Positions 1 to 64,000 of a stretch of 64,000 nt of DNA are shown here, piece by piece. Made by a program: the position numbers and the translations under genes. Each line of letters starts with the position of its first letter. Position 1 is the stretch's first letter. Under the pieces are notes generated by a model, which saw only the letters and a program-made list of their open reading frames with translations, searched no databases and had not been told where the DNA came from. Source of the DNA: Mesodorylaimus sp. YZB2_4 (lineage: Eukaryota; Nematoda; Enoplea; Dorylaimida; Dorylaimidae); contig JASANH010000525.1 in the NCBI GenBank assembly GCA_030248295.1, forward strand, positions 1-64,000. Reading direction: 5' to 3'.

Positions 1-129
1 GGCAGCAGCCACTAGGGCGGCAAGAGCCCACGCAAAATAGACCAAAGCCGAGAGTTGCCATAGCCGGGTGACGTAACCATAATCAAGGGCATAATCGGTG
101 GTTTGCAGGCTGAGCCTGGACATCTCCAT
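1..129 (-). CDS. possible 5' part of a membrane protein gene, runs off the window
   Basis: A minus-strand reading frame opens with ATG at 129 (second ATG at 123) and stays open to the window edge, giving 43 residues. The last 20 or so are hydrophobic (SALVYFAWALAALVAAA), as in a membrane segment. I do not recognise the family. It follows a neighbouring minus-strand frame that stops at 145. It may be a separate gene or part of an old element; the open frame and hydrophobic run are the only evidence. Confidence 0.25.
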   Translation of the reverse strand, partial: MEMSRLSLQTTDYALDYGYVTRLWQLSALVYFAWALAALVAAA

Positions 130-144
130 TCCTGCATTCAATAC

Positions 145-420
145 CTAATCCGAAATCACTTCCGCTGTTGACGTAGACGGAGCCGAGGAGTCCAAGTTCG
201 GGTCTGGCACCTTTCGTTCCTGCTTAGCAACTTCCTTATCAGCCAGCGCGATCGCCTGTTTGTATTCCTTGCCCGCACTGGCAAACATGTGCCGATATTC
301 CTGATAGTAAAAAACTTTACCTTTCGCCGCAGCAAACAAAGGGTTAGTTCCCGTGAAGAAACGAACAGGGCGCTTATCCGATTTCCAATATTTTGACTGT
401 CGAATCAGTTCCGCATCCAT
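145..420 (-). CDS. unassigned 91-residue reading frame, possible exon
   Basis: A minus-strand frame with ATG at 420 and stop at 145 encodes 91 hydrophilic residues. Its codon choice and composition look coding: a basic/aromatic first half, including TGTNPLFAAAKGKVFYYQEY, and a Ser/Pro/Thr-rich end. The frame is open upstream to about 440, where sequence of a plus-strand retroelement begins, so the retroelement seems to abut or cut the 5' side. No domain is recognised. It could be a terminal exon of a host gene or part of another mobile element. Confidence 0.35.
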   Translation of the reverse strand: MDAELIRQSKYWKSDKRPVRFFTGTNPLFAAAKGKVFYYQEYRHMFASAGKEYKQAIALADKEVAKQERKVPDPNLDSSAPSTSTAEVISD

Positions 421-440
421 CGAGTCGGGGGCCACAATAG

Positions 441-1716
441 TCGCGGTGGGTAGAGGCCGTGCCACTACCCAACAAGGAAACACGGACAGTCGCGATAGCG
501 TTTGTGCGAGAGATTCTGTGCAGATATGGTAGCTGCAAGGAATTAGTATCTGACAGAGGTAAAGAGTTTTTATCAAACCTGATGCAGGAAGTTTGTCAGC
601 TCTGCGATATCAAGAAAAAGAATACGACAGCTTATCACCCAATGTGCCATGGACTGACCGAACGCTTTAACAAAGTTTTAGGAACGCTGCTAGGCATTCA
701 CACGCAGCAGTTTGGCACGGACTGGGACACCGCATTGCCGTTCCTATTGTTTGCGTATCGGTCTTCAGTTCAATCATCAGTGAAATATTCGCCCTACAAA
801 ATCTTATTCGGTCGGGAACCACGTATCCCTGGAGAGCTGTCGGTGCAAATGACGGAGAGAAAGAAAACGAAAGATTATGCGGACGATATTGCCGCAGGTT
901 TGGAAGCTATGAAATCGATCATACGCCGCAATTTGCAAGAAGCGCAGGAGAGACAGAAGCGGCATTATGATAGGGATAAGGAATGCATGGATTTCCCAAT
1001 CAATAATTTAGTATGGCTGCAAGCGGTACCTAAGGGCCAGGGTCAGAAGCTACAGGCTAAATGGGAAGGGCCATATATTATCTTGGCGAAACCAAGCAGT
1101 GGACAGTGTGATACGATTGTGGAATCAACCCACGGCTCCGCGGAAATTAGTGCACAACAATCGATTGAAGCCATGTCACGCCCCTTGGCAATTACCGCCA
1201 GGAAATGATGAGGAGGACGAAGAAATTTTCTTGGATTTAGGCAACACGACGTCGACGCTGGGACCCCCATCAGTCCCACAGGGAATAAAGCAACAGGTGC
1301 CACAGGAACCGCAAGTGCCGGAACAGTCGGCAGAGCAGACATCGCCCAAACCAGTGATGCAACCACGATTGATGCAGCGGCAAGAGGAAGTAGGTCGAGG
1401 TGTGTCACCAGAGTTTCAGACGCCACCAACGTCGCCGATCAAGAGTGGAGAGCCAGTGGCAGCAAAGTCACCGTCGCCATTATCTGTTCGTCCCACGTCA
1501 CCAGTGCAGGACAGTAGCAAACGATTAGCACTTGAACGGTCCTGCAGGAAGAAGTCACAGACTGTGGAGGCAGCTCGGAGCGCGGACAGAAACGAGGTGG
1601 CCAATCCCGCATCGGCAGAACCTGCCGCATTCCAGCCCACTCAACCCCGTCGCCCTGGCCTACGATCAAATCCGCTTCAAACTCGGCGGTACCAAGCTCA
1701 GGACTGGAGGAAATAA
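441..1716 (+). pseudogene. Ty3/gypsy-type retrotransposon remnant: integrase core and C-terminal tail
   Basis: The frame open from 441 to 1208 carries the later part of a retroviral-type integrase. It includes the second catalytic Asp in LVSDRGKEF, the Glu in GLTERFNK, and the downstream TDWDTALPFLLFAYR block typical of Ty3/gypsy pol. The zinc-binding part and the first catalytic Asp are missing because the copy starts abruptly near 441. A frameshift near 1095-1105 moves the tail into another frame, which continues to 1716 as an acidic, Pro-rich segment. This is a decayed 3' half of an element and cannot make a full integrase. Confidence 0.85.
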
Positions 1717-1879
1717 CAGACGGTCGAGGACGACTCGTCTCAATGCCCCGGCGTGTGCAATGTCGGTTCCTTGCGCTACGTCAGTGGATATTTTGGTGTG
1801 GGGGCAAGGTCCAATCAGGATAGGATATGACGGAACCACGCTCGTAATTCGAGTCAGTAGAGGGCACTTTGCATAATGC

Positions 1880-2357
1880 GGTAGGACCTGATTTAGGTGT
1901 GCACAAACATGTTGTTCGTGAGGCAAGGGGATCCAACCCCCCTATGGTTAGTATGTAAGTGTGATTTGCATATCGCCCAACTTGCTGGGCGACCTAGGAA
2001 TTTCTAGGGTGTGTAAGATCAGGTCGTTTGTGTTAGGTTAGGAAACTGGTTGCACCCTATACCCATGTGTATTAGAAATGTATATAAGGAACCCATTCTG
2101 CCATGCTCAGTCAGTAGTAGAGTTGCAGTCACTCGCTGGTACGTCGTAGTCATTCGTGATCTTCGTATTTCTTGCTTGTACGTCGGCTCGTATTAAACGA
2201 TTTCACTTAATTGTCCGTGGTTTTCTTTTGGGCAATGTTCCGTGTGCCGAGTGGACGGCGATTCCGCCCATATCCAGCCCGATCTTTGGGTAAGCAGTCT
2301 TGTTGAGTGTAACCGTTTACTGTGTCCATATTAGGCTAGGCCAGTAAACTACGTTAC
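1880..2357 (+). repeat. LTR-like sequence at the 3' end of the first Ty3/gypsy remnant (left boundary approximate)
   Basis: The stretch after the pol tail has LTR features: a TATA-like TATATAAGG at 2081-2089, an ATTAAA-type poly(A) signal near 2195, and an abrupt end in GTTACA at 2357, directly followed by the RNase H coding sequence of another element. The last 50 bp can fold back, because AGTGTAAC and GTTTACTG near 2308 are answered by CAGTAAAC and GTTACACT near 2340-2359. No second copy of this LTR lies in the window, so the left limit is a guess. Confidence 0.5.
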
Positions 2358-4880
2358 ACTTGCCCACCCTGACTTTACTAAACCATGGATCCTACAGACC
2401 GATGCGTCATTTGAAGGCCTTGGAGCCGTTCTATCACAAGAATATGACGGGAAGGACCGACCAGTGGCTTATTATAGTCGGGCTCTGAGCAAGCACGAAA
2501 AGAATTACAGCGCATGGGAACTTGAGGCACTAGCTGTAGTGGCCTCAGTTACTCATTTTCGGACCTTTATCTATGGGCAAAAGGTTACCGTCGTTACTGA
2601 CAACCAAAGCCTGAAGGGCATATTTGAGAAGACGAACCCTAATCCACGCATTGCCCGATGGGGTATCATTATGCAACAGCACGATCTAACTTTTGAGTAC
2701 CGCCCAGGGGCGCGCAATAATGCGGACCCTCTTTCACGCAAACCATTCGCATCCGGAATACCAACGTCGGCTGATAAAACCATGCGTGACATCGAAGATA
2801 TGCTCACGGAGCACACAATCATTCAAAAGGTCATCACAGAGAAGAACCAACAGCTGGAAAACTGCTTTTTACTCATTTCAAAGCTGAACGAGGCCTTGGG
2901 ATACTTGTCCGCGTCGGGAACACCAGAAAATGAAAATGTAGAGAAAAAATTATCGCTCGATCAACCGGACCAGACTTGGCTCACGGATACATCAGAAAAT
3001 ACGTGGTATAATGCGTACATAAACACCATTGTGGATGAAGCTGTTACCCCAGTTCAGCGGTCGCTGGACTCGGAAATGATCCGCTGCCTGCAGCAGAAAG
3101 ATCCGTATTTGGGCCCCATCATGGACTTTTGTCTACACGGCGCTCTACCTAACGACGCTAATGCTCGTAGACAAGTTTGCACAGACGTGTTAAATTACGA
3201 CTTGTCGCATGGAATACTGTACTGGCATCCTCGTAACGGCGTGACTGGACCTCGCATGGCTGTACCCACCAGCTTGGTAAAAGATATCCTGCACATGCAT
3301 CACGACAGCCGATTCGCTGCCCACCCGGGCATCGATCGCACCCTGGCCCGTATCCGAATGTACTATCATTGGCCCAGCTTGGCCAAAGACGTGGAACACC
3401 ATGTTCGCAGTTGCCTGCCATGTGCGCAAAACAAACCACCACCAGCATACCTGCATGCGCCATTACAAACAATCCCACCACCCGCCAAACCGTGGGACCT
3501 GGTAGCAGTTGATATCAAAGGGCCGCTCCCACTTACGGCTGACGGCAATCGATATGTTATCAGTTTTATCGATTACACAACGAAGTATACACAACCAGAA
3601 GTCTCAGCCGCAACTGTGGCTCGAGTTTTTGTGGACCATATTGTCCACCGCCATGGGCCGCCAGTGCGATTGCTATCAGATCGAGGAGCTAACTTGACTG
3701 CACCTTTATTGCAACGTATTTGCGAATTATGCAACACCAAGAAAATTTTTACGACTCCTTATCATGCCCAGACCGACGGGCTGGTAGAACGTTGGCACCG
3801 TAGCTTATCAACGGCTTTACGTTTCTACCCACCAGACAGCACAAAGTCCTGGGATGAATTCTTACCATACGCAGTTCATGCGCACAACACTACGGAGCAA
3901 ACCAGTACAAAGTTCTCGCCTTTCGAGCTGACTTACTGTAATAGCCTAGGCGGGCAGGCTATGCGAGGGACTAATCGAATAACACACGCACGGGTATATA
4001 GCTTTACTGTCACACAACCGCACGGGGCACGTACACATATCAGACTGACTGGCGAAACCTCGCTCAGCCCAAAGGCACAGGAAACAGACACAGCACGGCG
4101 GGCTAGGCTCGCGAACAAAGGAGCGGGCGGGAAGTGAGTCAGCCAACACACACAGCTAGGCCGTCTTGGGACGCTAGTTCAAAAACACATAGGGGGGCAG
4201 ACCTGGATCGAACGAACAGGAAGACTAGCCATCCATGATGACTGCAGGTCATAACTCGAATAGCCACACCCTTACATTACGGTCGCACACCACGATCTCC
4301 ATCGGATATTGCCTTCGACTATCAGGACAACCCTTACTTGGTGGACCAGGAGGATTACTGTCGAAACGTTCACAAGCATCTTACGGCCATGCACGCCTTG
4401 GCCCAGGAGAATGTAGAAAAGGCACAGGAACGGCAGAAGCTACAATACGACAAACGCGTAATCGTCCATGCATACACGCCAGGCGACAGCGTGTTGGTAA
4501 GGAACCCGTTGCATGAAAAGGGAATAAACAAAGTGAACCAAGTACCTTGGCTGGGACCAAAAGTGGTCGAGGACGTGAATGGTGTGGACCTGTTGGTCAG
4601 GTCCCCAAAGGAATCGCAAACGGAAGCGCGATGGGTGCACATCAATCGTACGAAGCCCGCACCGTCGACGACGGACAAGCAAGGGCAGTCAACGCAGGCG
4701 GCCAGGCCGTCCAATAAAGAGAGCGAAAAAGCGCCCACCCTGCAGCCAGGTTACAATTTGCGGTCACGCAAGGTTCAGTTCGCGGATCAGGACAAGGGAC
4801 AGGCGGCTACTGTCACGGGGACGAGACAACCGCCGGCGGGAGAATGTAATGGTCGTAAGAGGAAGCGAAAGATAAGATAA
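2358..4880 (+). pseudogene. second Ty3/gypsy-type pol remnant: RT end, RNase H, integrase, C-terminal tail
   Basis: The frame 2358-4137 begins inside pol with the RT/RNase H junction (LQTDASFEGLGAVLSQE, then YYSRALSKHEKNYS and the RNase H Asp in VTDNQSLKGI). It continues into an integrase with a His-His-Cys-Cys zinc site (HHDSRFAAHPG and CLPCAQNK) and a D-D-E core (VAVDIKGP, LLSDRGANL, GLVERWHR). Gag, protease and most of RT are absent. After about 3940 the frame leaves normal pol sequence. A more distal integrase piece and a basic tail resume in other frames between about 4240 and 4880, so the 3' part is disrupted by insertion or deletion. Confidence 0.88.
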
Positions 4881-4888
4881 GCCGGCAT

Positions 4889-5218
4889 GTGTGTTTGGGC
4901 GGAGGGGCGTCGATTGTTTAGCCTCTTCATGTTTAGCCTCTCATCTTCGTGTGTATTTGTTTGGGTGTTTATCCTTTAGATATGGAGTGGTCGTTGATTG
5001 ACCACTCGACTAGAATGTGCGAACAGGTTTAGTGCTGACTGTACGAATGTACTTTAGTGCTCGTGGTGTGCTGCGCCTATATAAGGAGTGTTTTTGGGTG
5101 ATGCTCTGGCTGAGAGCGGACGAATAAACGGACTTCAAGGGAAGTTCTCTTTGGTCTTTTTCCGTAGCGGCCCTTGCTTGACAGAGAAGGGGCGTTACAT
5201 TAGAGAAGGGGCGTTACA
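4889..5218 (+). repeat. 3' LTR of the second Ty3/gypsy remnant
   Basis: This segment follows the pol tail and has an LTR layout. It starts with TG, has a TATA box (CTATATAAGG near 5078), an AATAAA at 5123-5128, and a short direct repeat (GAGAAGGGGCGTTACA) at its end. The end in TTACA resembles the end of the other LTR-like sequence at 2357. It terminates where the tandem satellite starts. Boundaries are approximate because no 5' copy is present. Confidence 0.6.
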
Positions 5219-5219
5219 G

Positions 5220-6990
5220 ACTCTGTATTATAAATATCACGCACAAACCCTATTAAATTTGTGCATACGATGATTATGTCAAGTAGTTCAAATCATAATG
5301 CCTTATCACCTGATCATGGTTATGTCGAGAAGTTCTAATCATGATTCTTTTGACTTGCTAAGGGCTTGATCGCTTATGGGATAAAATTTCAGTCTATAAA
5401 CTTCCACTTTTCGCTTTGTGATATTTCATACACACAGCCTATCAAATTTGTGCATCAGGTGATTATGTCATGTATTTTAAATCATTATGCCTGTGATTTC
5501 CTCGGGGCTTGATCGCTTCTAGGGCAAGAGAAATGTCCTTGGACTTTTATCATTTGCCTAATTATCATACGCACAGATTGTAGAATATCCTTATCACATG
5601 ATTATGTCAATTAGTTCTAATCATGATCCTTTTGGCTCCCTCAGGGCTTGATCGCTAATGGGGCAAAATTTCAGTCTGTAAACTTCCACTCTTCGCTTTA
5701 TAATATTCCATACACACAGCCTATATAATTTGTGCATTTAATGATTATGTCATGTATTTTAAATCATGATGCCTTTGATTCCCTCGGAGCTTGATCGCTC
5801 ATGGGGCAAGAAACATGTCCCTAGACTTTTATCATTTGCCCAATTATCATACACACAGATTGTAGAATACCCTCATCACATGATTATGTCGAATAGTTTG
5901 AATCATGATTCTTTTGACTCCCTCAGGGCTTGATCGCTTATAGGGCAAAATTTCAATCTATAAACTCACTCTTTCCGCTTTATAATATTACACACACACA
6001 GCCTATCAAATTTGTGCATTAAATAATTATTTCATGTATTTTAAATCATGATGCCTTTGATTTCCTCAGAGCTTGATCGCTTATGGGGCAGAGAAAATGT
6101 CCCTAGACTTTTTCTATTTGCTCAATTATCATACACACAGATTGTAGAATATCCTTATCACATGATTATGTCGACTAGTTCAAATCAGGATGCCTTCTTT
6201 CCTCTCAGGGCTTGATCGCTCATAAGGAAGTCTCACTGTCCATAGACCTTTATTATTGCGCAATTATGATACACACTCTCTGTTAAATATCCTTATCACA
6301 TGGTTATGTCGATTGGTTTTAATCATGATCCTTCTGACTTCCTCAGGGCTTGATCCCTTCTGGTGCTAAATTTCAGTCTATATACTTCCACTCATCGCTT
6401 TATAATATTTGGTTCACACAGCTCATCAAATTCGTGCATTAAATGATCATGTCATCTATTTCGAATCATGATGCCTTTGATTTTCCCTGGGCTCGATCGC
6501 TCATTGGGCAAAAAATCAGTCCTTAGACTTTTATCATTCGCTTAATTATCATACACACAGATTGGAGAACATCCTTATCACATGATTATGTCGAGTAGTT
6601 CGAATCATGATACATTTTATTGCCTTAGGGCTTGATCGCTCATAAGGAAGTATCACTGTCCATAGACTTTTATCATTTGCTCAACAATCATACACTTAGA
6701 CTGTAGAATATCCTTATCACATGATTATGTTGAGTAGTACAAATCATGATGCCTCTGATTTTCTCAGGGCTTGATCGCTTGTCGGGCAAATTTGCATTTT
6801 ACTTTTTTTTATCATTTTTTTCTAATCTGACACACACTTTTTAGGATTAGCCTGTCATATTGTTTTGTCAAGTAGTATGATTCATGGTGCCTGTCACTAC
6901 CTGTGGAGCTGATCGCTGATAGGGTTAAACTACCGTCAATACATTCTTATTATTTGCTTCCTTCTCATACACACCCTATTATGACATAGC
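5220..6990. repeat. satellite array of about 141-bp monomers with dimeric higher-order periodicity
   Basis: The word GCTTGATCGCT or a close variant recurs near 5364, 5507, 5646, 5789, 5928, 6071, 6210, 6348, 6491, 6630, 6769 and 6907. The spacings are 143, 139, 143, 139, 143, 139, 138, 143, 139, 139 and 138 bp. The monomers carry conserved blocks such as TGATTATGTC, AATCATGAT and CATACACACAG. Alternate monomers resemble each other more than their neighbours, giving a dimer of about 282 bp. Monomers decay toward the right end. No coding potential was seen. Confidence 0.9.
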
Positions 6991-7819
6991 ATATAATAAA
7001 GTAATACTGGCTCTTCTAATGTATTAGTCACAAATTCTATGTTAGAATGACTTTTTACGAGTACATACATACAGAGAACTAGAAAGAACACCCAAACTAG
7101 AACAAGTACAATATTTAAACTCCTTTTATTCCGATAAGTTGCACGAACCGAATTCCCAAGATTGCTTTATAACAGTATTCTGCCTAATTACTCTAAGGTG
7201 ATCTAACTCTGATTCTTCGCGTGGATTGCACTCTTGGTATGCCTGCACATAAAAAAGAATGAGAATGTATGAATGTGCGTGAGAAATACGTCCGCATCGC
7301 AATGATTTTGTAGTTTTTTTTTAGGTGAGGCCCATCAATTTTTGCATCTCAATCTTTGAAATTGCACGGATAAAAAAATTTCAAGGAGGGCTTGTCCACA
7401 GTTGAGCACTTAGACAAGCTTAATGCTCTCTAGATTTCGTAAATTATTAAGTGTGAGGATTCTGTCGAGAATGGCAATCCTCCAGAAGAATGGTATATCG
7501 TTTAGTTCACCCTTATCTGTGCTTTTTGTTGCTGCGGCAGCTTGCGATTATTATGATAACAAAATACAAGGCAATCACCTTCCTGAAAGATTAACAAGGC
7601 AAAGACCAAATTTTTATTTGGTTGCTTTCAGCTAGTTTTGTGCATGCATTAATGGCAGATCTTAAAAAAGTTTCTCTCCAAATTTCTTATTTTTTATTAT
7701 ATCAATTTATGAAACATCAATAGAAATAATATTCTCTGCGGCGGAAATGAACACCGTCACAAAAAGGGAGAGTAAATTATCACCAATTTGCATCACCCCT
7801 GATTATGAATCAGTCCCCA
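6991..7819. other. intergenic, nothing recognised
   Basis: This stretch between the satellite and the first small-protein gene is A+T-rich and holds only short random frames. No RNA gene, transposon end or conserved coding signal was recognised. Confidence 0.5.
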
Positions 7820-7869
7820 TTATTGGTTCCTCTGAACACTGGAACAAGTCATGCTGGCGCCATCCATTG

Positions 7870-8539
7870 TCACTCCATCCACCCCGAACCTCCACCAATT
7901 AAGCGGTAAGTTTGTATCAGAGGGTTGGGTTGAGCATAATCCCATCCTGCTTCCTTGCATTGGGACAAAACAGCCTCGTAACTTATTTTTGAAACACTGA
8001 ATTGCCATGTTTTGCAATTTTTACTGAAAGAAAATCTCTTCCATTTGCCAACGGTGCGAACATATTTCCTTTTTCTGTCCATCAACCATTTCCATTTAGG
8101 ATCCTTATTTGAACAGAATACTTTCGTCAGGATTTATTCTGAAATAGGAACACAGGTCATTTCGGATGCCCCCATTTCCATCAAGCGAGTGACTCTTCGA
8201 GCATACCAATGCAACTTTGTGGCGAATATACGCATTCCCAAATATTTTCGTGCTCATCATCAACACTTAAATCGACGGGTCGCTTCTCTGAAAAAAGTAG
8301 GATGAAGAAAATCCTTTCACGTTTTGCCAAACCAGCAAGCGCTGATATGAACAGTTGATGGAGGACGAAGCAGCGGATTCCACACAAAATGATTAACTCA
8401 CGATCAGACGCGAGTCGAGTAGTCGCCACAAAGTGTCTTCAACCAGTGGCTTACCAGATGCACTCGAAGAGCTTGGCTTGCTATCGATCACACCACTGCA
8501 GAACAACACACAGACAATGCATGCCAATAAACGACCCAT
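7870..8539 (-). CDS. small secreted protein, family A copy 1 (gene model uncertain, may be a pseudogene)
   Basis: Exon 1 (8539-8455) encodes a signal peptide beginning MGRLLACIVCVLFCSG and ends at a GTAAG donor. Exon 2 (about 8287-8207) follows a TTTTTTCAG acceptor in frame and contains two cysteines. A last coding stretch ending at 7870 includes CKTWQFSVSKISYEAVLSQC and an Ala-Gln-Pro motif. The link from exon 2 to this last part needs a weak acceptor, so the gene may be broken. The last part is clearly similar to a frame at 14997-15260, and both genes share the start context CAAGAAAATGG. The function is unknown. Confidence 0.4.
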
Positions 8540-10204
8540 TTTCTTGCAGCCATGCTTCAAACTAGCCTTTGCCAGACTTCCCGCTCATGCCATTCAATGG
8601 ATGAATACTGTACATATATATGCAATGTTCGTCAACAGATAGACCTCCACTGAAATCAGGTGGATGGTATAAGATAAGGAATTGATTCCATTTGTGTATT
8701 CAACAATGGACTTTACGTGGAGCCATGGAGTCTGATGTAAGTATTGAAAGGGATGGACAGAAGAAAACAACTTTATATGTATGTATTTACCTACGTTCTT
8801 CGCGTGCTAAGTATTTGATACAAGCTTTTTTGTATTTTAAAAGGCTAGTAGCCACAAATTTAATGCTAGAATGATTATTCACATGAACATATCCAGAAGA
8901 AAGCCTAGAATAATATACATAGGAAATATGGAATACGCCCAACGCTGAAATTAAGTGTTTCCTGATAAATCGCGCGAAGAGAATTCACGAAGTTTCTTTA
9001 CAGCGTACAAGCCAATGCATTTGTGGTCTATCTCTGATTCTTCGCACGGTGTGTATTCTTGGCGTGCATGCTCATCGTCAGTTGGATGAATTCAGACTTA
9101 GATTCGGATCGATATGGTACGACATGGTACCATAAGACCAGATCCGCAACAAGAAGTGTTAAGTCTTATCGAGAAAACAAGCATCTTAATAAGATCGGTG
9201 CTTAGTTCAAGTAGAGGTCCTACTATGATGTCATTTAGAAAACACTCATCGTCGGTTATTTTTATTATGCTAAAAACTTAAGAGCCTTAAAATGGCAAAG
9301 CAACTACAGGTTAAGGCACAGACAGCTAAGTAAAAAAGCCAAATTATCACTAATTTGCGACTCCCGATTTCTTGCAAGGTGGCATTGCAAAGAAGACAGC
9401 TCGTCCCAGATCGTCTAATTTTCGGCTTGTAATTTTTTACTAATACTGAGCAGAAGAAGGACTTGGTCTGGACTAAACAACTAAAACATTTTAATTTTCT
9501 AACTGCAGGAATTAATACAAATTTAAAAAATCGGACAGGAGATTTGAAATTTTTATCGGCGAAATTCAATAATTAGACGGTCTGATCCCAGAATCGACCA
9601 ATCCGAGGGCTCGGCTCCCAATCCGAACTGGCTGCTAGATCGGCAACTAAAAGTTTTTGTTGTGTATCTGCTGGAAAATGATAAGGTGTGGCATGTTATT
9701 ATCGGAGCATCCCGTTTTTTCTTTCAAATCAGCATTTAATCCCAGTTTAGTTATTTCTTTCGAGTCTTTTGGATTGGCCAGAGAGAGAGAGTGACTGTGA
9801 CTTAGCAGAACCGGTTGGGACGCGCGGTGCCACATACGTCATCCCCACCAATCTTTTAATTTTAGAAACGTATCGGGATTTGGCTGATCCAGACCCTGGA
9901 TTGTGATCTAGGCTTAGGGTCAGATCAATCAATGTTGGGTCTGGTCTTCGTTAAACAGTATCTGATTTAGCTTCCACCCGCTTGGAATGGGTCCACAGAC
10001 GTCCCCCCTTTAAGACTGGCTTTCTGTTAGGTTCGACCGAATTTTCGACCCCCCTTTCATGCGTGATTTAGATGCGCCCATGAGTGATGATAGTGATGCA
10101 ACAATGCTTTTTTTGTGCACACTCGATTTTGACGGGATATCCCAAAAAAACGTTTTTCTGAAAGTGCTTCGGCGATATCGGCCATAACTCACTAATTTCT
10201 AAAA

Positions 10205-10932
10205 AAATCTGTTATCAGACAACAAAAAGGTTAGCTCAGCCACCCTACTCTAACCAAATGCAAAGCGAGACGAGCTTAACTGGGCTCCCTCGGCTTATCT
10301 ACTAGACGTGATATACCTACCTACGTTCATGTTGCCTTCAGGGCCAGGCTCACAATCGTATTCCCACACTCACCCACAACGCGTGTCTCTGTGATATACT
10401 CGATGTATCGTAAAGTCATGGGGTCGACTCCCTGCGGGATTTTATACTGTTTTTCACCAAAGGCCATTACCCACATGAATATACTCATTCGTATTTTGAA
10501 GTACAGAAGTTTAGAGTTTTGGAATACAATCCCTTTCTGTTACCTCGAACTTACTTCGGGAACAGTGAGGACTTGCTGCAGTAAGGTTGCATCTGCCGCG
10601 ACAGCACAGTACTGCATGTGTGGCACCTACCCAAAGACACTAGAACAGGAAGTTTAGCTTCTGCGGAGCCAGCATGCTAATGGCTTTAGGCGTACAACCT
10701 TTAGCAGTAGAACGACCATCGGCCCTTGTGTTTCCATCTCTCTATTGTCTGAATGAAGTGGTTGAGGTAGGGAACGCCCTGTTACACTTTCTATCACTGA
10801 CAGTGCAGCGATTCTGTTTGATCACAATTTTCCTACAAACGCCGCCGAGGGAGCCCAGCCAACCTCGTCTCGCCTTGCATGTGGTTAGAGTAGGGAGGCT
10901 GGGCTAACATTTTTGTTCTCTGACGAGATGCC
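10205..10932. mobile_element. non-autonomous inverted-repeat element of about 730 bp
   Basis: The left arm (about 10205-10294) and right arm (about 10844-10932) are imperfect inverted copies over some 85-90 bp. The left arm has TTAGCTCAGCCACCCTACTC and CGAGACGAG; the reverse complement of the right arm has TTAGCCCAGCCTCCCTACTC and CGAGACGAG. The interior has no transposase-like frame, so this looks like a MITE-type derivative. The family and target-site duplication were not determined. Confidence 0.6.
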
Positions 10933-13276
10933 CGCTTGATCAAAATAAAGACCTCTCACCTACACCAAATCGTTTTTTGTTTCTCGTTGATTCCAACGGG
11001 TGGAAAGGGGCCATTTGGAGTCATTTTGAAAATAAATGAGGTCATTCTCATCAAACCGAAATTTGTTTGATCTTGTCAGTGATACTACACTGGCGATAGG
11101 CTAATTTCCTTTCAATGAATTTTTCTCATTCAAAGAGCTGGTTTACGCTTCCTCCAATATCTTTTCGAAAAGCCACATAAAAAATATTTTTTGAAAAAGT
11201 TTTTTTTAATTCCCACAAAATAGAGATGAGAAATCCCTTCCGCCGTTCAAGTTTCTTCATGGGGCCATGAGGTTCTTGCTCGCGCTACAGTAGGCTCAAC
11301 AGCACAGTGCATGCGCTTGTTATATCAAAAAGCACCCGCCAAAGCGCGCCAAAAACGAAACAAAAATTCCAATCCAAGACGCCCAAAATGCAGCGAAAAT
11401 GGGTTTTCATCAAAATTTGGGAAAAATTAATTCGTTCTGTTCTTTATTTCAGTTTTCAACCGCCTCAAATTTTTTTCCGGTTTCTTAATGCTGTCATAAA
11501 ACGAGCACCCCCCCCCCTTGTAGCAGCGTTTCTTGTTGAAGAACCGTACGTATAGGCTAATTTAAAAACAGACTTGTGGTTCTGCAAAAATTGCATGAAA
11601 CACAATATTTTGGTCCTTAGTAATAAATTTATGCCTTGGCGGGTTCTTATCAAATTCTTGACAAGGAAGTCATACATTCATGATATGTGCGTCACGTGGT
11701 GAGATCTGCCTTAGATCTTGATAAGATTAGCATATTATCAAGATATTTGTAAGAAAGAAACACAAACTTGGCAAGACTTCACAAGAAAGGCCAGAATATG
11801 ACCTGACATGACAGGAAGTCATCCAGATGGGAAATGCGGGTTACGGGCTGCTGTGTGCATGTAAGGCTAGACCATTCAGCTGGGTACCTCTCCAAGAGCA
11901 AGGCAATGGGCGCAACAAAGTGCTGTCAGATGTGAAGAAAAGCGGACTGTGCTACTAGGTTCGATTTGAACGCTGGTAAACAGAAGACGGCAAAAGTAGG
12001 TAATGTGTGTGCTAAAAGTTGTTTCGGGAAAATACTGTACCGCTAACCCCACTTTCAGTCCAACCGGAACATAGGAGAAGCACAGAAGATTACGTAAACG
12101 TCATCTGTCATGTGTGGTAACATATTTGCAAGTTCTGTGTGAACTTGTATCGTGAGACTCCAAGTGGCTGGCTCTTAATCGAAAGTTTGACGAAACTGAA
12201 AAAGCGTTTCGAAAATGTGCTGACTGATGCTTAGATTTTCAAACCCGCTGCGAAATTCGAAATGGACCGGGTTATCAATCGCACGGAGCAATTAATAGCC
12301 CATGTTACATGCGATTTGTAGTGTCACAGATCTCCCTCAATGCGGACGGTGTTAAATTTGCAGCAAAGAATGCACAAACCCGAAAATAAGCGCACAGGAA
12401 ACGTCCAAAACCTGCAAAACTGGAGTGGCTCTTGACATAGCGCTCGTTCTAAGAAACATCCTTTCGTTCCCAATCTTTCAGACCTGCTCCTAGCGAGAGC
12501 TTCTTAGGAGCCATGTACGTCAGTTTTTAAAATACATTCCCTCCCAGACCAACACGGAAACTGCTTTTCAGTTTGCTATTATCGTTAGAGTTTTGACCCT
12601 TATACTTTTTCAAAAGATTTCTCCAAAAACTCAGTCGTCGAATTGTGACAATCACTACTTCTTCCCGCCGAGGTTGATTGTTGCGGTAAACGGCGAACAA
12701 TTTTTCACTTACAATTAGGTTTGTGACATTTTTAAGTATAATGCACTCAATTGATCTCATCACAAAGAAGGCGCTTGTTAGCTCTCAGATCACATCTACT
12801 ACACTTTCGCAATGTAACTTTCATGTTCGAAGACACAGTGTTAACTAGACATTCCGTATCGTCCACTCTCTCTCTCATGGGTCATAATAAGAGACCAATG
12901 TATCCTTTACACAAAGTATACTAGATAATCATGTCTATAAAATACAAACCTCTTTTTCGGGGTGTTACACCCCCATACTCATCCGGGATCGAATTAATTC
13001 CTCGCTAGAACGTTGGCACGTCCTGTAAACCCATTTTTATTTGTATCTAGCACTCATTATATCTGGGAGCGTCGTGTTTTTCGTGCTCGCACCCAATCTT
13101 TAGTTGAGAATTTGCGAGGCAAATACGCAGTGTCCACACCAGCAGCTGAGTTCGCCAAACGGATACGGATATGGTTTCTAGAATAAAATTTATGACACAT
13201 TGTAATATGGATTTCGAATTCGTGGCCACTTTTCAGATTTGTATAAACAATTTTGACGGATTTAATATACTGCATA

Positions 13277-13340
13277 GTTAAACGGTCATTCCTCATAAAC
13301 GGTCATTCCTCATAGTTAATACGGTCAATTCCTCATCAAG
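13277..13340. repeat. short tandem repeat
   Basis: The unit ACGGTCATTCCTCATA occurs about three times in imperfect form in an otherwise non-coding, A+T-rich stretch. No function is apparent. Confidence 0.6.
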
Positions 13341-13618
13341 ATACAGAGCTGTATATACAGCTGGCCTGATAATAAGGAAACCCATTAGCGAAAAAATTTC
13401 CGATTAATTTATTTGAAAGACTGGATAAAGTCTCAATGAATTAGATGCTACATGCGCTGTGGCATCCAATTATTACAGCGCAAAGAAGACTCGAAAAGAA
13501 TCAGACTGTGAGCGAGATCGGCATGATTCGTAATATTTTTTTCATGATACACTACATATCACATTGCTGTCGAGTTCTCTCAGCGTACGATTCCAGGCCT
13601 GTGTAGGCTCCCTGCGAT

Positions 13619-14620
13619 ATGTCGAACAATACTACTCTAGCAAGTTGCATGCAGTCACCGTCCTACTTGAAGCTGTTGTCTTATTCAAGGTTTGTCAGCT
13701 ATTCCATCACGTACCCTGTCTTCGCCATTCTATGTCCCCCAGCTCACATTCTTCTCCTCGTTGCATTCTACAAGCAATGGAAATCTGAGTCCGCCTACAT
13801 GTATCAAGTATTCAAAGCTATTTGCGAGACGTGCGAGACATTCGCGCACATTCTTTTCATTGCAACAATCAAATGGTGGTCGGGTGGAGCAGAAACTGTG
13901 GGTGTGGTATGGTTTAGGAAAAACTACTTATTCATGTTCTTTTCAGCGCACATTGTCTCGCCACTTTTTAACACTTTTTTTTGCTGTTCAATGCTCACGT
14001 CCTTGTGCATGACCATAGATCGAATTTTCGCCCTGGCTAAACCTTTCATTTATAAAAACATAAATAAAAGACGGCATCAATCAATTGCTTTCACCGTCAG
14101 CATGCTGCTCTGCCTTTCAATTAGCTGTTTTGATTCCTTTCGATTCACTGTTTCTGCTGACGGTGATTTATACCTTCTCTCATTGAACATGGCATACCTG
14201 AGAAGCAACCTGGCGAAAACCTTGTCGCACGTGCGCAGTTTCGCGTATGTATTTGGTGTTGTACTGTTGACAACTAGCAATCTCGCCCTTATCCGACTTT
14301 TCCAATCGAGATGCAAGAAAGTGAACCAAGCGATAAACACTGGCCCGAATGATATTCAGAAGAAAAAACAAGAAAAAACTTTAATTTTTTTATCATTAGT
14401 GCAATCTTGTACTGTTACTGCAAAATTTACAGGGGTTGCAGTGTATTTTTGGTTGCTGTATGGTATGCCCAATTTTTCTGTTTGTGGAGGCGGAGTGTAC
14501 AACGCGATTTTGACTGCCAGTGAGGAAGTTTTAGATGTTGTAGAAATATACCTAATTTTTATATTGAGCGATAGATGTCGTTTGATGGTCACGAAAGCTT
14601 TGCCTGTTTGTATTAGATAA
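13619..14620 (+). CDS. serpentine (7TM) receptor, nematode chemoreceptor type
   Basis: A single open frame of 333 residues starts at an ATG. It shows seven hydrophobic segments, beginning at about residues 25-55 (VSYSITYPVFAILCPPAHIL). A DRY-like motif follows helix 3 in MTIDRIFALAKPF, a basic intracellular loop precedes helix 6 (IQKKKQEKT), and a polar end follows helix 7 (FILSDRCRLM). The length and DRI motif fit rhodopsin-like nematode serpentine receptors close to the srsx/srx type. It would sit in the plasma membrane and probably senses a chemical or peptide ligand. The ligand is unknown and the subfamily is a guess. The gene appears intronless and stands alone. Confidence 0.8.
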   Translation: MSNNTTLASCMQSPSYLKLLSYSRFVSYSITYPVFAILCPPAHILLLVAFYKQWKSESAYMYQVFKAICETCETFAHILFIATIKWWSGGAETVGVVWFRKNYLFMFFSAHIVSPLFNTFFCCSMLTSLCMTIDRIFALAKPFIYKNINKRRHQSIAFTVSMLLCLSISCFDSFRFTVSADGDLYLLSLNMAYLRSNLAKTLSHVRSFAYVFGVVLLTTSNLALIRLFQSRCKKVNQAINTGPNDIQKKKQEKTLIFLSLVQSCTVTAKFTGVAVYFWLLYGMPNFSVCGGGVYNAILTASEEVLDVVEIYLIFILSDRCRLMVTKALPVCIR

Positions 14621-14649
14621 TGTGAAGATATTTCTATCAATGAAACCGC

Positions 14650-14996
14650 TTGGCCAAGTTTGGAACGAGCGGAAGGGTTTTACTGCTGTATGTATTGGTG
14701 TAGATTCCTGAACAATTTTAGAGTATAACAATTCTAACAGAGTTGATTCCTAAGCAATTTACAGCCTCTTGATGTTAAACTAAGTGAATAAAACACATAT
14801 GCATGATCTTTTGTGTGGGAGATTTAAAGGCATCCTACAAATTATGTCCCAAATGGATGCGCAGGTTAGGCCAAATCCCGTAGTGCCATAGAGCCGCAGA
14901 TGTCGAAGTGTGACTTCAATTCAAACTAATTGACACGATACAGAGCGTTGTAATGATAATTTTTTTTAGACACCTTCACTCTTTTTTCGTGCTCCA
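14650..14996. other. 3' flank of the receptor gene, nothing else seen
   Basis: There is an AATAAA near 14788, about 170 bp after the receptor stop codon, which could be its poly(A) signal. No other feature was recognised. Confidence 0.45.
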
Positions 14997-15569
14997 TCAA
15001 GTCCTCAATCCCTCAATGCAAGGAAGTGTGCCCCCCTGTTTTTCTATCAGCTCTCCATCAACTTCAAACACCCAATTCCTCCCTGTTCTGTCATCATAAG
15101 GCTGAGCAAAGTCGAATTTCATTTTTCCACACTCCCGCAAGACTTGCAAGTATTTATTCTTTGGAACAGAGAATTGCCAAATACTGCAGATGTCGGCCAA
15201 TTCCCTTTTGATCCAAGTGCCAAAAATTAATATAAAATTATTATTCCTAGTTGTCAACAGCGGACCACCATGATTGAATCTTTCGTACGAACAGCTAATC
15301 TTTGCGTAGCTTCCTTAAAAAAAATGACTCTAAGGATGTTCTGCCCACGCAATAAGCGGCTTCTTTACTGTAGAAGATATTTAGCAAAATAAGATTATAT
15401 CAGCATGAACAGCAGTTAAGGATATTCCTCTGAAAAATATAGAACAAGTGAAGGACCTCACCAGATGCGTTCGTAGCGCTGACTTGACCCTTGCCTGGCG
15501 CATTACATCCGCTTTGAAACACTGACCAACATACGGATAAAACAAGCCATTTTGCAAAAGCCATTTTCT
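14997..15569 (-). pseudogene. small secreted protein, family A copy 2 (probably degraded)
   Basis: Exon 1 starts at an ATG near 15569 in the context CAAGAAAATGG and encodes a signal peptide (MAFAKWLVLSVCWSVFQSG). It ends at a GTGAGG donor near 15463. A possible second exon after a TTCTACAG acceptor starts like exon 2 of copy 1 but soon meets a stop. The last coding stretch (to 14997) contains CSIWQFSVPKNKYLQVLREC followed by FAQP, matching copy 1 in cysteine and aromatic positions. The interrupted middle suggests a decayed gene, unless a splice site was missed. The function is unknown. Confidence 0.4.
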
Positions 15570-15624
15570 TGCCGCGTACTTAAACAAAAATGTAGCACGA
15601 TTTGAATGATTTGGCAAATACAGG

Positions 15625-16556
15625 GCGCTTATGGGTCCACAAATGTATCTGCGTTACACGCTTATTTTCAAAGTCAGAATGCTTGTAGCACGACGGCTCG
15701 GAGATACTCTTATAATCGTGTATCGGACGCTCTATGAGTTGCAAAAGGATGTTGAATCGTAAATCTTGTATTCAGATTCCGATTGTAACCTCTCCTGTGT
15801 AGGGTTGGGCATCATAGTCGCTGATCACAATTAATTCAATACTGATTATTTAGTAAGTTACATAGTCATTGTATCCAAGTCATCTTTCATCGTGATGCTC
15901 AGGTTTTTAAGCTGCTGTGACGAATCCCACAAAAGTCGCAAACTGAATAGACGATACTGACCGCCTGAATACGTTTTAGTGCGCAGCCATGTGATTCGCT
16001 AGCAATTTTTGTTTTCTGGTTAACATGTCACCAGTGAGATTTTCGGTTCCACTACTGAAAATGCACATAATAAACACTATGATATGCCAAGGCACGCTTT
16101 TTTCTGATCCGGCACACGACTGTTTTCTTCCACAGATGTAGCAGACTATGATGTATCAAAAAATAAACACATTCATTTCGTTGTGACGCAAAAATGACCA
16201 GCAAAAAAAATCCTCAGCACGCGCTTGGTCTCTATGGATTAAACAGACTAGTCATACTGTAGGTTCAAAAAAGACTTCCACGTGTATTCAGCGCGAGCGC
16301 CTATTCACCACTCCGCCGACTGGAAAACCTGGGAGGTGAGTTATAATCAGCTTCGAACTATTTACCCAAGAGAAAGCCACTGGGTGTCCTTTTCGTTCCC
16401 TCAGAGCATGGGCACACACGAGTATAAGCATTCTATTCAATAATGCAAGGATAGCCGGACGGATCGAATTGCCTGATATTGCTGGATGAGATCCTCAGCG
16501 CCGCAAACTGATATAGCATTTATTTATCTTTGATGGGCCTCCAGAGTACATGAAAG
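15625..16556. other. intergenic, nothing recognised
   Basis: Only short random frames are present in this interval before the TTAG-flanked transposon. No RNA gene or repeat was recognised. Confidence 0.45.
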
Positions 16557-16710
16557 TTAGGCCGCAGTCGCACTAGGTCCGAGAACGGTTCTAACTAGAA
16601 GCGCCCTCGATAAATTGTCCCTCGGTCGCACTACTGGTCGAGAATCGTTCTCATTCCAGTGCGACTTTGCATCTCTTCTCGCGAGAATCGTTCTAGAATG
16701 ATCTCGGAGT

Positions 16711-16891
16711 GGGGATTTTCATGCAATATGATGAAGATGACAAAAAGGCTCCGCCATTTGAAAAGCATCGAGAATCGAGCGAGAACTAATCTTCTGGTCG
16801 CACCAGAATGGAGAATCGTTCTTAGGTGGGATGCTTAGTTTTCAAATGGCGGAGCCTTTTTGTCATCTTCATCATATTGCATGAAAATCCC
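16711..16891. repeat. inverted repeat with arms of about 60 bp, upstream of the transposase gene
   Basis: The segment 16711-16769 is almost exactly the reverse complement of 16830-16891, with about 60 bp between them. The arms include GGGATTTTCATGCAATATGA and its complement. The right arm overlaps the 5' end of the transposase open frame, before its first ATG. The RNA or single strand could form a long hairpin, which may come from a local inverted duplication or act in expression of the element. Confidence 0.85.
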
Positions 16892-16903
16892 ACACAGATA
16901 GGT

Positions 16904-18406
16904 ATGTCTGCACCTGAGGGGAAGGTCTGGAAATCCAGAACCATAAAAGATGTTTTCGCGCATGATGTCCTTGTCCTTCGCAAGATCCTAAATTGTGAAG
17001 AATTCTTAAAGGTATCGTTCATTGTGGAGCGACCAGTTTCAGTTTTTGATGATTTTGATGATCATGCAAAATTCCAAATTGCCTATTGCAAAACATATCT
17101 GTACGACGCCATCGATAAGGCTTACGTTGAGCGCGAGGCAAAATTGTACCAAGAGATCAGATTGGAGCAAACTGCTGATCCAAATGCATCGTTGAGGCTG
17201 GCGATGGATGGTCGCTTTAGTCGCCCTGGCTTCTCAGCAACCTATGGCTTAGTCACTGCTCTCGACCTGGACCGAATGCGCATCGTTGCCTGCCATTGGA
17301 GGAAGAAAAACGACAATGATGTGTCGTCTAGTAGCGACATGGAAACTGTAGGAACGAGGACAGTGCTCAACTCGCTCGTCCACCCCTGCGATCCAAGGAG
17401 CTTCGACATGAATGCGATGGTAGCTTTGTTTGAAGGGGACGATGAGCAAGCTGCCACTGCATTGGCTCATCTACCAGCTGACAACGATTCCAACTTACCA
17501 GCTCCAATTCGCGTAGCTGCAATCGTAACAGACGGCAACTGCGCCGTTACAAAGATGATGAGCCAAGCCTTTCCCTCGATTCGCCATGATGGAGACCCAT
17601 GGCACGTGCTGAAAGCGGTAAAGAAGAGGCTGAACGATTTGGCGTGTCGGGCGGCAACTCGTGAAGTCGGTTATTGGAGCAAGTCAATAACCAATTTTTT
17701 GTGGACGGCCATGAAGACATGCGAAGGCGATGGGGACTTGTTGCTCGAACGATGGCGTAGCATCGCTTATCATATCTTTGACGTCCATGAATGGGAAACG
17801 GATACAGCGTTCATCAAGATTCATTGCTGCGAACACCTCACCGAGTACGCTGTCAATCGAGCTCCATTCTTGCTTCGGGGCTCTCCGGCCTATCAAGCTA
17901 TTCTAGCATTGGTCAACGACAAGGACCTTCAGCGACGCATTCTACGTTGTCGTCATTTTCTTGTCACATCGCCACTCGAAAACTATCATGCGGTCTTGTT
18001 GAAATATGTTCCGAAGAGGCTCCACTTTAGCGATTGGGCATTCTCAGTTCGTACGAAACTGGCTGTTATGGACTGGGAAGAGAACTACAATCGAGCTCCT
18101 CCTCTCACTTTGGATGGAACTAGCTTGTTCTACCTTGCTGTGCCACGTTCAGCAAATGAATGGCGCTTGAAAAAAACGACCCCACCGCACTCATATCGAT
18201 GGTCTCAAAGCTTAATCGATCTCGCTTTCTCGCTTGCCATTAGCGAATCATTGGGTGGAAAAAGGTTGTCGCAGACGCGCTCAATCGTTCCTGAAAAACC
18301 ATTGGTATCCGCTTTTGAGCGTCCAAACCGTCTGACAATGCTAGAACGCGACTATCGCCGTCGTCGCGGAGGAATTGATGATGAGGTTGTGGAGACTGAG
18401 TTCTAG
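16904..18406 (+). CDS. DDE-type transposase (MULE-like animal family)
   Basis: The protein is 500 residues if it starts at the first ATG (16904). The frame is open upstream to 16826 but only with a GTG, inside a hairpin arm, so an upstream exon is possible. Likely catalytic residues are Asp102 (RLAMDGRFSRPGF), Asp210 (AAIVTDGNCAV) with His234 shortly after (GDPWHVLKAV), and Glu359 (SPLENYHAVLLKYVPKR). This spacing and the final motif match a transposase family common in invertebrates and fish, usually annotated only as uncharacterised. No zinc-finger or THAP domain is seen at the N-terminus. The frame is intact, so the element may be young. Confidence 0.8.
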   Translation: MSAPEGKVWKSRTIKDVFAHDVLVLRKILNCEEFLKVSFIVERPVSVFDDFDDHAKFQIAYCKTYLYDAIDKAYVEREAKLYQEIRLEQTADPNASLRLAMDGRFSRPGFSATYGLVTALDLDRMRIVACHWRKKNDNDVSSSSDMETVGTRTVLNSLVHPCDPRSFDMNAMVALFEGDDEQAATALAHLPADNDSNLPAPIRVAAIVTDGNCAVTKMMSQAFPSIRHDGDPWHVLKAVKKRLNDLACRAATREVGYWSKSITNFLWTAMKTCEGDGDLLLERWRSIAYHIFDVHEWETDTAFIKIHCCEHLTEYAVNRAPFLLRGSPAYQAILALVNDKDLQRRILRCRHFLVTSPLENYHAVLLKYVPKRLHFSDWAFSVRTKLAVMDWEENYNRAPPLTLDGTSLFYLAVPRSANEWRLKKTTPPHSYRWSQSLIDLAFSLAISESLGGKRLSQTRSIVPEKPLVSAFERPNRLTMLERDYRRRRGGIDDEVVETEF

Positions 18407-18568
18407 TGAGCTGAAAAACATGCTGAAATATTCTTAAAATAATTATTACTATATTTGGTGAATTGATTTGTTTATTGTAGAGATGCGGCTTGGTGCAAAA
18501 GGGTCTGTTAGAATGTTGCAAAATTCTTCCTTCTCATATCATCACAATGAAAAACAGAGTTCGCTTTG

Positions 18569-19573
18569 TCAGTCCTCGTCATCACTACTGATCGTGAGCT
18601 CTTCCTCATCAGCACTCGCGTAATCCTTGTACGGCGCATTGAAAGGATTCGGCCAAGCCTACAAGAAATAACATGAGCGAAAAAAGGCATAAGCAACAGC
18701 GGTGCTGCCTAGGCAAGATGGTTTCGTCGATGTCTCACCTTTCGAACTGCTTTCACAATGCACGAACAAAGGGGCACCCGGCGTTTATGTCCCAACGAGC
18801 CGTGCAATCAAAATGTGATACTGCGATATGCAGCATAACGTAGCTCGCTGGCAAAAAAAGAATCACTGTGCCTTTTGTTCGACATATAAATCAAAGCTAT
18901 AGGCTCACCGATTTTCAAATCCTCCTTCAGGCATAGACAATCCTTTTTGCTCTCGAAGTGCTTCGGCCCACCCTTGAATTTTCTGAAATAAAGAAGTTCG
19001 CCATTTTATCAAGACATGAGCGAGGTAGAAATGTAAAAGGTCAGAGATGATAAAAAATAAGTAAAAGTTTCGAGGCCTCTTACCAGCGGTGCTAAGCCGC
19101 GTTCGTAAAACCCACTCGCATTGACGATGCAGTTGCTCTGACCCATTCGAGCATGGTATGCCATTCCGTACTGGGTACCAGAAGCGGCTGCCTCCTTGCA
19201 ACAAAAACAAGATTTTGGAAATCTATGCTCTGTTGTGCAGCCATGATCGCCTGTTCCGTCGGGCTTGCATGAGCACCAGGATAGATTTGCGAGACGATCG
19301 TCATCGATTCTTGCACGGAGTACATTGTTTGTCCTACAGTATGATAGGAAAACTAACTTTATGTATAATCGAGAAAGCTGGCGAAGGAAACAAAAAAGCA
19401 GACTTAGTCATTCACCTGTGCTTCGCAGCCAACTGTCTTTTCCTCTCATCCAACAGTTGCCGTAAGCGTTCATTTTTATTTGAAGGCTCGAACCGATAAG
19501 CTTCTTCAGCGAATGATGATTGCCGTTCGCTATCTTGATCCCTTCCGAAATTTTCGTTCGCATCGACCTCCAT
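18569..19573 (-). pseudogene. P2X7 C-terminal (ballast) domain protein gene, five exons, one in-frame stop
   Basis: Predicted exons are 19573-19416, 19333-19084, 18982-18909, 18847-18739 and 18658-18569; all junctions have GT-AG ends and keep frame over 226 codons. The N-terminus has YRFEPSN and a basic helix. Exon 2 carries a cysteine cluster (SWCSCKPDG, then SCFCCKE), as in the zinc-binding part of the vertebrate P2X7 cytoplasmic ballast domain. Exon 4 has RYAAYRSITF, then LHGSLGHKRRVPLCSC and IVKAVRK, where family members read W-x-G-x-L-G and PSC-V. The family's Trp codon is TGA here (18810-18808), which would stop translation. The end is acidic. The gene lies inside the TTAG-flanked transposon, convergent with the transposase. 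Confidence 0.72.
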
Positions 19574-19865
19574 TTTTTTAAAGCTTCAATAGTATTTCAA
19601 GGGCTTGGAAGAAAATTTCGGAGCGAAAATCGATATGTATGAAATACGAAATCAATTGCTCCTCGTAAGGTACGTCAATCCATCAGTCACTTCAAAAAAA
19701 AAAAGTCGAGCTGCCCACCTTTCGCTGCGCACACTGGCCTAATTCGATTTCGCATTGCAATAAGAGTCGGGACTCGGATTTGTAAAAAGAGTGACCGCTG
19801 GTCAATTGGGCGCTCTATATCGATAAAAATGATTGATTTTGTTAGATTCGCCGTGGTTCTTTCCC

Positions 19866-19929
19866 TCATGTCCATCTAAATCATCAAAAACTGAAACTGG
19901 TCGCTCCACAATGAACGATACCTTTAATG
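19866..19929 (-). repeat. inverted partial copy of the transposase coding sequence
   Basis: Read on the minus strand, this stretch repeats about 55 bp of the transposase gene (17004-17062), encoding KVSFIVERPVSVFDD before diverging. It lies just upstream of the P2X7-domain gene and points the same way. It therefore makes a long-range inverted repeat inside the transposon. Confidence 0.8.
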
Positions 19930-20339
19930 TCCACGCATATCCGCTAGCACCTTCTGTTATGAAAAGTTATACGCGTCTCAATACAGCCTAGAACAGTTAG
20001 CGCTTGGCATCTGAAAAGCTACTCTTCGCAACTAACGCAAGTTCATTGAAACAAGGTAGCTGTCTTGTGCGCGCCTCCTGATTATGGTCTTATTTTCAAT
20101 GCAAAAATTGTCCGATTGCAATAACGAGAAGCTAAATGGGCTGACTGCTAAATGGGAAGAGAAGCACCGACTGCTAGAGTGAGAAGCCATGATGAGAAAC
20201 ACGGCTGAAGCGAGAGATAATTTGCGTGCGGAGGGCTTCCCTATCGTAATAGATACATACCGAACATTACCGCCTGCGAGATCAAGTGTATTGCATAATG
20301 TACTGTAAGCATACAACAGATCGCTGTTCCACTGCGAAC

Positions 20340-21850
20340 TAATCGTGACAGAAGAATTTTATGCGGCTTATTCGTCTGCCACCTCTGGGAAATGAACTCA
20401 TCGTCAGCCTGCTAGCCTTGGTTCAGACTCTCTGCTGCTGCGAATTTATGGTGTGCCATTCATGCACGGTTACATAATCGGAAGAGCGCGCTAAGTACTG
20501 TATTGTGTTTTGCCCTGTATCGCATCTCACTCGCCAGCAGTACTCTTATACTTCAAAGAAAAAAACACAAAATTGACGAAGCAGGAACAAAACAAACACA
20601 TGAATTCTTAAAGAAATTGCAAGCAAAATTTGTTGTAGATACTGTCCTGCATGCCTTTTTCAATCTTCACGCGCGAGTGCAACCACCATTGGTCGGTCCA
20701 GCTGTGAGGGCTACGAACGCAGCGGCGCCTAATGAACACAGCCTAAGCGAACAAGTGACTAACCTTCCTAGCTCGCCGTTCCTCCACGAGCTACCAGCAG
20801 ACAAGCGACAGGCAGGCAGCTTTTGATAGCTAAAATCCCTCTCCTTCAAAATGTTCGCCAGCTTCCGACGTTCCGCGGTGCAATGGCGATGAGGGAAAGT
20901 TTAGTGTTCTTCAAATGAGCTTCTTTGTTTTGAGCTCTAAACAATTCGAATACATTATAATTGGTTAGAAGTTCCAGGTTTTGGTAGGGGTGATCTTAGC
21001 ACATTCCTAAAACTCAGACACGAGGAAAGTTGCCAAACTTGTTTCTCGAATACCTCGGGCAGGGCTGAAACGATGTAAGGTGTAATCAATGACGATCGAG
21101 GCAGTCAGACCATCCTGAGCTGCTTGGAGATTTTCTTTGAGGATCAGGAATTTCAAGACACGCACCCCCCTTCTGGAACAGAGTAATTAGAAATACACAA
21201 ATAGGCGGTAAGCTGAATTGAGCAGAGATATTCCCCAAATGCGACTAGAGGTCAATGACGCTGTGATCGTTTCGAAATTTAGCTCTCGCTCTATTTCCAG
21301 TAATGAGAGTCATAATTCGTCGGCTACATAGGATTATTTTATCCCGGGGGTTGCGATTCAGACACGCCTAACAGAAATCCGATTGAAATACAAGGACTCG
21401 AAACTAAATCCCATGAAATCGAAGGAAGAGTATGAAGTCACTAGATCATATATAAAAAAGTCAAGCGAATAATGAGGTGACGACGTGGAACTTAAAAAAA
21501 CTTTCAGTGATTCTTCCTCCTTCTGCGCCTGGGAATGTAGCCACGTCAGAACCGATTCCCAAGTCTATGTGCATTTCTCGTAAAAAAATGTACTGCTAAT
21601 GGCACAACAACAGAGAAGACTATGCCCGAAAATCCCCCTTCCATCCCTCTAGCTCTCAATGAGTAATTGCCAGCCCTACTAGAACTGGACAATAAACAAA
21701 CAAACAAAAGCCAGCAGCGTTTTGTTTGTTTTATCGATTGCCTCGAGTCTCTAATGGGTGGGCCTCTCAGTGATATAGCACGTGTAGATATATACCTGTG
21801 TGTTATAGAGTCGAGTTATCGGTCGACCGCTAACAACTGAGCCCCTCCCC
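20340..21850. other. inner right part of the 5.5-kb transposon, no gene recognised
   Basis: Short frames exist here, for example plus-strand 20503-20826, but none shows recognisable protein features. The last 200 bp before 22060 hold the subterminal words of the transposon end. Confidence 0.4.
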
Positions 21851-22189
21851 CTTAAGTGGATATTTTGAATATCAGCGCCAATGTGCAGACTTTTCTGCCG
21901 AGGAAAGACTTGCAAACAGTTCTAGATGCGATTTCGCCTGACAAACTTGAGAGCAGTTCTCATTCTGATGCGATTTCAAGGGGAGAATGGTTCTCGAGAT
22001 CAATTCTCGAGAACAGTTCCAGAATCGTTCCTGATAGTGATTCGTAGTGCGACTGCAGGCTTAGATGGGTGGCTACGTGCATCCTTACCAAATATAGGGG
22101 GCGTGTGACAGAACAACGCGGGCGGCAATCAGGTGTCATGGGATGTGGGCTGCGAGAAAGTCAACCTCTCGCATTGATGTTTCAGCCTA

Positions 22190-23190
22190 AGGTATACTCG
22201 TTTTTACTACTTTTTTGTCCGAGGGACCAGGGTAGTGTGGGATTAGATACAAGAACATACCCGCTGAAACATGTCAAAACCAAGCTTTTTTATAAGCACA
22301 TAATGGACAATAAAGTGGGCAAGGCCACCCTGGCCATGCAGGAATGCTGGAAAGCAAAGTTAGGGAACGATTCTATAGATTTTGGGGCTTACTGGAAGCT
22401 AATCAGGACTAAGAATGTTGACGGACTGACTCGTAGTTTGCACTATGGCTTGCTGTATAAGGCATTATACACAAGAAGTAGGGTTTCTAAATTCGCCGAT
22501 GTTGAACCAAATTGTAAATACTGCATGAATCGTTATGCATGTTATACACTGAGGATGTTCACCACGTTTTCGTCTCATGTCCGAGGGCAGTAGCATTCTG
22601 GGAAAAAGTGGAGATTTTTCTTAAAAAATTGGATCCGGCCATTACGTTGGTGGCTGAGAATAGGGTTTTCGGGATAATAAGTTCGTCAAACAAGTTTATC
22701 ACCTCAGTTGCAAACTTAGTTTTGCAATCGGCACAGAGGTCCATATGGTTTGCTAGGGTAGACTACGAGGAGGAAAACCAGATAGTTGACCTGTGGAAAT
22801 CACTGCTGAGACGGCTAAAAGTTTTGAGAGAAAGAGCGAGGTACACCTTACCGCATAGTGAGTACAAGGAGCTTTTTGTGAAGTCGTCGTTTTGCAGTGT
22901 TCTGTCTTTGTGTGAGTAAAATATATGTGCACTAAAACATGATGAAATACGGGGGAAAAAATGCAGTAGATAGACAGGTCGTACAGAATATGTGAACAGC
23001 TGAAAAATAAAATTGAATTAAATAAAAAACCGAGAAAAAAAAAGATGAAAAAAAGAAATAAAAAAAAAGAAAATGGAGAATAAAAAAATAAAAAAATGAA
23101 AACAAACAAACAGAAAAAAAACAAACAAAAAAAAGAAAAAGAAACTAAAAAAAAAAAAATAAATAAATATATATATATAAAAAAAAAACT
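22190..23190 (+). mobile_element. 3' end of a non-LTR retrotransposon (LINE), with A-rich tail
   Basis: Two overlapping plus-strand frames (to about 22590 and from about 22540 to 22919) together resemble the end of a LINE ORF2. They include a cysteine/histidine knuckle (PNCKYC, later EDVHHVFVSC) and a FWEKVEIFLKKL-like segment, typical of the region after reverse transcriptase. The knuckle is split by a frameshift near 22545, so the copy is dead. The stop at 22919 is followed by a short 3' UTR and an A-rich, GAAA-rich tail at about 23010-23190. No RT domain is present, as expected for a 5'-truncated copy. Confidence 0.7.
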
Positions 23191-24144
23191 ACTTCAAATA
23201 GGAGACTTCACATTCACCTCTTACAAAGCTAACTGTTAGTTTTGCCTAATATTGTTCCTGTTGTGAGAGCGGCTCTTGTTGTTGAGAATTTCTCCAGTTG
23301 TGGCGGCTAATATGCATGTTTTATTTTTTATTTTATCTTTAATGCGGAGCTTTTTTCCCCCTCAGCTTAGGCGGTGAGATCAAACAGGAGATATTGGCCT
23401 TTTTGGCTTGGTGCAAATTTCTTTTCTAAACAGCTTATGTATCTTGTAAAATCTGTATCTCTCCAAAAAAAAAATAGTCGTAAGACTTGTCTTGGCTGCT
23501 CTTGAAAACACACAAAGATGGTGCTGTGACATGTCTAGCACTAGCTTGAAATTTTCTCTAGCACCGCGAATTCTGTTTTATGTTCCATGTGCTCCTGGTG
23601 CGCATATGCGTTTACACAAGAATAAAATTAAGATGATGATGATGATTTTGTCTGTTCTGTTCTGGTTAAGCTCAATCTTCTGAGCAGCTTCAGCATTAAG
23701 AGTGCGTTAAACTTTTTTGCTTATAACTTGTGGATATTAATTAACATTTGCAATTTAATTACTTTTTTCCACCATCTCGCTCAGTGTGCTGAAATACTCC
23801 CACTATAAAGATCTCGAAAATTTAAGTGTGCAAAGAAGGAAGACGAGAATACTCTCGTGCAATTAGTGTTATTGTCAGAGTATATTCGCAAAGTACCTAC
23901 ATTTTATAAGAATGCATCTTTATTTATTCTGATACACTGATCAAGTAATATGAAAATTATAGGGAAAAACGCAAGCTGTCTCCACTATTTCACTGGATTC
24001 AGTTACATAAAAATTCATATGATAAAACACGACCATAGCAATAGGGGTTTCATGCATGGGGAGCCCTTTTGTGACCAGACCCGCTTATCTCAAACAAAAT
24101 ATCAATACCGGCCATTTGTCATTCTGCTGCCACTACTTTTCTTC
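23191..24144. other. intergenic with short trinucleotide repeat
   Basis: The only clear feature is AATAAAATTAAG followed by about four copies of ATG/GAT at 23620-23645, which resembles the tail of another retroposed sequence. Nothing else was recognised. Confidence 0.45.
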
Positions 24145-27100
24145 CTACGGCCACATGAGCGGAGAAATGATCGAATCTAAAAATGCTTCTTCTTTGAACC
24201 TAGATCTTACAGTCAGGGCGCGTCGTTCTACCTCTGAATTCTGGAAAGCATGGAATACAAAAATGGCCACTCCCAACGAAACATTGAGGGCGAAAACGAC
24301 TGCGTACGTCTCGAACTGTTGCAAATAGACTGCGCTACAGCCTAATGCCCAACTTGCAATGCTCAGCGGCAGTATGAAGAACATGCCGATTCTTGAAGAC
24401 CTGCAAGAAGACCATACGAGTGCCCAATAAAAAGGGGTCAAAGAGTCATATCCGCACTTTGAGGTCTTGTACGACATCGCCATCTCGGGCTCCTCAAAGG
24501 GCCCGTGAACACCTGGTCCGAACATGCCAGTGATGATAGTTAGGATGAAAGCGGGCAAAGCTGTAATCACCACAGGGATGATGGTGAAGTACATAAGAAC
24601 ATGGCCCAGGTTTAGCCAGCATCTGAAACAAGAATGACCAAGATGTCACTTTGCTAAAAGAGAGGTATCATCAAGTGCATGAAAGCCAAACGAAAGAGAA
24701 CTCGAAGGATTACAGTGCCAGCGTTGGCTGTGATACTGCTTCTTCAAATGGAAGCTTTTTTCTCAAGTACAGCCCATGGAAGGCATATTAAAAGGGGACT
24801 TATGAGTAGACAGGAGAGACAATTTGCTTTCAGTGATATACAGTACATTTGATTGCTTGGCACATTGCTCAGGCATTTGGCTACCCCTTATGAACAATGT
24901 GGAGCAGTATGAACATTTCATAGTTCGCCAGAAATTTCAAAATGGTTGGCGCAATAATCTTCACTGCCCCGCTTACAACAAACACAAATAAGTTTGTTTC
25001 TCTGTGCGCATTCGACCTGCCCATTTTCGCACAGAGCATTAAGAGGAAAGCTAACACGCCATGGAGTGCTTTAGCGACTCCGGCGGGAGAGTCGAAAGTT
25101 CAAATGACCAAAAAACTGTGAATAGATTATTAAAATTTTCTGCGCAGTCCCTAATCACGGGATGCTAAGATTCACAGACTTACGAGAAATCCGAATTGTA
25201 TTCCCAAAAATAAAACATGCCTGACGCAGCTGTGACCATAAATGGTAATACTGGAAGAGAGATGCTACAATACTGAGTCAGTTCAATCCTGGATAGTGTC
25301 TTACCCCAACCAGTCAATTGTGCAGCTCCGACTGATTCTTGAACTTGCAGTTTGATATATCCACCGACGATGGTAAATGTGCGAACCGCTTCCAGCAAAA
25401 GGAACCCAAAATATACCAGTGTGAAATACTGGATGATGATAGCAGTGCCGCTGCACAGTTCCTGAAACACAACGGAATATAAGGGATAGGCTGTTAAGAT
25501 GGGCCTGCGAAAAAACATACGTAATGGCGGGTGGAATCGTGAAAGAGGAAAATAAAAAGATGGCCGAAGAACAGACTCATTTCTTCGCTGGCTGGAATTT
25601 GGCGATCGAAGGAGCGGCAACTAAAAATAGAATCCTATTGAGGTTGGATATTTTGCTTGACAGTCAATAATAATACTACGTAATCAAAAACTTTATCTCT
25701 GAGCGGGAGTCGGCCCCAGGGGCATGGGACCATGCCAACCCTGCTCCCCATGCCTATTCACCCTAGATTCCCTCGTCATACTCACTCTGTCAAACTCCCG
25801 AGCAGGAGGCACGCGCCCACACATCCCAGCAACCAGACACACCCTAGAGAATGGAGTACTTGAACAGTCTTACGCTGCGTCGGAGTCAGGGGATCAGGCT
25901 GAAAAGATGTGCGAGTTTGTCAGTAAAAATATAGTTATGCCGAGAAAGCACTTGCTCACCAAATACCCAAGCGGTGGCCTTGTAGTCGGGGTAGTTGGAC
26001 TGGACGTGGTAACCGTAGTTGAGGTCGTGGTCGAGGTCTTCGTGCTTGGAGTACGGCTAGATACTGACGCTAGCTTTGCACTGCTACTTGGAGTAAGGGA
26101 AGGAGGTGTGGAGACGGGGGCTGGTGTTACAGACTTCGAGGAAGGTGGAGATGTGGTCTCAGTCGGGGGTGGTGTAAGTTTGGGTGTAGGAGAAGTTGGA
26201 ACTGTAGTTCCAGGTTGTGAAGTAGATGCCGAAATAGTGGTGGTGGTGGTGCTGCTGCTGCTGGAACTGGAGCTGGTGCTGCTAGTGGATGTGCTTGGAC
26301 TGGAACTGCTGCTAGATAGAGTGCTAGAGGTCGTGCTGCTGCGGCTACTCCGGGGGCTTGTGGACTCAGTGGAACTGAAGATGCTGCTAATTGGGGTACT
26401 GAGCCTGGAGCTGCTGCTAATTAAGGTACTACGCCAGCTAGTGTTAGGAGTCGACCTGCTGCTCATGGAAGTGCTGAGCTTGTTGGCAGCGGTAGTACCA
26501 GGAGTAGGCCTGTTGGTAGTGGACGTACTGGTACTGGGCCTTTTGGTAGTGGACGTACTAGGCCTTTTGGTAGTTGAGGTACTGGAGCTGGGCCGCGTTG
26601 AAGTGGTACTGGAACTCGGTTTATCTGAAGACTTGGTGCTTGGACTTGGACCTTCGGTACTTGCGCTCGTGGAGCTGCTCCTCAGAGCGGTGGTTGACGT
26701 ACGCGTGGATTGCGGGACTGACGAAGAAGATACGCTCGTAAGAGCAGTTATAGGCACAAATGTAAACAAAAAACTGCTGGTTGGAGATGGAGTCACTGGC
26801 AAGGTTGTCGTTACGCTTGTTGACGGCGCTGCAGTAGATGAGGACGAGTATGACGTGGTTTGCAGATCTTCAGCTGTGCTGGTTAAGTGTGGCGTTGATA
26901 CAGGCCTAAAATTAAGCAGAGACCAAATCACCTGATTTTATTTCTGTGTATGTGCATTATGTTTTAGAGCACGCATCTACTCCAGTGATTGATTTAGAGT
27001 TCTGAATAGTTCGGCCCAGAAAATAAGAACACATTGAATTTACAGAGCTTAAATGATTTTTCGATGCAAAAAAAGGAAAATCTTATTAAAAGACTTTAAT

Positions 27101-28951
27101 TTCTGGGGTTTGTTATTAAAGTTTTTCGTCGCACTCAAGTTGCAAAAATACAATTGATGTCCGTCGTAACGTGAGTCCTGCCCCGTGCCCAACTTTGTTT
27201 CGCTCATTCACATGGCATGGCTGCGTTAGCATGGTCACCCAAGCCAGAGAAAAACATCTCCTGCTCACTTCGCTGAGTCCATTATTTACAGTTAACGCTA
27301 CCATTGGAGGACAGGGATGTCACAGGCATAGCGGCATGGCTCTCATTTATTTTTACTTACGATGTGGGCTTTTCTGTGGATGGTGTCACCGTAGTCGTAC
27401 TGCTGCTGACTGTGGTGGTGCTGGTGGTTCTTGAGCTGGCTTTTGACGTTGATGTAGACGATGGGGTAGATGTGGACGATGAGGGGCTTGGCTTGCTTGA
27501 GGAAGTCGTTGACGAACTGAGGCTGGTTGATGTACTTGCAGTCAGTGCAGTCGCAGTGGTGGTGGTTAGTGTTTCGGGCGCAGTGGTTGTCGGCGGCTCA
27601 CGAGCAGTCGTGCTAACAGTTGGCAATGAGGTCGAAGGGGGTTTTGCGGGAGACGTGGGGATTTTTGTTGAGGTTGTTGAGGACGTCGACACTGGCACAG
27701 AAGTCGTTGGTTGTGGTGGTGTAATTGGAACAACAGTGCTTGGTATCAATTTGGAAGTTTGTAGGGTTGCAGAAGTGCTGCTGGATGGTAGACTCGTTGA
27801 TTTGGTAGAGGTAGATTCTGTGCTGCTACTAGTAGCTGCGGTAGATGTTGTCAGAGTGCTGCTGATTGGCATGGTTGTTGTGGCGGTAGTAGATGTTGGC
27901 TTCGAAGTTGCGCCCACTGCTGTACTCAACGTTGTGCTTGGGGCTGTGCTTGTTGCGATAGTGGTCACGGGTGGTGTACTCGTGGACGCAGATTCTGTGA
28001 CGGTGGACACTGTAGTAGTGGCACTGGTACTGGTACTGGCACTGGTAGTTGTAGTCGTAGTAGTAGAGGTGGTTGTTGTAGTCGTGGTAGTCGTAGTGGT
28101 TGTAGCATCACAGCGAGGAAATGTTGGTGGCTCTTTAATAGCATTCCACGAACTTTGCTCTGACCAGGTTGGCCCTTGTGCGCCGCATCCTGCAAGAATG
28201 CGCAGCAATATAGAAATGGCACAACCATGAGAAGAATTCTCTAACTGCATTTTCTATCATTCGCGACAAAATCTTAACTTACCAAACTCGCATAGCATTG
28301 CTGTATTCAGATTTGCGTCAGTATAAGCATTAAACTGGAACGAGTTCTGCGGATTTATGATAATCACCAGCGGAGGCTGACTTCGAGTTGCATTGACTTT
28401 GACGCTGCCGTTTCCTGTGGACGACATTGATATCGGACCAAGAAGAGATTTTCTTTGATCAGCCCACTGGAAGTCATGTAAGTCATGCCCGGAAGATGTG
28501 GGGTTGTAGGCTCCAAGCATTATGCTCGTGCTTCGTGCAAAACTCTGGAGCCAGGACATAACGCAATCATAGTCAGTCGGGGTCGCAAATGTAGCCAGTC
28601 TGCTGTAATCGAAATAACCTTGGAAAAAATTTCTGTTCGCGTTTGAACACCAGGTGACACCGCTATCGAATGTTTGAACTAGGTTCAATGTGGTCGAATA
28701 CAGGTAGCATGTATTCCGTTTTATATTAGGGAATGCGAATTGTATCGAATTACAATATTGAGTGATGTTGTGTGCTGGGTCCCCATTACCTAAAAGAAAA
28801 TTCTTTTCGTCGCTGAAAAAACTAATCTATGCCAGAAAATCTTACAGCCGGCGGCTGTCGCCGGAGCTCCTCTGCCTCCTTGACCGTAGCAAATCGGACT
28901 GATCACCAATCCAATCGCAAATAGAGAAACCAAGGTGCTAAATTTTAACAT
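24145..28951 (-). CDS. C-type-lectin-like / mucin-stalk / adhesion-type 7TM receptor
   Basis: Eight exons (28951-28846, 28789-28283, 28189-27361, 26905-25960, 25898-25786, 25620-25521, 25461-25184, 24622-24145) join in frame with GT-AG ends to give 1118 residues. Residues 1-23 are a signal peptide (MLKFSTLVSLFAIG). Residues about 60-204 resemble a C-type lectin fold (CYLYSTTL, TWCSNANRN, LATFATPTDYDCV, FQWADQ, TAMLCEFG) without the EPN/WND calcium motif. Residues about 205-796 are Ser/Thr-rich. Residues 797-1118 hold seven helices of the adhesion/secretin type: ELCSGTAIIIQYF at helix 3, SCWLN in extracellular loop 2, ASWALG in helix 6 and VSLGVAIFVFHAFQN in helix 7. No GAIN domain or GPS cleavage motif lies between stalk and helix 1. 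It is probably a cell-surface receptor; ligand and signalling are unknown. Confidence 0.82.
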
Positions 28952-30200
28952 TTCTGCTGACGATCTGCTTCAAGCTTTCCCTTAGCTCGATCTTGTCAGC
29001 GACTACTGTAAATTTTTTCTTCCCCGCCTGAGATGGTCAATAAACCTGTCCATTGTTTGTGCTTGGATAAGAACAAAGTCGAGACTATCGGCCAAGCTAG
29101 TTTCTAAGAAACTAGACCCCGTTTTTCCAATGGTCATTGTTCCAAGATCCTTCATTGGACTACCTGCTACGTGGAAAAGGCCAGTCCCTTTGTTTTTTCA
29201 CGAGCAGACTCATGGATCGGACGGAATCGGGTAACTGCGATGATCCTTTTGAAGGACTAAAGAACTGTTTCGTGATATCTTGTCCTTTGCCGCTTAGCAG
29301 CGAATAGCTCGGGAGTCGAGTTGCTGTTCGACGAGGGAGGTACAAACTTAGAACATACACATTAGTCTCAGAACATTCACAAAATTATTGATCTGATCGA
29401 CGTTTAGAGGGGGCTAGAGCTGGAAGCAAAGGACTGCTGCACGAAAAGTCAAATGCGTAGGCAGTCAATGGCGTTGAAGCCGACGAGCGTTCACGATACC
29501 GCCAGTGAGTTAGGAGCGATTGATGTTGCCCTCAGTCAAATCCATGCTATCTCAGCCAGACAGGTACATTACATGTGCAACACGAACATATTCGGCCAAA
29601 CACCATCTGCCACCGTTTAAAGTATTCATTATGCCATTTTTGTGCCACTGACCTGTTCTTTTCAAACCAAGCTTGTTTCTTGATGTCACCTCAAATCAAC
29701 AGCTTTCCTGTTTTCTGTTTGCCACTAGACAAGTCAAGCCTTGCTAAGTTGAGAGCGCGAGACGAACTCATTGTTCATGACTCTTAATGATAGCATTACG
29801 ATGCATATGGCTTTTATTTCGATGGGACCAGCTATTATAACGGTTCATTATACGCGTTCAAAACGATAATCATGCAGCACTATGCACGTTCGTGTGATCA
29901 GACAAATTGGGACAGACCTGCGAGGGTTTCATCCATGATATCCGAGTTTTCCATCGGCGATCTAAAATTAAAAATTCCTGTAAACACTTAAATAATGTTT
30001 ATTTAAAGTGAACGATCAAGACCACAGGACACATTATTAGAATGGGCCTATTACATCGTCCGTCAAAGAGATAAGTGGCTTCGCGGTTTGAATGCGTGCA
30101 ATGATTGCAAGGTTAAGCGAACAAGCGAACAATCAAGTCATTTTCTGGGAATGGGAGAGTAAGCGAAAGTGACTTTTCGATGATAACAGACTCAACTTAC
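28952..30200. other. interval between lectin-receptor and HRM-protein genes; possible last exon(s) of the HRM gene
   Basis: A short candidate exon after a TTTTAG acceptor lies near 29969 on the minus strand, and a minus-strand frame near 29335-29260 looks weakly coding (VPPSSNSNSTPELFAAKRQR). Neither could be joined with confidence. No seven-helix sequence was seen here, so the upstream HRM exons do not obviously continue into a receptor of their own. Confidence 0.35.
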
Positions 30201-30960
30201 TTCATGCGCCAAAGTTCGAGTGATCACATTGTTGGTTACGTTTTTGAAACAGTTCTCATATTGCAACAGCACCTGGTGGTTGCGGCGGGGTTGCAATTCT
30301 TCCCAAACCAACAAATTGTACCCAAATAGCATTCGACGCGCACAGCGCATTGAAACTGTTATGTCTACAACGAACCAACCACTGTTTGATTAGGGCACAG
30401 AAAGGCGCGGACATGTCTTACCCTGAGCTTCTCCATCAGTCAAGTACATCGGGCATGGTCTTGTCTGCACAGTACCTTCTGCAGCTGGACGCCAACAGGT
30501 GAGCGAGTCAAAATAATAATCGCAATACTCACCTAAAGCGGGTTCTACGATGGCAGATATAAACCAGAATCAAAGATCAGCCCGTACAATACCTCTCCGT
30601 GGGTCATTTTGGCGTAAAAATTCACAATGATTGAAAAGACGTCGCAGAGTACGCTTCAATTCCATTCTTGACGAAGGAGAATGTGGATGCTTTTCAATAG
30701 CATCCAAATGTGCCAAGTGCTGATACCTCAGTTTTACCACTCGATTCAGACTCTGCCCCACGGCATCGAAATTCATTACGGTAGAGTGTGTCATGTTGAC
30801 ATGACTCGCGTCTGATGTTCTCCAACTGGCTGCTCTCTGCTAAAAACAACAAAGTGACCCCAGACAAATCAACAACAAACTTCAACAAAATGGTTTTTAC
30901 CCCAGCGAAAACGCCGAATACGGTCAAAAACAACAGAAATATTAATCCTCTTGCCGCCAT
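30201..30960 (-). CDS. signal peptide plus hormone-receptor (HRM) domain protein, 3' end unresolved
   Basis: Four exons join in frame: 30960-30901, 30839-30593, 30532-30422 and 30355-30201. Exon 1 is exactly a signal peptide (MAARGLIFLLFLTVFGVFAG). Exons 2-4 encode a pattern typical of the HRM domain of class B receptors: a first Cys in FNHCEFL, then EYCDYYFDSLTCWRPA, RPCPMYLTDG, MRCARR and a last LQYENC. The family motif is C-x-D-x(n)-CW-P-x-G-x-PCP. The chain probably ends shortly after 30201, so the product looks secreted, about 200 residues. It sits head-to-tail about 1.2 kb upstream of the lectin-type 7TM receptor, which lacks an HRM. It could be a soluble partner, a decayed receptor, or an alternative 5' part of that gene. 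Confidence 0.6.
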
Positions 30961-31640
30961 CGCAGTTGCAGAGAACAAGTTATGGGCGCACTGGGTAGGC
31001 TGCTATCTAGGCGATCTAGTGTCCCATCGTCTGACAAGCTGAGCATGTGTTGTCCTCATTCCATCAGTACCAGGTGTGACAAGAAGACCTGTCACTTTTG
31101 GCATGCAAATTTTTGGCCAGAGCGACGAAGACTTTTGTTTTTCTTGCTGGCGGAATGACTGGCCCGACAAGAGCTAAGCGAGCTAAGCGCAGGTCTTCTC
31201 TGTTACTCTTTCTTGCTCTTCTCGGTTGCATCCTGTTCTGGCCCAGCCTAGGCGGCTCGTGGCGGTTTCAATTCATGTTTTTGTCTAGCGGTAAAAGGGA
31301 AGACACATTTTCTGCAGTATCTTAGAAATAGAGCACAACAGGCCAGACCAGCAAGTGTACAGTAGTACGTTGGCAAAGGCAAGGGGGAAATTTATTCAGG
31401 AGCACGTACCCGATCCATGTCATGTGGGCTCGTTTTAAAAAAGCCGCTGGGCAAGAAATTTCGCACTTAGGTTGCTGGGAACTTCAAAGGCCGCCGCTTA
31501 CTAGAATTCATAACACGTCAACTTGACGAATTACAATGCTTTAAAGTAAAGGTCACTCTGCTGGACCCGCCCTTGTTTACTCTCCTGACTCACAGCAGCG
31601 TCTTGACCATTTTAGACTTCAGTTTTCAGTCTCATTGAGT

Positions 31641-32777
31641 ATGGTTCACCTACAGTTTCTTCCACTGCTCTTATTGTTAGCTGTGTCTGCTAACGCCCAG
31701 CTACAGCCGTGCAGATTTGACCAGGGAACGGTGAATTTTTGTCGCAGAGTTGTTCCCAGTAACTCCAGCGGCTGGGTTTTGAAATTGCCGATTAACGCTA
31801 AGAAAGTCGTGCTGGGTCGAATAGAAAAGTCTGATATTTTGGATGTGGTCGTTTTGGAGGAGATAGATTTGAATCAGCGACATCTAACTGTCAAGGAATC
31901 AGATTTACATAAGTGCGGAGTCCTTGCTGGTCAAAATGATTTTATTCGTCTTATCCACATCAACGATAAACTGATTCGTGAGGGTTCCTGGTATGTTATT
32001 TGCGCAGAATTCAATTCCGTCACCGCACCAGCAACTGATATTACAAAAAATGGAGTCAACTCTTTCTCCGAGCCAGGTCAACGTGCTTGGTCTCCTGAAG
32101 ATGAAGATGACTGTAACTGGGAAGCAGCGCGGCCCTGTTTGCGCAGAAAATTGGACACTACCGCGACGAATGATGGATGCTCTCGTTGCGCCCTGACAAA
32201 GGCCCTTGGTGATCTCAAGTCCATTTCGATGAAGTTTCTTCAATCCTCCTGGGTCAATGATCGTCAAGAGAGCACCCTGAGCTATACAACAGGTAATATG
32301 CCATTCTTTGAGGCCCAGATTTCTGGCGTAATCATCGACTTGGACGAAAAATCTGAAATATTTCGATTTAATCGCGCAATCAAGCCGATGCAGCAAACCT
32401 TTATTCGTGTGCCGTTTTCTTTGCGGCGCAAGCAGGTCGCTGTGCTGACTGACGTGATTCCACAAACTGAAAACCAGACGCAAATTGTGATCGATAAATA
32501 TCCAGTAGTTTTCTTAAATTATCTTGCCATTCGAGGTCTAAAAAACAAGTGCAAGAGCGTAACGAAAAGATCACCTTGGGATGGGGGATATGAGAATGGA
32601 TGGTACGCAACCCGGAAAGGTGGCAGTGGCAATAATGGAGGCCATGGCATGTGGGGTCAGAGCAGCATTGGAATTGATCACGGCTACAGTCATGGCGAAG
32701 ATGGGATGTGGCACGGCGAAGGGTGGGACGGAGGCGATGACCATGGACACGGGGACTGCGACCGAAATCAATTTTAA
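31641..32777 (+). CDS. secreted protein with Gly/His-rich C-terminal tail, unknown family
   Basis: The 378-residue frame begins at the ATG at 31641. The first 20 residues are a clear signal peptide (MVHLQFLPLLLLLAVSANA). The body, to about residue 310, has a few cysteines and potential N-glycosylation sites (SNSSG, ENQTQ). It contains a run like CRFDQGTVNFCRRVVPSNSS near the start and a CNWEAARPCLRRK / CSRCALTK cluster in the middle. From about residue 315 the tail is rich in Gly, His, Trp and Asp (GYSHGEDGMWHGEGWDGGDD), suggesting metal binding or a matrix role. The gene is single-exon. I do not recognise the family. Confidence 0.65.
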   Translation: MVHLQFLPLLLLLAVSANAQLQPCRFDQGTVNFCRRVVPSNSSGWVLKLPINAKKVVLGRIEKSDILDVVVLEEIDLNQRHLTVKESDLHKCGVLAGQNDFIRLIHINDKLIREGSWYVICAEFNSVTAPATDITKNGVNSFSEPGQRAWSPEDEDDCNWEAARPCLRRKLDTTATNDGCSRCALTKALGDLKSISMKFLQSSWVNDRQESTLSYTTGNMPFFEAQISGVIIDLDEKSEIFRFNRAIKPMQQTFIRVPFSLRRKQVAVLTDVIPQTENQTQIVIDKYPVVFLNYLAIRGLKNKCKSVTKRSPWDGGYENGWYATRKGGSGNNGGHGMWGQSSIGIDHGYSHGEDGMWHGEGWDGGDDHGHGDCDRNQF

Positions 32778-33106
32778 TGACTATTTCAGACATTCGGCCA
32801 AACATCTTCATTCAGCGAGTTCGTGTTTACACAAGGTTGGCCGAACTTTAGTAGTTTCTTCTGGAATTGTTGGCTCTTCACCATAAAACGACAATTTTTT
32901 GTCGAGCGCCATTTAGTTTCCTTTTTAGTGTCTCTTTGTTGGCTTAGTGTGTACTGTATGTAATGAAGAACAAAAAATGTCAAGTAGCGCTTCTCCCAAT
33001 GTGGAAGGAACAGGCGGTGATCCACAGCAGAATGAAAGTATGCATGTCAGGAATGAGATCGAATATATACTAAATGCTGCATAGTAGCACGTTTCGTGCC
33101 TTCTAG

Positions 33107-33349
33107 TTGCCTGGATGGATTCCAGATAACGTGTGCACTGTTCTACATGTGCTCACTCGTTTTCTTGAAGCACCCATGCTGCTCATTGTCAGTCCAAAGT
33201 TGTCTGACGATCAGAAAAAAAAGAGGGAGGCCAATAAGCAAATTGTAACCCAAGTTACAAATGCCGTTTACCAGCGAAATCAAAGACACGGGTTCAAGAA
33301 CTACGAATTTTCAGATAGCGCACTGGAAAAAAAAATAAACTTCTATTAA
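33107..33349 (+). CDS. small basic frame of uncertain status
   Basis: The frame ends at 33349 and its first ATG lies at residue 24, leaving about 57 residues. The end is strongly charged (LSDDQKKKREANKQIV), as in a helical tail, and an AATAAA overlaps the last codons. No signal peptide or domain was found, so it may be a chance frame or a last exon. Confidence 0.2.
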   Translation: MPGWIPDNVCTVLHVLTRFLEAPMLLIVSPKLSDDQKKKREANKQIVTQVTNAVYQRNQRHGFKNYEFSDSALEKKINFY

Positions 33350-34038
33350 TCATTTTACCTCGTATCCTCTCTCCAAGGGACGTGAAAAGCAGCTAGGAGG
33401 AACCTCTTCCAGTCTGCACCTGCCTCTATCCAATGTGCGTCAGCAGCTTCAGTTTCATACTCGGAGGGTAACAAGTCAGAACAAGAAGTTTCGTGTGATC
33501 GTTACTAATTAACATAAGTAATCACATGTTTTCTTGATGTTGACGTTCATAGGTAATAACAGGTCATAGGGTTCGAACGAACTACTGCGCACACTTAACT
33601 CGACCCGTCGTACCCTCTTTCCTATATGGGACTGAGAACGCTTACACTCACGGTGACGCAAAGAGGTAGTGAACAAGCAGTTGGAAGCTCCTTGCTCGGA
33701 AAGAGTGGGACGGTTTAGCTTGTTCGTGCGCTAATTGTGAGACTACCCACGTTGCCTGAAATAACGAGATCAAGATCGTGTCAGATGAGGAACTGATTTC
33801 ACTACTATCTGGGAAATGAAGGTCCCATACCGCACCCTTGAGCAATAAACCGAGGGCCGATATTCAGAGCGCGTCATTGAATCGCCATTATCCCAGCGGG
33901 CTGTAACCACTTGAGGCGTGAGCTTTCTAGCTGTTGCTGGACCTGCCCATTTCATTATCAGGTTAACTGGCTGATCGGGTAGTCACTGCTTTCATTCTGT
34001 TACTATGGCATTCCATATAAAACGAAGACCTCGACGTC

Positions 34039-35004
34039 ATGAATGAAACGACTGATATCGTAGTGTCAAAGCACCTATTGAAGGTGACATTGGTCCCCAA
34101 CATACTGGGCATCCCTGCCGCCTTTTGGTCACTCATATTCAATCTCCTCACTGTCGTCATTATCGCTTACTCAAAGCACTTACGTACCAAGTGCTTTGTA
34201 CTTCTTGGAGCCAATGCCTTTGCCAATGTTCTTATCGGGGCCGGCTACTTAGTCAACGATTCAGTGCGTATACATCGCTTCATCGAGGGTCGTGGCGAAG
34301 TGGGGAGCACATGGGGGTGTTTCAAGGATATGTCCCTTATTGTATTCGCCCAGCCATTCTCGATTGGAATGAACACGGCCTTAGTTATTGAACGACTTCT
34401 GGCCACGTTTTGTTCAGTGAAATACAAGCTGTGGTCATTCTGCCAAGTGACCATTCCTTTGATTCTTCTCGCATCCATCTTCGCCCTGGCTCAGGTTGCA
34501 CTGCATTTGTACGATTCCTGGGAGCATGGCAACCAAGTTCTGCTGAGCTGTGGTGTGGATGACACTGTGCGCTCGACCAGTTTGGCCATCCTGAGCGGAG
34601 TGCAGATTATCACATCGGCTATTGTTATCGTACTACACGGTGTCTTGGCTTACGGAGTTTGGCTGCATAAAAAGAAGTTCCAAGCCATGACAGGCAACCA
34701 GACAAGCGAAGCTATTCGGAGGGAAATGGCCAAATTGGAGGCGGATATGAAGTTTGTCAAAGCTATCAGTGCAATTGTCATCACTCATATTTGCATAATT
34801 TGCGCCCGCTTCGTAGTGCTGCTCATGAACATGTGGGCCAATGATGCTAGTCGAGTATTGGCCAATCGGTTCGGCGGCTTGGTAGTTGTGATCACATCAG
34901 CTGTTGACTTCTTTTTGCTCATCTTCATAAGCAGTCGATTTCGCTACGCTACCAAGAAGCTATTTCACTTGGACACGGCCAGTGTGGAGCCGATTGGCGG
35001 CTAA
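34039..35004 (+). CDS. serpentine (7TM) receptor, paralog of the gene at 36164-37255
   Basis: The 321-residue single-exon frame starts with an N-glycosylatable head (MNETTD). It then has seven helices, beginning at LVPNILGIPAAFWSLIFN. An ERL motif replaces DRY after helix 3 (TALVIERLLATFCSVKY). A long intracellular loop 3 precedes helix 6 (RREMAKLEADMKFVKAIS), and the C-terminus is short and basic. It resembles nematode chemoreceptor families. An ATATAAAA at about 34015 lies just upstream and could be a TATA box. It is tail-to-tail with its paralog about 1.16 kb away, which indicates an inverted duplication. Ligand and coupling are unknown. Confidence 0.8.
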   Translation: MNETTDIVVSKHLLKVTLVPNILGIPAAFWSLIFNLLTVVIIAYSKHLRTKCFVLLGANAFANVLIGAGYLVNDSVRIHRFIEGRGEVGSTWGCFKDMSLIVFAQPFSIGMNTALVIERLLATFCSVKYKLWSFCQVTIPLILLASIFALAQVALHLYDSWEHGNQVLLSCGVDDTVRSTSLAILSGVQIITSAIVIVLHGVLAYGVWLHKKKFQAMTGNQTSEAIRREMAKLEADMKFVKAISAIVITHICIICARFVVLLMNMWANDASRVLANRFGGLVVVITSAVDFFLLIFISSRFRYATKKLFHLDTASVEPIGG

Positions 35005-36163
35005 CGATAGAATGATAGGCTATATCACATCTGGCCCTTGAGAGTCTTTATCGCTGCTTGATTTTTAGGTCCAAGAGTGGCAGGAGCCAACACTTTTTAT
35101 CACTATATTGTCTCTAGCTGTTAGCGTGTCGTGGTTACGCTTGCGCGACTTATTTCTCGTGTAGTAAAGAAGTAAAAAACTTTAAAGATCTTTAACGCAG
35201 TCAATTTTTTAAGAGTTCTGGTGCAACGCAATGTGTGTCATGGATGCCAGTTTCCCAAACACAGTTTTTGACAGAAGCATTTCTGGGCGTATCATCAAGC
35301 TGCGACAACAATTTTCTGAGCACAGTTCTCCTCCTTTGCTCACCTAAGGCACTGGCTCTCTCATTTTTCGCTCATCCCGTCGTGCGTGTTGCTCATCTCA
35401 TACATTAAGCAAGGCTCAGGCTTACCGCTAGCGGGTCGCACTGGGATAGCCATAAACGAGATCGGATTATCTCCGTTCACCGACAGCACTTCATTCTTGA
35501 CTAATTTTGAATAATAAAACTTTACTTTGCACTTACAACAATTAGCTTGATGACTATAGGCGCACAAAATTTACGCAAAGGGCAGATCAGTGCAACACGA
35601 AGGGCTCGCCATCAACACGATGTCGCAAAATATATTGAAGGAACACGAACTAATGTTAAAAGGGCTACCAAAGACTACTATCTGTTTTCTTTGGGAATGT
35701 ACACGCGGCCTATTCTTTAACGCGGCAGGCGTGTATATTTCCGAAGAAAACAGGTTATAAGAAGGATGGGCTCAGAGCTGACAGATGCCATCAAAATTTT
35801 CGTTTTTAATGTACGATTCCAGGCTCTCATGCGTCTGATCGTGAGATGATCCCTAATGCCTCTCTGAAAGACATGGTAATTTTATGGGTCCCAACTCACC
35901 AGGTCACCGGCCTCGTGACATGGTGAGTTAGGCGTCTGCCTTTCACGCCAGGTGCGCAGTTACGGGCGAGTGTTCGACTCGCGGGCCGGTAAATCATTTC
36001 GTGTTAAATGTGTCCCTTCACCCTCGAGTGCGCATAAGCGTTTGGTGATGTGGTAAAACATGAACATGATGGGTCGATCAGCGACGACGGCAGCGAATCC
36101 AGCAGGTTAGAATCTGGTGTTTTTGCGCGGCGGGCTACCCAAGCATAGCAATCCAATAAAACA
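35005..36163. other. spacer between the convergent receptor paralogs
   Basis: This interval carries a degenerate tRNA-like sequence at 35906-35990 and an AATAAA at about 35513 that could serve the plus-strand receptor gene. No coding region was recognised. Confidence 0.5.
35906..35990 (+). repeat. tRNA-derived sequence (tRNA-Glu-like pseudogene or SINE head)
   Basis: The ends pair as a seven-base acceptor stem (ACCGGCC with GGCCGGT). An A-box-like TGGTGAGTTAGGCG, an anticodon-like CTTTCAC (TTC, Glu) and a B-box-like TGTTCGACTCG follow in tRNA order. The T stem GCGAG/CTCGC is perfect. The anticodon stem has a bulged extra base, and the segment is 85 nt long without a clear type II variable arm. 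It therefore looks like a decayed tRNA or the head of a tRNA-derived SINE rather than a working gene. Confidence 0.45.
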
Positions 36164-37255
36164 TTAACTCCCAAACGGCACTACGCTGGGTGATTTCACG
36201 CGGAATAGCTTCTTGGCAGCAAAACGAAATCGGCTGCTCATAAACATTAGAAGAAAAAAATCAATAGTAGATGTCATCACAACAACCAACCCACTGCATC
36301 GATTGGCCACTACTCGGCTATCATCACTCGCCCACAGTTTCATGAGCAGCACTACAAACCGGGCGCAAATAATCAAAACATGCGTGATGACAATTGCACT
36401 AATAGCTTTGACAAACTTCATATCCGCTTCTAATTTGGCCATTTCCCTCCGAATAGTTTCGTTTGTCTGATTGGCTGTCGTTACCTGGAATTTCTTTTTA
36501 TGCCGCCAAACGCCGTAGACCAAGACAGCATGCAGCAGTATAACAATCGACATTGTGGCGATTTGCACTCCCGTTAGAACAGCGAGACTGGTCGGGCGCA
36601 CAGTGTCATCCATACCACAGCCCAGTAAAACTTGGTTCCCATGCTCCCACGAATCATACAAATGCAACGCCACCTGACCATGAGCAAAAATGAGTGCCAG
36701 GAGAATCAAAGGAATGGTCACTCGGCAGAATGACCACTGCTTGTATTTAATTGAACAAAACGTGGCCAGAAGTCGTTCAATAACTAAGGCTGTGTTCATC
36801 CCAATGGAAAATGGCTGGGCGAAGACTATCACGGCCATAGCTTTGAAGCACCCCCACGTGTCTCCCACTTCGCCATGACCTTCGATGTAGCGATACACCC
36901 GTAGTGAATCGATGACCAAGTAGCCCGCTCCAATGAGGAGGTTGGCAAAGGCATTGGCTCCGAGGAGAATAAAGCACTTTGTGTGAAGCTGCTTGGAATA
37001 GGCGATAATAGAGATGGTGAGGAGATTGAATATGCATGACACGCTGCCGGCTGAGATGCCCAATATGTTGGGAACCAATATTATTTCCAAAAGGTGTATG
37101 GACACATCAATGTCAGTCTGTACAAACGTGGCGTTTGTTTCATTCATGATAACGTGAGTCACTGTGGTCTGGACCATCAGAGGAACAGAAACGAGTAATG
37201 TCACCACGAGGACTCGACAATTTCTTCTGGTTTTGTAATAATCAAATGCCACCAT
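36164..37255 (-). CDS. serpentine (7TM) receptor, paralog of the gene at 34039-35004
   Basis: The 363-residue frame starts at ATG 37255. It is highly similar to the plus-strand receptor over its whole helical core, sharing for example VPNILGIS, TKCFILLGANAFANLLIGAG, ALVIERLLATFCS and YDSWEHGNQVLL. It has an extra N-terminus of about 45 residues that looks like a signal peptide (CRVLVVTLLVSVPLMVQTT) followed by an Asn-glycosylation site. A TATATA lies about 50 bp upstream on the minus strand. Differences cluster in the N-terminus and in loop 3 near the NQT motif, as expected after duplication. It is a probable chemoreceptor; no ligand can be inferred. Confidence 0.8.
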   Translation of the reverse strand: MVAFDYYKTRRNCRVLVVTLLVSVPLMVQTTVTHVIMNETNATFVQTDIDVSIHLLEIILVPNILGISAGSVSCIFNLLTISIIAYSKQLHTKCFILLGANAFANLLIGAGYLVIDSLRVYRYIEGHGEVGDTWGCFKAMAVIVFAQPFSIGMNTALVIERLLATFCSIKYKQWSFCRVTIPLILLALIFAHGQVALHLYDSWEHGNQVLLGCGMDDTVRPTSLAVLTGVQIATMSIVILLHAVLVYGVWRHKKKFQVTTANQTNETIRREMAKLEADMKFVKAISAIVITHVLIICARFVVLLMKLWASDDSRVVANRCSGLVVVMTSTIDFFLLMFMSSRFRFAAKKLFRVKSPSVVPFGS

Positions 37256-37259
37256 AGGG

Positions 37260-39017
37260 CAATCAGGAAATTAGATAAAGCGTGCTGATTTTGTACTTCA
37301 GATATATAAAATTTTTTGGAAATTAGTTTTCAGAGGCTCGTTTGAAACAACACTACCCTGTTTCTTTAAAACTGAAATCACGTCAATGTACAGTCATAAA
37401 GTCAGAAGAGCGAAGTTTTTCGCAAGATATTGTTTAAAAACAGCCAAAACAGGGAAGTAGATTAAATGCTGACCATACACGGTCTGATTACAAAATATAA
37501 ATCTTGGCAGACTCATGTCAGTTTGCGTCAAGGGTAGAATTTTCATGCAGGATTCTGATTAATTTGAAACCAGACCCCACTTTTTTGACCCTCTCGCCGC
37601 CCAGCGCTTTGAATTCTTCTCGATGGAGACAACTAGAAACGAGTTCTCTTTCGTTTTGACCTGTCCTAGTCTGCCAAGTGTGTATATGAGCGGTATAATT
37701 CATGTAATTAGGATGGGAAAGACGCACGAGGGACCGAGCCATCTTTGATAAGAGTGCGACCTGGCCGGTGTTATTATTTCAGAGGAAGAACGTTGAGGAG
37801 CCTACTGACTGCTGCTGCGCAAAGCTCGTCACGACCCGCGTTTGAAGCAAAAAGAATAGCGCCAGGACTGCTTTCCAGGCGAAGTGGATATAAACTTCTG
37901 AAACATCGCATTGGTGCTTGATGTTTCCCAGACAAGGGAGATATCGGTCTTCCCTCAGTATGTCTACGAAGCTGGTGAAACGCTACCTTCGTGCAGGACG
38001 GCGCCTTCCTGACAGTGATTGAGCGTTGGTAAACGAGGCTATAGGGAGCTTGCGCGTTCCACTCGCAACTTGGTCGCGAGCAGCGGTCATTGTCTCTAGT
38101 GTTCAAAGACCTGAGAAACATTAACCTGCCTTTTCGGCCCTCAATGACGGCCTTAAGAGACCCGATCACCGAGAGAAACACCAATGGCTGTGTAGCGTGT
38201 TGCAATAGGGCCAGATCAAATTTTACAGTGGTAAAAGTTTCCTCGAAATACACCTTTCTACTGTGCGAGTTCATCAGGCCCAAGAACCCTTGACAAAAGC
38301 GATCTCGCTTCGTAAATATTTAAGGGCCGTCTACTGAATGGTAGAACATTACCAGTATCAGCATCAAGCTTGCCTGCTGACCATTTAAATGAGCACGGCA
38401 CGACCAAGTCCGTCTGGAACCTACAGTAGGAAGATGCTCCCCAAGACCACTCGTTCGCAGTGAGATGACCAGTATGGCCTTGCCTTCTGTCGTCTTGTAA
38501 AAGTTTTTCCGCACACTTTCAACGTTTCTTTGGTTGTGTACGGTGAAAATTCGTGCTTCAACCCTTAGCTATGCATATATTTGTTTGTGGCAGAAGCCAA
38601 TGCTATTATCAAATCGAAAATAGCGTAGGTTACCATGCTTCAAACAGCAAATTCAAACTTTAAACTGGGCTGTGGATGGTTTGGCTTTCTTGTGTTCCAT
38701 TAGTGGATGACTTCTGTTTACACTTCGCATTTTCCTAATGAGAATTCATTGCGAACCAAGCGTCATTGTTAAAGTCACCGTCAGCCTAATGCGATTAAAG
38801 TGACTTTGACCAGCGCCTACGTTTTCTGCTTTTATTGTTCTGCTACTGCCCCCACCGGTGTTGCAAACTGTGCGTGTTACTTATTTGCCTAAACGGTATA
38901 CTGATTTGGTTTTTGTCATTCTAAAATTTGGTTTGGTGTTGATACTCGATTATCGACATCAAAGCCCACGCTAAATTTGGCGCTATTAAACACTGTACAG
39001 AACATATCCAGATTCGA
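37260..39017. other. intergenic between a receptor gene and the glutamate-receptor-like gene
   Basis: Minus-strand frames at 37518-37742 and 37774-38283 were examined. They have no recognisable domain and look like chance frames. No RNA gene or clear repeat was seen. Confidence 0.4.
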
Positions 39018-40280
39018 ATGTCGCTGAAAATAGGCGTCGTGCCAATCGGCACCCTTGCCGTGTGTTCTTGCGAGAAACGTTGCTTTTCTAACATTTTTGC
39101 CGTCGCTATCGCTAAATCTCTTTGCGAATCATTGCAGCTACGTTGCCTTTTTGTGTGCTACAATGATGGATTTGGTGGCGTCCATGAGAATGGAACTACA
39201 ACAGGTCTGATCGGAGCTATCAGTCGCGGGGAATTCGATGTATCCTTGCCTCATCTTGTCCCTTCATATGATAGAATGAAAGCAGTCACATTCAGTCAAG
39301 GATTTTTCGATGTCGAGACAGTTTTAGTGACAAGAATGCCACAAGGCAAGAAGAGCTTAGATTTGAGTATGTTTTACGCTTTTCAATGGCCTGTTATTTG
39401 CGCATTAATTTTTTCAGCTGCTTTTACTTTTCTTTTTATCACAATTGCCAAGTCGCAGTTACAATTATCTGCAAAGTGCCAAGATATAAAATATGGTTTG
39501 AAGAAGCCAATAATTAACAATATTCTATCCCCAAACTGGAAACAAAATGTCCTTGAATTTCACTCTCTACGACTCATGCTAGGCTTGTGGGCATTGCTCG
39601 GGGTCGTCCTGAGCGCAGCCTTTTCTTCGAAATTATTTTCCGAAAAAATGGCATCATCAATTGGTCGCCCATTCACTGATTTAGAAACGTTTGTTCAATG
39701 CTTAGAGGAAAAGAAATGCCGATTGGTAATGTCCTCAACAGATGCAATTTTCTTCGATCAGCTAACAGCATCGAACACACAATCGTCACGCCGTGCAAAA
39801 CTAGCCCTGAAGGACAATCCAGTGATGATACTAAAACAGAGTAGAATCCTGGAGTGTATTTCCCAAGAAAAGGATTTGTATTTGGTGTGGATGACGCGTA
39901 AAGATGAAATATTCAATGATATCAGCCGTGATAAACAGTGCGATTATTACGTGGTCTGCACCCATTTCCGGCAACAGGGGGCATTTGCCGCAAGAAGACG
40001 TCTTTTGTATTTAGAGCGCATGAATCGTTTTTCCTTGCATTTTCGAGAAACTGGTCTTGACCTAGCGCGGGCGCATGATTCAGTGCCGATGGCTAGATGT
40101 GGGAATCTAAAGTTATCTGGATCTCACAGCGAATATGAAATCATGACATCGATGTTTTACTTTTATATTGCCGGGATAGCAGCTGGTTGCAGCGCTTTGA
40201 TTATTGAGCTCGTCGTTTGGTATTTTATAAGATTTCGAACTTGCCTGGTCGTCTTTCCTCGAGCCCTCTACTATTTATGA
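39018..40280 (+). CDS. ionotropic-glutamate-receptor-like channel without an amino-terminal domain
   Basis: The 420-residue frame starts directly in the ligand-binding lobe S1 (LKIGVVPIGTLAVC). It runs through the usual GLIGAISRGEFDVSLPHLVPSYDR segment, here followed by MKAVTFSQGFFD. M1 is near residues 118-145 (FQWPVICALIFSAAFTF) and M3 near 185-210 (GLWALLGVVLSAAFSSKLFSEK). S2 then leads to a final helix near 380-405 (AAGCSALIIELVVWYF). The canonical SYTANLAAF motif of M3 is replaced by a divergent sequence, so gating or ion conduction may differ. There is no ATD and no signal peptide in this exon; an upstream exon may be missing. It resembles the divergent ionotropic receptors of nematodes and arthropods. 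Confidence 0.75.
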   Translation: MSLKIGVVPIGTLAVCSCEKRCFSNIFAVAIAKSLCESLQLRCLFVCYNDGFGGVHENGTTTGLIGAISRGEFDVSLPHLVPSYDRMKAVTFSQGFFDVETVLVTRMPQGKKSLDLSMFYAFQWPVICALIFSAAFTFLFITIAKSQLQLSAKCQDIKYGLKKPIINNILSPNWKQNVLEFHSLRLMLGLWALLGVVLSAAFSSKLFSEKMASSIGRPFTDLETFVQCLEEKKCRLVMSSTDAIFFDQLTASNTQSSRRAKLALKDNPVMILKQSRILECISQEKDLYLVWMTRKDEIFNDISRDKQCDYYVVCTHFRQQGAFAARRRLLYLERMNRFSLHFRETGLDLARAHDSVPMARCGNLKLSGSHSEYEIMTSMFYFYIAGIAAGCSALIIELVVWYFIRFRTCLVVFPRALYYL

Positions 40281-40654
40281 CTTACTGTATACAGCTAACT
40301 GAGCCCTGCCATTTGAACTTTGACGGCCTCATATTCGTATATACTGTATGTACCAGTAGACTCTTTAAGTTTCAGCCTGAAATTGAAAACCTTAGCTTTC
40401 TCAAACATAAAAAACGCGAGCAGGAAAATATTGCATTTCACATTTTTCTCGGAATATGGTAGAAGTGCACATCATTTTGATAATTGAGAAACATTTGCTA
40501 AAGGCTTCTGCTCTCCAATGCTTCTTTGATAAAACCCTTGGCGCCGGCATTCATTAGTTTTAAAGTTTGTGTACCAGGTTTATTGTGCTCCTGGTTTATG
40601 GCAACTGAAGTGACGAGCAGAATCTTCGGCAAAAAGGGTACACTAGCACTTATA

Positions 40655-40740
40655 CAGGTAACTGAAACTGAAACTGAATCTATCAGTTGACTGAATTTTT
40701 TTAGAATCAGTTAAATTCAGTTTTCGAATTATCACATTCA
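40655..40740. repeat. AACTGA-type palindromic simple repeat, copy 1
   Basis: Runs of AACTGAAACTGAAACTGAATC are followed by GTTGACTGAA and by the complementary AGTTAAATTCAGTT, so the stretch can fold back on itself. A related stretch lies at 46330-46465. Confidence 0.6.
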
Positions 40741-40943
40741 TAAAAATTAGTGATCCGTTTGCGTATGTTCGTGCAGATCTCCAAGAGAAACGAAACGCAG
40801 CTAGACGAATTGCTGGTTCGAGTTTTCTTGATCGCGTATTGGAGCCATATTTTGTCATACTGTAAGACCCTAAGTGGAAGAAAAAAAAAGATCATTTCTA
40901 ATTTTGGTCCGAATAGAGAGAAAAATTGCCACGTCTTTACGAA

Positions 40944-41320
40944 TACAGTCGAGTCCGCTTATAGTCACACCGGATAATGTCACAGTCCAGTTATAATCAC
41001 AGGTTTTCAAAGTCCCAAATTTTTTCCCTTTACTTTGTGTGTATTTTGAGGTTGGCTATGATCGCACTCAATTTTGCCCAGTCCGCCTATTGTCACTTAA
41101 ATTTTTGAAAAAACGGAATAATTACATCAGAAAAGCGTCACATTTACACTCTTGGCAGTCTGAAAAAAGTGCAAAATCGTCAAAACCTAGAGCTTCTTGG
41201 AAGAAAACGAGTACATTTATGGGCATGGCGCATTTATGCTTCAGCTGACTTGACTGATCCTCATAATTTGGATTTCTTCCGTTACAAAAAATATTTAAAA
41301 ACGCATTGTGTCTCTCACTA
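40944..41320 (+). mobile_element. TACAGTCGAGTCC-type DNA transposon fragment, copy 1
   Basis: The left end begins TACAGTCGAGTCCGCTTATA, the style of pogo/Tc-like termini. About 350 bp match, in the opposite orientation, the element at 53916-54423, including a small shared coding-like stretch (about ten residues around LHSWQSEK) and the segment GACTTGACTGATCCTCA. The right end is absent, so this copy is truncated. Confidence 0.6.
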
Positions 41321-41342
41321 GCTTAGGAGTGCACGAAAATGG

Positions 41343-41463
41343 TGTCGCGACCCGCGGTAGTTTAGACTAGCGCCTGTAGGAGCATGATTCAATAACCAGT
41401 AGTCTGAAGCAAACGAATTTCAGTTGCAGTAAAGGTTGAACGGAAGGGTGCTTTCGGAACAAG
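41343..41463 (+). repeat. 5' LTR of the BEL/Pao-like element
   Basis: This 121-bp sequence matches the repeat at 45331-45467 except for small insertions in the latter. It is followed at 41464 by TGGTAGCAGAACG, whose leading TGG is expected of a tRNA primer-binding site. Confidence 0.75.
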
Positions 41464-41499
41464 TGGTAGCAGAACGTTGCGTAACGATCTCGGCCCCTG

Positions 41500-42736
41500 G
41501 GGCCTGTTTCACCACGGCTCCAGGCTCCGATCCGGAGACTCCAACTCCGGACTGGAGTGCTAAAAGTGTTTCACCATTCTGGAGTCAGACAGAATTTTGG
41601 ACTCCGGCGCCCGAAGTCCTTTAGGTGGCAATGGAGCTTCGTTGCGTTTCACCAAAAGTTACAGTAAGAGACTCCATGGTGTGCGGGCTCCAGAAAATTG
41701 GCTCCAATTCGGAGCAAAAACCTTGGAGTCTCGCGTGACTCTAGAACACATTTTAAACTTCTTTTCTGCATAAGCCTAAGCGATGGAAATGAAGTTCATT
41801 GATTATTAATTTATTATCTGACGATTGGGCGAACTATGAGCTTTGGATTTTCCGATAACTCGAATTTAGAAGAGGATGACAAGGAGAATAGGAGATAGAA
41901 TGCTGCAACTACGACCAGTGTCTACGTATCTACCGACAGTGCGCGTCAAGGATCGGTTTCGACGTGAACTGAGGGCGATTTTGAAAAGAATTTTGAGAAA
42001 CGGGATGAGGTTTTACGAGGAAGAACCAGATTATATTTTTCTGATTGTGAAGGTGATATAGTGATAGTAATCAGTTTTACCCTGCTGTCTTAAAGATCAA
42101 ACTGCCAATGCCACAATCTATGTAGACACGTGCTTGAGTACGTTTCTCATGTGTTCATTCTTATTTTGTTTGGGGCACCCTAGCCTTTGTTCTACTAGTC
42201 TTATCGTTAGTTTCCATTTAGCAGGGTACGCACTATCATAACACTACAGCATGTTCAACCACGAAGTATGAATCATAGTCGCTTTCTTATATCTTCCTTG
42301 TCATCAACCATCCCGCCGCGCTGCAACTGCAGTCGTGGCCTACGTCCACCTTTAGCAGGGTCATGCTATAGTATTATAATGTTATCACGCTATTTTAAAA
42401 TCATTTTTTGAAATTAAAAAATTTGTAACTATATAATGTGTGCATTGCTAAATTACTGTCATTTCCTTCAAATCGAAATTAGTGAGCAAGATCAAAAACA
42501 AAATTACCAAAGACATCAATGGCATCTTCCACAGTTTGCCTCTCTCCAGCATACAAAGGCGAGTAGAGTGCGACTAAACCTGCACATCTTGCTCCTTGGT
42601 GTCAATTTTCCGCTTCAGCAATTAGACTCCTTTTCGGAGCACGTGGTGAAACGCTCTTTTTCTGGACTCCGGTCCTTGGACTCCAGACTCCTCAGGTTTC
42701 GCGTCCGGAGTCAGGAAGTCGCGGTGAAACAGGCCC
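41500..42736. mobile_element. DNA transposon of about 1.24 kb inserted in the retroelement leader
   Basis: The ends are inverted: GGGCCTGTTTCACCACGGC on the left and, read inward on the minus strand, GGGCCTGTTTCACCGCGAC on the right. CTG lies outside both ends (41497-41499 and 42737-42739), a possible 3-bp target duplication. Words such as CTCCGGA and GTTTCACCA recur in opposite orientation over about 100 bp at each end. A 61-residue basic frame (41876-42061) is inside, but there is no recognisable transposase, so it is probably non-autonomous. The TIR style recalls PIF/Harbinger-like elements; this assignment is tentative. Confidence 0.7.
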
Positions 42737-42806
42737 CTGGAGGCCTCAGTGAAGAAGCAACGAACAAACATTTCAACAGTCTATTTCACCCATTAAAAAA
42801 TTTGTC

Positions 42807-43600
42807 ATGTCGGCTCTCAGCAGAGCATTGCGACCAGTTCGCCGTGACCTCAACCAACGTCGTCTGGACAAACCAGGAATTCGAGGTCAGATCGACACAC
42901 CAGCCGCCCGCGACACTCACCCATCACTGCTCGAGGATTATCATGAACGCCTCACATTGGCTAAATCCTCGTTCGAGGACATTCAACGTCAATACCTTGC
43001 CTATAAATGGGAGTCCGAAGCTGATCAGAAAAGCGCGGATCTGCAAACTGAAGAAGACTCAGAGTTGGTCAGCAAGGTCGATCAGATTCTTGCTTAAGTC
43101 GGCTCTGCGGTCAGAAAATTATCAGAAAGAGAACAGGAAGAGAAGCATGCGGCACGTGCAGCGGCGGATCGCGAAGCGATGCGCGAAGCGCAAGCCTTGG
43201 AACCACAAACACAAACGACTGTCAAGCTTCCAAAGTTGACATTTCCATGCTTCGATGGAAGCCTGCTGCATTGGCAGTCTTTTTGGGATCGTTTTAAACG
43301 GCTATCCACGAAAATAAAAGCATTTCAAACATCGATAAAATGAACTATCTTATTGGGCTTCTCAAAGGGGACGCTTTCAAGACCGTCTCATCGCTGTCGT
43401 TTACCAAAGCTAATTACGAGGTCGCTATTGTCATGCTGGATGAGCGCTGTGGAAACAAATATGTCGTAATTGACGCACATTATGTACACGCCTCTAGCCG
43501 ATTTGCCTCCAGCACCAAACATGAAGGGTTTACGTACAGTGGTCGACAGCATTCAGCACCATTTAAACTCGCTAAACGCCTTAGTCGAGGATACAAATGA
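42807..43600 (+). pseudogene. gag-like region of the BEL/Pao-like element
   Basis: A first frame of 96 codons ends at 43097. Further gag-like coding sequence continues in other frames and includes KLPKLTFPCFDGSLLHWQSF and MNYLIGLLKGDAFKTV, which are hallmarks of BEL/Pao gag proteins. Stops and frameshifts near 43097, 43320 and 43490 break the region, so no intact capsid protein can be made. Confidence 0.7.
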
Positions 43601-45270
43601 TTCTGACTCTCGTGGAGACCTACTCCAGATTACCGCACAACCGAGCAATCCATTGCTGTTTCGACCGAAGAATGCAACGCAATGATAAAAAACCGTCATT
43701 GTGTCGCAGGAAAAATGATTGGTGATGGCACAACCTGGTACACTAAACACAAAATCGACATAACCTATACGACGGGAAATGCGTGGGACTGCTGTTATTG
43801 GAAACGAAGCGAATTCATAAACTGTTTTCTCATTACGGGAAAGGTCTACGAGACTTTCCACGGAGAACAACCTAGGAAATGTTGCAGACTGTGATTATTC
43901 AAAAGACACGCGTTCTGCGTGACGATTCTCCATTGGTATGGAACATTAACCCGTCTGCCTCTTGCGAGTACATTCAATGGAAACAACCCTCTGGGAAAAT
44001 TTGGAATGTTCACTTTTTGAGCGATGATTAACAAATTGCACTCAACTGGAACACCCAGACAGTAAGACTTTGCGACGGTTACCCCGCCCTTCTGTCCGCC
44101 CAAGGACTTCCAGTCGTCATTTCACCCTCGCCCGCCAAACACAGTGAGGCAGTCAAGACCAAACGCCACGCATGGCCAGCACTCGGGAATCAGTGGAAAC
44201 AGCGTAACCTTTGGTCATCAGGCTCATATCCAGGCTACGGAAGCGACGTTGTAGCGCCTCGCTTACAAGCGATGGAGTTACGCTGGTCGTCCATTCTCCA
44301 CGATGGACGCGCACATGCCTCCGGAGCCAGTTGCCAGCTTCAGCTCGCGATGATGGAATTCGATTTGGCCATGGCCCACAGTGCCCCGACCGCACTAGCT
44401 CGTCTCTTAATTCACAACACAAAGGTCATGGCGCGCCTTACTGGCCGTTTGTTAGAAGTATGGCCATGCGTCGAAGTCGAAACCTATGAATTTCGGCCTA
44501 TGGGGAGCCCCTGTACTAAATGGGTCTCACTCAATTTTACAGTCAAACGAAAATTTATGTCTGGATTTATGGATCCATCGACTCGCATTATTTATTAAGA
44601 TTCAGCTCCTGCCGATTGCAATCTGGTCCAGGAAATTCTTCTGCACGACGCCACAAATCGAATTTTTATCTATTCTGCCAAAACCGGATCCATGCGTCTA
44701 TACAATGATACTATAGTTCCCCATACGCTCTACTCCTCGAATATTTCGCTTTTCCTGGAATTTCCGGAACTAATTCACAAGCCCCTGAACATGTATACTC
44801 TGAATGAACTTCGACCAAGCATCAGTCCAAACGACATTTTCGCGAGATTTCGCTGGAGTCAAGTCAGCCCGCCTTTCATGGCTCCATTTCACCAGAAACC
44901 CAACGCATTTTGAATAACTTTGCTCAAAACACTCCATGGGGATGGTTCAATGGTCTCGCTGTTCATCTGCAGTGGGCATGGATCAACGGTTGTTGTATTC
45001 TCGTCGCAACAATCTTCCTCTTCAAATTACTTCCGCATTGCATCCGGAACACCGCCAAAGATTACATCATCCATCCTGGTTAGCAAATGGTCGCTCGCTA
45101 CCGCCCTCATTGGACCCGCGGTCAACCTGGACATGGCCCTGTCGAACACACCGTCCGTACTGATCCTGGGCCAGCTTCCAGCGTGCTCCCAAATTCAAAC
45201 AGATTGCCAGTGGATAACCTCGAAGATACATCAGTGTGACCATTGCGAAACGATAGATGATAGCTAAATG
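43600..45270 (+). pseudogene. envelope-glycoprotein-like region of the BEL/Pao-like element, broken
   Basis: Several overlapping plus-strand frames in this interval are rich in Cys and Trp and potential glycosylation sites. A hydrophobic, membrane-anchor-like segment with a basic end lies near 44990-45060. This order and position (after gag, before the 3' LTR) fit a former env-type glycoprotein, as known for some nematode BEL elements. Multiple frame changes and stops show it is inactive. No attempt is made here to give a joined protein. Confidence 0.5.
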
Positions 45271-45330
45271 GGTTTGATGTTTTATCTACTTTTCTGACAT
45301 GCTATTTTTGTGACACCTATCGCCCGGGAG

Positions 45331-45467
45331 TGTCGCGACCCGCGGTAGTTTAGACTAGCGCCTGTACTAGCGCATGATTCAATAAGCAGTAGTCTGAAGC
45401 AAACGAATTTCAGTTAGTGTTGCAGTAAAGGTTGAATGGTGCACGGTGACGGTGCTTTCGGAACAAA
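45331..45467 (+). repeat. 3' LTR of the BEL/Pao-like element
   Basis: Direct repeat of the 5' LTR with the same TGTCGCGACCC start. It has two short insertions relative to the 5' copy (near GTACTAGCGCATG and near GGTGCACGGTGAC), so the two LTRs have diverged since insertion. Confidence 0.75.
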
Positions 45468-45479
45468 TGGTGAGAAACT

Positions 45480-47355
45480 GCGATGAAATGCAACAAAGAA
45501 AATGCTTTGGCCATTTTAGTGTGTACCGCTTTTTTAAAGTCACAGTCAGGATATTGTCATATTTTCTTCCCATTTAGAGCTGGTGATACTGACTCGGCTG
45601 TATTGTATTGCTCATCATTTCCTGCCAGGTTAGCGCCGAGTGAAAGAGATTTAAGCTAGGCGACGTTTATGTTGAAAACCATGCAGTATAATTATGTTGA
45701 AATAAAAATATATAAAGGAGGGTTTCTGTAGCTTCAGTCATTTCATCAAAAATATTTGCAAGTTACATCCCCTTGATCTTAGAAAGCTTTGCGAGTTATA
45801 AGCTGAACTTGACATATTTATTTATTGAAATGTTCCCTGTGCGAAAGGAAGCTCTATTGAAAATATTAGATACTTTTTGGCCAGCCGGTCAGCAGTGCGG
45901 CGCCTTAAATCTTGCGGGGTTTTTTAAATTCTTGTGCTAGTAAGGCGACAGGAAGTCGACAAATACCCGCAGTATCCATCTGAACTCGCTGTTCAGCTTA
46001 TGGGCTTTGGGTCGGCCTCCAACCTTATTGTTCTGTGTTTTTTTGCACAAAAAACCCGACACAACAGGAAACTTTTCAAAAATTTGCGACACATCAGGGC
46101 GCTGACCCCAGCTGAGTAGCTGGCCGAACGAGCTAAATATTTTGCTAAGAGCTTTCGTTTGCACCAACAGAAATTACGATCATTGGCTATGGCAAGCTCG
46201 AATTAAAACGGCTACAAAATTCCCTTGTGAGCTGTTTAAGTCTTAAATGCGAAAGAGTGATTCGAATGAAGAAAAGTAGAGATGTCTCTCGTCAAGTGGT
46301 CATATCTATACTGTATATGCAAAGTTCTTTTTAAAGAAAAACTGAATCAGTTAGTTAAATTAAGTTTACTGAGTCTTCTAAGATTAAGTTAACTGTAACT
46401 GAAACTGAATCTATTTGGAGATTCAATTAACTTAACTGAAATTGAATCTTTTTTTCAAAGCTTTATCAACGCTAGGGTACAATGTCAAAAAAGAAGGCAG
46501 AAATACACCATGTAGGCGCGAAATGGCCATTCCATATTCATCCAACTGGAGGAAGATATTATTTCCAGACTAGTGACTAGCGTTTGCTTATATCAGAAAA
46601 CTGACAGTAGTAATCTTTGAATCTTGATTTGACCGCATTCAAAGTGTCTACCGCATCTGGCACAGACTACAAACACGTTTGACTATGATGAATGGTCAAA
46701 AAATTCAAAAACGACAAAAATAATTCTACGCTTTTTCGTTTAACAGCTTGACGAATCCTAACCAACAGCGTTGTGAAGCGTGATTGATTGAGCCACAGAG
46801 TCTGCCATTTACACCCAACTAGCTGAACTGTGCTAGGCTTTACGCCTTCTTTTGGTACAGGTGGATCATGTTCATGTTTCATCACCAACGGCGAATATGC
46901 GCATTCTAGGGTGAGGGGGCCATTGCAAAGCATGATTTACCCTTCAGCGAATCTAATCTCGCTGGTAGCAACATTGTGCAAGAGCCTGGCTTAACACACC
47001 AGGCCACAGGTAGGTATGCCCCTAGGCGCGGCGGGTATCTGATCACCAAAGAGTTTTGCATAATCACTGACTTGGAAATACATCGCGGTACAGATGCACC
47101 CTGATTCTTCAATGGCCCATTTTATTGGATCCCGGCTCATCAGGAAAACCTTTCGGGCCAACTTTCACCGCCTACTCGCTGTAGATCTGTTTGGCAGTGC
47201 TGTCAGTTATCTTCTGATGATCGATATCTGCAGTATATTATTGCTTGGCCATAGCCCATAAGTACACTGCGAGCTTCATTTAGTATTTCAAAATAGTACC
47301 GAAAAAAGCACGTCTGTATCGAAGCGCTAAACAACACCAATGGCCCAGCACCTTC
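45480..47355. other. gene-poor interval with AACTGA-type repeat
   Basis: The interval contains a second palindromic AACTGA/AGTTAA-rich stretch at about 46330-46465 and only short frames otherwise. No gene was recognised. Confidence 0.45.
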
Positions 47356-49800
47356 TCAGCTCTCGTAGTTGTCTGCCCCTGCTTCATCATTACGATCGAT
47401 CAGTCTTTCGTCATTCCGATCGGAGGTGGAAGGCTGAGGTTGTGGTAATAACTCGCCACATTCCACATCTTCTTGCATCGCCGGACTGTGATCCTGACCG
47501 CGGCTTGTGGTTACGACCACAGACTGCTCATCCGCGTACGATGGATTGTCATAAGAGGATGACGACTGTTTAACTGGAGCCCCGTTCGGAACCCCAGTGA
47601 TCTTAGACTGCTTAGTAACTGATTGTTCTCGTCTGGTAATATCGGTTTCTCTCAAACCAATTCCAGGAATCTGACGACCAGTTTTGGCATTTCTCGATAC
47701 ACTGTACGACACTGCTGGCAAGGGAGCCGATACACTGGGACTACCGATCGAGGAGTTAATAGTGACAACCGTGGGCGGATCATTAGTCGATACGGAACTT
47801 AACTGTTTCCTTTGTTCGTGTAACATCTCCAACGTCAACGCAGTTAGGACTAGACTGACAATGGCCATTATCCACTGCAATAACTGAACAACGTGCGCAG
47901 CCACCATTAAGCCAACTTCATCGGTCGGAAATAAAATATTTAGACTCTGTCTAGCCGCAAAATTGCCGACGAACATTTGACTGAAGACAATCAGCAATTG
48001 AATGTATGTAGTTTTCGTTGATAAATAATTATATGTAGTTAATGATTCACAAATCAAAAATAGCAGCAAAGCTGTCAATCCGTAGCTAATATGACTATTG
48101 GCTGGGCGAGCAACGTAGATTTGTGTGAGGCATAAAATGAACATAGATATAGAATCCAGGACGCCGTAAGCGAGCATGGACTGGAATACTCGCGAATCGT
48201 CTCTGATCGAAACGATTAACGCTGCATTCACAGCAGCCAACTCCAATTGTATAACACCCAGCGCAAAAAGTGTCAAAAGCGGTTTCTTTAAACGTCCATC
48301 TCTTCGATCGTGTACACTGTCGATGTGCAAGAGACGAAATATGAACACCCCTCCGATCAGGCACAAAATTATGGCCAAAAATGATAAGAACGCTTCCGCA
48401 AAGTGCATGTAACTCGACTGACGCTTATCTCGACCCATTGTTTCCAGATGACTCAATAATGCGTGATGATAAGATGTGTCCACATAAATATATAATGCGT
48501 GAGAGGAGACGGCTGACAGCAGCAGCATAAATACCGAAGCTATGATAAGCAACAGCATGTGACCACTTCTGACGAACAATGCCAGTGCCACACCGATCAG
48601 GCTTAGATAAAAGACTGAAATGCCCGTGAATGCGATCAATGTGCGATAAACGTGCGATGTGACAGTGTAAAGCACATCCATGATCACGTGACTGGCGGCT
48701 AAAAGTAGGGCGAATGCTGCTAATGCGACCAGTACTTGTCTCGCTCTCCGATCCAATTCGACTCGACAGTAGGCGTTGACAAAGGGTGCTTGCAGCCATA
48801 TGGATAGCTGATAAGTGGTGTAGGCTGCGATGCACATACGAGCGAAGTGGGCAACAAAATTAGCACTCATCAAATATTGATCAGTATCTGCACCCAAGGC
48901 CAATTTGGCTTTACTCGTATGAATGTATAAAGATATGTAATACGAGTTCCACGTGTAGAAGACTTCTTGCACGGTTTGACAACCGTTCAAAATTAGTAAT
49001 AACTTCAGTGTCAACCGATTTGCGCGTATATAATGGAGGGCTTGAAGGAAAACCACAGTTTTTAAAGTTAATGCGCAAAGTAGCTCTTGTATCATGTATT
49101 GATGGACGTACGAAAAAGGAAGGCTGATCACGTGACTGGTAACGTAAATACTGAACCAAATTAGGGGTAATTGAATAATGGCGGCTAAGACCAAGTAAGT
49201 TTTCTGACCCCGATGTAAGGTTGATCGTTGGTAATACCATGAAGCTAGTTGCCACAATTTGCCTATCAGTAAAATACTTACACAAAAACCCAGCAGTGCC
49301 ACGATGATCATGCATCCACACAGTTGTAGATATTTTCGTCTAGGTTGGCCCATCATGGCCTTGGTGATTGGTGGATGCATTTTGTAAAGAGCTTTTCGAA
49401 AATCTAATGAATACACCACGATGGCAACGATACAACTGGCGCAATTATACAAAGCTGTCACCGAGCATCCGATATAAAATGTCTCCGTTTTCCAAATTCC
49501 CAGCATGGCTGCTGAAAGGCCAGCAAATAAGATAGTGCATGGTAGCCATCTGGACTCGTACATAACATTCATAACGTGGTACTCAATACCAACCACATAG
49601 AGCGAGATGCAGATCGAAAACCACACCACTCCGATCAGCAATGCGCAAAATGACAGGAATAGGAGTAGCCGTGATCTCATTGACTGGAGGGAGTCGGGTG
49701 GATTGAGAATAGTCGATCCCACTGCTCCCGAATCAGCACCGTTCGTGACCACAGAGACCGACTCCCCACGATCAGCAACATCAGACCTAGTCGATGACAT
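47356..49800 (-). CDS. large polytopic membrane protein with repeated four-helix units
   Basis: The frame is open from 49830, but the first ATG is at 49800 (context ACAAACATG), giving 814 residues in one exon. An in-frame TGA lies just before the GTG at 49830. Residues about 45-660 contain roughly 16-18 hydrophobic segments. These seem to fall into units, each beginning with a basic stretch (SMRSRLLLFLSF, RRKYLQLCGCM, LDRRARQVLVALAA, RLKKPLLTLFALG) and containing about four helices with short loops. The last 150 residues are hydrophilic and Ser/Pro-rich, probably cytosolic, with an NPxY-type motif (SSYDNPSYAD). I do not recognise the family; units recall tetraspan proteins (MARVEL/MS4A type) but no signature motif is seen. 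Confidence 0.7.
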   Translation of the reverse strand: MSSTRSDVADRGESVSVVTNGADSGAVGSTILNPPDSLQSMRSRLLLFLSFCALLIGVVWFSICISLYVVGIEYHVMNVMYESRWLPCTILFAGLSAAMLGIWKTETFYIGCSVTALYNCASCIVAIVVYSLDFRKALYKMHPPITKAMMGQPRRKYLQLCGCMIIVALLGFCVSILLIGKLWQLASWYYQRSTLHRGQKTYLVLAAIIQLPLIWFSIYVTSHVISLPFSYVHQYMIQELLCALTLKTVVFLQALHYIRANRLTLKLLLILNGCQTVQEVFYTWNSYYISLYIHTSKAKLALGADTDQYLMSANFVAHFARMCIAAYTTYQLSIWLQAPFVNAYCRVELDRRARQVLVALAAFALLLAASHVIMDVLYTVTSHVYRTLIAFTGISVFYLSLIGVALALFVRSGHMLLLIIASVFMLLLSAVSSHALYIYVDTSYHHALLSHLETMGRDKRQSSYMHFAEAFLSFLAIILCLIGGVFIFRLLHIDSVHDRRDGRLKKPLLTLFALGVIQLELAAVNAALIVSIRDDSRVFQSMLAYGVLDSISMFILCLTQIYVARPANSHISYGLTALLLFLICESLTTYNYLSTKTTYIQLLIVFSQMFVGNFAARQSLNILFPTDEVGLMVAAHVVQLLQWIMAIVSLVLTALTLEMLHEQRKQLSSVSTNDPPTVVTINSSIGSPSVSAPLPAVSYSVSRNAKTGRQIPGIGLRETDITRREQSVTKQSKITGVPNGAPVKQSSSSYDNPSYADEQSVVVTTSRGQDHSPAMQEDVECGELLPQPQPSTSDRNDERLIDRNDEAGADNYES

Positions 49801-49859
49801 GTTTGTGATACAGTCGGATCCGCTAGTCACTCACTGTCCGCTCGATGACTCGGGTCCGT

Positions 49860-52430
49860 CTAAATTTTCATGGACTTAGCGGATGAATACGAAGATTCTG
49901 AAAAACAAAATGTGTACGCGTTGCCAAATTGAAGGCAAACAACAACCGCCTATCCGCCGAGCATTCCAAGCCTGGCAGAGAGGCTAATCACGCGGCACCC
50001 ATCGGCATCTTCCTTTTTACTTGAATGATGAATTGAGTAAAACGGTTCGATGTCCTATTTCCATTGAGTTAAAACCCCAGGCTTTAAGCTTAGCTAATGC
50101 TAACTAGGCCGATTTCCCGCCCCTTCCCTTTCGGATTGAATTGCGCCAGACAAATAGCCGAGGATGATCCCCCTCAAAAGGCTCACACGTATTCACCAAA
50201 TTCGCTTCGTTCCCATCCCATACAGCTTGGATTTCATGCAAAAAGCACTCATCGCTTCTTGTTCCAATGAAGTCTATTCTGCAAAGAACGGTTGCTGGAA
50301 TTTGAGGCAGCAGAGGCGAGGAAAAGGGAATGACGGGGCAATTATCGACGGAATGCTCTTTTCCTCCATTTTGCAAAGCAGACGTCGCTGACTCCAAAAT
50401 GACAACGACGAACACTTTGAAACAGCTGCGTCGTTAGGCGGAGGGTTTAAGATCATCGTTCTTCAAACCTCCCAAAGCTTCTCTTCGCTTGTCCCCGGCC
50501 GGCATCGAGCCCGGCGCACCCTGGCCCCACTCGGCCAGCCTCGTGACAGCCGAGGATGCCTTATGGTCGAGGAAAAACGAAATGTAGCAAGGCAACCGGT
50601 CGGCGTGCTTCCTGTTCTAATGAACCCGAGAGAAGGAATCGAGTAGTAGTCGAGGGGGCAACGACCAATAGAAATCCAGATGAGATTTTAGGGTTTAGAT
50701 AAGGTAATGAAGCTCGCTTTCGAGCTCACCTCGCACTCTTCACAAATAGCGTTCTGGGAAACCTTTGAATGAAATGAGGTTTTTTCAAGAAATTTCCCCT
50801 TTCCACTAGTGGATGGGTCGGGAAACGCAAAAGCACAGGACTCAATGAAGCAGACCGCCGAAGATCGACCACGCCCGCCGTCTTTCCTCGCTCTGGATTA
50901 TTCGACTCAAATGCCAAAGGCCATTACTCGAGAGAGCAAAAGAAACAGGCCTTATTCTTTCGGGCTACACGTGCTAGCAGCAGGTGAATTAGGAGGGTGA
51001 GTGGTTATCACCTTGCAGATTCCGTAGAAACGAGGACTAGCATGTTCATTTCGTAAGAAAGATAAGCAAAGGGCATTATTTAGCTGGTTCCTAGGTTTCG
51101 CGTTGAAGATGGAAATAGAGGGCGGAGGAGAAGAAAAAGTGAAGGAAGTAAATTGGAAAGGGCCTCGGTTTGAAATATGTATGGGCAAAAGGCGCAAAGG
51201 CCATTACTCAAGAAAAGCACCGTCCGCTGTTGACTGGCCGTCAATTTGGTTGGAAATCCTATTAGCATCTGCTGCCGACTCCCAACCGCCGCCGTTTGGT
51301 CGTTCGGCGGAAAAAGCCGATAAAATGTATTCCCTCGTCCGTCCCTCCGTTTTACGCGCCACACAGCGCGCTTGAATTCAAAAGACGACAATTGGCACTC
51401 ATTCGTGGCGGCCAGTTGGCTCGTGGTTTTGTGTAGAGCTATTAACTTGAATCTATGCCCTGTCTTCTACCACATGTGCACGACTCTACCTTCCTGCCCC
51501 ATTTACCAACGTCTGATGTCGCCTCGTGTTAGCCATTTGCTGCTAGTATGACGATTCTAAACTGAAACTTGCTGCGTGCAATGTCAGCTCGGCTTCAGAG
51601 ACGGGTCGATGGGAAACACGAAATAAAGCTCGACGTTTCTAGGTAACGAACCCGTCTAATTAGGCAATTATCGATTTGCGGAGAGAAAAACAGGTATTGC
51701 GTAGGCTATGTATGGACAGGCGCATTTGACACGTTCCATCAAGGATTTGTCCCTTTCGCACTCTTGATTCAATCGTTGGGTGTTTTGACGAATTCCTGCA
51801 CGTCCTCCTTGCACGCTTACGTCAATTATCAAAAGAAGAATGCTTGTGTCAGTTGTTGAGTTGATTACGAGCAGCCTTGTGTATGTCAATTAGTCGACAG
51901 AATCAGGGCACTTTGACGATGTTAGTTGAGCTGATAAAGGAATTTGATGCGTGGTATTTCCCGCTGACCTGTTATTGGCGGCGTAATAACAATGGACAAA
52001 GGACCTTTCTAGATTTTTATCGGACTTGTTGAGTTCTTTTGAGAATGGGCAGACGAAGTCATTACATTGATTCGGGAGCTGTTGTTTCGAAAATGATGAA
52101 TAGGCGGCTCAGGGACAACAAGTTAATAATCTGTAGGCGGCAAAGTACTATTTTAGAAACTACGTGAGTGAATGAGGGTTTCGATACATGCGTCAGAGCA
52201 TACTGTGCTTCTAGCCTGGAACCCGTTGCCTTTTTAGTTCAGGTATTGCGTAACGAGCTTACTGTAACTTTGTCTTTCCAGGATTTCTGCACTCTTTCTC
52301 TGTCATCCTTATTAATCCTCCTCTAACAATCTCTGTCGAAACTATCTCTTCCGATCAGGCCTATCTGACCTTTGCCCGTCGACTTTCTTTGCTTCTTTGC
52401 TAGTCGGCTGCTAGAAACGATTCACTCTTG
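49860..52430. other. gene-poor, relatively G+C-rich interval upstream of two genes
   Basis: No confident coding region was found. The block 50100-51400 is richer in G+C than its surroundings and contains a repeated phrase (AAAGGCCATTACTC near 50917 and 51197). It could include promoters or 5' exons of neighbouring genes, but no open frame shows recognisable features. Confidence 0.35.
50488..50545 (-). repeat. tRNA-like promoter fragment (Ser/Leu type), possibly SINE-derived
   Basis: On the minus strand, GGCTGGCCGAGTGG matches a tRNA-Ser/Leu A box and GGGCTCGATGCC resembles a B box. They are only about 20 nt apart, with no anticodon arm between them, so this is not a tRNA gene. It may be a decayed tRNA or the promoter part of a SINE. 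Confidence 0.25.
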
Positions 52431-52438
52431 ATAAGATA

Positions 52439-52570
52439 ATGGCTGCAATCAAGTCGATTTTCTTCACGGCGGGTGAACCCGACTTTATCGCAGAGCGATG
52501 CAAACGAGCTGTCGAGCAGCTGCAATGGCGCAGTGAATCGGCGTTGGTCAATCGTCGCGAAGAGAAGTAA
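52439..52570 (+). CDS. short frame, probable first exon or micro-protein
   Basis: An ATG at 52439 opens a 43-codon frame (MAAIKSIFFTAGEPDFIAER and on, ending RREEK) with strong coding-like codon use. The stop is TAA at 52568, but the sequence GAGAA/GTAATG just before it would also serve as a splice donor, so this may be exon 1 of a longer gene. No following exon was found with confidence, and no family is recognised. Confidence 0.35.
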   Translation: MAAIKSIFFTAGEPDFIAERCKRAVEQLQWRSESALVNRREEK

Positions 52571-53430
52571 TGAGGAGTGGGCGTGCCATTTAACTCTGTG
52601 TGAGATATACTGTAGGTTCGTCGAACAATGCAGCTTTCCAATTTAGAATGCCAGATAAGCCAGCACGTCGTTGAGGTGCCCTACTGTATGTGGGAAGATG
52701 CTAAAGTTAGCTAAATGACCACACACTCGCTGTCAAACACAGGAAGATTGCTGATTCCATCCGCCATCGTAATGGTACTGTACAAGGATTCCATGTATGG
52801 TTCAGAAGGTCCTCATTTGGAAGAGCTCCTAGTGGTGCTACTCGTGGCGGTTTTTTTCTCCCATAATTGACCTTGCTCTGTTTAGCTGATGGCCTTATCA
52901 TCAAACAATGGTTTCCAACCAGTGGGCAGAACTAACAACTATCCGTGAACCAATGTTGGCAAACAATTGATTGGACATCCAGTGAGTTAAGTGCGCACTA
53001 ATTTCTTGAATTACCTCCAATAGAGTCACCGTAACTGCTCCTAGCAGGACTCACTCCACAAGATACCATAAGGCAGTAAATATTTCACTGATGGAATTGC
53101 AGGCGTGACGCAAAACAGCGTTTCAGTGGGTGTATATGCGCACCCGACTATAATTAGACCCTTATTATTAAGATTCCTAGAACCCAATACTTTAGAAACA
53201 GTAAAAAGAGGCGCAATTATTACACTTCTCAATGTTAAAGCAGCATCTTGACGCAGTGACCGTACCGTGCTTGGCACAAAAGTGCGAGTATTGGCACATA
53301 GGGATATCAACAGTAGTCACAACTAGCCTCAAAATAGCAGACATCAGAACTTTTTCGATCAAATGCATAAGATTTAAATTTGCAGCGCTCTCATAAATAT
53401 TATTAAACATAAATTAAACAAGAACGAATA

Positions 53431-53546
53431 ACCGTACCCGCCGACCCTTACCTAAACCCATACCCGTAACCGTCGCCTCTTACCCAAGCCCGTACCCATA
53501 CCCGCCAAGTACGGGTGGGTACGGGCATGGGTACGAGTATGGGCTT
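53431..53546. repeat. low-complexity inverted repeat of CCCGTACCCATACC type
   Basis: A run of CCCGTACCC / CCCATACCC variants is followed by its complement (GGGTGGGTACGGGCATGGGT), so the stretch can form a long imperfect hairpin. Confidence 0.8.
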
Positions 53547-53915
53547 ATGCAGGATTCTGTGATGGATATCAATGCATTTTCAAAAAATACTTGTGCAAAG
53601 GCATACACAGTCCTAGCTTGAAATGTTTCTGGAGGTAGTTGCTGCGGCATCGTGAGTATTTATCCGCAGATTTTGTACTGCCTTCCTTACCTCCTTTTTT
53701 TGCTGATCCAAACATTTTTTAAATTTTTTCCAGTCATAAGTAGGATTTCGCGTCTACAGCGCGAACGCATTGTTACCGAAAGTAGGGCGGCAGTAACAGC
53801 ACATCGCTGTTAACAGCGCGAACGCAGTTTTTTTTACTCAATGAAAAATGAGACATTTTTTCGAGATTAGGTCGCTGGCCGCTTTGGTATATGCTTGTAT
53901 ATGCATTATACAAGT

Positions 53916-54423
53916 ACAGTCGAGTCCGCCGAATATCACCAGCTTCGGACGGGAGGAAAATGTGACAATATCCAGATTGTTACTGAAATCGAAGTACACT
54001 CTAAATGGCCAAAACTTTACTTTTATACGTTTTATCGCCATTTCGTACCATTTTCATATATTCCTAACCTTTTGAAATGCGAAACGCTTTTTCAAAAGTT
54101 TTTGTAACCAATACAATCTGAGGATCAGTCAAATCAAAGCTGAAGCATAAAGGTGCCGTGTCCTTACATGTACGTGTTTTCTTCCGAGTCGTCCCTACTT
54201 TTGGCGATATGGCACATGTTTCAGACAGCCAAGAATGTACATGTGACTCTTCTCTCATACTTATTCCGCTTGTTAGAGAAATGTATGCGACAGTAAGCGG
54301 ACTGGGCCAAATTCAGTGTGATAATAAGCGAACTCAAAATGCACACAAAGTATAGGAGAACAATTCGGGACTTTAAAAACCTGTGCCATTATCCGATGTG
54401 ACTATGTGTGGACTAAACTGTAA
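53916..54423 (-). mobile_element. TACAGT-ended DNA transposon copy 2, about 0.5 kb
   Basis: Both ends are inverted TACAGT termini: TACAGTCGAGTCCGCCGAA on the plus-strand left side and TACAGTTTAGTCCACACATA read from the right. TA at the tips is typical of Tc/pogo-like insertion. The internal sequence matches the truncated copy at 40944-41320 in the opposite orientation. A 64-residue minus frame (54064-54258) shares residues with a frame in the other copy and may be a transposase relic. Confidence 0.65.
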
Positions 54424-55620
54424 TACTCATTCGCGTTTTGCAAACGCCAACGAATAAGCGATACCTTAAGTGCTCAGGGGCACCAAAGTTGTCCATGCTG
54501 ATAACGTCGAAACAATTTTGCGAAAAGAAACGTAGTTTCCAAAAACCCTAATGAACGAAACTGGCATTGCGCGATCCTTACATTACGCTAGGTTACGTTT
54601 GTCCTCACGCCTCTCCTTCGCCCCGAAGGTCATTCGCGCGGTCAACAGCGAAATATTTCTATTGTGTACCCTCCTCTACGAAAACAATGCGTTCGCGCTG
54701 TTGACTCAGATCGATAATTAGGGCCTTTTACTTTACTCTGCATGGCACAATAAAGCTTGGTAAAACCATTCTTTTCATTTTATTTGGGGAATTTTACACA
54801 TAGCAGAATATTGCGCAAGCAATCTGCTTTCTGGGAAGTGAAAGAGCGGTTAACGCAACCCAGCGTTCAAAGTAACATGCCATCATTTGCTCTGCTCAGC
54901 ATCGACCGATCTACCAATCCAGGGAGTGGATCGGTGCTGGATTCGACTGCTGGATCAATAATTTAAATTTTCCGCACTTTATCTGCTAAGACATGGGAAT
55001 GGGCGGCAGACATTCGTCCCATAGTGATGAATTCATGACTTCTCGCTTCCAAATCGGTATTAAATCCCGCTTTGAGCTTTGGATCGGATCAAGATCCAGG
55101 CCAGGATCGGATCGGTCAATGCTGGCACTAAGCACCAATAGAAGTACCTAACTGCCGATCTGCGGATTAACACTGTGCCGTGCAGTGCAAACACTGTGCC
55201 GTTTTATTGCAGTGGTGCAATGCCACCTCCACTTCCCCCTGTGCCATAATCCAGTGACATGATTGGCACGACTGAAAGGCAAGGCACGCCGTGCATGCAT
55301 TGACAAACCCTTTCTTACGCCAAGGCTTTTTGCATGGCAATTAATGGTAAGAGATTTTACAAAATGATTGTAGAAAATCCGAAACCATGATGCTAGACGA
55401 ACAAAGGCCACTGACATTAGGTTTTTATGCTTGTCGCTGTAAGAGCTCTCAAAAACCACTATGTCTTTTCAAACAGTTCTGAAATTACATATTTACATCA
55501 AAACACGAAACAAAAAATCATTTCAGCACTTCTGTAACTTTATCTTCGCAATTTTTTAAAACCAATCTGCGAGTAGAGTAAAGGTTACAGAAGTAGTTTA
55601 AAAAAGTTAATACGACCGAA

Positions 55621-55812
55621 ATGTTAATGCTTTTCCTTCTGCTTACGTTCCTGACCGTGAGGACTGTAGCGATTGACGAGTGCTCAGTAAGTATCCAAGC
55701 GCTGGTTGCTTGCACAAATGAGAAAAGTTGCGAGGCGGACAATTATTGCTGGCTCGAGAGATGCCCGTATGAATATAATAGAGCACAAAGAAAATGCAGA
55801 GGACGATTTTAG
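55621..55812 (+). CDS. small cysteine-rich secreted protein, family B
   Basis: The 63-residue frame has a signal peptide (MLMLFLLLTFLTVRTVA) and a mature part of about 46 residues with six cysteines spaced C-x9-C-x5-C-x5-C-x4-C-x10-C. The gene at 57437-57679 has the same spacing except for one loop (x9 instead of x5), and both have CxxSxxxL after the first cysteine and a W/C-L-E before the fifth. The product is probably a disulfide-bonded extracellular peptide. The role is unknown and no named family is recognised. An AATAAA at about 55844 follows the stop. Confidence 0.6.
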   Translation: MLMLFLLLTFLTVRTVAIDECSVSIQALVACTNEKSCEADNYCWLERCPYEYNRAQRKCRGRF

Positions 55813-55859
55813 AAATTGGTAAATGATCGTATTTGTAAATGTAATAAAATTAAGCGAAA

Positions 55860-57354
55860 CCTACCATAAAGAAATATGGTTTATTGACTGAGTCTGCTAT
55901 TCCCTGCCATCTGCACCACAACCTATAAACAGTGATGCAAAAAGCTTCGACTCGTTGTTTTTAAGAACTGTCTCTGCTCAGCATAATTAAGTCACTCAAC
56001 ACAGCACCTCATCAAATCAGTAACTGTAAGTCGAAGCAGCTGCAGCTGCAGTTGCCGGGCATACATCAGAAGGGGCCGCGCTTACGTGAGACTTTCCTTT
56101 TGTACTGTAGTCATGGATTTTTTATTCCATAATTTTGAGTTTTGTAACAGTTTAGATCAAAAATCACTTTGTCAAGCACTAGAAAAAAATCCAGGGCTCC
56201 CACTACTTAAAAGGACGAATTCATTGAAGGTCTTTGAAGGGTTTCGAGCAGAATTTTTTCACATATATAGGAGATTTTGTTTTGCCAAACTGGTCACAAA
56301 AGCCACTCTGTGAATCTAGTTTCAGTCCACTGCTACGCGTCCTATACACAGAAAACAACATGCGAAAAGGTCACCACAGTATGTCTCCCACTGTATTTCA
56401 CTTCGAACCAGCTAAGCGAGTTCGTTTTATCCATTTCTTACAATTTTGTTGCACCTGTTTGTCCTCTGGCCTTTTCCCTCCAAAAATAATCGTCAAAATA
56501 GACTGAGAGCACAAACAATGTGTTATACTGCGAAAATAGTGTGTTGAATGGCAAAATAGCTGCTTGGCATCATAGGGACTCAAACAATGCCAAACATCGA
56601 CAGTTATGGCAGGCCGCATTAGGCAAGCTGCTGTAGCTGTGTCTAAGCACCTTAGTGCTCCTGTCTCTGATGCTAAACTGTTGAATGACTTTACTGCCAT
56701 AACCACCCCGAATACGATCACTCGTTGCAGCATGCAAATAGTAGTATGTAGTTACTGCATAATGATGGTTACGGCTTCTTGTTTGAAAGCTAAATTTGTT
56801 CAGTTTTAGCAGTGGTGTAATACAGAACCAAGTTGCATTACGCGGAGGGGAATTGTGAATGTTTGTGGCTTTTTAGATCGACAGTGCCATGGGCAACGGA
56901 GTATATTAAATGGATAGGCTACGTGTATTATACTATCTAAAGGCAGGCAGGGCAAGCTAAACAGCACTCTGAAGCTGGAAGTATAGTTCGATGCGATGCG
57001 TCAAGTAAGCTTGCGATGCGACGTTTTAGGCACCTTTTTATACATTGTCAGTTGACCCAAAAGTGTCTCCGCACGCTTCTTTGACGCATCGCATCAAACT
57101 ATACTTTGGGCTTGAGAGGCTGACAAACTGTGAGTGATATAAGGTCGAGGTGAAATCTCAATCAAAAGATGAAGTAGCGTAATTGTTCATTGATACGTTT
57201 TTTTCTACCTCTCGTTGGATTTTACGTTTTCCCGTTGCATCCACAAAAGCATCTTCTTCCGTCATCTACGAGGAGATTGGTACTGGTTGGATTCCCCTCT
57301 GAATCCTATAGCTGATAAAGCTCCCGGTACACATCTTGGCGCAGACGGGAGGGG
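55860..57354. other. intergenic with a MITE
   Basis: Apart from the inverted-repeat element at 56979-57106, only short frames without recognisable features are present. Confidence 0.45.
56979..57106. mobile_element. MITE of about 130 bp with 26-bp inverted repeats
   Basis: AAGTATAGTT and GATGCGATGCGTCAA on the left are answered in reverse complement on the right (TTGACGCATCGCATC, then AACTATACTT), leaving a short unique centre. The palindromic layout and small size are typical of a MITE. Confidence 0.7.
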
Positions 57355-57436
57355 CTATAGGCATCGTCCCATGAAAACGCTAAAGCAATAGGAACTTTTT
57401 TCATTTTTCTCACAAAAAACTTTTAATGCTGGAAAT

Positions 57437-57679
57437 TCATAAGTTCTTATCACCAAAGCACAAATCTTCCATAAGGTATTTTTCTTCTCGACAATTCTTC
57501 TCAAGACAAGGATCGTTGTGGCCATCAGCAGGCACACATTTTTGCTCTATCGCACAAATTATCAATTCTAGCATGCTGTCATAGCAGGAATATGAAGTTG
57601 ACGCGTTCGGAGACACATTAGAAGAGATTGCACACAGAGATAAGCAAAAGTGAAGAAGCAGGGCAAATAACGCCTCCAT
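57437..57679 (-). CDS. small cysteine-rich secreted protein, family B
   Basis: The 80-residue frame starts with a signal peptide (MEALFALLLHFCLSLCA), followed by a short Ser/Asn/Thr segment with two potential N-glycosylation sites. The mature cysteine pattern is C-x9-C-x5-C-x9-C-x4-C-x10-C, closely matching the protein at 55621-55812. The two genes are 1.6 kb apart and convergent, which suggests local duplication with inversion. The function is unknown; plausible roles are an antimicrobial, signalling or structural peptide. Confidence 0.6.
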   Translation of the reverse strand: MEALFALLLHFCLSLCAISSNVSPNASTSYSCYDSMLELIICAIEQKCVPADGHNDPCLEKNCREEKYLMEDLCFGDKNL

Positions 57680-57689
57680 ATTCGTCTTA

Positions 57690-60600
57690 TGGAAACAAAG
57701 TGTTTTCAGCTGACCCCGGAACGAAGTAGAGTAAATAAAATGCTATTAAACTTTTGTCTGAAAAAAACGTGTCAAAAGAATAATGTATACAACTAATTCG
57801 ATCTGCAGTCTGGTCGTATTTCGCTATTATACTGTACACAGCAAGCAACGCGAAAGATACCGGGTGTTTCATAAACAAAATACCTACTGTGACATTAATT
57901 AGCGCGGGAACCGTTTGAAATAAGGGACCCAGAGTTGAAGAGAGGTAGCTCCCGCTTGTGGGGAGACGAATGATCTGAAAAAGATGTTTTAATTTCGACT
58001 GTACATTATACTTCCCGCCTTCCGATTTCAATTCTCTAAATATATCCTTCTAACCAAAAAAAAAGATTTGGATTTTAGGAAAATTCTTACTAAAAATAAC
58101 AAGATGGTTCCAGGGGCTAACTAAAAATGTAGTTTTTAATATGGGTACTTCGCTGGCTGGCCTATGGCCGGCTTTCTCAAGGAGAGTATGAATTTGCAAT
58201 CAATCGTTATTTGAACGCAGAATTCGAGGTGATGCCCGAATCACCAGACAGAAAGAGAGAACCTGTAATCGTGGAAGGGGTTGAATTAAAACTTAGCTGA
58301 CGAAGATTTTTGATGCGAAGTCTCTGGATTCTGGCAAACATTTTGCTGAAAGTGAGGGCGTCACATTTTTCGGAGGGGCTCTGCTATCAAGTCCTTGCTG
58401 TACTTGTCTTCTAGCCTGATTTCTGAATTTGATTTTGTTATACTTCTATCTTGCCAAATTATATCGTCACTCGCAAGATCGCTTGTTCGCTTGTTCTCCC
58501 TTCCTTTCTTCACTCTGAAACAGCAGATCTGTACAGTAGCACATATCTACCACCTTTGTGATTTCACTCAAAGACATGTTGTGAGTCACTCACAGAGGAG
58601 GTCACACTATAAAATGTGTCCCTCGAACCATCGAACTTCCAAGTTAGCCCGCATTCAGGGTTGACTACGGTTTTCCAAAATGCATAAGCTAGACTAGACT
58701 GCGGTTGGTAAAAATGCTCGATCTGAATGCGTATGCGTACGCAAAGTCTCTTCAATACGTATGCATATTGCGTATTTACGCAAATTGCGTATTCCAAATA
58801 GTATGCATACAAGTTTGCGAATTGCGTATTTTTCCAAGAGTATGTTTTTAGTCCCATACTGCCTCTAATTATGTATCCTTAAAATATCTTAAAATAAATT
58901 ATCTTCAACCGTAGCATATCCACGAGCACTGTGACATGGCAGTAGATGTCGCTGTCTTCTGATCAGCTAAACGTCCAAGGGAGAAATCTCTGTTGGCTTC
59001 GGTCATGCGTGCTTTTCAAGTACTCCCAGCTCGCAGCTTGTGCCCTAGTTGCAGTGAAGTTCCAGTAGTTGTTGAACTAGGTTTTCCCAGTACTGACAGA
59101 AGATGCCAAAATCACGAGAGTGCTTTCGGCGCAAGCCAGCATCGACCGAAGACGGCTTTTGCACCACCGAAGCTTACCGTGAATCTCGCTGGACCTGATC
59201 CCAACTAGACTAAACCGAACTTCCTATGCTCTCCTACATCTTATATCAGACATTGATTTGAAAATATTTGTAAGCCAATCCTTTAAACTATTTTTGGCAT
59301 TGAAATTTTGAGAATAATGATGGAAGAACCGAAAATAAGAGAATAAAGACAGAGAAAATCATTGTGAAACCGAAATCTCAAACAACATATTCGCGTTTTT
59401 ACGAACGAAAAAGGCTTTTTCAAATGCGTTGCCTCGGTTTCATGGTTCAGTCCATAAAAGCTGGTTTGGTTTGGCTCGGTTCAGTAAAAATCGCCGATCT
59501 GATGGTTTGGTTCGGTGACGGTCGCTGCCAGGGCGCAAGTTATGCCGTTCCGCCACAAATACATACTGTTTGAAAATAAAAAACCTACTTTGGTTTGGTG
59601 ACTGCGGACGCACCTAAATGACTGAGTGAGCTTCTTTTTAACAAAACCTTCCAGTCTAGCTTTAAGAAGCTTACAGGGCAGCGGTCAATGACATTCTGTA
59701 GAAACACAAGTCACTGACTGACCGACTGTGTGAAAACCAATATCTTTTATGAGCAGATATTCCTTATCAGCATTCCTCATACTCGGTGGCTCATTTGGGG
59801 AGGATCTTGATTGCGCAATCTTCAGCACTTTTGACGAGTGAGTCAGTTCACTGAATCGAGCGTACTACCCTTCGTTTTCTAACGCACTGCCTCATTTGTG
59901 AGTTTGAGTGATGCTAGACAGAAAGGTTATGGCAACTAAGCTCACAATCAGTCAGCCATTTGGGTGCATTGGCCTTATGTATCGCCGCCTTCGGTGCAAA
60001 GAAACTTTCAATAATTTGTAATAAGCTGGAATGCTTACATCAAAATACGAATTGTATGTATTGTGTACAAGCCAGTTTGCGTATATGCGTACACCAAGTG
60101 GAATGCGTACCGAATTTCCTCGAAATCCTCCCCCTCTGGTTACTCTCCCCCGTCTAGACCCGACTGATTTTTTATTCCCCCCTCTCAGGAAATCGCCCCC
60201 CCCCCCCCCCCCCGGGGACGAATTTCAATTACCTCACAAAATCATCAAGTGTGGAAAATGTGAAAGATATGAGTGTCAGCGTGATAGAAGATACTTTCTT
60301 TCAAGAGTCAGATGATGAAGATGATATCATGCATTTTGATTAAATTTATTTTATTTATTTATTTCATTGAAATAAACAGCGTTTGAAGTACTTGTTGGGA
60401 AGCTTTAGACTGTCTATCTTTCTATAACTGATATCTGTGTGAATAATAGTTTCTTTCTGGCATCTGAACCACGTTTACGTTTTATTATCCCACGGGGAGA
60501 ATTTCGAGGAAATACGGTATGCGTGCGCGTACTTCCGCATCCAACTTGTCAATGCGTAATACGCAAACTTTGCGTATGCATACTTTGTACGCAAGCAGCT

Positions 60601-60890
60601 GTAGACTAGACCTGCGTGACGACAGGGCGACTAGAACATTCTAGAGATAAGATACTGTATCATTCGCGCATATTTCATGTTCAGACCGATGCGATAAGAT
60701 GTAGTCCTCTAACTTCTAGTAAAAACTGGCTATTGGCCAGCAAGTGAAGTAACCACATTAGAAACCACATTTTTCGTTAGCCTCTGGACACCTCTTGTTA
60801 TTTTTAGTAAGACTTTGCCTGAAATCTACATGCTTGATTTTCACATGAAAGGGTATCTTTAATAATCGTAATCATCAATAAAAGACTTAT
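57690..60890. other. gene-poor interval, possible inverted-repeat element
   Basis: No gene was recognised. The ends of a possible element lie at about 58690 and 60608 (listed separately). A cytosine homopolymer of about 25 nt occurs at 60188-60213, and TTTATT/ATTTATTTATTTATTTC simple sequence is near 60340. Confidence 0.45.
58690..60608. mobile_element. possible DNA transposon with GCGTATGCGTACGCAA-type ends
   Basis: The words CTAGACTAGACTG and GCGTATGCGTACGCAAAG near 58690-58750 recur in reverse orientation near 60540-60608 (CTTTGTACGCAAGCAGC and GTAGACTAGACC). A related CGTATATGCGTACACCAAG block lies at about 60075. The arms are imperfect and no transposase was seen, so the assignment is tentative. 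Confidence 0.35.
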
Positions 60891-60895
60891 CAATT

Positions 60896-62426
60896 TTACC
60901 AGGGCACATTAGGCGATAAGAGCGACTCTAACAAATAGTTAAGCAGTTTCCTCAATTTTACCATTCGCCCCGTGTTTGGAGTCGAAAATTCAAACTGCTG
61001 ACTTGTAATAGTCGAATTTTGGTGAACATTTGCGCCGTCGTCCACTTGCGGTTTCTCCCCTACCACCAGTTCCGTACTGTTGAAAACGTTACAGTAATCT
61101 GCATCATTACACACAATTACTCGAGTCTGTCCGTTTCTGCCAGAGTCAAAGAACATTTCATGACGACTTCCGTTCAGTGTGCTCGTGGTATTCATGCAGT
61201 ACTGGGACAGTACAGCCAGTCTTTGGCTGCCGTCACTGGTCTGTCGATCGACTACGGCGTGCGTCACACAATAGTGACCAAGACATGTGGTATCGTTTTG
61301 GCATATCTGGTCGTGAGAGCCGCAGAATTCACCAACACCGTTGCAATCTAAAAAGCAGCCGTGGCAGGTCACCATATTGCCACTATCGATTTCTTGATCG
61401 CCGGCATTGGTTGATCGAGCGGGTGCGTTGCAATTGTCGGTGTCACAGTAACAGGCGGCATCACGAATAAAGTAAAATGGAGGAAACGTATAGCGAATAC
61501 AGATGGTGCTGTTGGGTTCTGGTAGACCGTAAAAGGAGCCGAATGGGGTGTAATACGATTCTCCGAATTCTGATATTGGACTGCCTCTAAAAGAAATACT
61601 TTTTTAAGTCAGGTATATACTTTTTAAGCTTGCCTCCTCATTTTTGTTGCCACCCACCCTATGGAATTAGTGACTGGTGTCAGAAGACACAGAGAGGCGG
61701 ATAGGCAGACAGAAAAACAGAGTTGTCCTTTGGATGTGAATGGAGCTATTGTATATCCCAAAATATTCGAATTTCCCGCTTTTTCTAAATAATGATTGAA
61801 GATCGAGGCCAAATAGACCACTTAACAAGGCCCTGGGCTTATACCTCACTGTGAGGCAGTCCAGTGCGACACACCGGAATAACAATTAAACGAAAGACTA
61901 ACCTGTTTTGTGGATCATAAGAACACAAAGGGCCTCCATTCGTTCTTTTCTTACAGATTATTCGACGCCGCCCACCGCGTACGCTTTTGGCATCGACAGG
62001 TCGTCTCCAGTTCGGTCTCCTTCTTCGCACTACGCTGCTGTTGGTCGAGCCGCATCCAGTATCGCAACTTATATTTCTTCCTTCGCCAATGTACCTGATC
62101 GCATCCACATCAAATTGCCCGTTACAAAAGTCTGATTGACATTGGCAAAAATATCTTTTCGCTTCAAAATTGATAAGAAAACATCCTTCTCCTTCGTCTT
62201 TTAAAAATTCTCGGTTTAAGCACCCTCTGTTGATTTTCCTGTAATCTGACCTTTGACCTGTAATGTCCAAAAAGCAAATTTCACCAGAACACGTTTCAGA
62301 GCTAAGCAAACAGTCCGAATCGTTCGGATCGCAGGAGTCGGTGTAACATCGACTAGAATACACCAAAGAGGTAGTAAGACACAAGGAAATAGAAAGTGTT
62401 ATCAAATAATTGGCAGACATTTTCAT
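60896..62426 (-). CDS. secreted protein with three ET/Ly6-like cysteine modules
   Basis: Two exons (62426-61903 and 61586-60896) join in frame with GT-AG ends to give 404 residues. The N-terminus is a signal peptide (MKMSANYLITLSISLCLTTS). Three cysteine-rich modules follow, each ending in a C-x-N-type signature: QCQSDFCNG near residue 100, CYCDTDNCNA near 230 and VCNDADYCN near 325. The layout matches the nematode ET module and related three-finger folds. The tail is short and lacks a clear GPI signal, so it is probably secreted. The region between modules 1 and 2 is very basic (VRRRRPNWRRPVDAK), a possible processing site. Confidence 0.7.
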
Positions 62427-62429
62427 TTT

Positions 62430-63171
62430 TAAACTTTTTAAATAGACCAGGTTCCGGATGGGCTGAAGGCAACTGGCAAACATTGAAAGTCTAGAGTCTC
62501 TAAGACTTTCGTCTGCTCGTCTACGCCCACCTTCAGAACCGATATATTCTCGGGACATTCCATCCATTAAAACTGAGGATAGGTTTCTCAGGAAAAATGA
62601 AAAAGAGCAGGACAGCTGACTCGGAAGCGTGCGGACTTTTTGCCAGGACACACGCCTAGTCGAGAGAAGGTGAAGTGATGTTTAGGTTTAGGCAAGCGGA
62701 GGCGGTACTTAGAAGTACACAGAGGTGTATGTAACTACACGCCGAACATATCATGTGGCAAATTTTATCGTATACGCAAAGACCAAAAGCAAAATGGGTA
62801 CCTACTGGATTAGTTATATTTTATGGGCTCACATGTACTGAATAATCAATACACATGTGTAAAATAGACAGGCATTATGCCGTACAATCATACAGTACCA
62901 TCACCATCATCATTTTCTGAGGGAACACACTGCGGTTCATACAAAGGGAGCTAGGCCAAAGACAGTAGGCCGCGCACATAAGGACGCAAACAGTGGTCGC
63001 ATGGTGAATTCATCATCCAGCAGTTCCTGGTTCGACCGTATCCTCCATCCCTTAAAATGGAGTGTTGGGGCTCCTCTTCTTTTCTGGTTTATTGTATACG
63101 CGATCCATATTTAGCCAGTGTATGCCACTGTTCTATCGGGCCTGCTCCTGTGCGGTTAGAAGTGAACTTGT
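62430..63171. other. intergenic, upstream of the ET-module gene
   Basis: Upstream of the ET-module start the minus strand has an open frame to 62651, but it has no signal or domain and is probably 5' UTR. No other feature was recognised. Confidence 0.4.
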
Positions 63172-63924
63172 GTGGTTAGAATGGCTTGCACTTTCGTGAA
63201 GTTTTTGGCAGGAGAGGACAAGTTGGCGCACGATGGGTACCGAGATAATACCGATGACACATATACTCGTAATTGGTGTTGTCAAAACAGTCAAGGAAAA
63301 ATGCACAAACTAAGTCAAAGCCGATGGAAATCATTCGAAACTGCGACAAGTATGCAATGGGTCTGCGAATTTGTCGCAAGAAGCCAAGGTCGTTTTTCTG
63401 AAGTATGTACTGCACAGTTGTATCGAGACTGTCAGCGAGAAAATCACCCGTATTCAACACCAGCGATGATGACTGATATCCAACTTCCGGATGAGCTCAC
63501 GAGGAACCAAGGATAAGGAGCAATTCGCCCTACAAAAATGTGGAATGCAATCAGTTTGACAAAAACCTGTCAAGGACGAGCACAAATGCTGATGAGTGGC
63601 AGGTCTGGAGGCGCTCATATCGATTCTACAGTGTACTTTATCCTGAAGAGCAATATGCTTTTCATCGATTTGTTTTCTGTAACGGCTGTCAGATACAAGA
63701 AAAGCAGATTTTGCTATTTTCTTGACAATGTTACGAGGTTTTGGAGATTTTGCATAGGCCCAAATGTATTAGGAAGTGTGAAAAATGGGCACGGCAGCAA
63801 CCTGGCGGCCTGGTACTCTTGCTTGCCCCTTTACTTCCCCGCGAAGACTAATAAAGTTAGTTATTTCGTGTCCTGGAAAGCTCGGTTTGTTGAACACCAG
63901 GATGTAGAGGACTGGAAAATGTAA
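63172..63924 (+). pseudogene. possible MULE-type transposase remnant with FLYWCH-like start
   Basis: The first 45 residues of the frame (FVKFLAGEDKLAHDGYR, later NWCCQNSQGK) recall a FLYWCH zinc finger, with a shifted frame supplying a further Cys and a His (KCTN, DGNHS). Later frames to 63924 are short and overlapping. FLYWCH domains often precede MULE transposases, so this may be a decayed element, but the similarity is weak. Confidence 0.25.
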
Positions 63925-64000
63925 TTAAAAACACATCAGCCGCAAGATTATCGAGCTCTTTGACAACTGAATAATAATCTCCTACGTAAACCCATCGCAA

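Follow-up and report, generated by a model that had tools for sequence, protein, structure and literature searches.

How could an adhesion-type seven-helix (7TM) receptor be switched if it possessed neither a GAIN domain nor a GPS? This question is raised by a locus of the nematode Mesodorylaimus sp. YZB2_4, which lies at 28951-24145 on the minus strand of the window, i.e., the 64,000 nucleotides of contig JASANH010000525.1 that were analyzed. The common explanation for adhesion GPCRs invokes a tethered agonist that is held by the GAIN domain. The anatomy and the family membership described below, deduced from the DNA and its predicted translation, are very probably correct, and the mechanism proposed on this basis is considerably more tentative.

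Gene Model and Exon Structure

The locus can be read as a single continuous open chain with GT-AG intron ends and matching phases, as had been claimed in a sequence-only reading of the stretch. That reading had counted eight exons and 1118 residues, and the corrected gene model comprises ten exons and 1081 residues. Two in-frame introns had been taken as coding, namely intron 7 (54 nt, 25251..25304), where reading through 25304-25251 without a stop yields exactly the 1118 residues, and intron 9 (57 nt, 24401..24457) in intracellular loop 3. All features are located on the minus strand. Exon 1 (28846..28951) contains the start codon and residues 1-35 in an open frame with a GTAAG donor; its signal-peptide-like N-terminus shows a hydrophobic peak at residues 4-22, in agreement with the signal peptide proposed earlier. 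Exon 2 (28283..28789) encodes the C-type-lectin-like (CTLD) head (residues 36-204), exon 3 (27361..28189) the post-head linker (GCGAQGPTW...) and the first stretch of the Ser/Thr-rich stalk, and exon 4 (25960..26905) the second stretch. Exon 5 (113 nt, 25786..25898) carries a juxtamembrane motif, DP(L/M)(T/S)...R (25872..25898; PDPLTPTQR in the target), followed by helix 1. Loop 1 and helix 2 are found in exon 6 (25521..25620), helix 3 with its conserved Cys in exon 7 (25305..25461), and helix 4 in exon 8 (25184..25250). Finally, exon 9 (24458..24622) encodes SCWLN, helix 5, and intracellular loop 3, and exon 10 (24145..24400) helices 6 and 7, a short cytoplasmic tail, and the stop.

The target served as the query for splicing the 7TM domains of six near paralogs, with which the model was compared; the alignment hence leans towards the target, while splice sites and exon lengths stem from the DNA of each paralog. 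Exons 6, 7, and 8 were equal in phase and in length (100, 157, and 67 nt, respectively) in all six, and exon 5 measured 113 nt in five of them. For the paralog L067, the alignment of exon 5 begins one codon in, with an AG three bases before. In distant paralogs, the exons of helices 2 and 3 are mostly 109 and 160 nt long, compared to 100 and 157 nt here. At the site of intron 7, the paralogs show other intron lengths, with a stop inside the intron of L072. Intron 9 became visible only through the paralog comparison, and an intron in loop 3 was present in six out of six. When paralog proteins were aligned back onto the window DNA (five of the six, leaving out L068), all five picked identical splice sites, including those of intron 9. 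The join of exons 4 and 5 across intron 4 (61 nt, GT-AG, matching phase) is predicted from frame, splice signals, and paralog pattern. Neither the Rfam scan nor the tRNA scan of the window gave a hit, and no repeats of at least 25 bases were found around the gene.

Stalk and Absence of GAIN and GPS

The stalk spans residues 233-796. These 564 residues (about 590 had been estimated before) consist of 61.5% Ser/Thr, contain no Cys, and reach a Ser/Thr share of at least 43% in each 60-residue window. Together with the head, a long ectodomain of about 800 residues with an adhesion-type domain is obtained. In the target, as in five of the six near paralogs, the juxtamembrane motif follows directly on the acceptor of exon 5; DP(L/M) is found in six and R9 in all seven rows of the 7TM alignment (A2), and similar PM(T/S)..ER segments are carried by several distant paralogs (L020, L028, L029, and L032 among them). 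By eye, the start of the post-head linker resembles that of the paralogs L072 and L067.

With regards to GAIN and GPS, Pfam returned no match for either in the target protein, as the sequence-only reading had stated. The Cys-free, Ser/Thr-rich stalk reaches within about 17 residues of helix 1, and the sole HLT-type triplet is located at residue 487, inside this stalk and 327 residues before helix 1. Since the stalk is free of Cys and rich in Ser/Thr in every window, no room is seen for a GAIN domain. A GAIN domain hidden in an intron was considered and rejected, as intron 4 measures just 61 nt and the stalk leaves no space.

Genome-wide, GPS was detected at eight places. By eye comparison, six of these have a same-strand 7tm_2 exon at a distance of 0.2-0.8 kb, which shows that classical genes are picked up by the search. 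Near the 49 7TM places of the family described below, no GPS was detected; the only shared contig is C2, with a distance of about 307 kb. GAIN was found at two places, C58 (over the cut-off) and C72 (below the cut-off), and both are latrophilin-like genes. From this anatomy it would follow that the receptor operates without the usual tethered-agonist mechanism.

The Seven-Helix Domain

The target protein matched 7tm_2 (PF00002) in Pfam with E-values of 2.7e-9 to 2.4e-9, the former obtained with an earlier query that still contained 19 residues of intron 9. The same domain was matched in all seven family members examined. A profile of seven family 7TM domains was closest to ADGRL3 (4.5e-18) and ADGRD1 (6.5e-18) in the PDB, and the best secretin-type receptor, VIPR1, reached 1.1e-5. 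The 7TM domain thus appears closest to the adhesion GPCRs (class B2), to which it had been assigned beforehand. Neither a hormone-receptor ectodomain (HRM, Secretin B1) nor a Methuselah ectodomain was present in the Pfam search at E up to 1, which gave 7tm_2 only.

The domain could also be a mere membrane anchor for a decoy or adhesion-only surface mucin. Such a role would be compatible with the PDB alignment, in which loop 1 and helix 2 carry the family's own residues at several positions where class B receptors usually have others (PASEEIS vs IHKNLCIS of ADGRL3). However, seven of seven A2 rows share residues such as GW..P, SCW.N, E..R in helix 3, and N.........H...N..V in helix 7 without any change, which exceeds what an anchor needs, and we regard this role as improbable.

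The Head as a Probable Divergent CTLD

The lectin-like fold that had been ascribed to the head could not be recovered from the target alone. Its head gave no match in Pfam at E up to 10 and one stray match in NCBIfam (E 0.021), far under the cut-off, and a single-sequence AlphaFold model built with no alignment was too poor to use (pLDDT 37.6). In an alignment of 17 heads (A1; L062 was excluded because of a stop), the cysteines C48, C63, C83, and C202 are conserved. Lectin_C was absent from all 17 according to Pfam, with stray matches to GLEYA (E 0.079) and CEP76_N (0.15) only, and the PDB search of the heads yielded nothing significant, the one match being a multi-CTLD protein at E 0.14.

Support for the fold came by way of relatives. 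Thirteen heads of a related subfamily, aligned with 13 Lectin_C domains of the same genome, reached a score of 35.0 over 108 columns, compared to a maximum of 16.4 in 100 column shuffles. All 23 head rows combined scored 25.8, likewise above the shuffle maximum. For the subfamily to which the target's head belongs (10 rows, including a truncated duplicate), the score was 15.7, which lies inside the shuffle range of the other two sets (maximum 16.4), for which the shuffles were run. The A1 profile gave a weak match in hhalign (probability 8%, P 0.0042). Taken by way of its relatives, the head would be a divergent CTLD; alone, it matches nothing.

EPN/QPD and WND are the calcium- and sugar-binding motifs of C-type lectins, and none of them occurs in the target head. 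Because the head lacks the tripeptides tested, the earlier suggestion that the receptor may sense glycans is left without support. For the genes at L067, L070, and L072, the identity to the target was 23, 27, and 33% in the head vs 52, 51, and 47% in the 7TM domain, and in these three genes the heads diverge faster than the 7TM domains.

A Family in the Genome

Where one gene had been noticed at first, the genome holds a family of dozens. Its search yielded 73 7TM rows with a query that still contained 19 residues of intron 9, and the 49 rows reaching helices 6-7 were counted as 7TM places; the remaining 24 comprise C278:16742, C22:261990, and additional exons of genes already counted. Distinct head places amount to 77. 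Pairing was counted with 36 of the 37 rows of a first head search (omitting the target's second piece), all 68 rows of a second one, and 21 of 140 Lectin_C rows, hand-picked from 7TM-bearing contigs; some of the head rows are weak (C62:27510, E 0.07; C83:274282, E 0.018).

A related head was found 3.6-8.3 kb upstream, on the same strand and with no intervening 7TM, at 31 of the 49 places; over the 32 places with an upstream head, the 10-90% range of the distance was 4.4-7.6 kb. At C76:208611, the nearest head lies beyond another 7TM. A Pfam Lectin_C domain was located upstream at five further places. At one of these, C78, a pair of Lectin_C pieces is followed by a Thr-rich stretch and then by 7TM exons of 100, 157, and 67 nt, with splices assigned in the 7TM part. 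Twelve places, with C76:208611 set apart, had no head or Lectin_C upstream within 12 kb. Owing to the tandem arrangement of the genes, a head is also present within 12 kb on the downstream side at 18 of the 49 places, and orientation alone is therefore not unique. Both halves recur together across the genome, and their union exceeds chance.

This pairing also bears on whether the locus might be split in two, with exons 1-4 forming a lectin-mucin protein, secreted or anchored, and an adjacent gene that starts near exon 5 encoding a short 7TM receptor of its own. Indeed, if intron 4 is retained, the open frame continues beyond exon 4 to a stop, with VSKCFLGITIFLLTNSHIFSA as its hydrophobic end, and the surplus of head over 7TM places may mean heads without a 7TM, or else several heads per receptor. 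However, the phase-matched GT-AG intron 4, the start of the juxtamembrane motif at the exon 5 acceptor, and the recurrence of the head-7TM order within a narrow distance all speak for one gene, which makes two genes very improbable.

In a tree, 19 sampled family 7TM domains split from the rest, GPS-bearing ones included, with a support of 100/100. Rows had been chosen by earlier labels; GPS_C130 and GPS_C249 are partial, and SEC_C2 and GPS_C249 were flagged as long branches. The CTL label required two changes, as the C22 row, for which no head was found, sits inside the group. A search of a collection of 5.8 billion proteins returned no 7TM homologs with a query that still held 19 residues of intron 9, and relatives are consequently known from the same genome alone. 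The family may be lineage-specific, as had been proposed.

Proposed Mechanism

The receptor very probably descends from class B2 GPCRs as a member of an expanded nematode family without the GAIN/GPS module. On the cell surface, a long mucin-type stalk, covalently continuous with helix 1, would hold the divergent CTLD head off the membrane, where it may bind a ligand on another surface or particle. A route by head binding or pulling is proposed because the receptor offers neither a GAIN domain for cleavage nor a buried agonist for release. Binding or pull might travel along the stiff, presumably O-glycosylated stalk to the DP(L/M)(T/S)...R segment above helix 1, and the 7TM bundle would thereby leave its basal state and become active towards G proteins. 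Variable recognition would fall to the head and conserved output to the 7TM domain. This signalling route through head and stalk to the helix bundle is tentative, and its chances are somewhat short of even. Taken as a whole, a GAIN-less, B2-derived receptor in which head binding gates the 7TM domain through the stalk is the best explanation, to which we give about even odds.

The receptor could also lack GAIN and not be gated by its head, being constitutively active or driven by a ligand, soluble or peptidic, that engages the helix bundle; head and stalk would then serve only in adhesion or shielding. Judged by eye, the paralog L069 has a Ser/Thr-rich ectodomain without a head and L071 a shrunken head on the same type of 7TM, so the head is not essential in every member. 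The GAIN-less human ADGRA1 is also listed as "not tethered agonist" (PMC8421042). On the other hand, head and 7TM have stayed paired at 31 of 49 places, distant ones included, which argues for a joint function, and gating independent of the head is rather unlikely.

Comparison with Known Receptors

Several known receptors offer a comparison. Insect Methuselah receptors are lineage-expanded class B 7TM proteins without GPS and with an ectodomain family of their own; the target family is similarly lineage-expanded and GPS-less, and the target has no Methuselah ectodomain match in Pfam. Latrophilins and flamingo share the class B2 7TM with the target, and ADGRL3, a latrophilin, is its best solved relative. 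The latrophilin-like genes of this genome at C58 and C72 possess a GPS, unlike the target, and differ from it in exon layout, with most of helices 2 to 5 in a single exon.

The following comparisons are based on published descriptions. Trichoplax sp. H2 possesses CTLD-containing secretin/adhesion-family GPCRs (28 of 36 CTLD receptors, PMC6321704), which resemble the target family in having a CTLD ectodomain on a class B2-type 7TM and many genes, but belong to a distant phylum. In the nematode Bursaphelenchus xylophilus, one protein, Bxy|Bu_11124, is named with two CTLDs, a latrophilin-like 7TM, and a GPS (PMC9085898); it shares the CTLD and the adhesion-type 7TM with the target and differs by its GPS. 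Amphioxus has a varied set of adhesion GPCRs, many of them GPS-bearing, in which Lectin_C occurs beside further domains (PMC2246102). The C-type lectin domain on an adhesion-type receptor is shared, whereas the other domains and the frequent GPS are not. Human ADGRA1/GPR123 is an adhesion-class 7TM protein without GAIN (PMC8421042), like the target, but it is a single gene with no extracellular domain tabulated there. For C. elegans, three adhesion GPCRs, the latrophilins and flamingo, are given in PMC13197933.

CTLD-bearing adhesion-type receptors are thus already known from placozoans, amphioxus, and another nematode. Among open PMC papers, no description of a nematode family with a CTLD, a mucin stalk, and a GAIN-less 7TM was recognized. 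What is new is the combination of CTLD head, mucin stalk, and GAIN-less B2 7TM, and its scale in nematodes. It is conceivable, with chances a little under one half, that a GAIN-less adhesion-type 7TM became a large tandem-arrayed repertoire of mucin-stalked recognition receptors with variable heads (CTLD and CTLD-derived), a nematode counterpart of the placozoan CTLD-GPCRs. Such receptors would signal with neither cleavage nor release of a tethered agonist, and would recognize microbes, food, or other cells directly. Dozens of GAIN-less B2-type receptors, long-stalked and with their juxtamembrane motif conserved, would provide a natural test of mechanical or head-binding gating without a tethered agonist. 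The picture of the nematode receptor repertoire, usually drawn from C. elegans, a species with three adhesion GPCRs, would change as well, and the family bears on the repeated pairing of CTLD and B2 7TM in placozoans, amphioxus, and nematodes.

As side observations on the receptor content, Srh is nearly absent from the genome (one place, below the cut-off), which would speak against a Rhabditina worm. Srsx-type receptors are present within the window and, like TTR-52, point to a nematode rather than a tardigrade. The genome also holds 27 places of TTR-52, which we take to be a nematode-typical family.

Gene model and protein architecture

Splice reading and paralog alignment gave a chain of 1081 residues from ten GT-AG exons on the minus strand (28951-24145). 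While the single joined chain with GT-AG ends described in the sequence-only reading was confirmed, its eight exons and 1118 residues had to be revised, as two short, stop-free introns in frame had been kept as coding sequence. Both introns, 25304-25251 (54 nt) and 24457-24401 (57 nt) on the minus strand, are exposed by the paralogs, whose exon structure settles the gene model. Among the six near paralogs compared (one on contig C366, five on C76 of the same genome), the exons of helices 2, 3 and 4 measured 100, 157 and 67 nt with identical phases throughout, and the loop-3 intron was always present. The helix-1 exon was 113 nt long in five paralogs; in the sixth the alignment began a codon into the exon, three bases downstream of an AG. 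All five paralog proteins aligned back to the window DNA (paralog L068 left out) recovered the splice sites of the target. With intron 4 retained, the open frame (25894-26937, minus strand) continues into VSKCFLGITIFLLTNSHIFSA and a stop; such an isoform would end in a hydrophobic segment, a possible anchor, in place of the 7TM.

By hydropathy, residues 1-22 resemble a signal peptide with a hydrophobic peak at 4-22. The head (residues 36-206) is followed by a stalk of 564 residues (233-796) with 61.5% Ser/Thr, 72.9% Ser/Thr/Pro and zero cysteine, in which Ser/Thr reached at least 43% across all 60-residue windows. Between stalk and helix 1 sits the segment PDPLTPTQR, of which DP(L/M) is common to six and R to all of the seven aligned family rows.

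Relationship of the head to C-type lectins

The target head was not directly identified as a C-type-lectin-like domain (CTLD) by Pfam, PDB profile search or structure prediction, and an alignment of 17 heads matched 13 Lectin_C domains of the same genome weakly (probability 8%, P 0.0042). A related subfamily of heads (13 rows), however, scored 35.0 against Lectin_C with 108 of 116 profile columns aligned, compared to a maximum of 16.4 for 100 column shuffles and 14.4 for the reversed control. All 23 head rows together reached 25.8, against no more than 16.4 for shuffles and 16.2 for the reversed control, and the target's own 10-row subfamily scored 15.7, within the control ranges of the other two sets. 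The lectin-like head proposed earlier is supported via the related subfamily, but not by a match of the target head itself, which would indirectly be a CTLD. Calcium-dependent sugar binding, for which EPN, QPD and WND-type motifs are characteristic, is unlikely because a motif check of the target head found none of them, and this weakens the earlier suggestion of glycan sensing.

Class of the seven-helix part and absence of GAIN/GPS

All seven aligned rows share an invariant Cys in helix 3, GW..P, SCW.N and four fixed residues of helix 7 (N, H, N and V), and each member matched Pfam 7tm_2. Helices 2 and 4 fell below the hydropathy threshold used; the 7tm_2 profile nonetheless covers the region. 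Against solved structures, the family profile reached 4.5e-18 for ADGRL3 and 6.5e-18 for ADGRD1, with the best secretin-type receptor at 1.1e-5. A 28-sequence tree set 19 family 7TMs apart, at 100/100, from human ADGRL3 and from those genes of this genome that are secretin-type or carry a GPS. Of the 19, 17 have related heads or are close kin of genes that do, the one on C78 has Lectin_C, and for the one on C22 no head was found. The C78 7TM split from the other 18 at 92/91. This is compatible with a CTLD head in the ancestor that went on to diverge past recognition, although the root was placed for drawing only.

A domain search of the target protein gave no match to GAIN or GPS, in line with the sequence-only reading, and the target's stalk offers no space for a GPS. 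Genome-wide, the exon-by-exon search, which a strongly diverged GPS in a paralog could escape, returned eight GPS places and two GAIN places, one of the latter below the cut-off. As six of the eight GPS places lie 0.2-0.8 kb from a same-strand 7tm_2 exon (C58, C72, C130, C249, C2 and C16; coordinates compared by eye), the search performs on classical genes. No GPS place shares a contig with any of the 49 family 7TM places, apart from C2, where approximately 307 kb lie between the two. The target is class B2 by its helices and not a canonical adhesion GPCR under the GAIN/GPS definition.

One GPS-bearing adhesion GPCR (L006/L036, C130:56818-61126, CTCNHLTSF) likewise has helix 3 and 4 exons of 157 and 67 nt, which are fused in the latrophilin-like genes of this genome; the intron positions look ancestral.

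A receptor family in tandem arrays

The count came to at least 77 separate head places, spread over 17 contigs (some rows weak, E up to 0.19), and at least 49 7TM places on 25 contigs (rows reaching helices 6-7), both lower bounds because the searches were exon-wise. Seventy-three of the 77 heads lie on contigs that also carry a counted 7TM, and 31 of the 49 7TMs have a same-strand head within 12 kb upstream and no intervening 7TM. Where any head lay upstream (32 7TMs), it stood at a median distance of 6.2 kb (10-90% range 4.4-7.6 kb). A downstream head was also present for 18 of the 49, as expected for genes in tandem arrays.

Five further 7TMs have Pfam Lectin_C upstream instead of a related head. 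Within 3.7 kb, the C78 gene runs from two Lectin_C pieces (E 2e-5 and 3e-9) through a Thr-rich stretch to 7TM exons that are 100, 157 and 67 nt long. By eye, paralog L069 (C76:182700-192300) has the same 7TM, a start resembling a signal peptide and a headless, S/T-rich ectodomain, and in L071 (C76:208300-215000) the head is shrunken; the head is not retained by every family member.

On C39 and C83, heads are paired or tripled with gaps of roughly 0.3-0.9 kb (e.g., C83:228566-231393 and C39:497909-499145), which suggests multi-CTLD receptors or separate secreted siblings. A dense one-strand array of 40 Lectin_C places lies at C21:899552-951984; no receptor was counted on that contig.

Possible mode of action and comparison with known receptors

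Since GAIN is absent, there would be no autoproteolysis and no tethered agonist set free, and since the stalk passes uninterrupted into helix 1, binding or pull at the head could reach the helix bundle directly. We consider such direct gating by head and stalk the most likely working mode, in which the conserved segment above helix 1 would be the likely coupling piece, the head a variable input and the 7TM a constant output. Such a division is expected to leave heads more divergent than 7TMs, as seen in paralogs L067, L070 and L072 (head identity to the target 23%, 27% and 33%; 7TM identity 52%, 51% and 47%). The main rival is basal or soluble-ligand activity with head and stalk merely adhering or shielding, to which we assign a rather low, though appreciable, probability.

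Parts of published work describe 28 CTLD receptors of secretin/adhesion type in placozoans (PMC6321704), amphioxus adhesion receptors that include Lectin_C (PMC2246102), and a Bursaphelenchus protein combining CTLD, GPS and a latrophilin-like part (PMC9085898). ADGRA1 is presented in one such source as the only human adhesion receptor without GAIN (PMC8421042), and another gives three adhesion GPCRs for C. elegans (PMC13197933); the portion of a choanoflagellate GPCR study that was consulted (PMC12716839) had no bearing on the target. A search of open PMC papers turned up no account of a nematode family that combines CTLD, mucin stalk and 7TM without GAIN.

Other genes in the window

Single-frame Srsx-type serpentine receptors lie at 34021-35001 on the plus strand (Pfam Srsx, E 3.5e-14) and, in opposite orientation, at 36167-37270 on the minus strand (E 1.8e-12). 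The remaining features are all on the plus strand: an open frame at 13607-14617 that weakly matches Srx-type serpentine receptors (E 2.3e-5, barely above the cut-off), an ionotropic-glutamate-receptor-like frame at 38943-40277 (Lig_chan-Glu_bd, E 2.4e-5, below the cut-off), a frame at 16826-18403 that weakly matches Mutator-like transposases (E 1.8e-4, below the cut-off), and retrotransposon-like frames at 441-4877, one of which contains an integrase core (rve, E 1.6e-8) at 441-1205.
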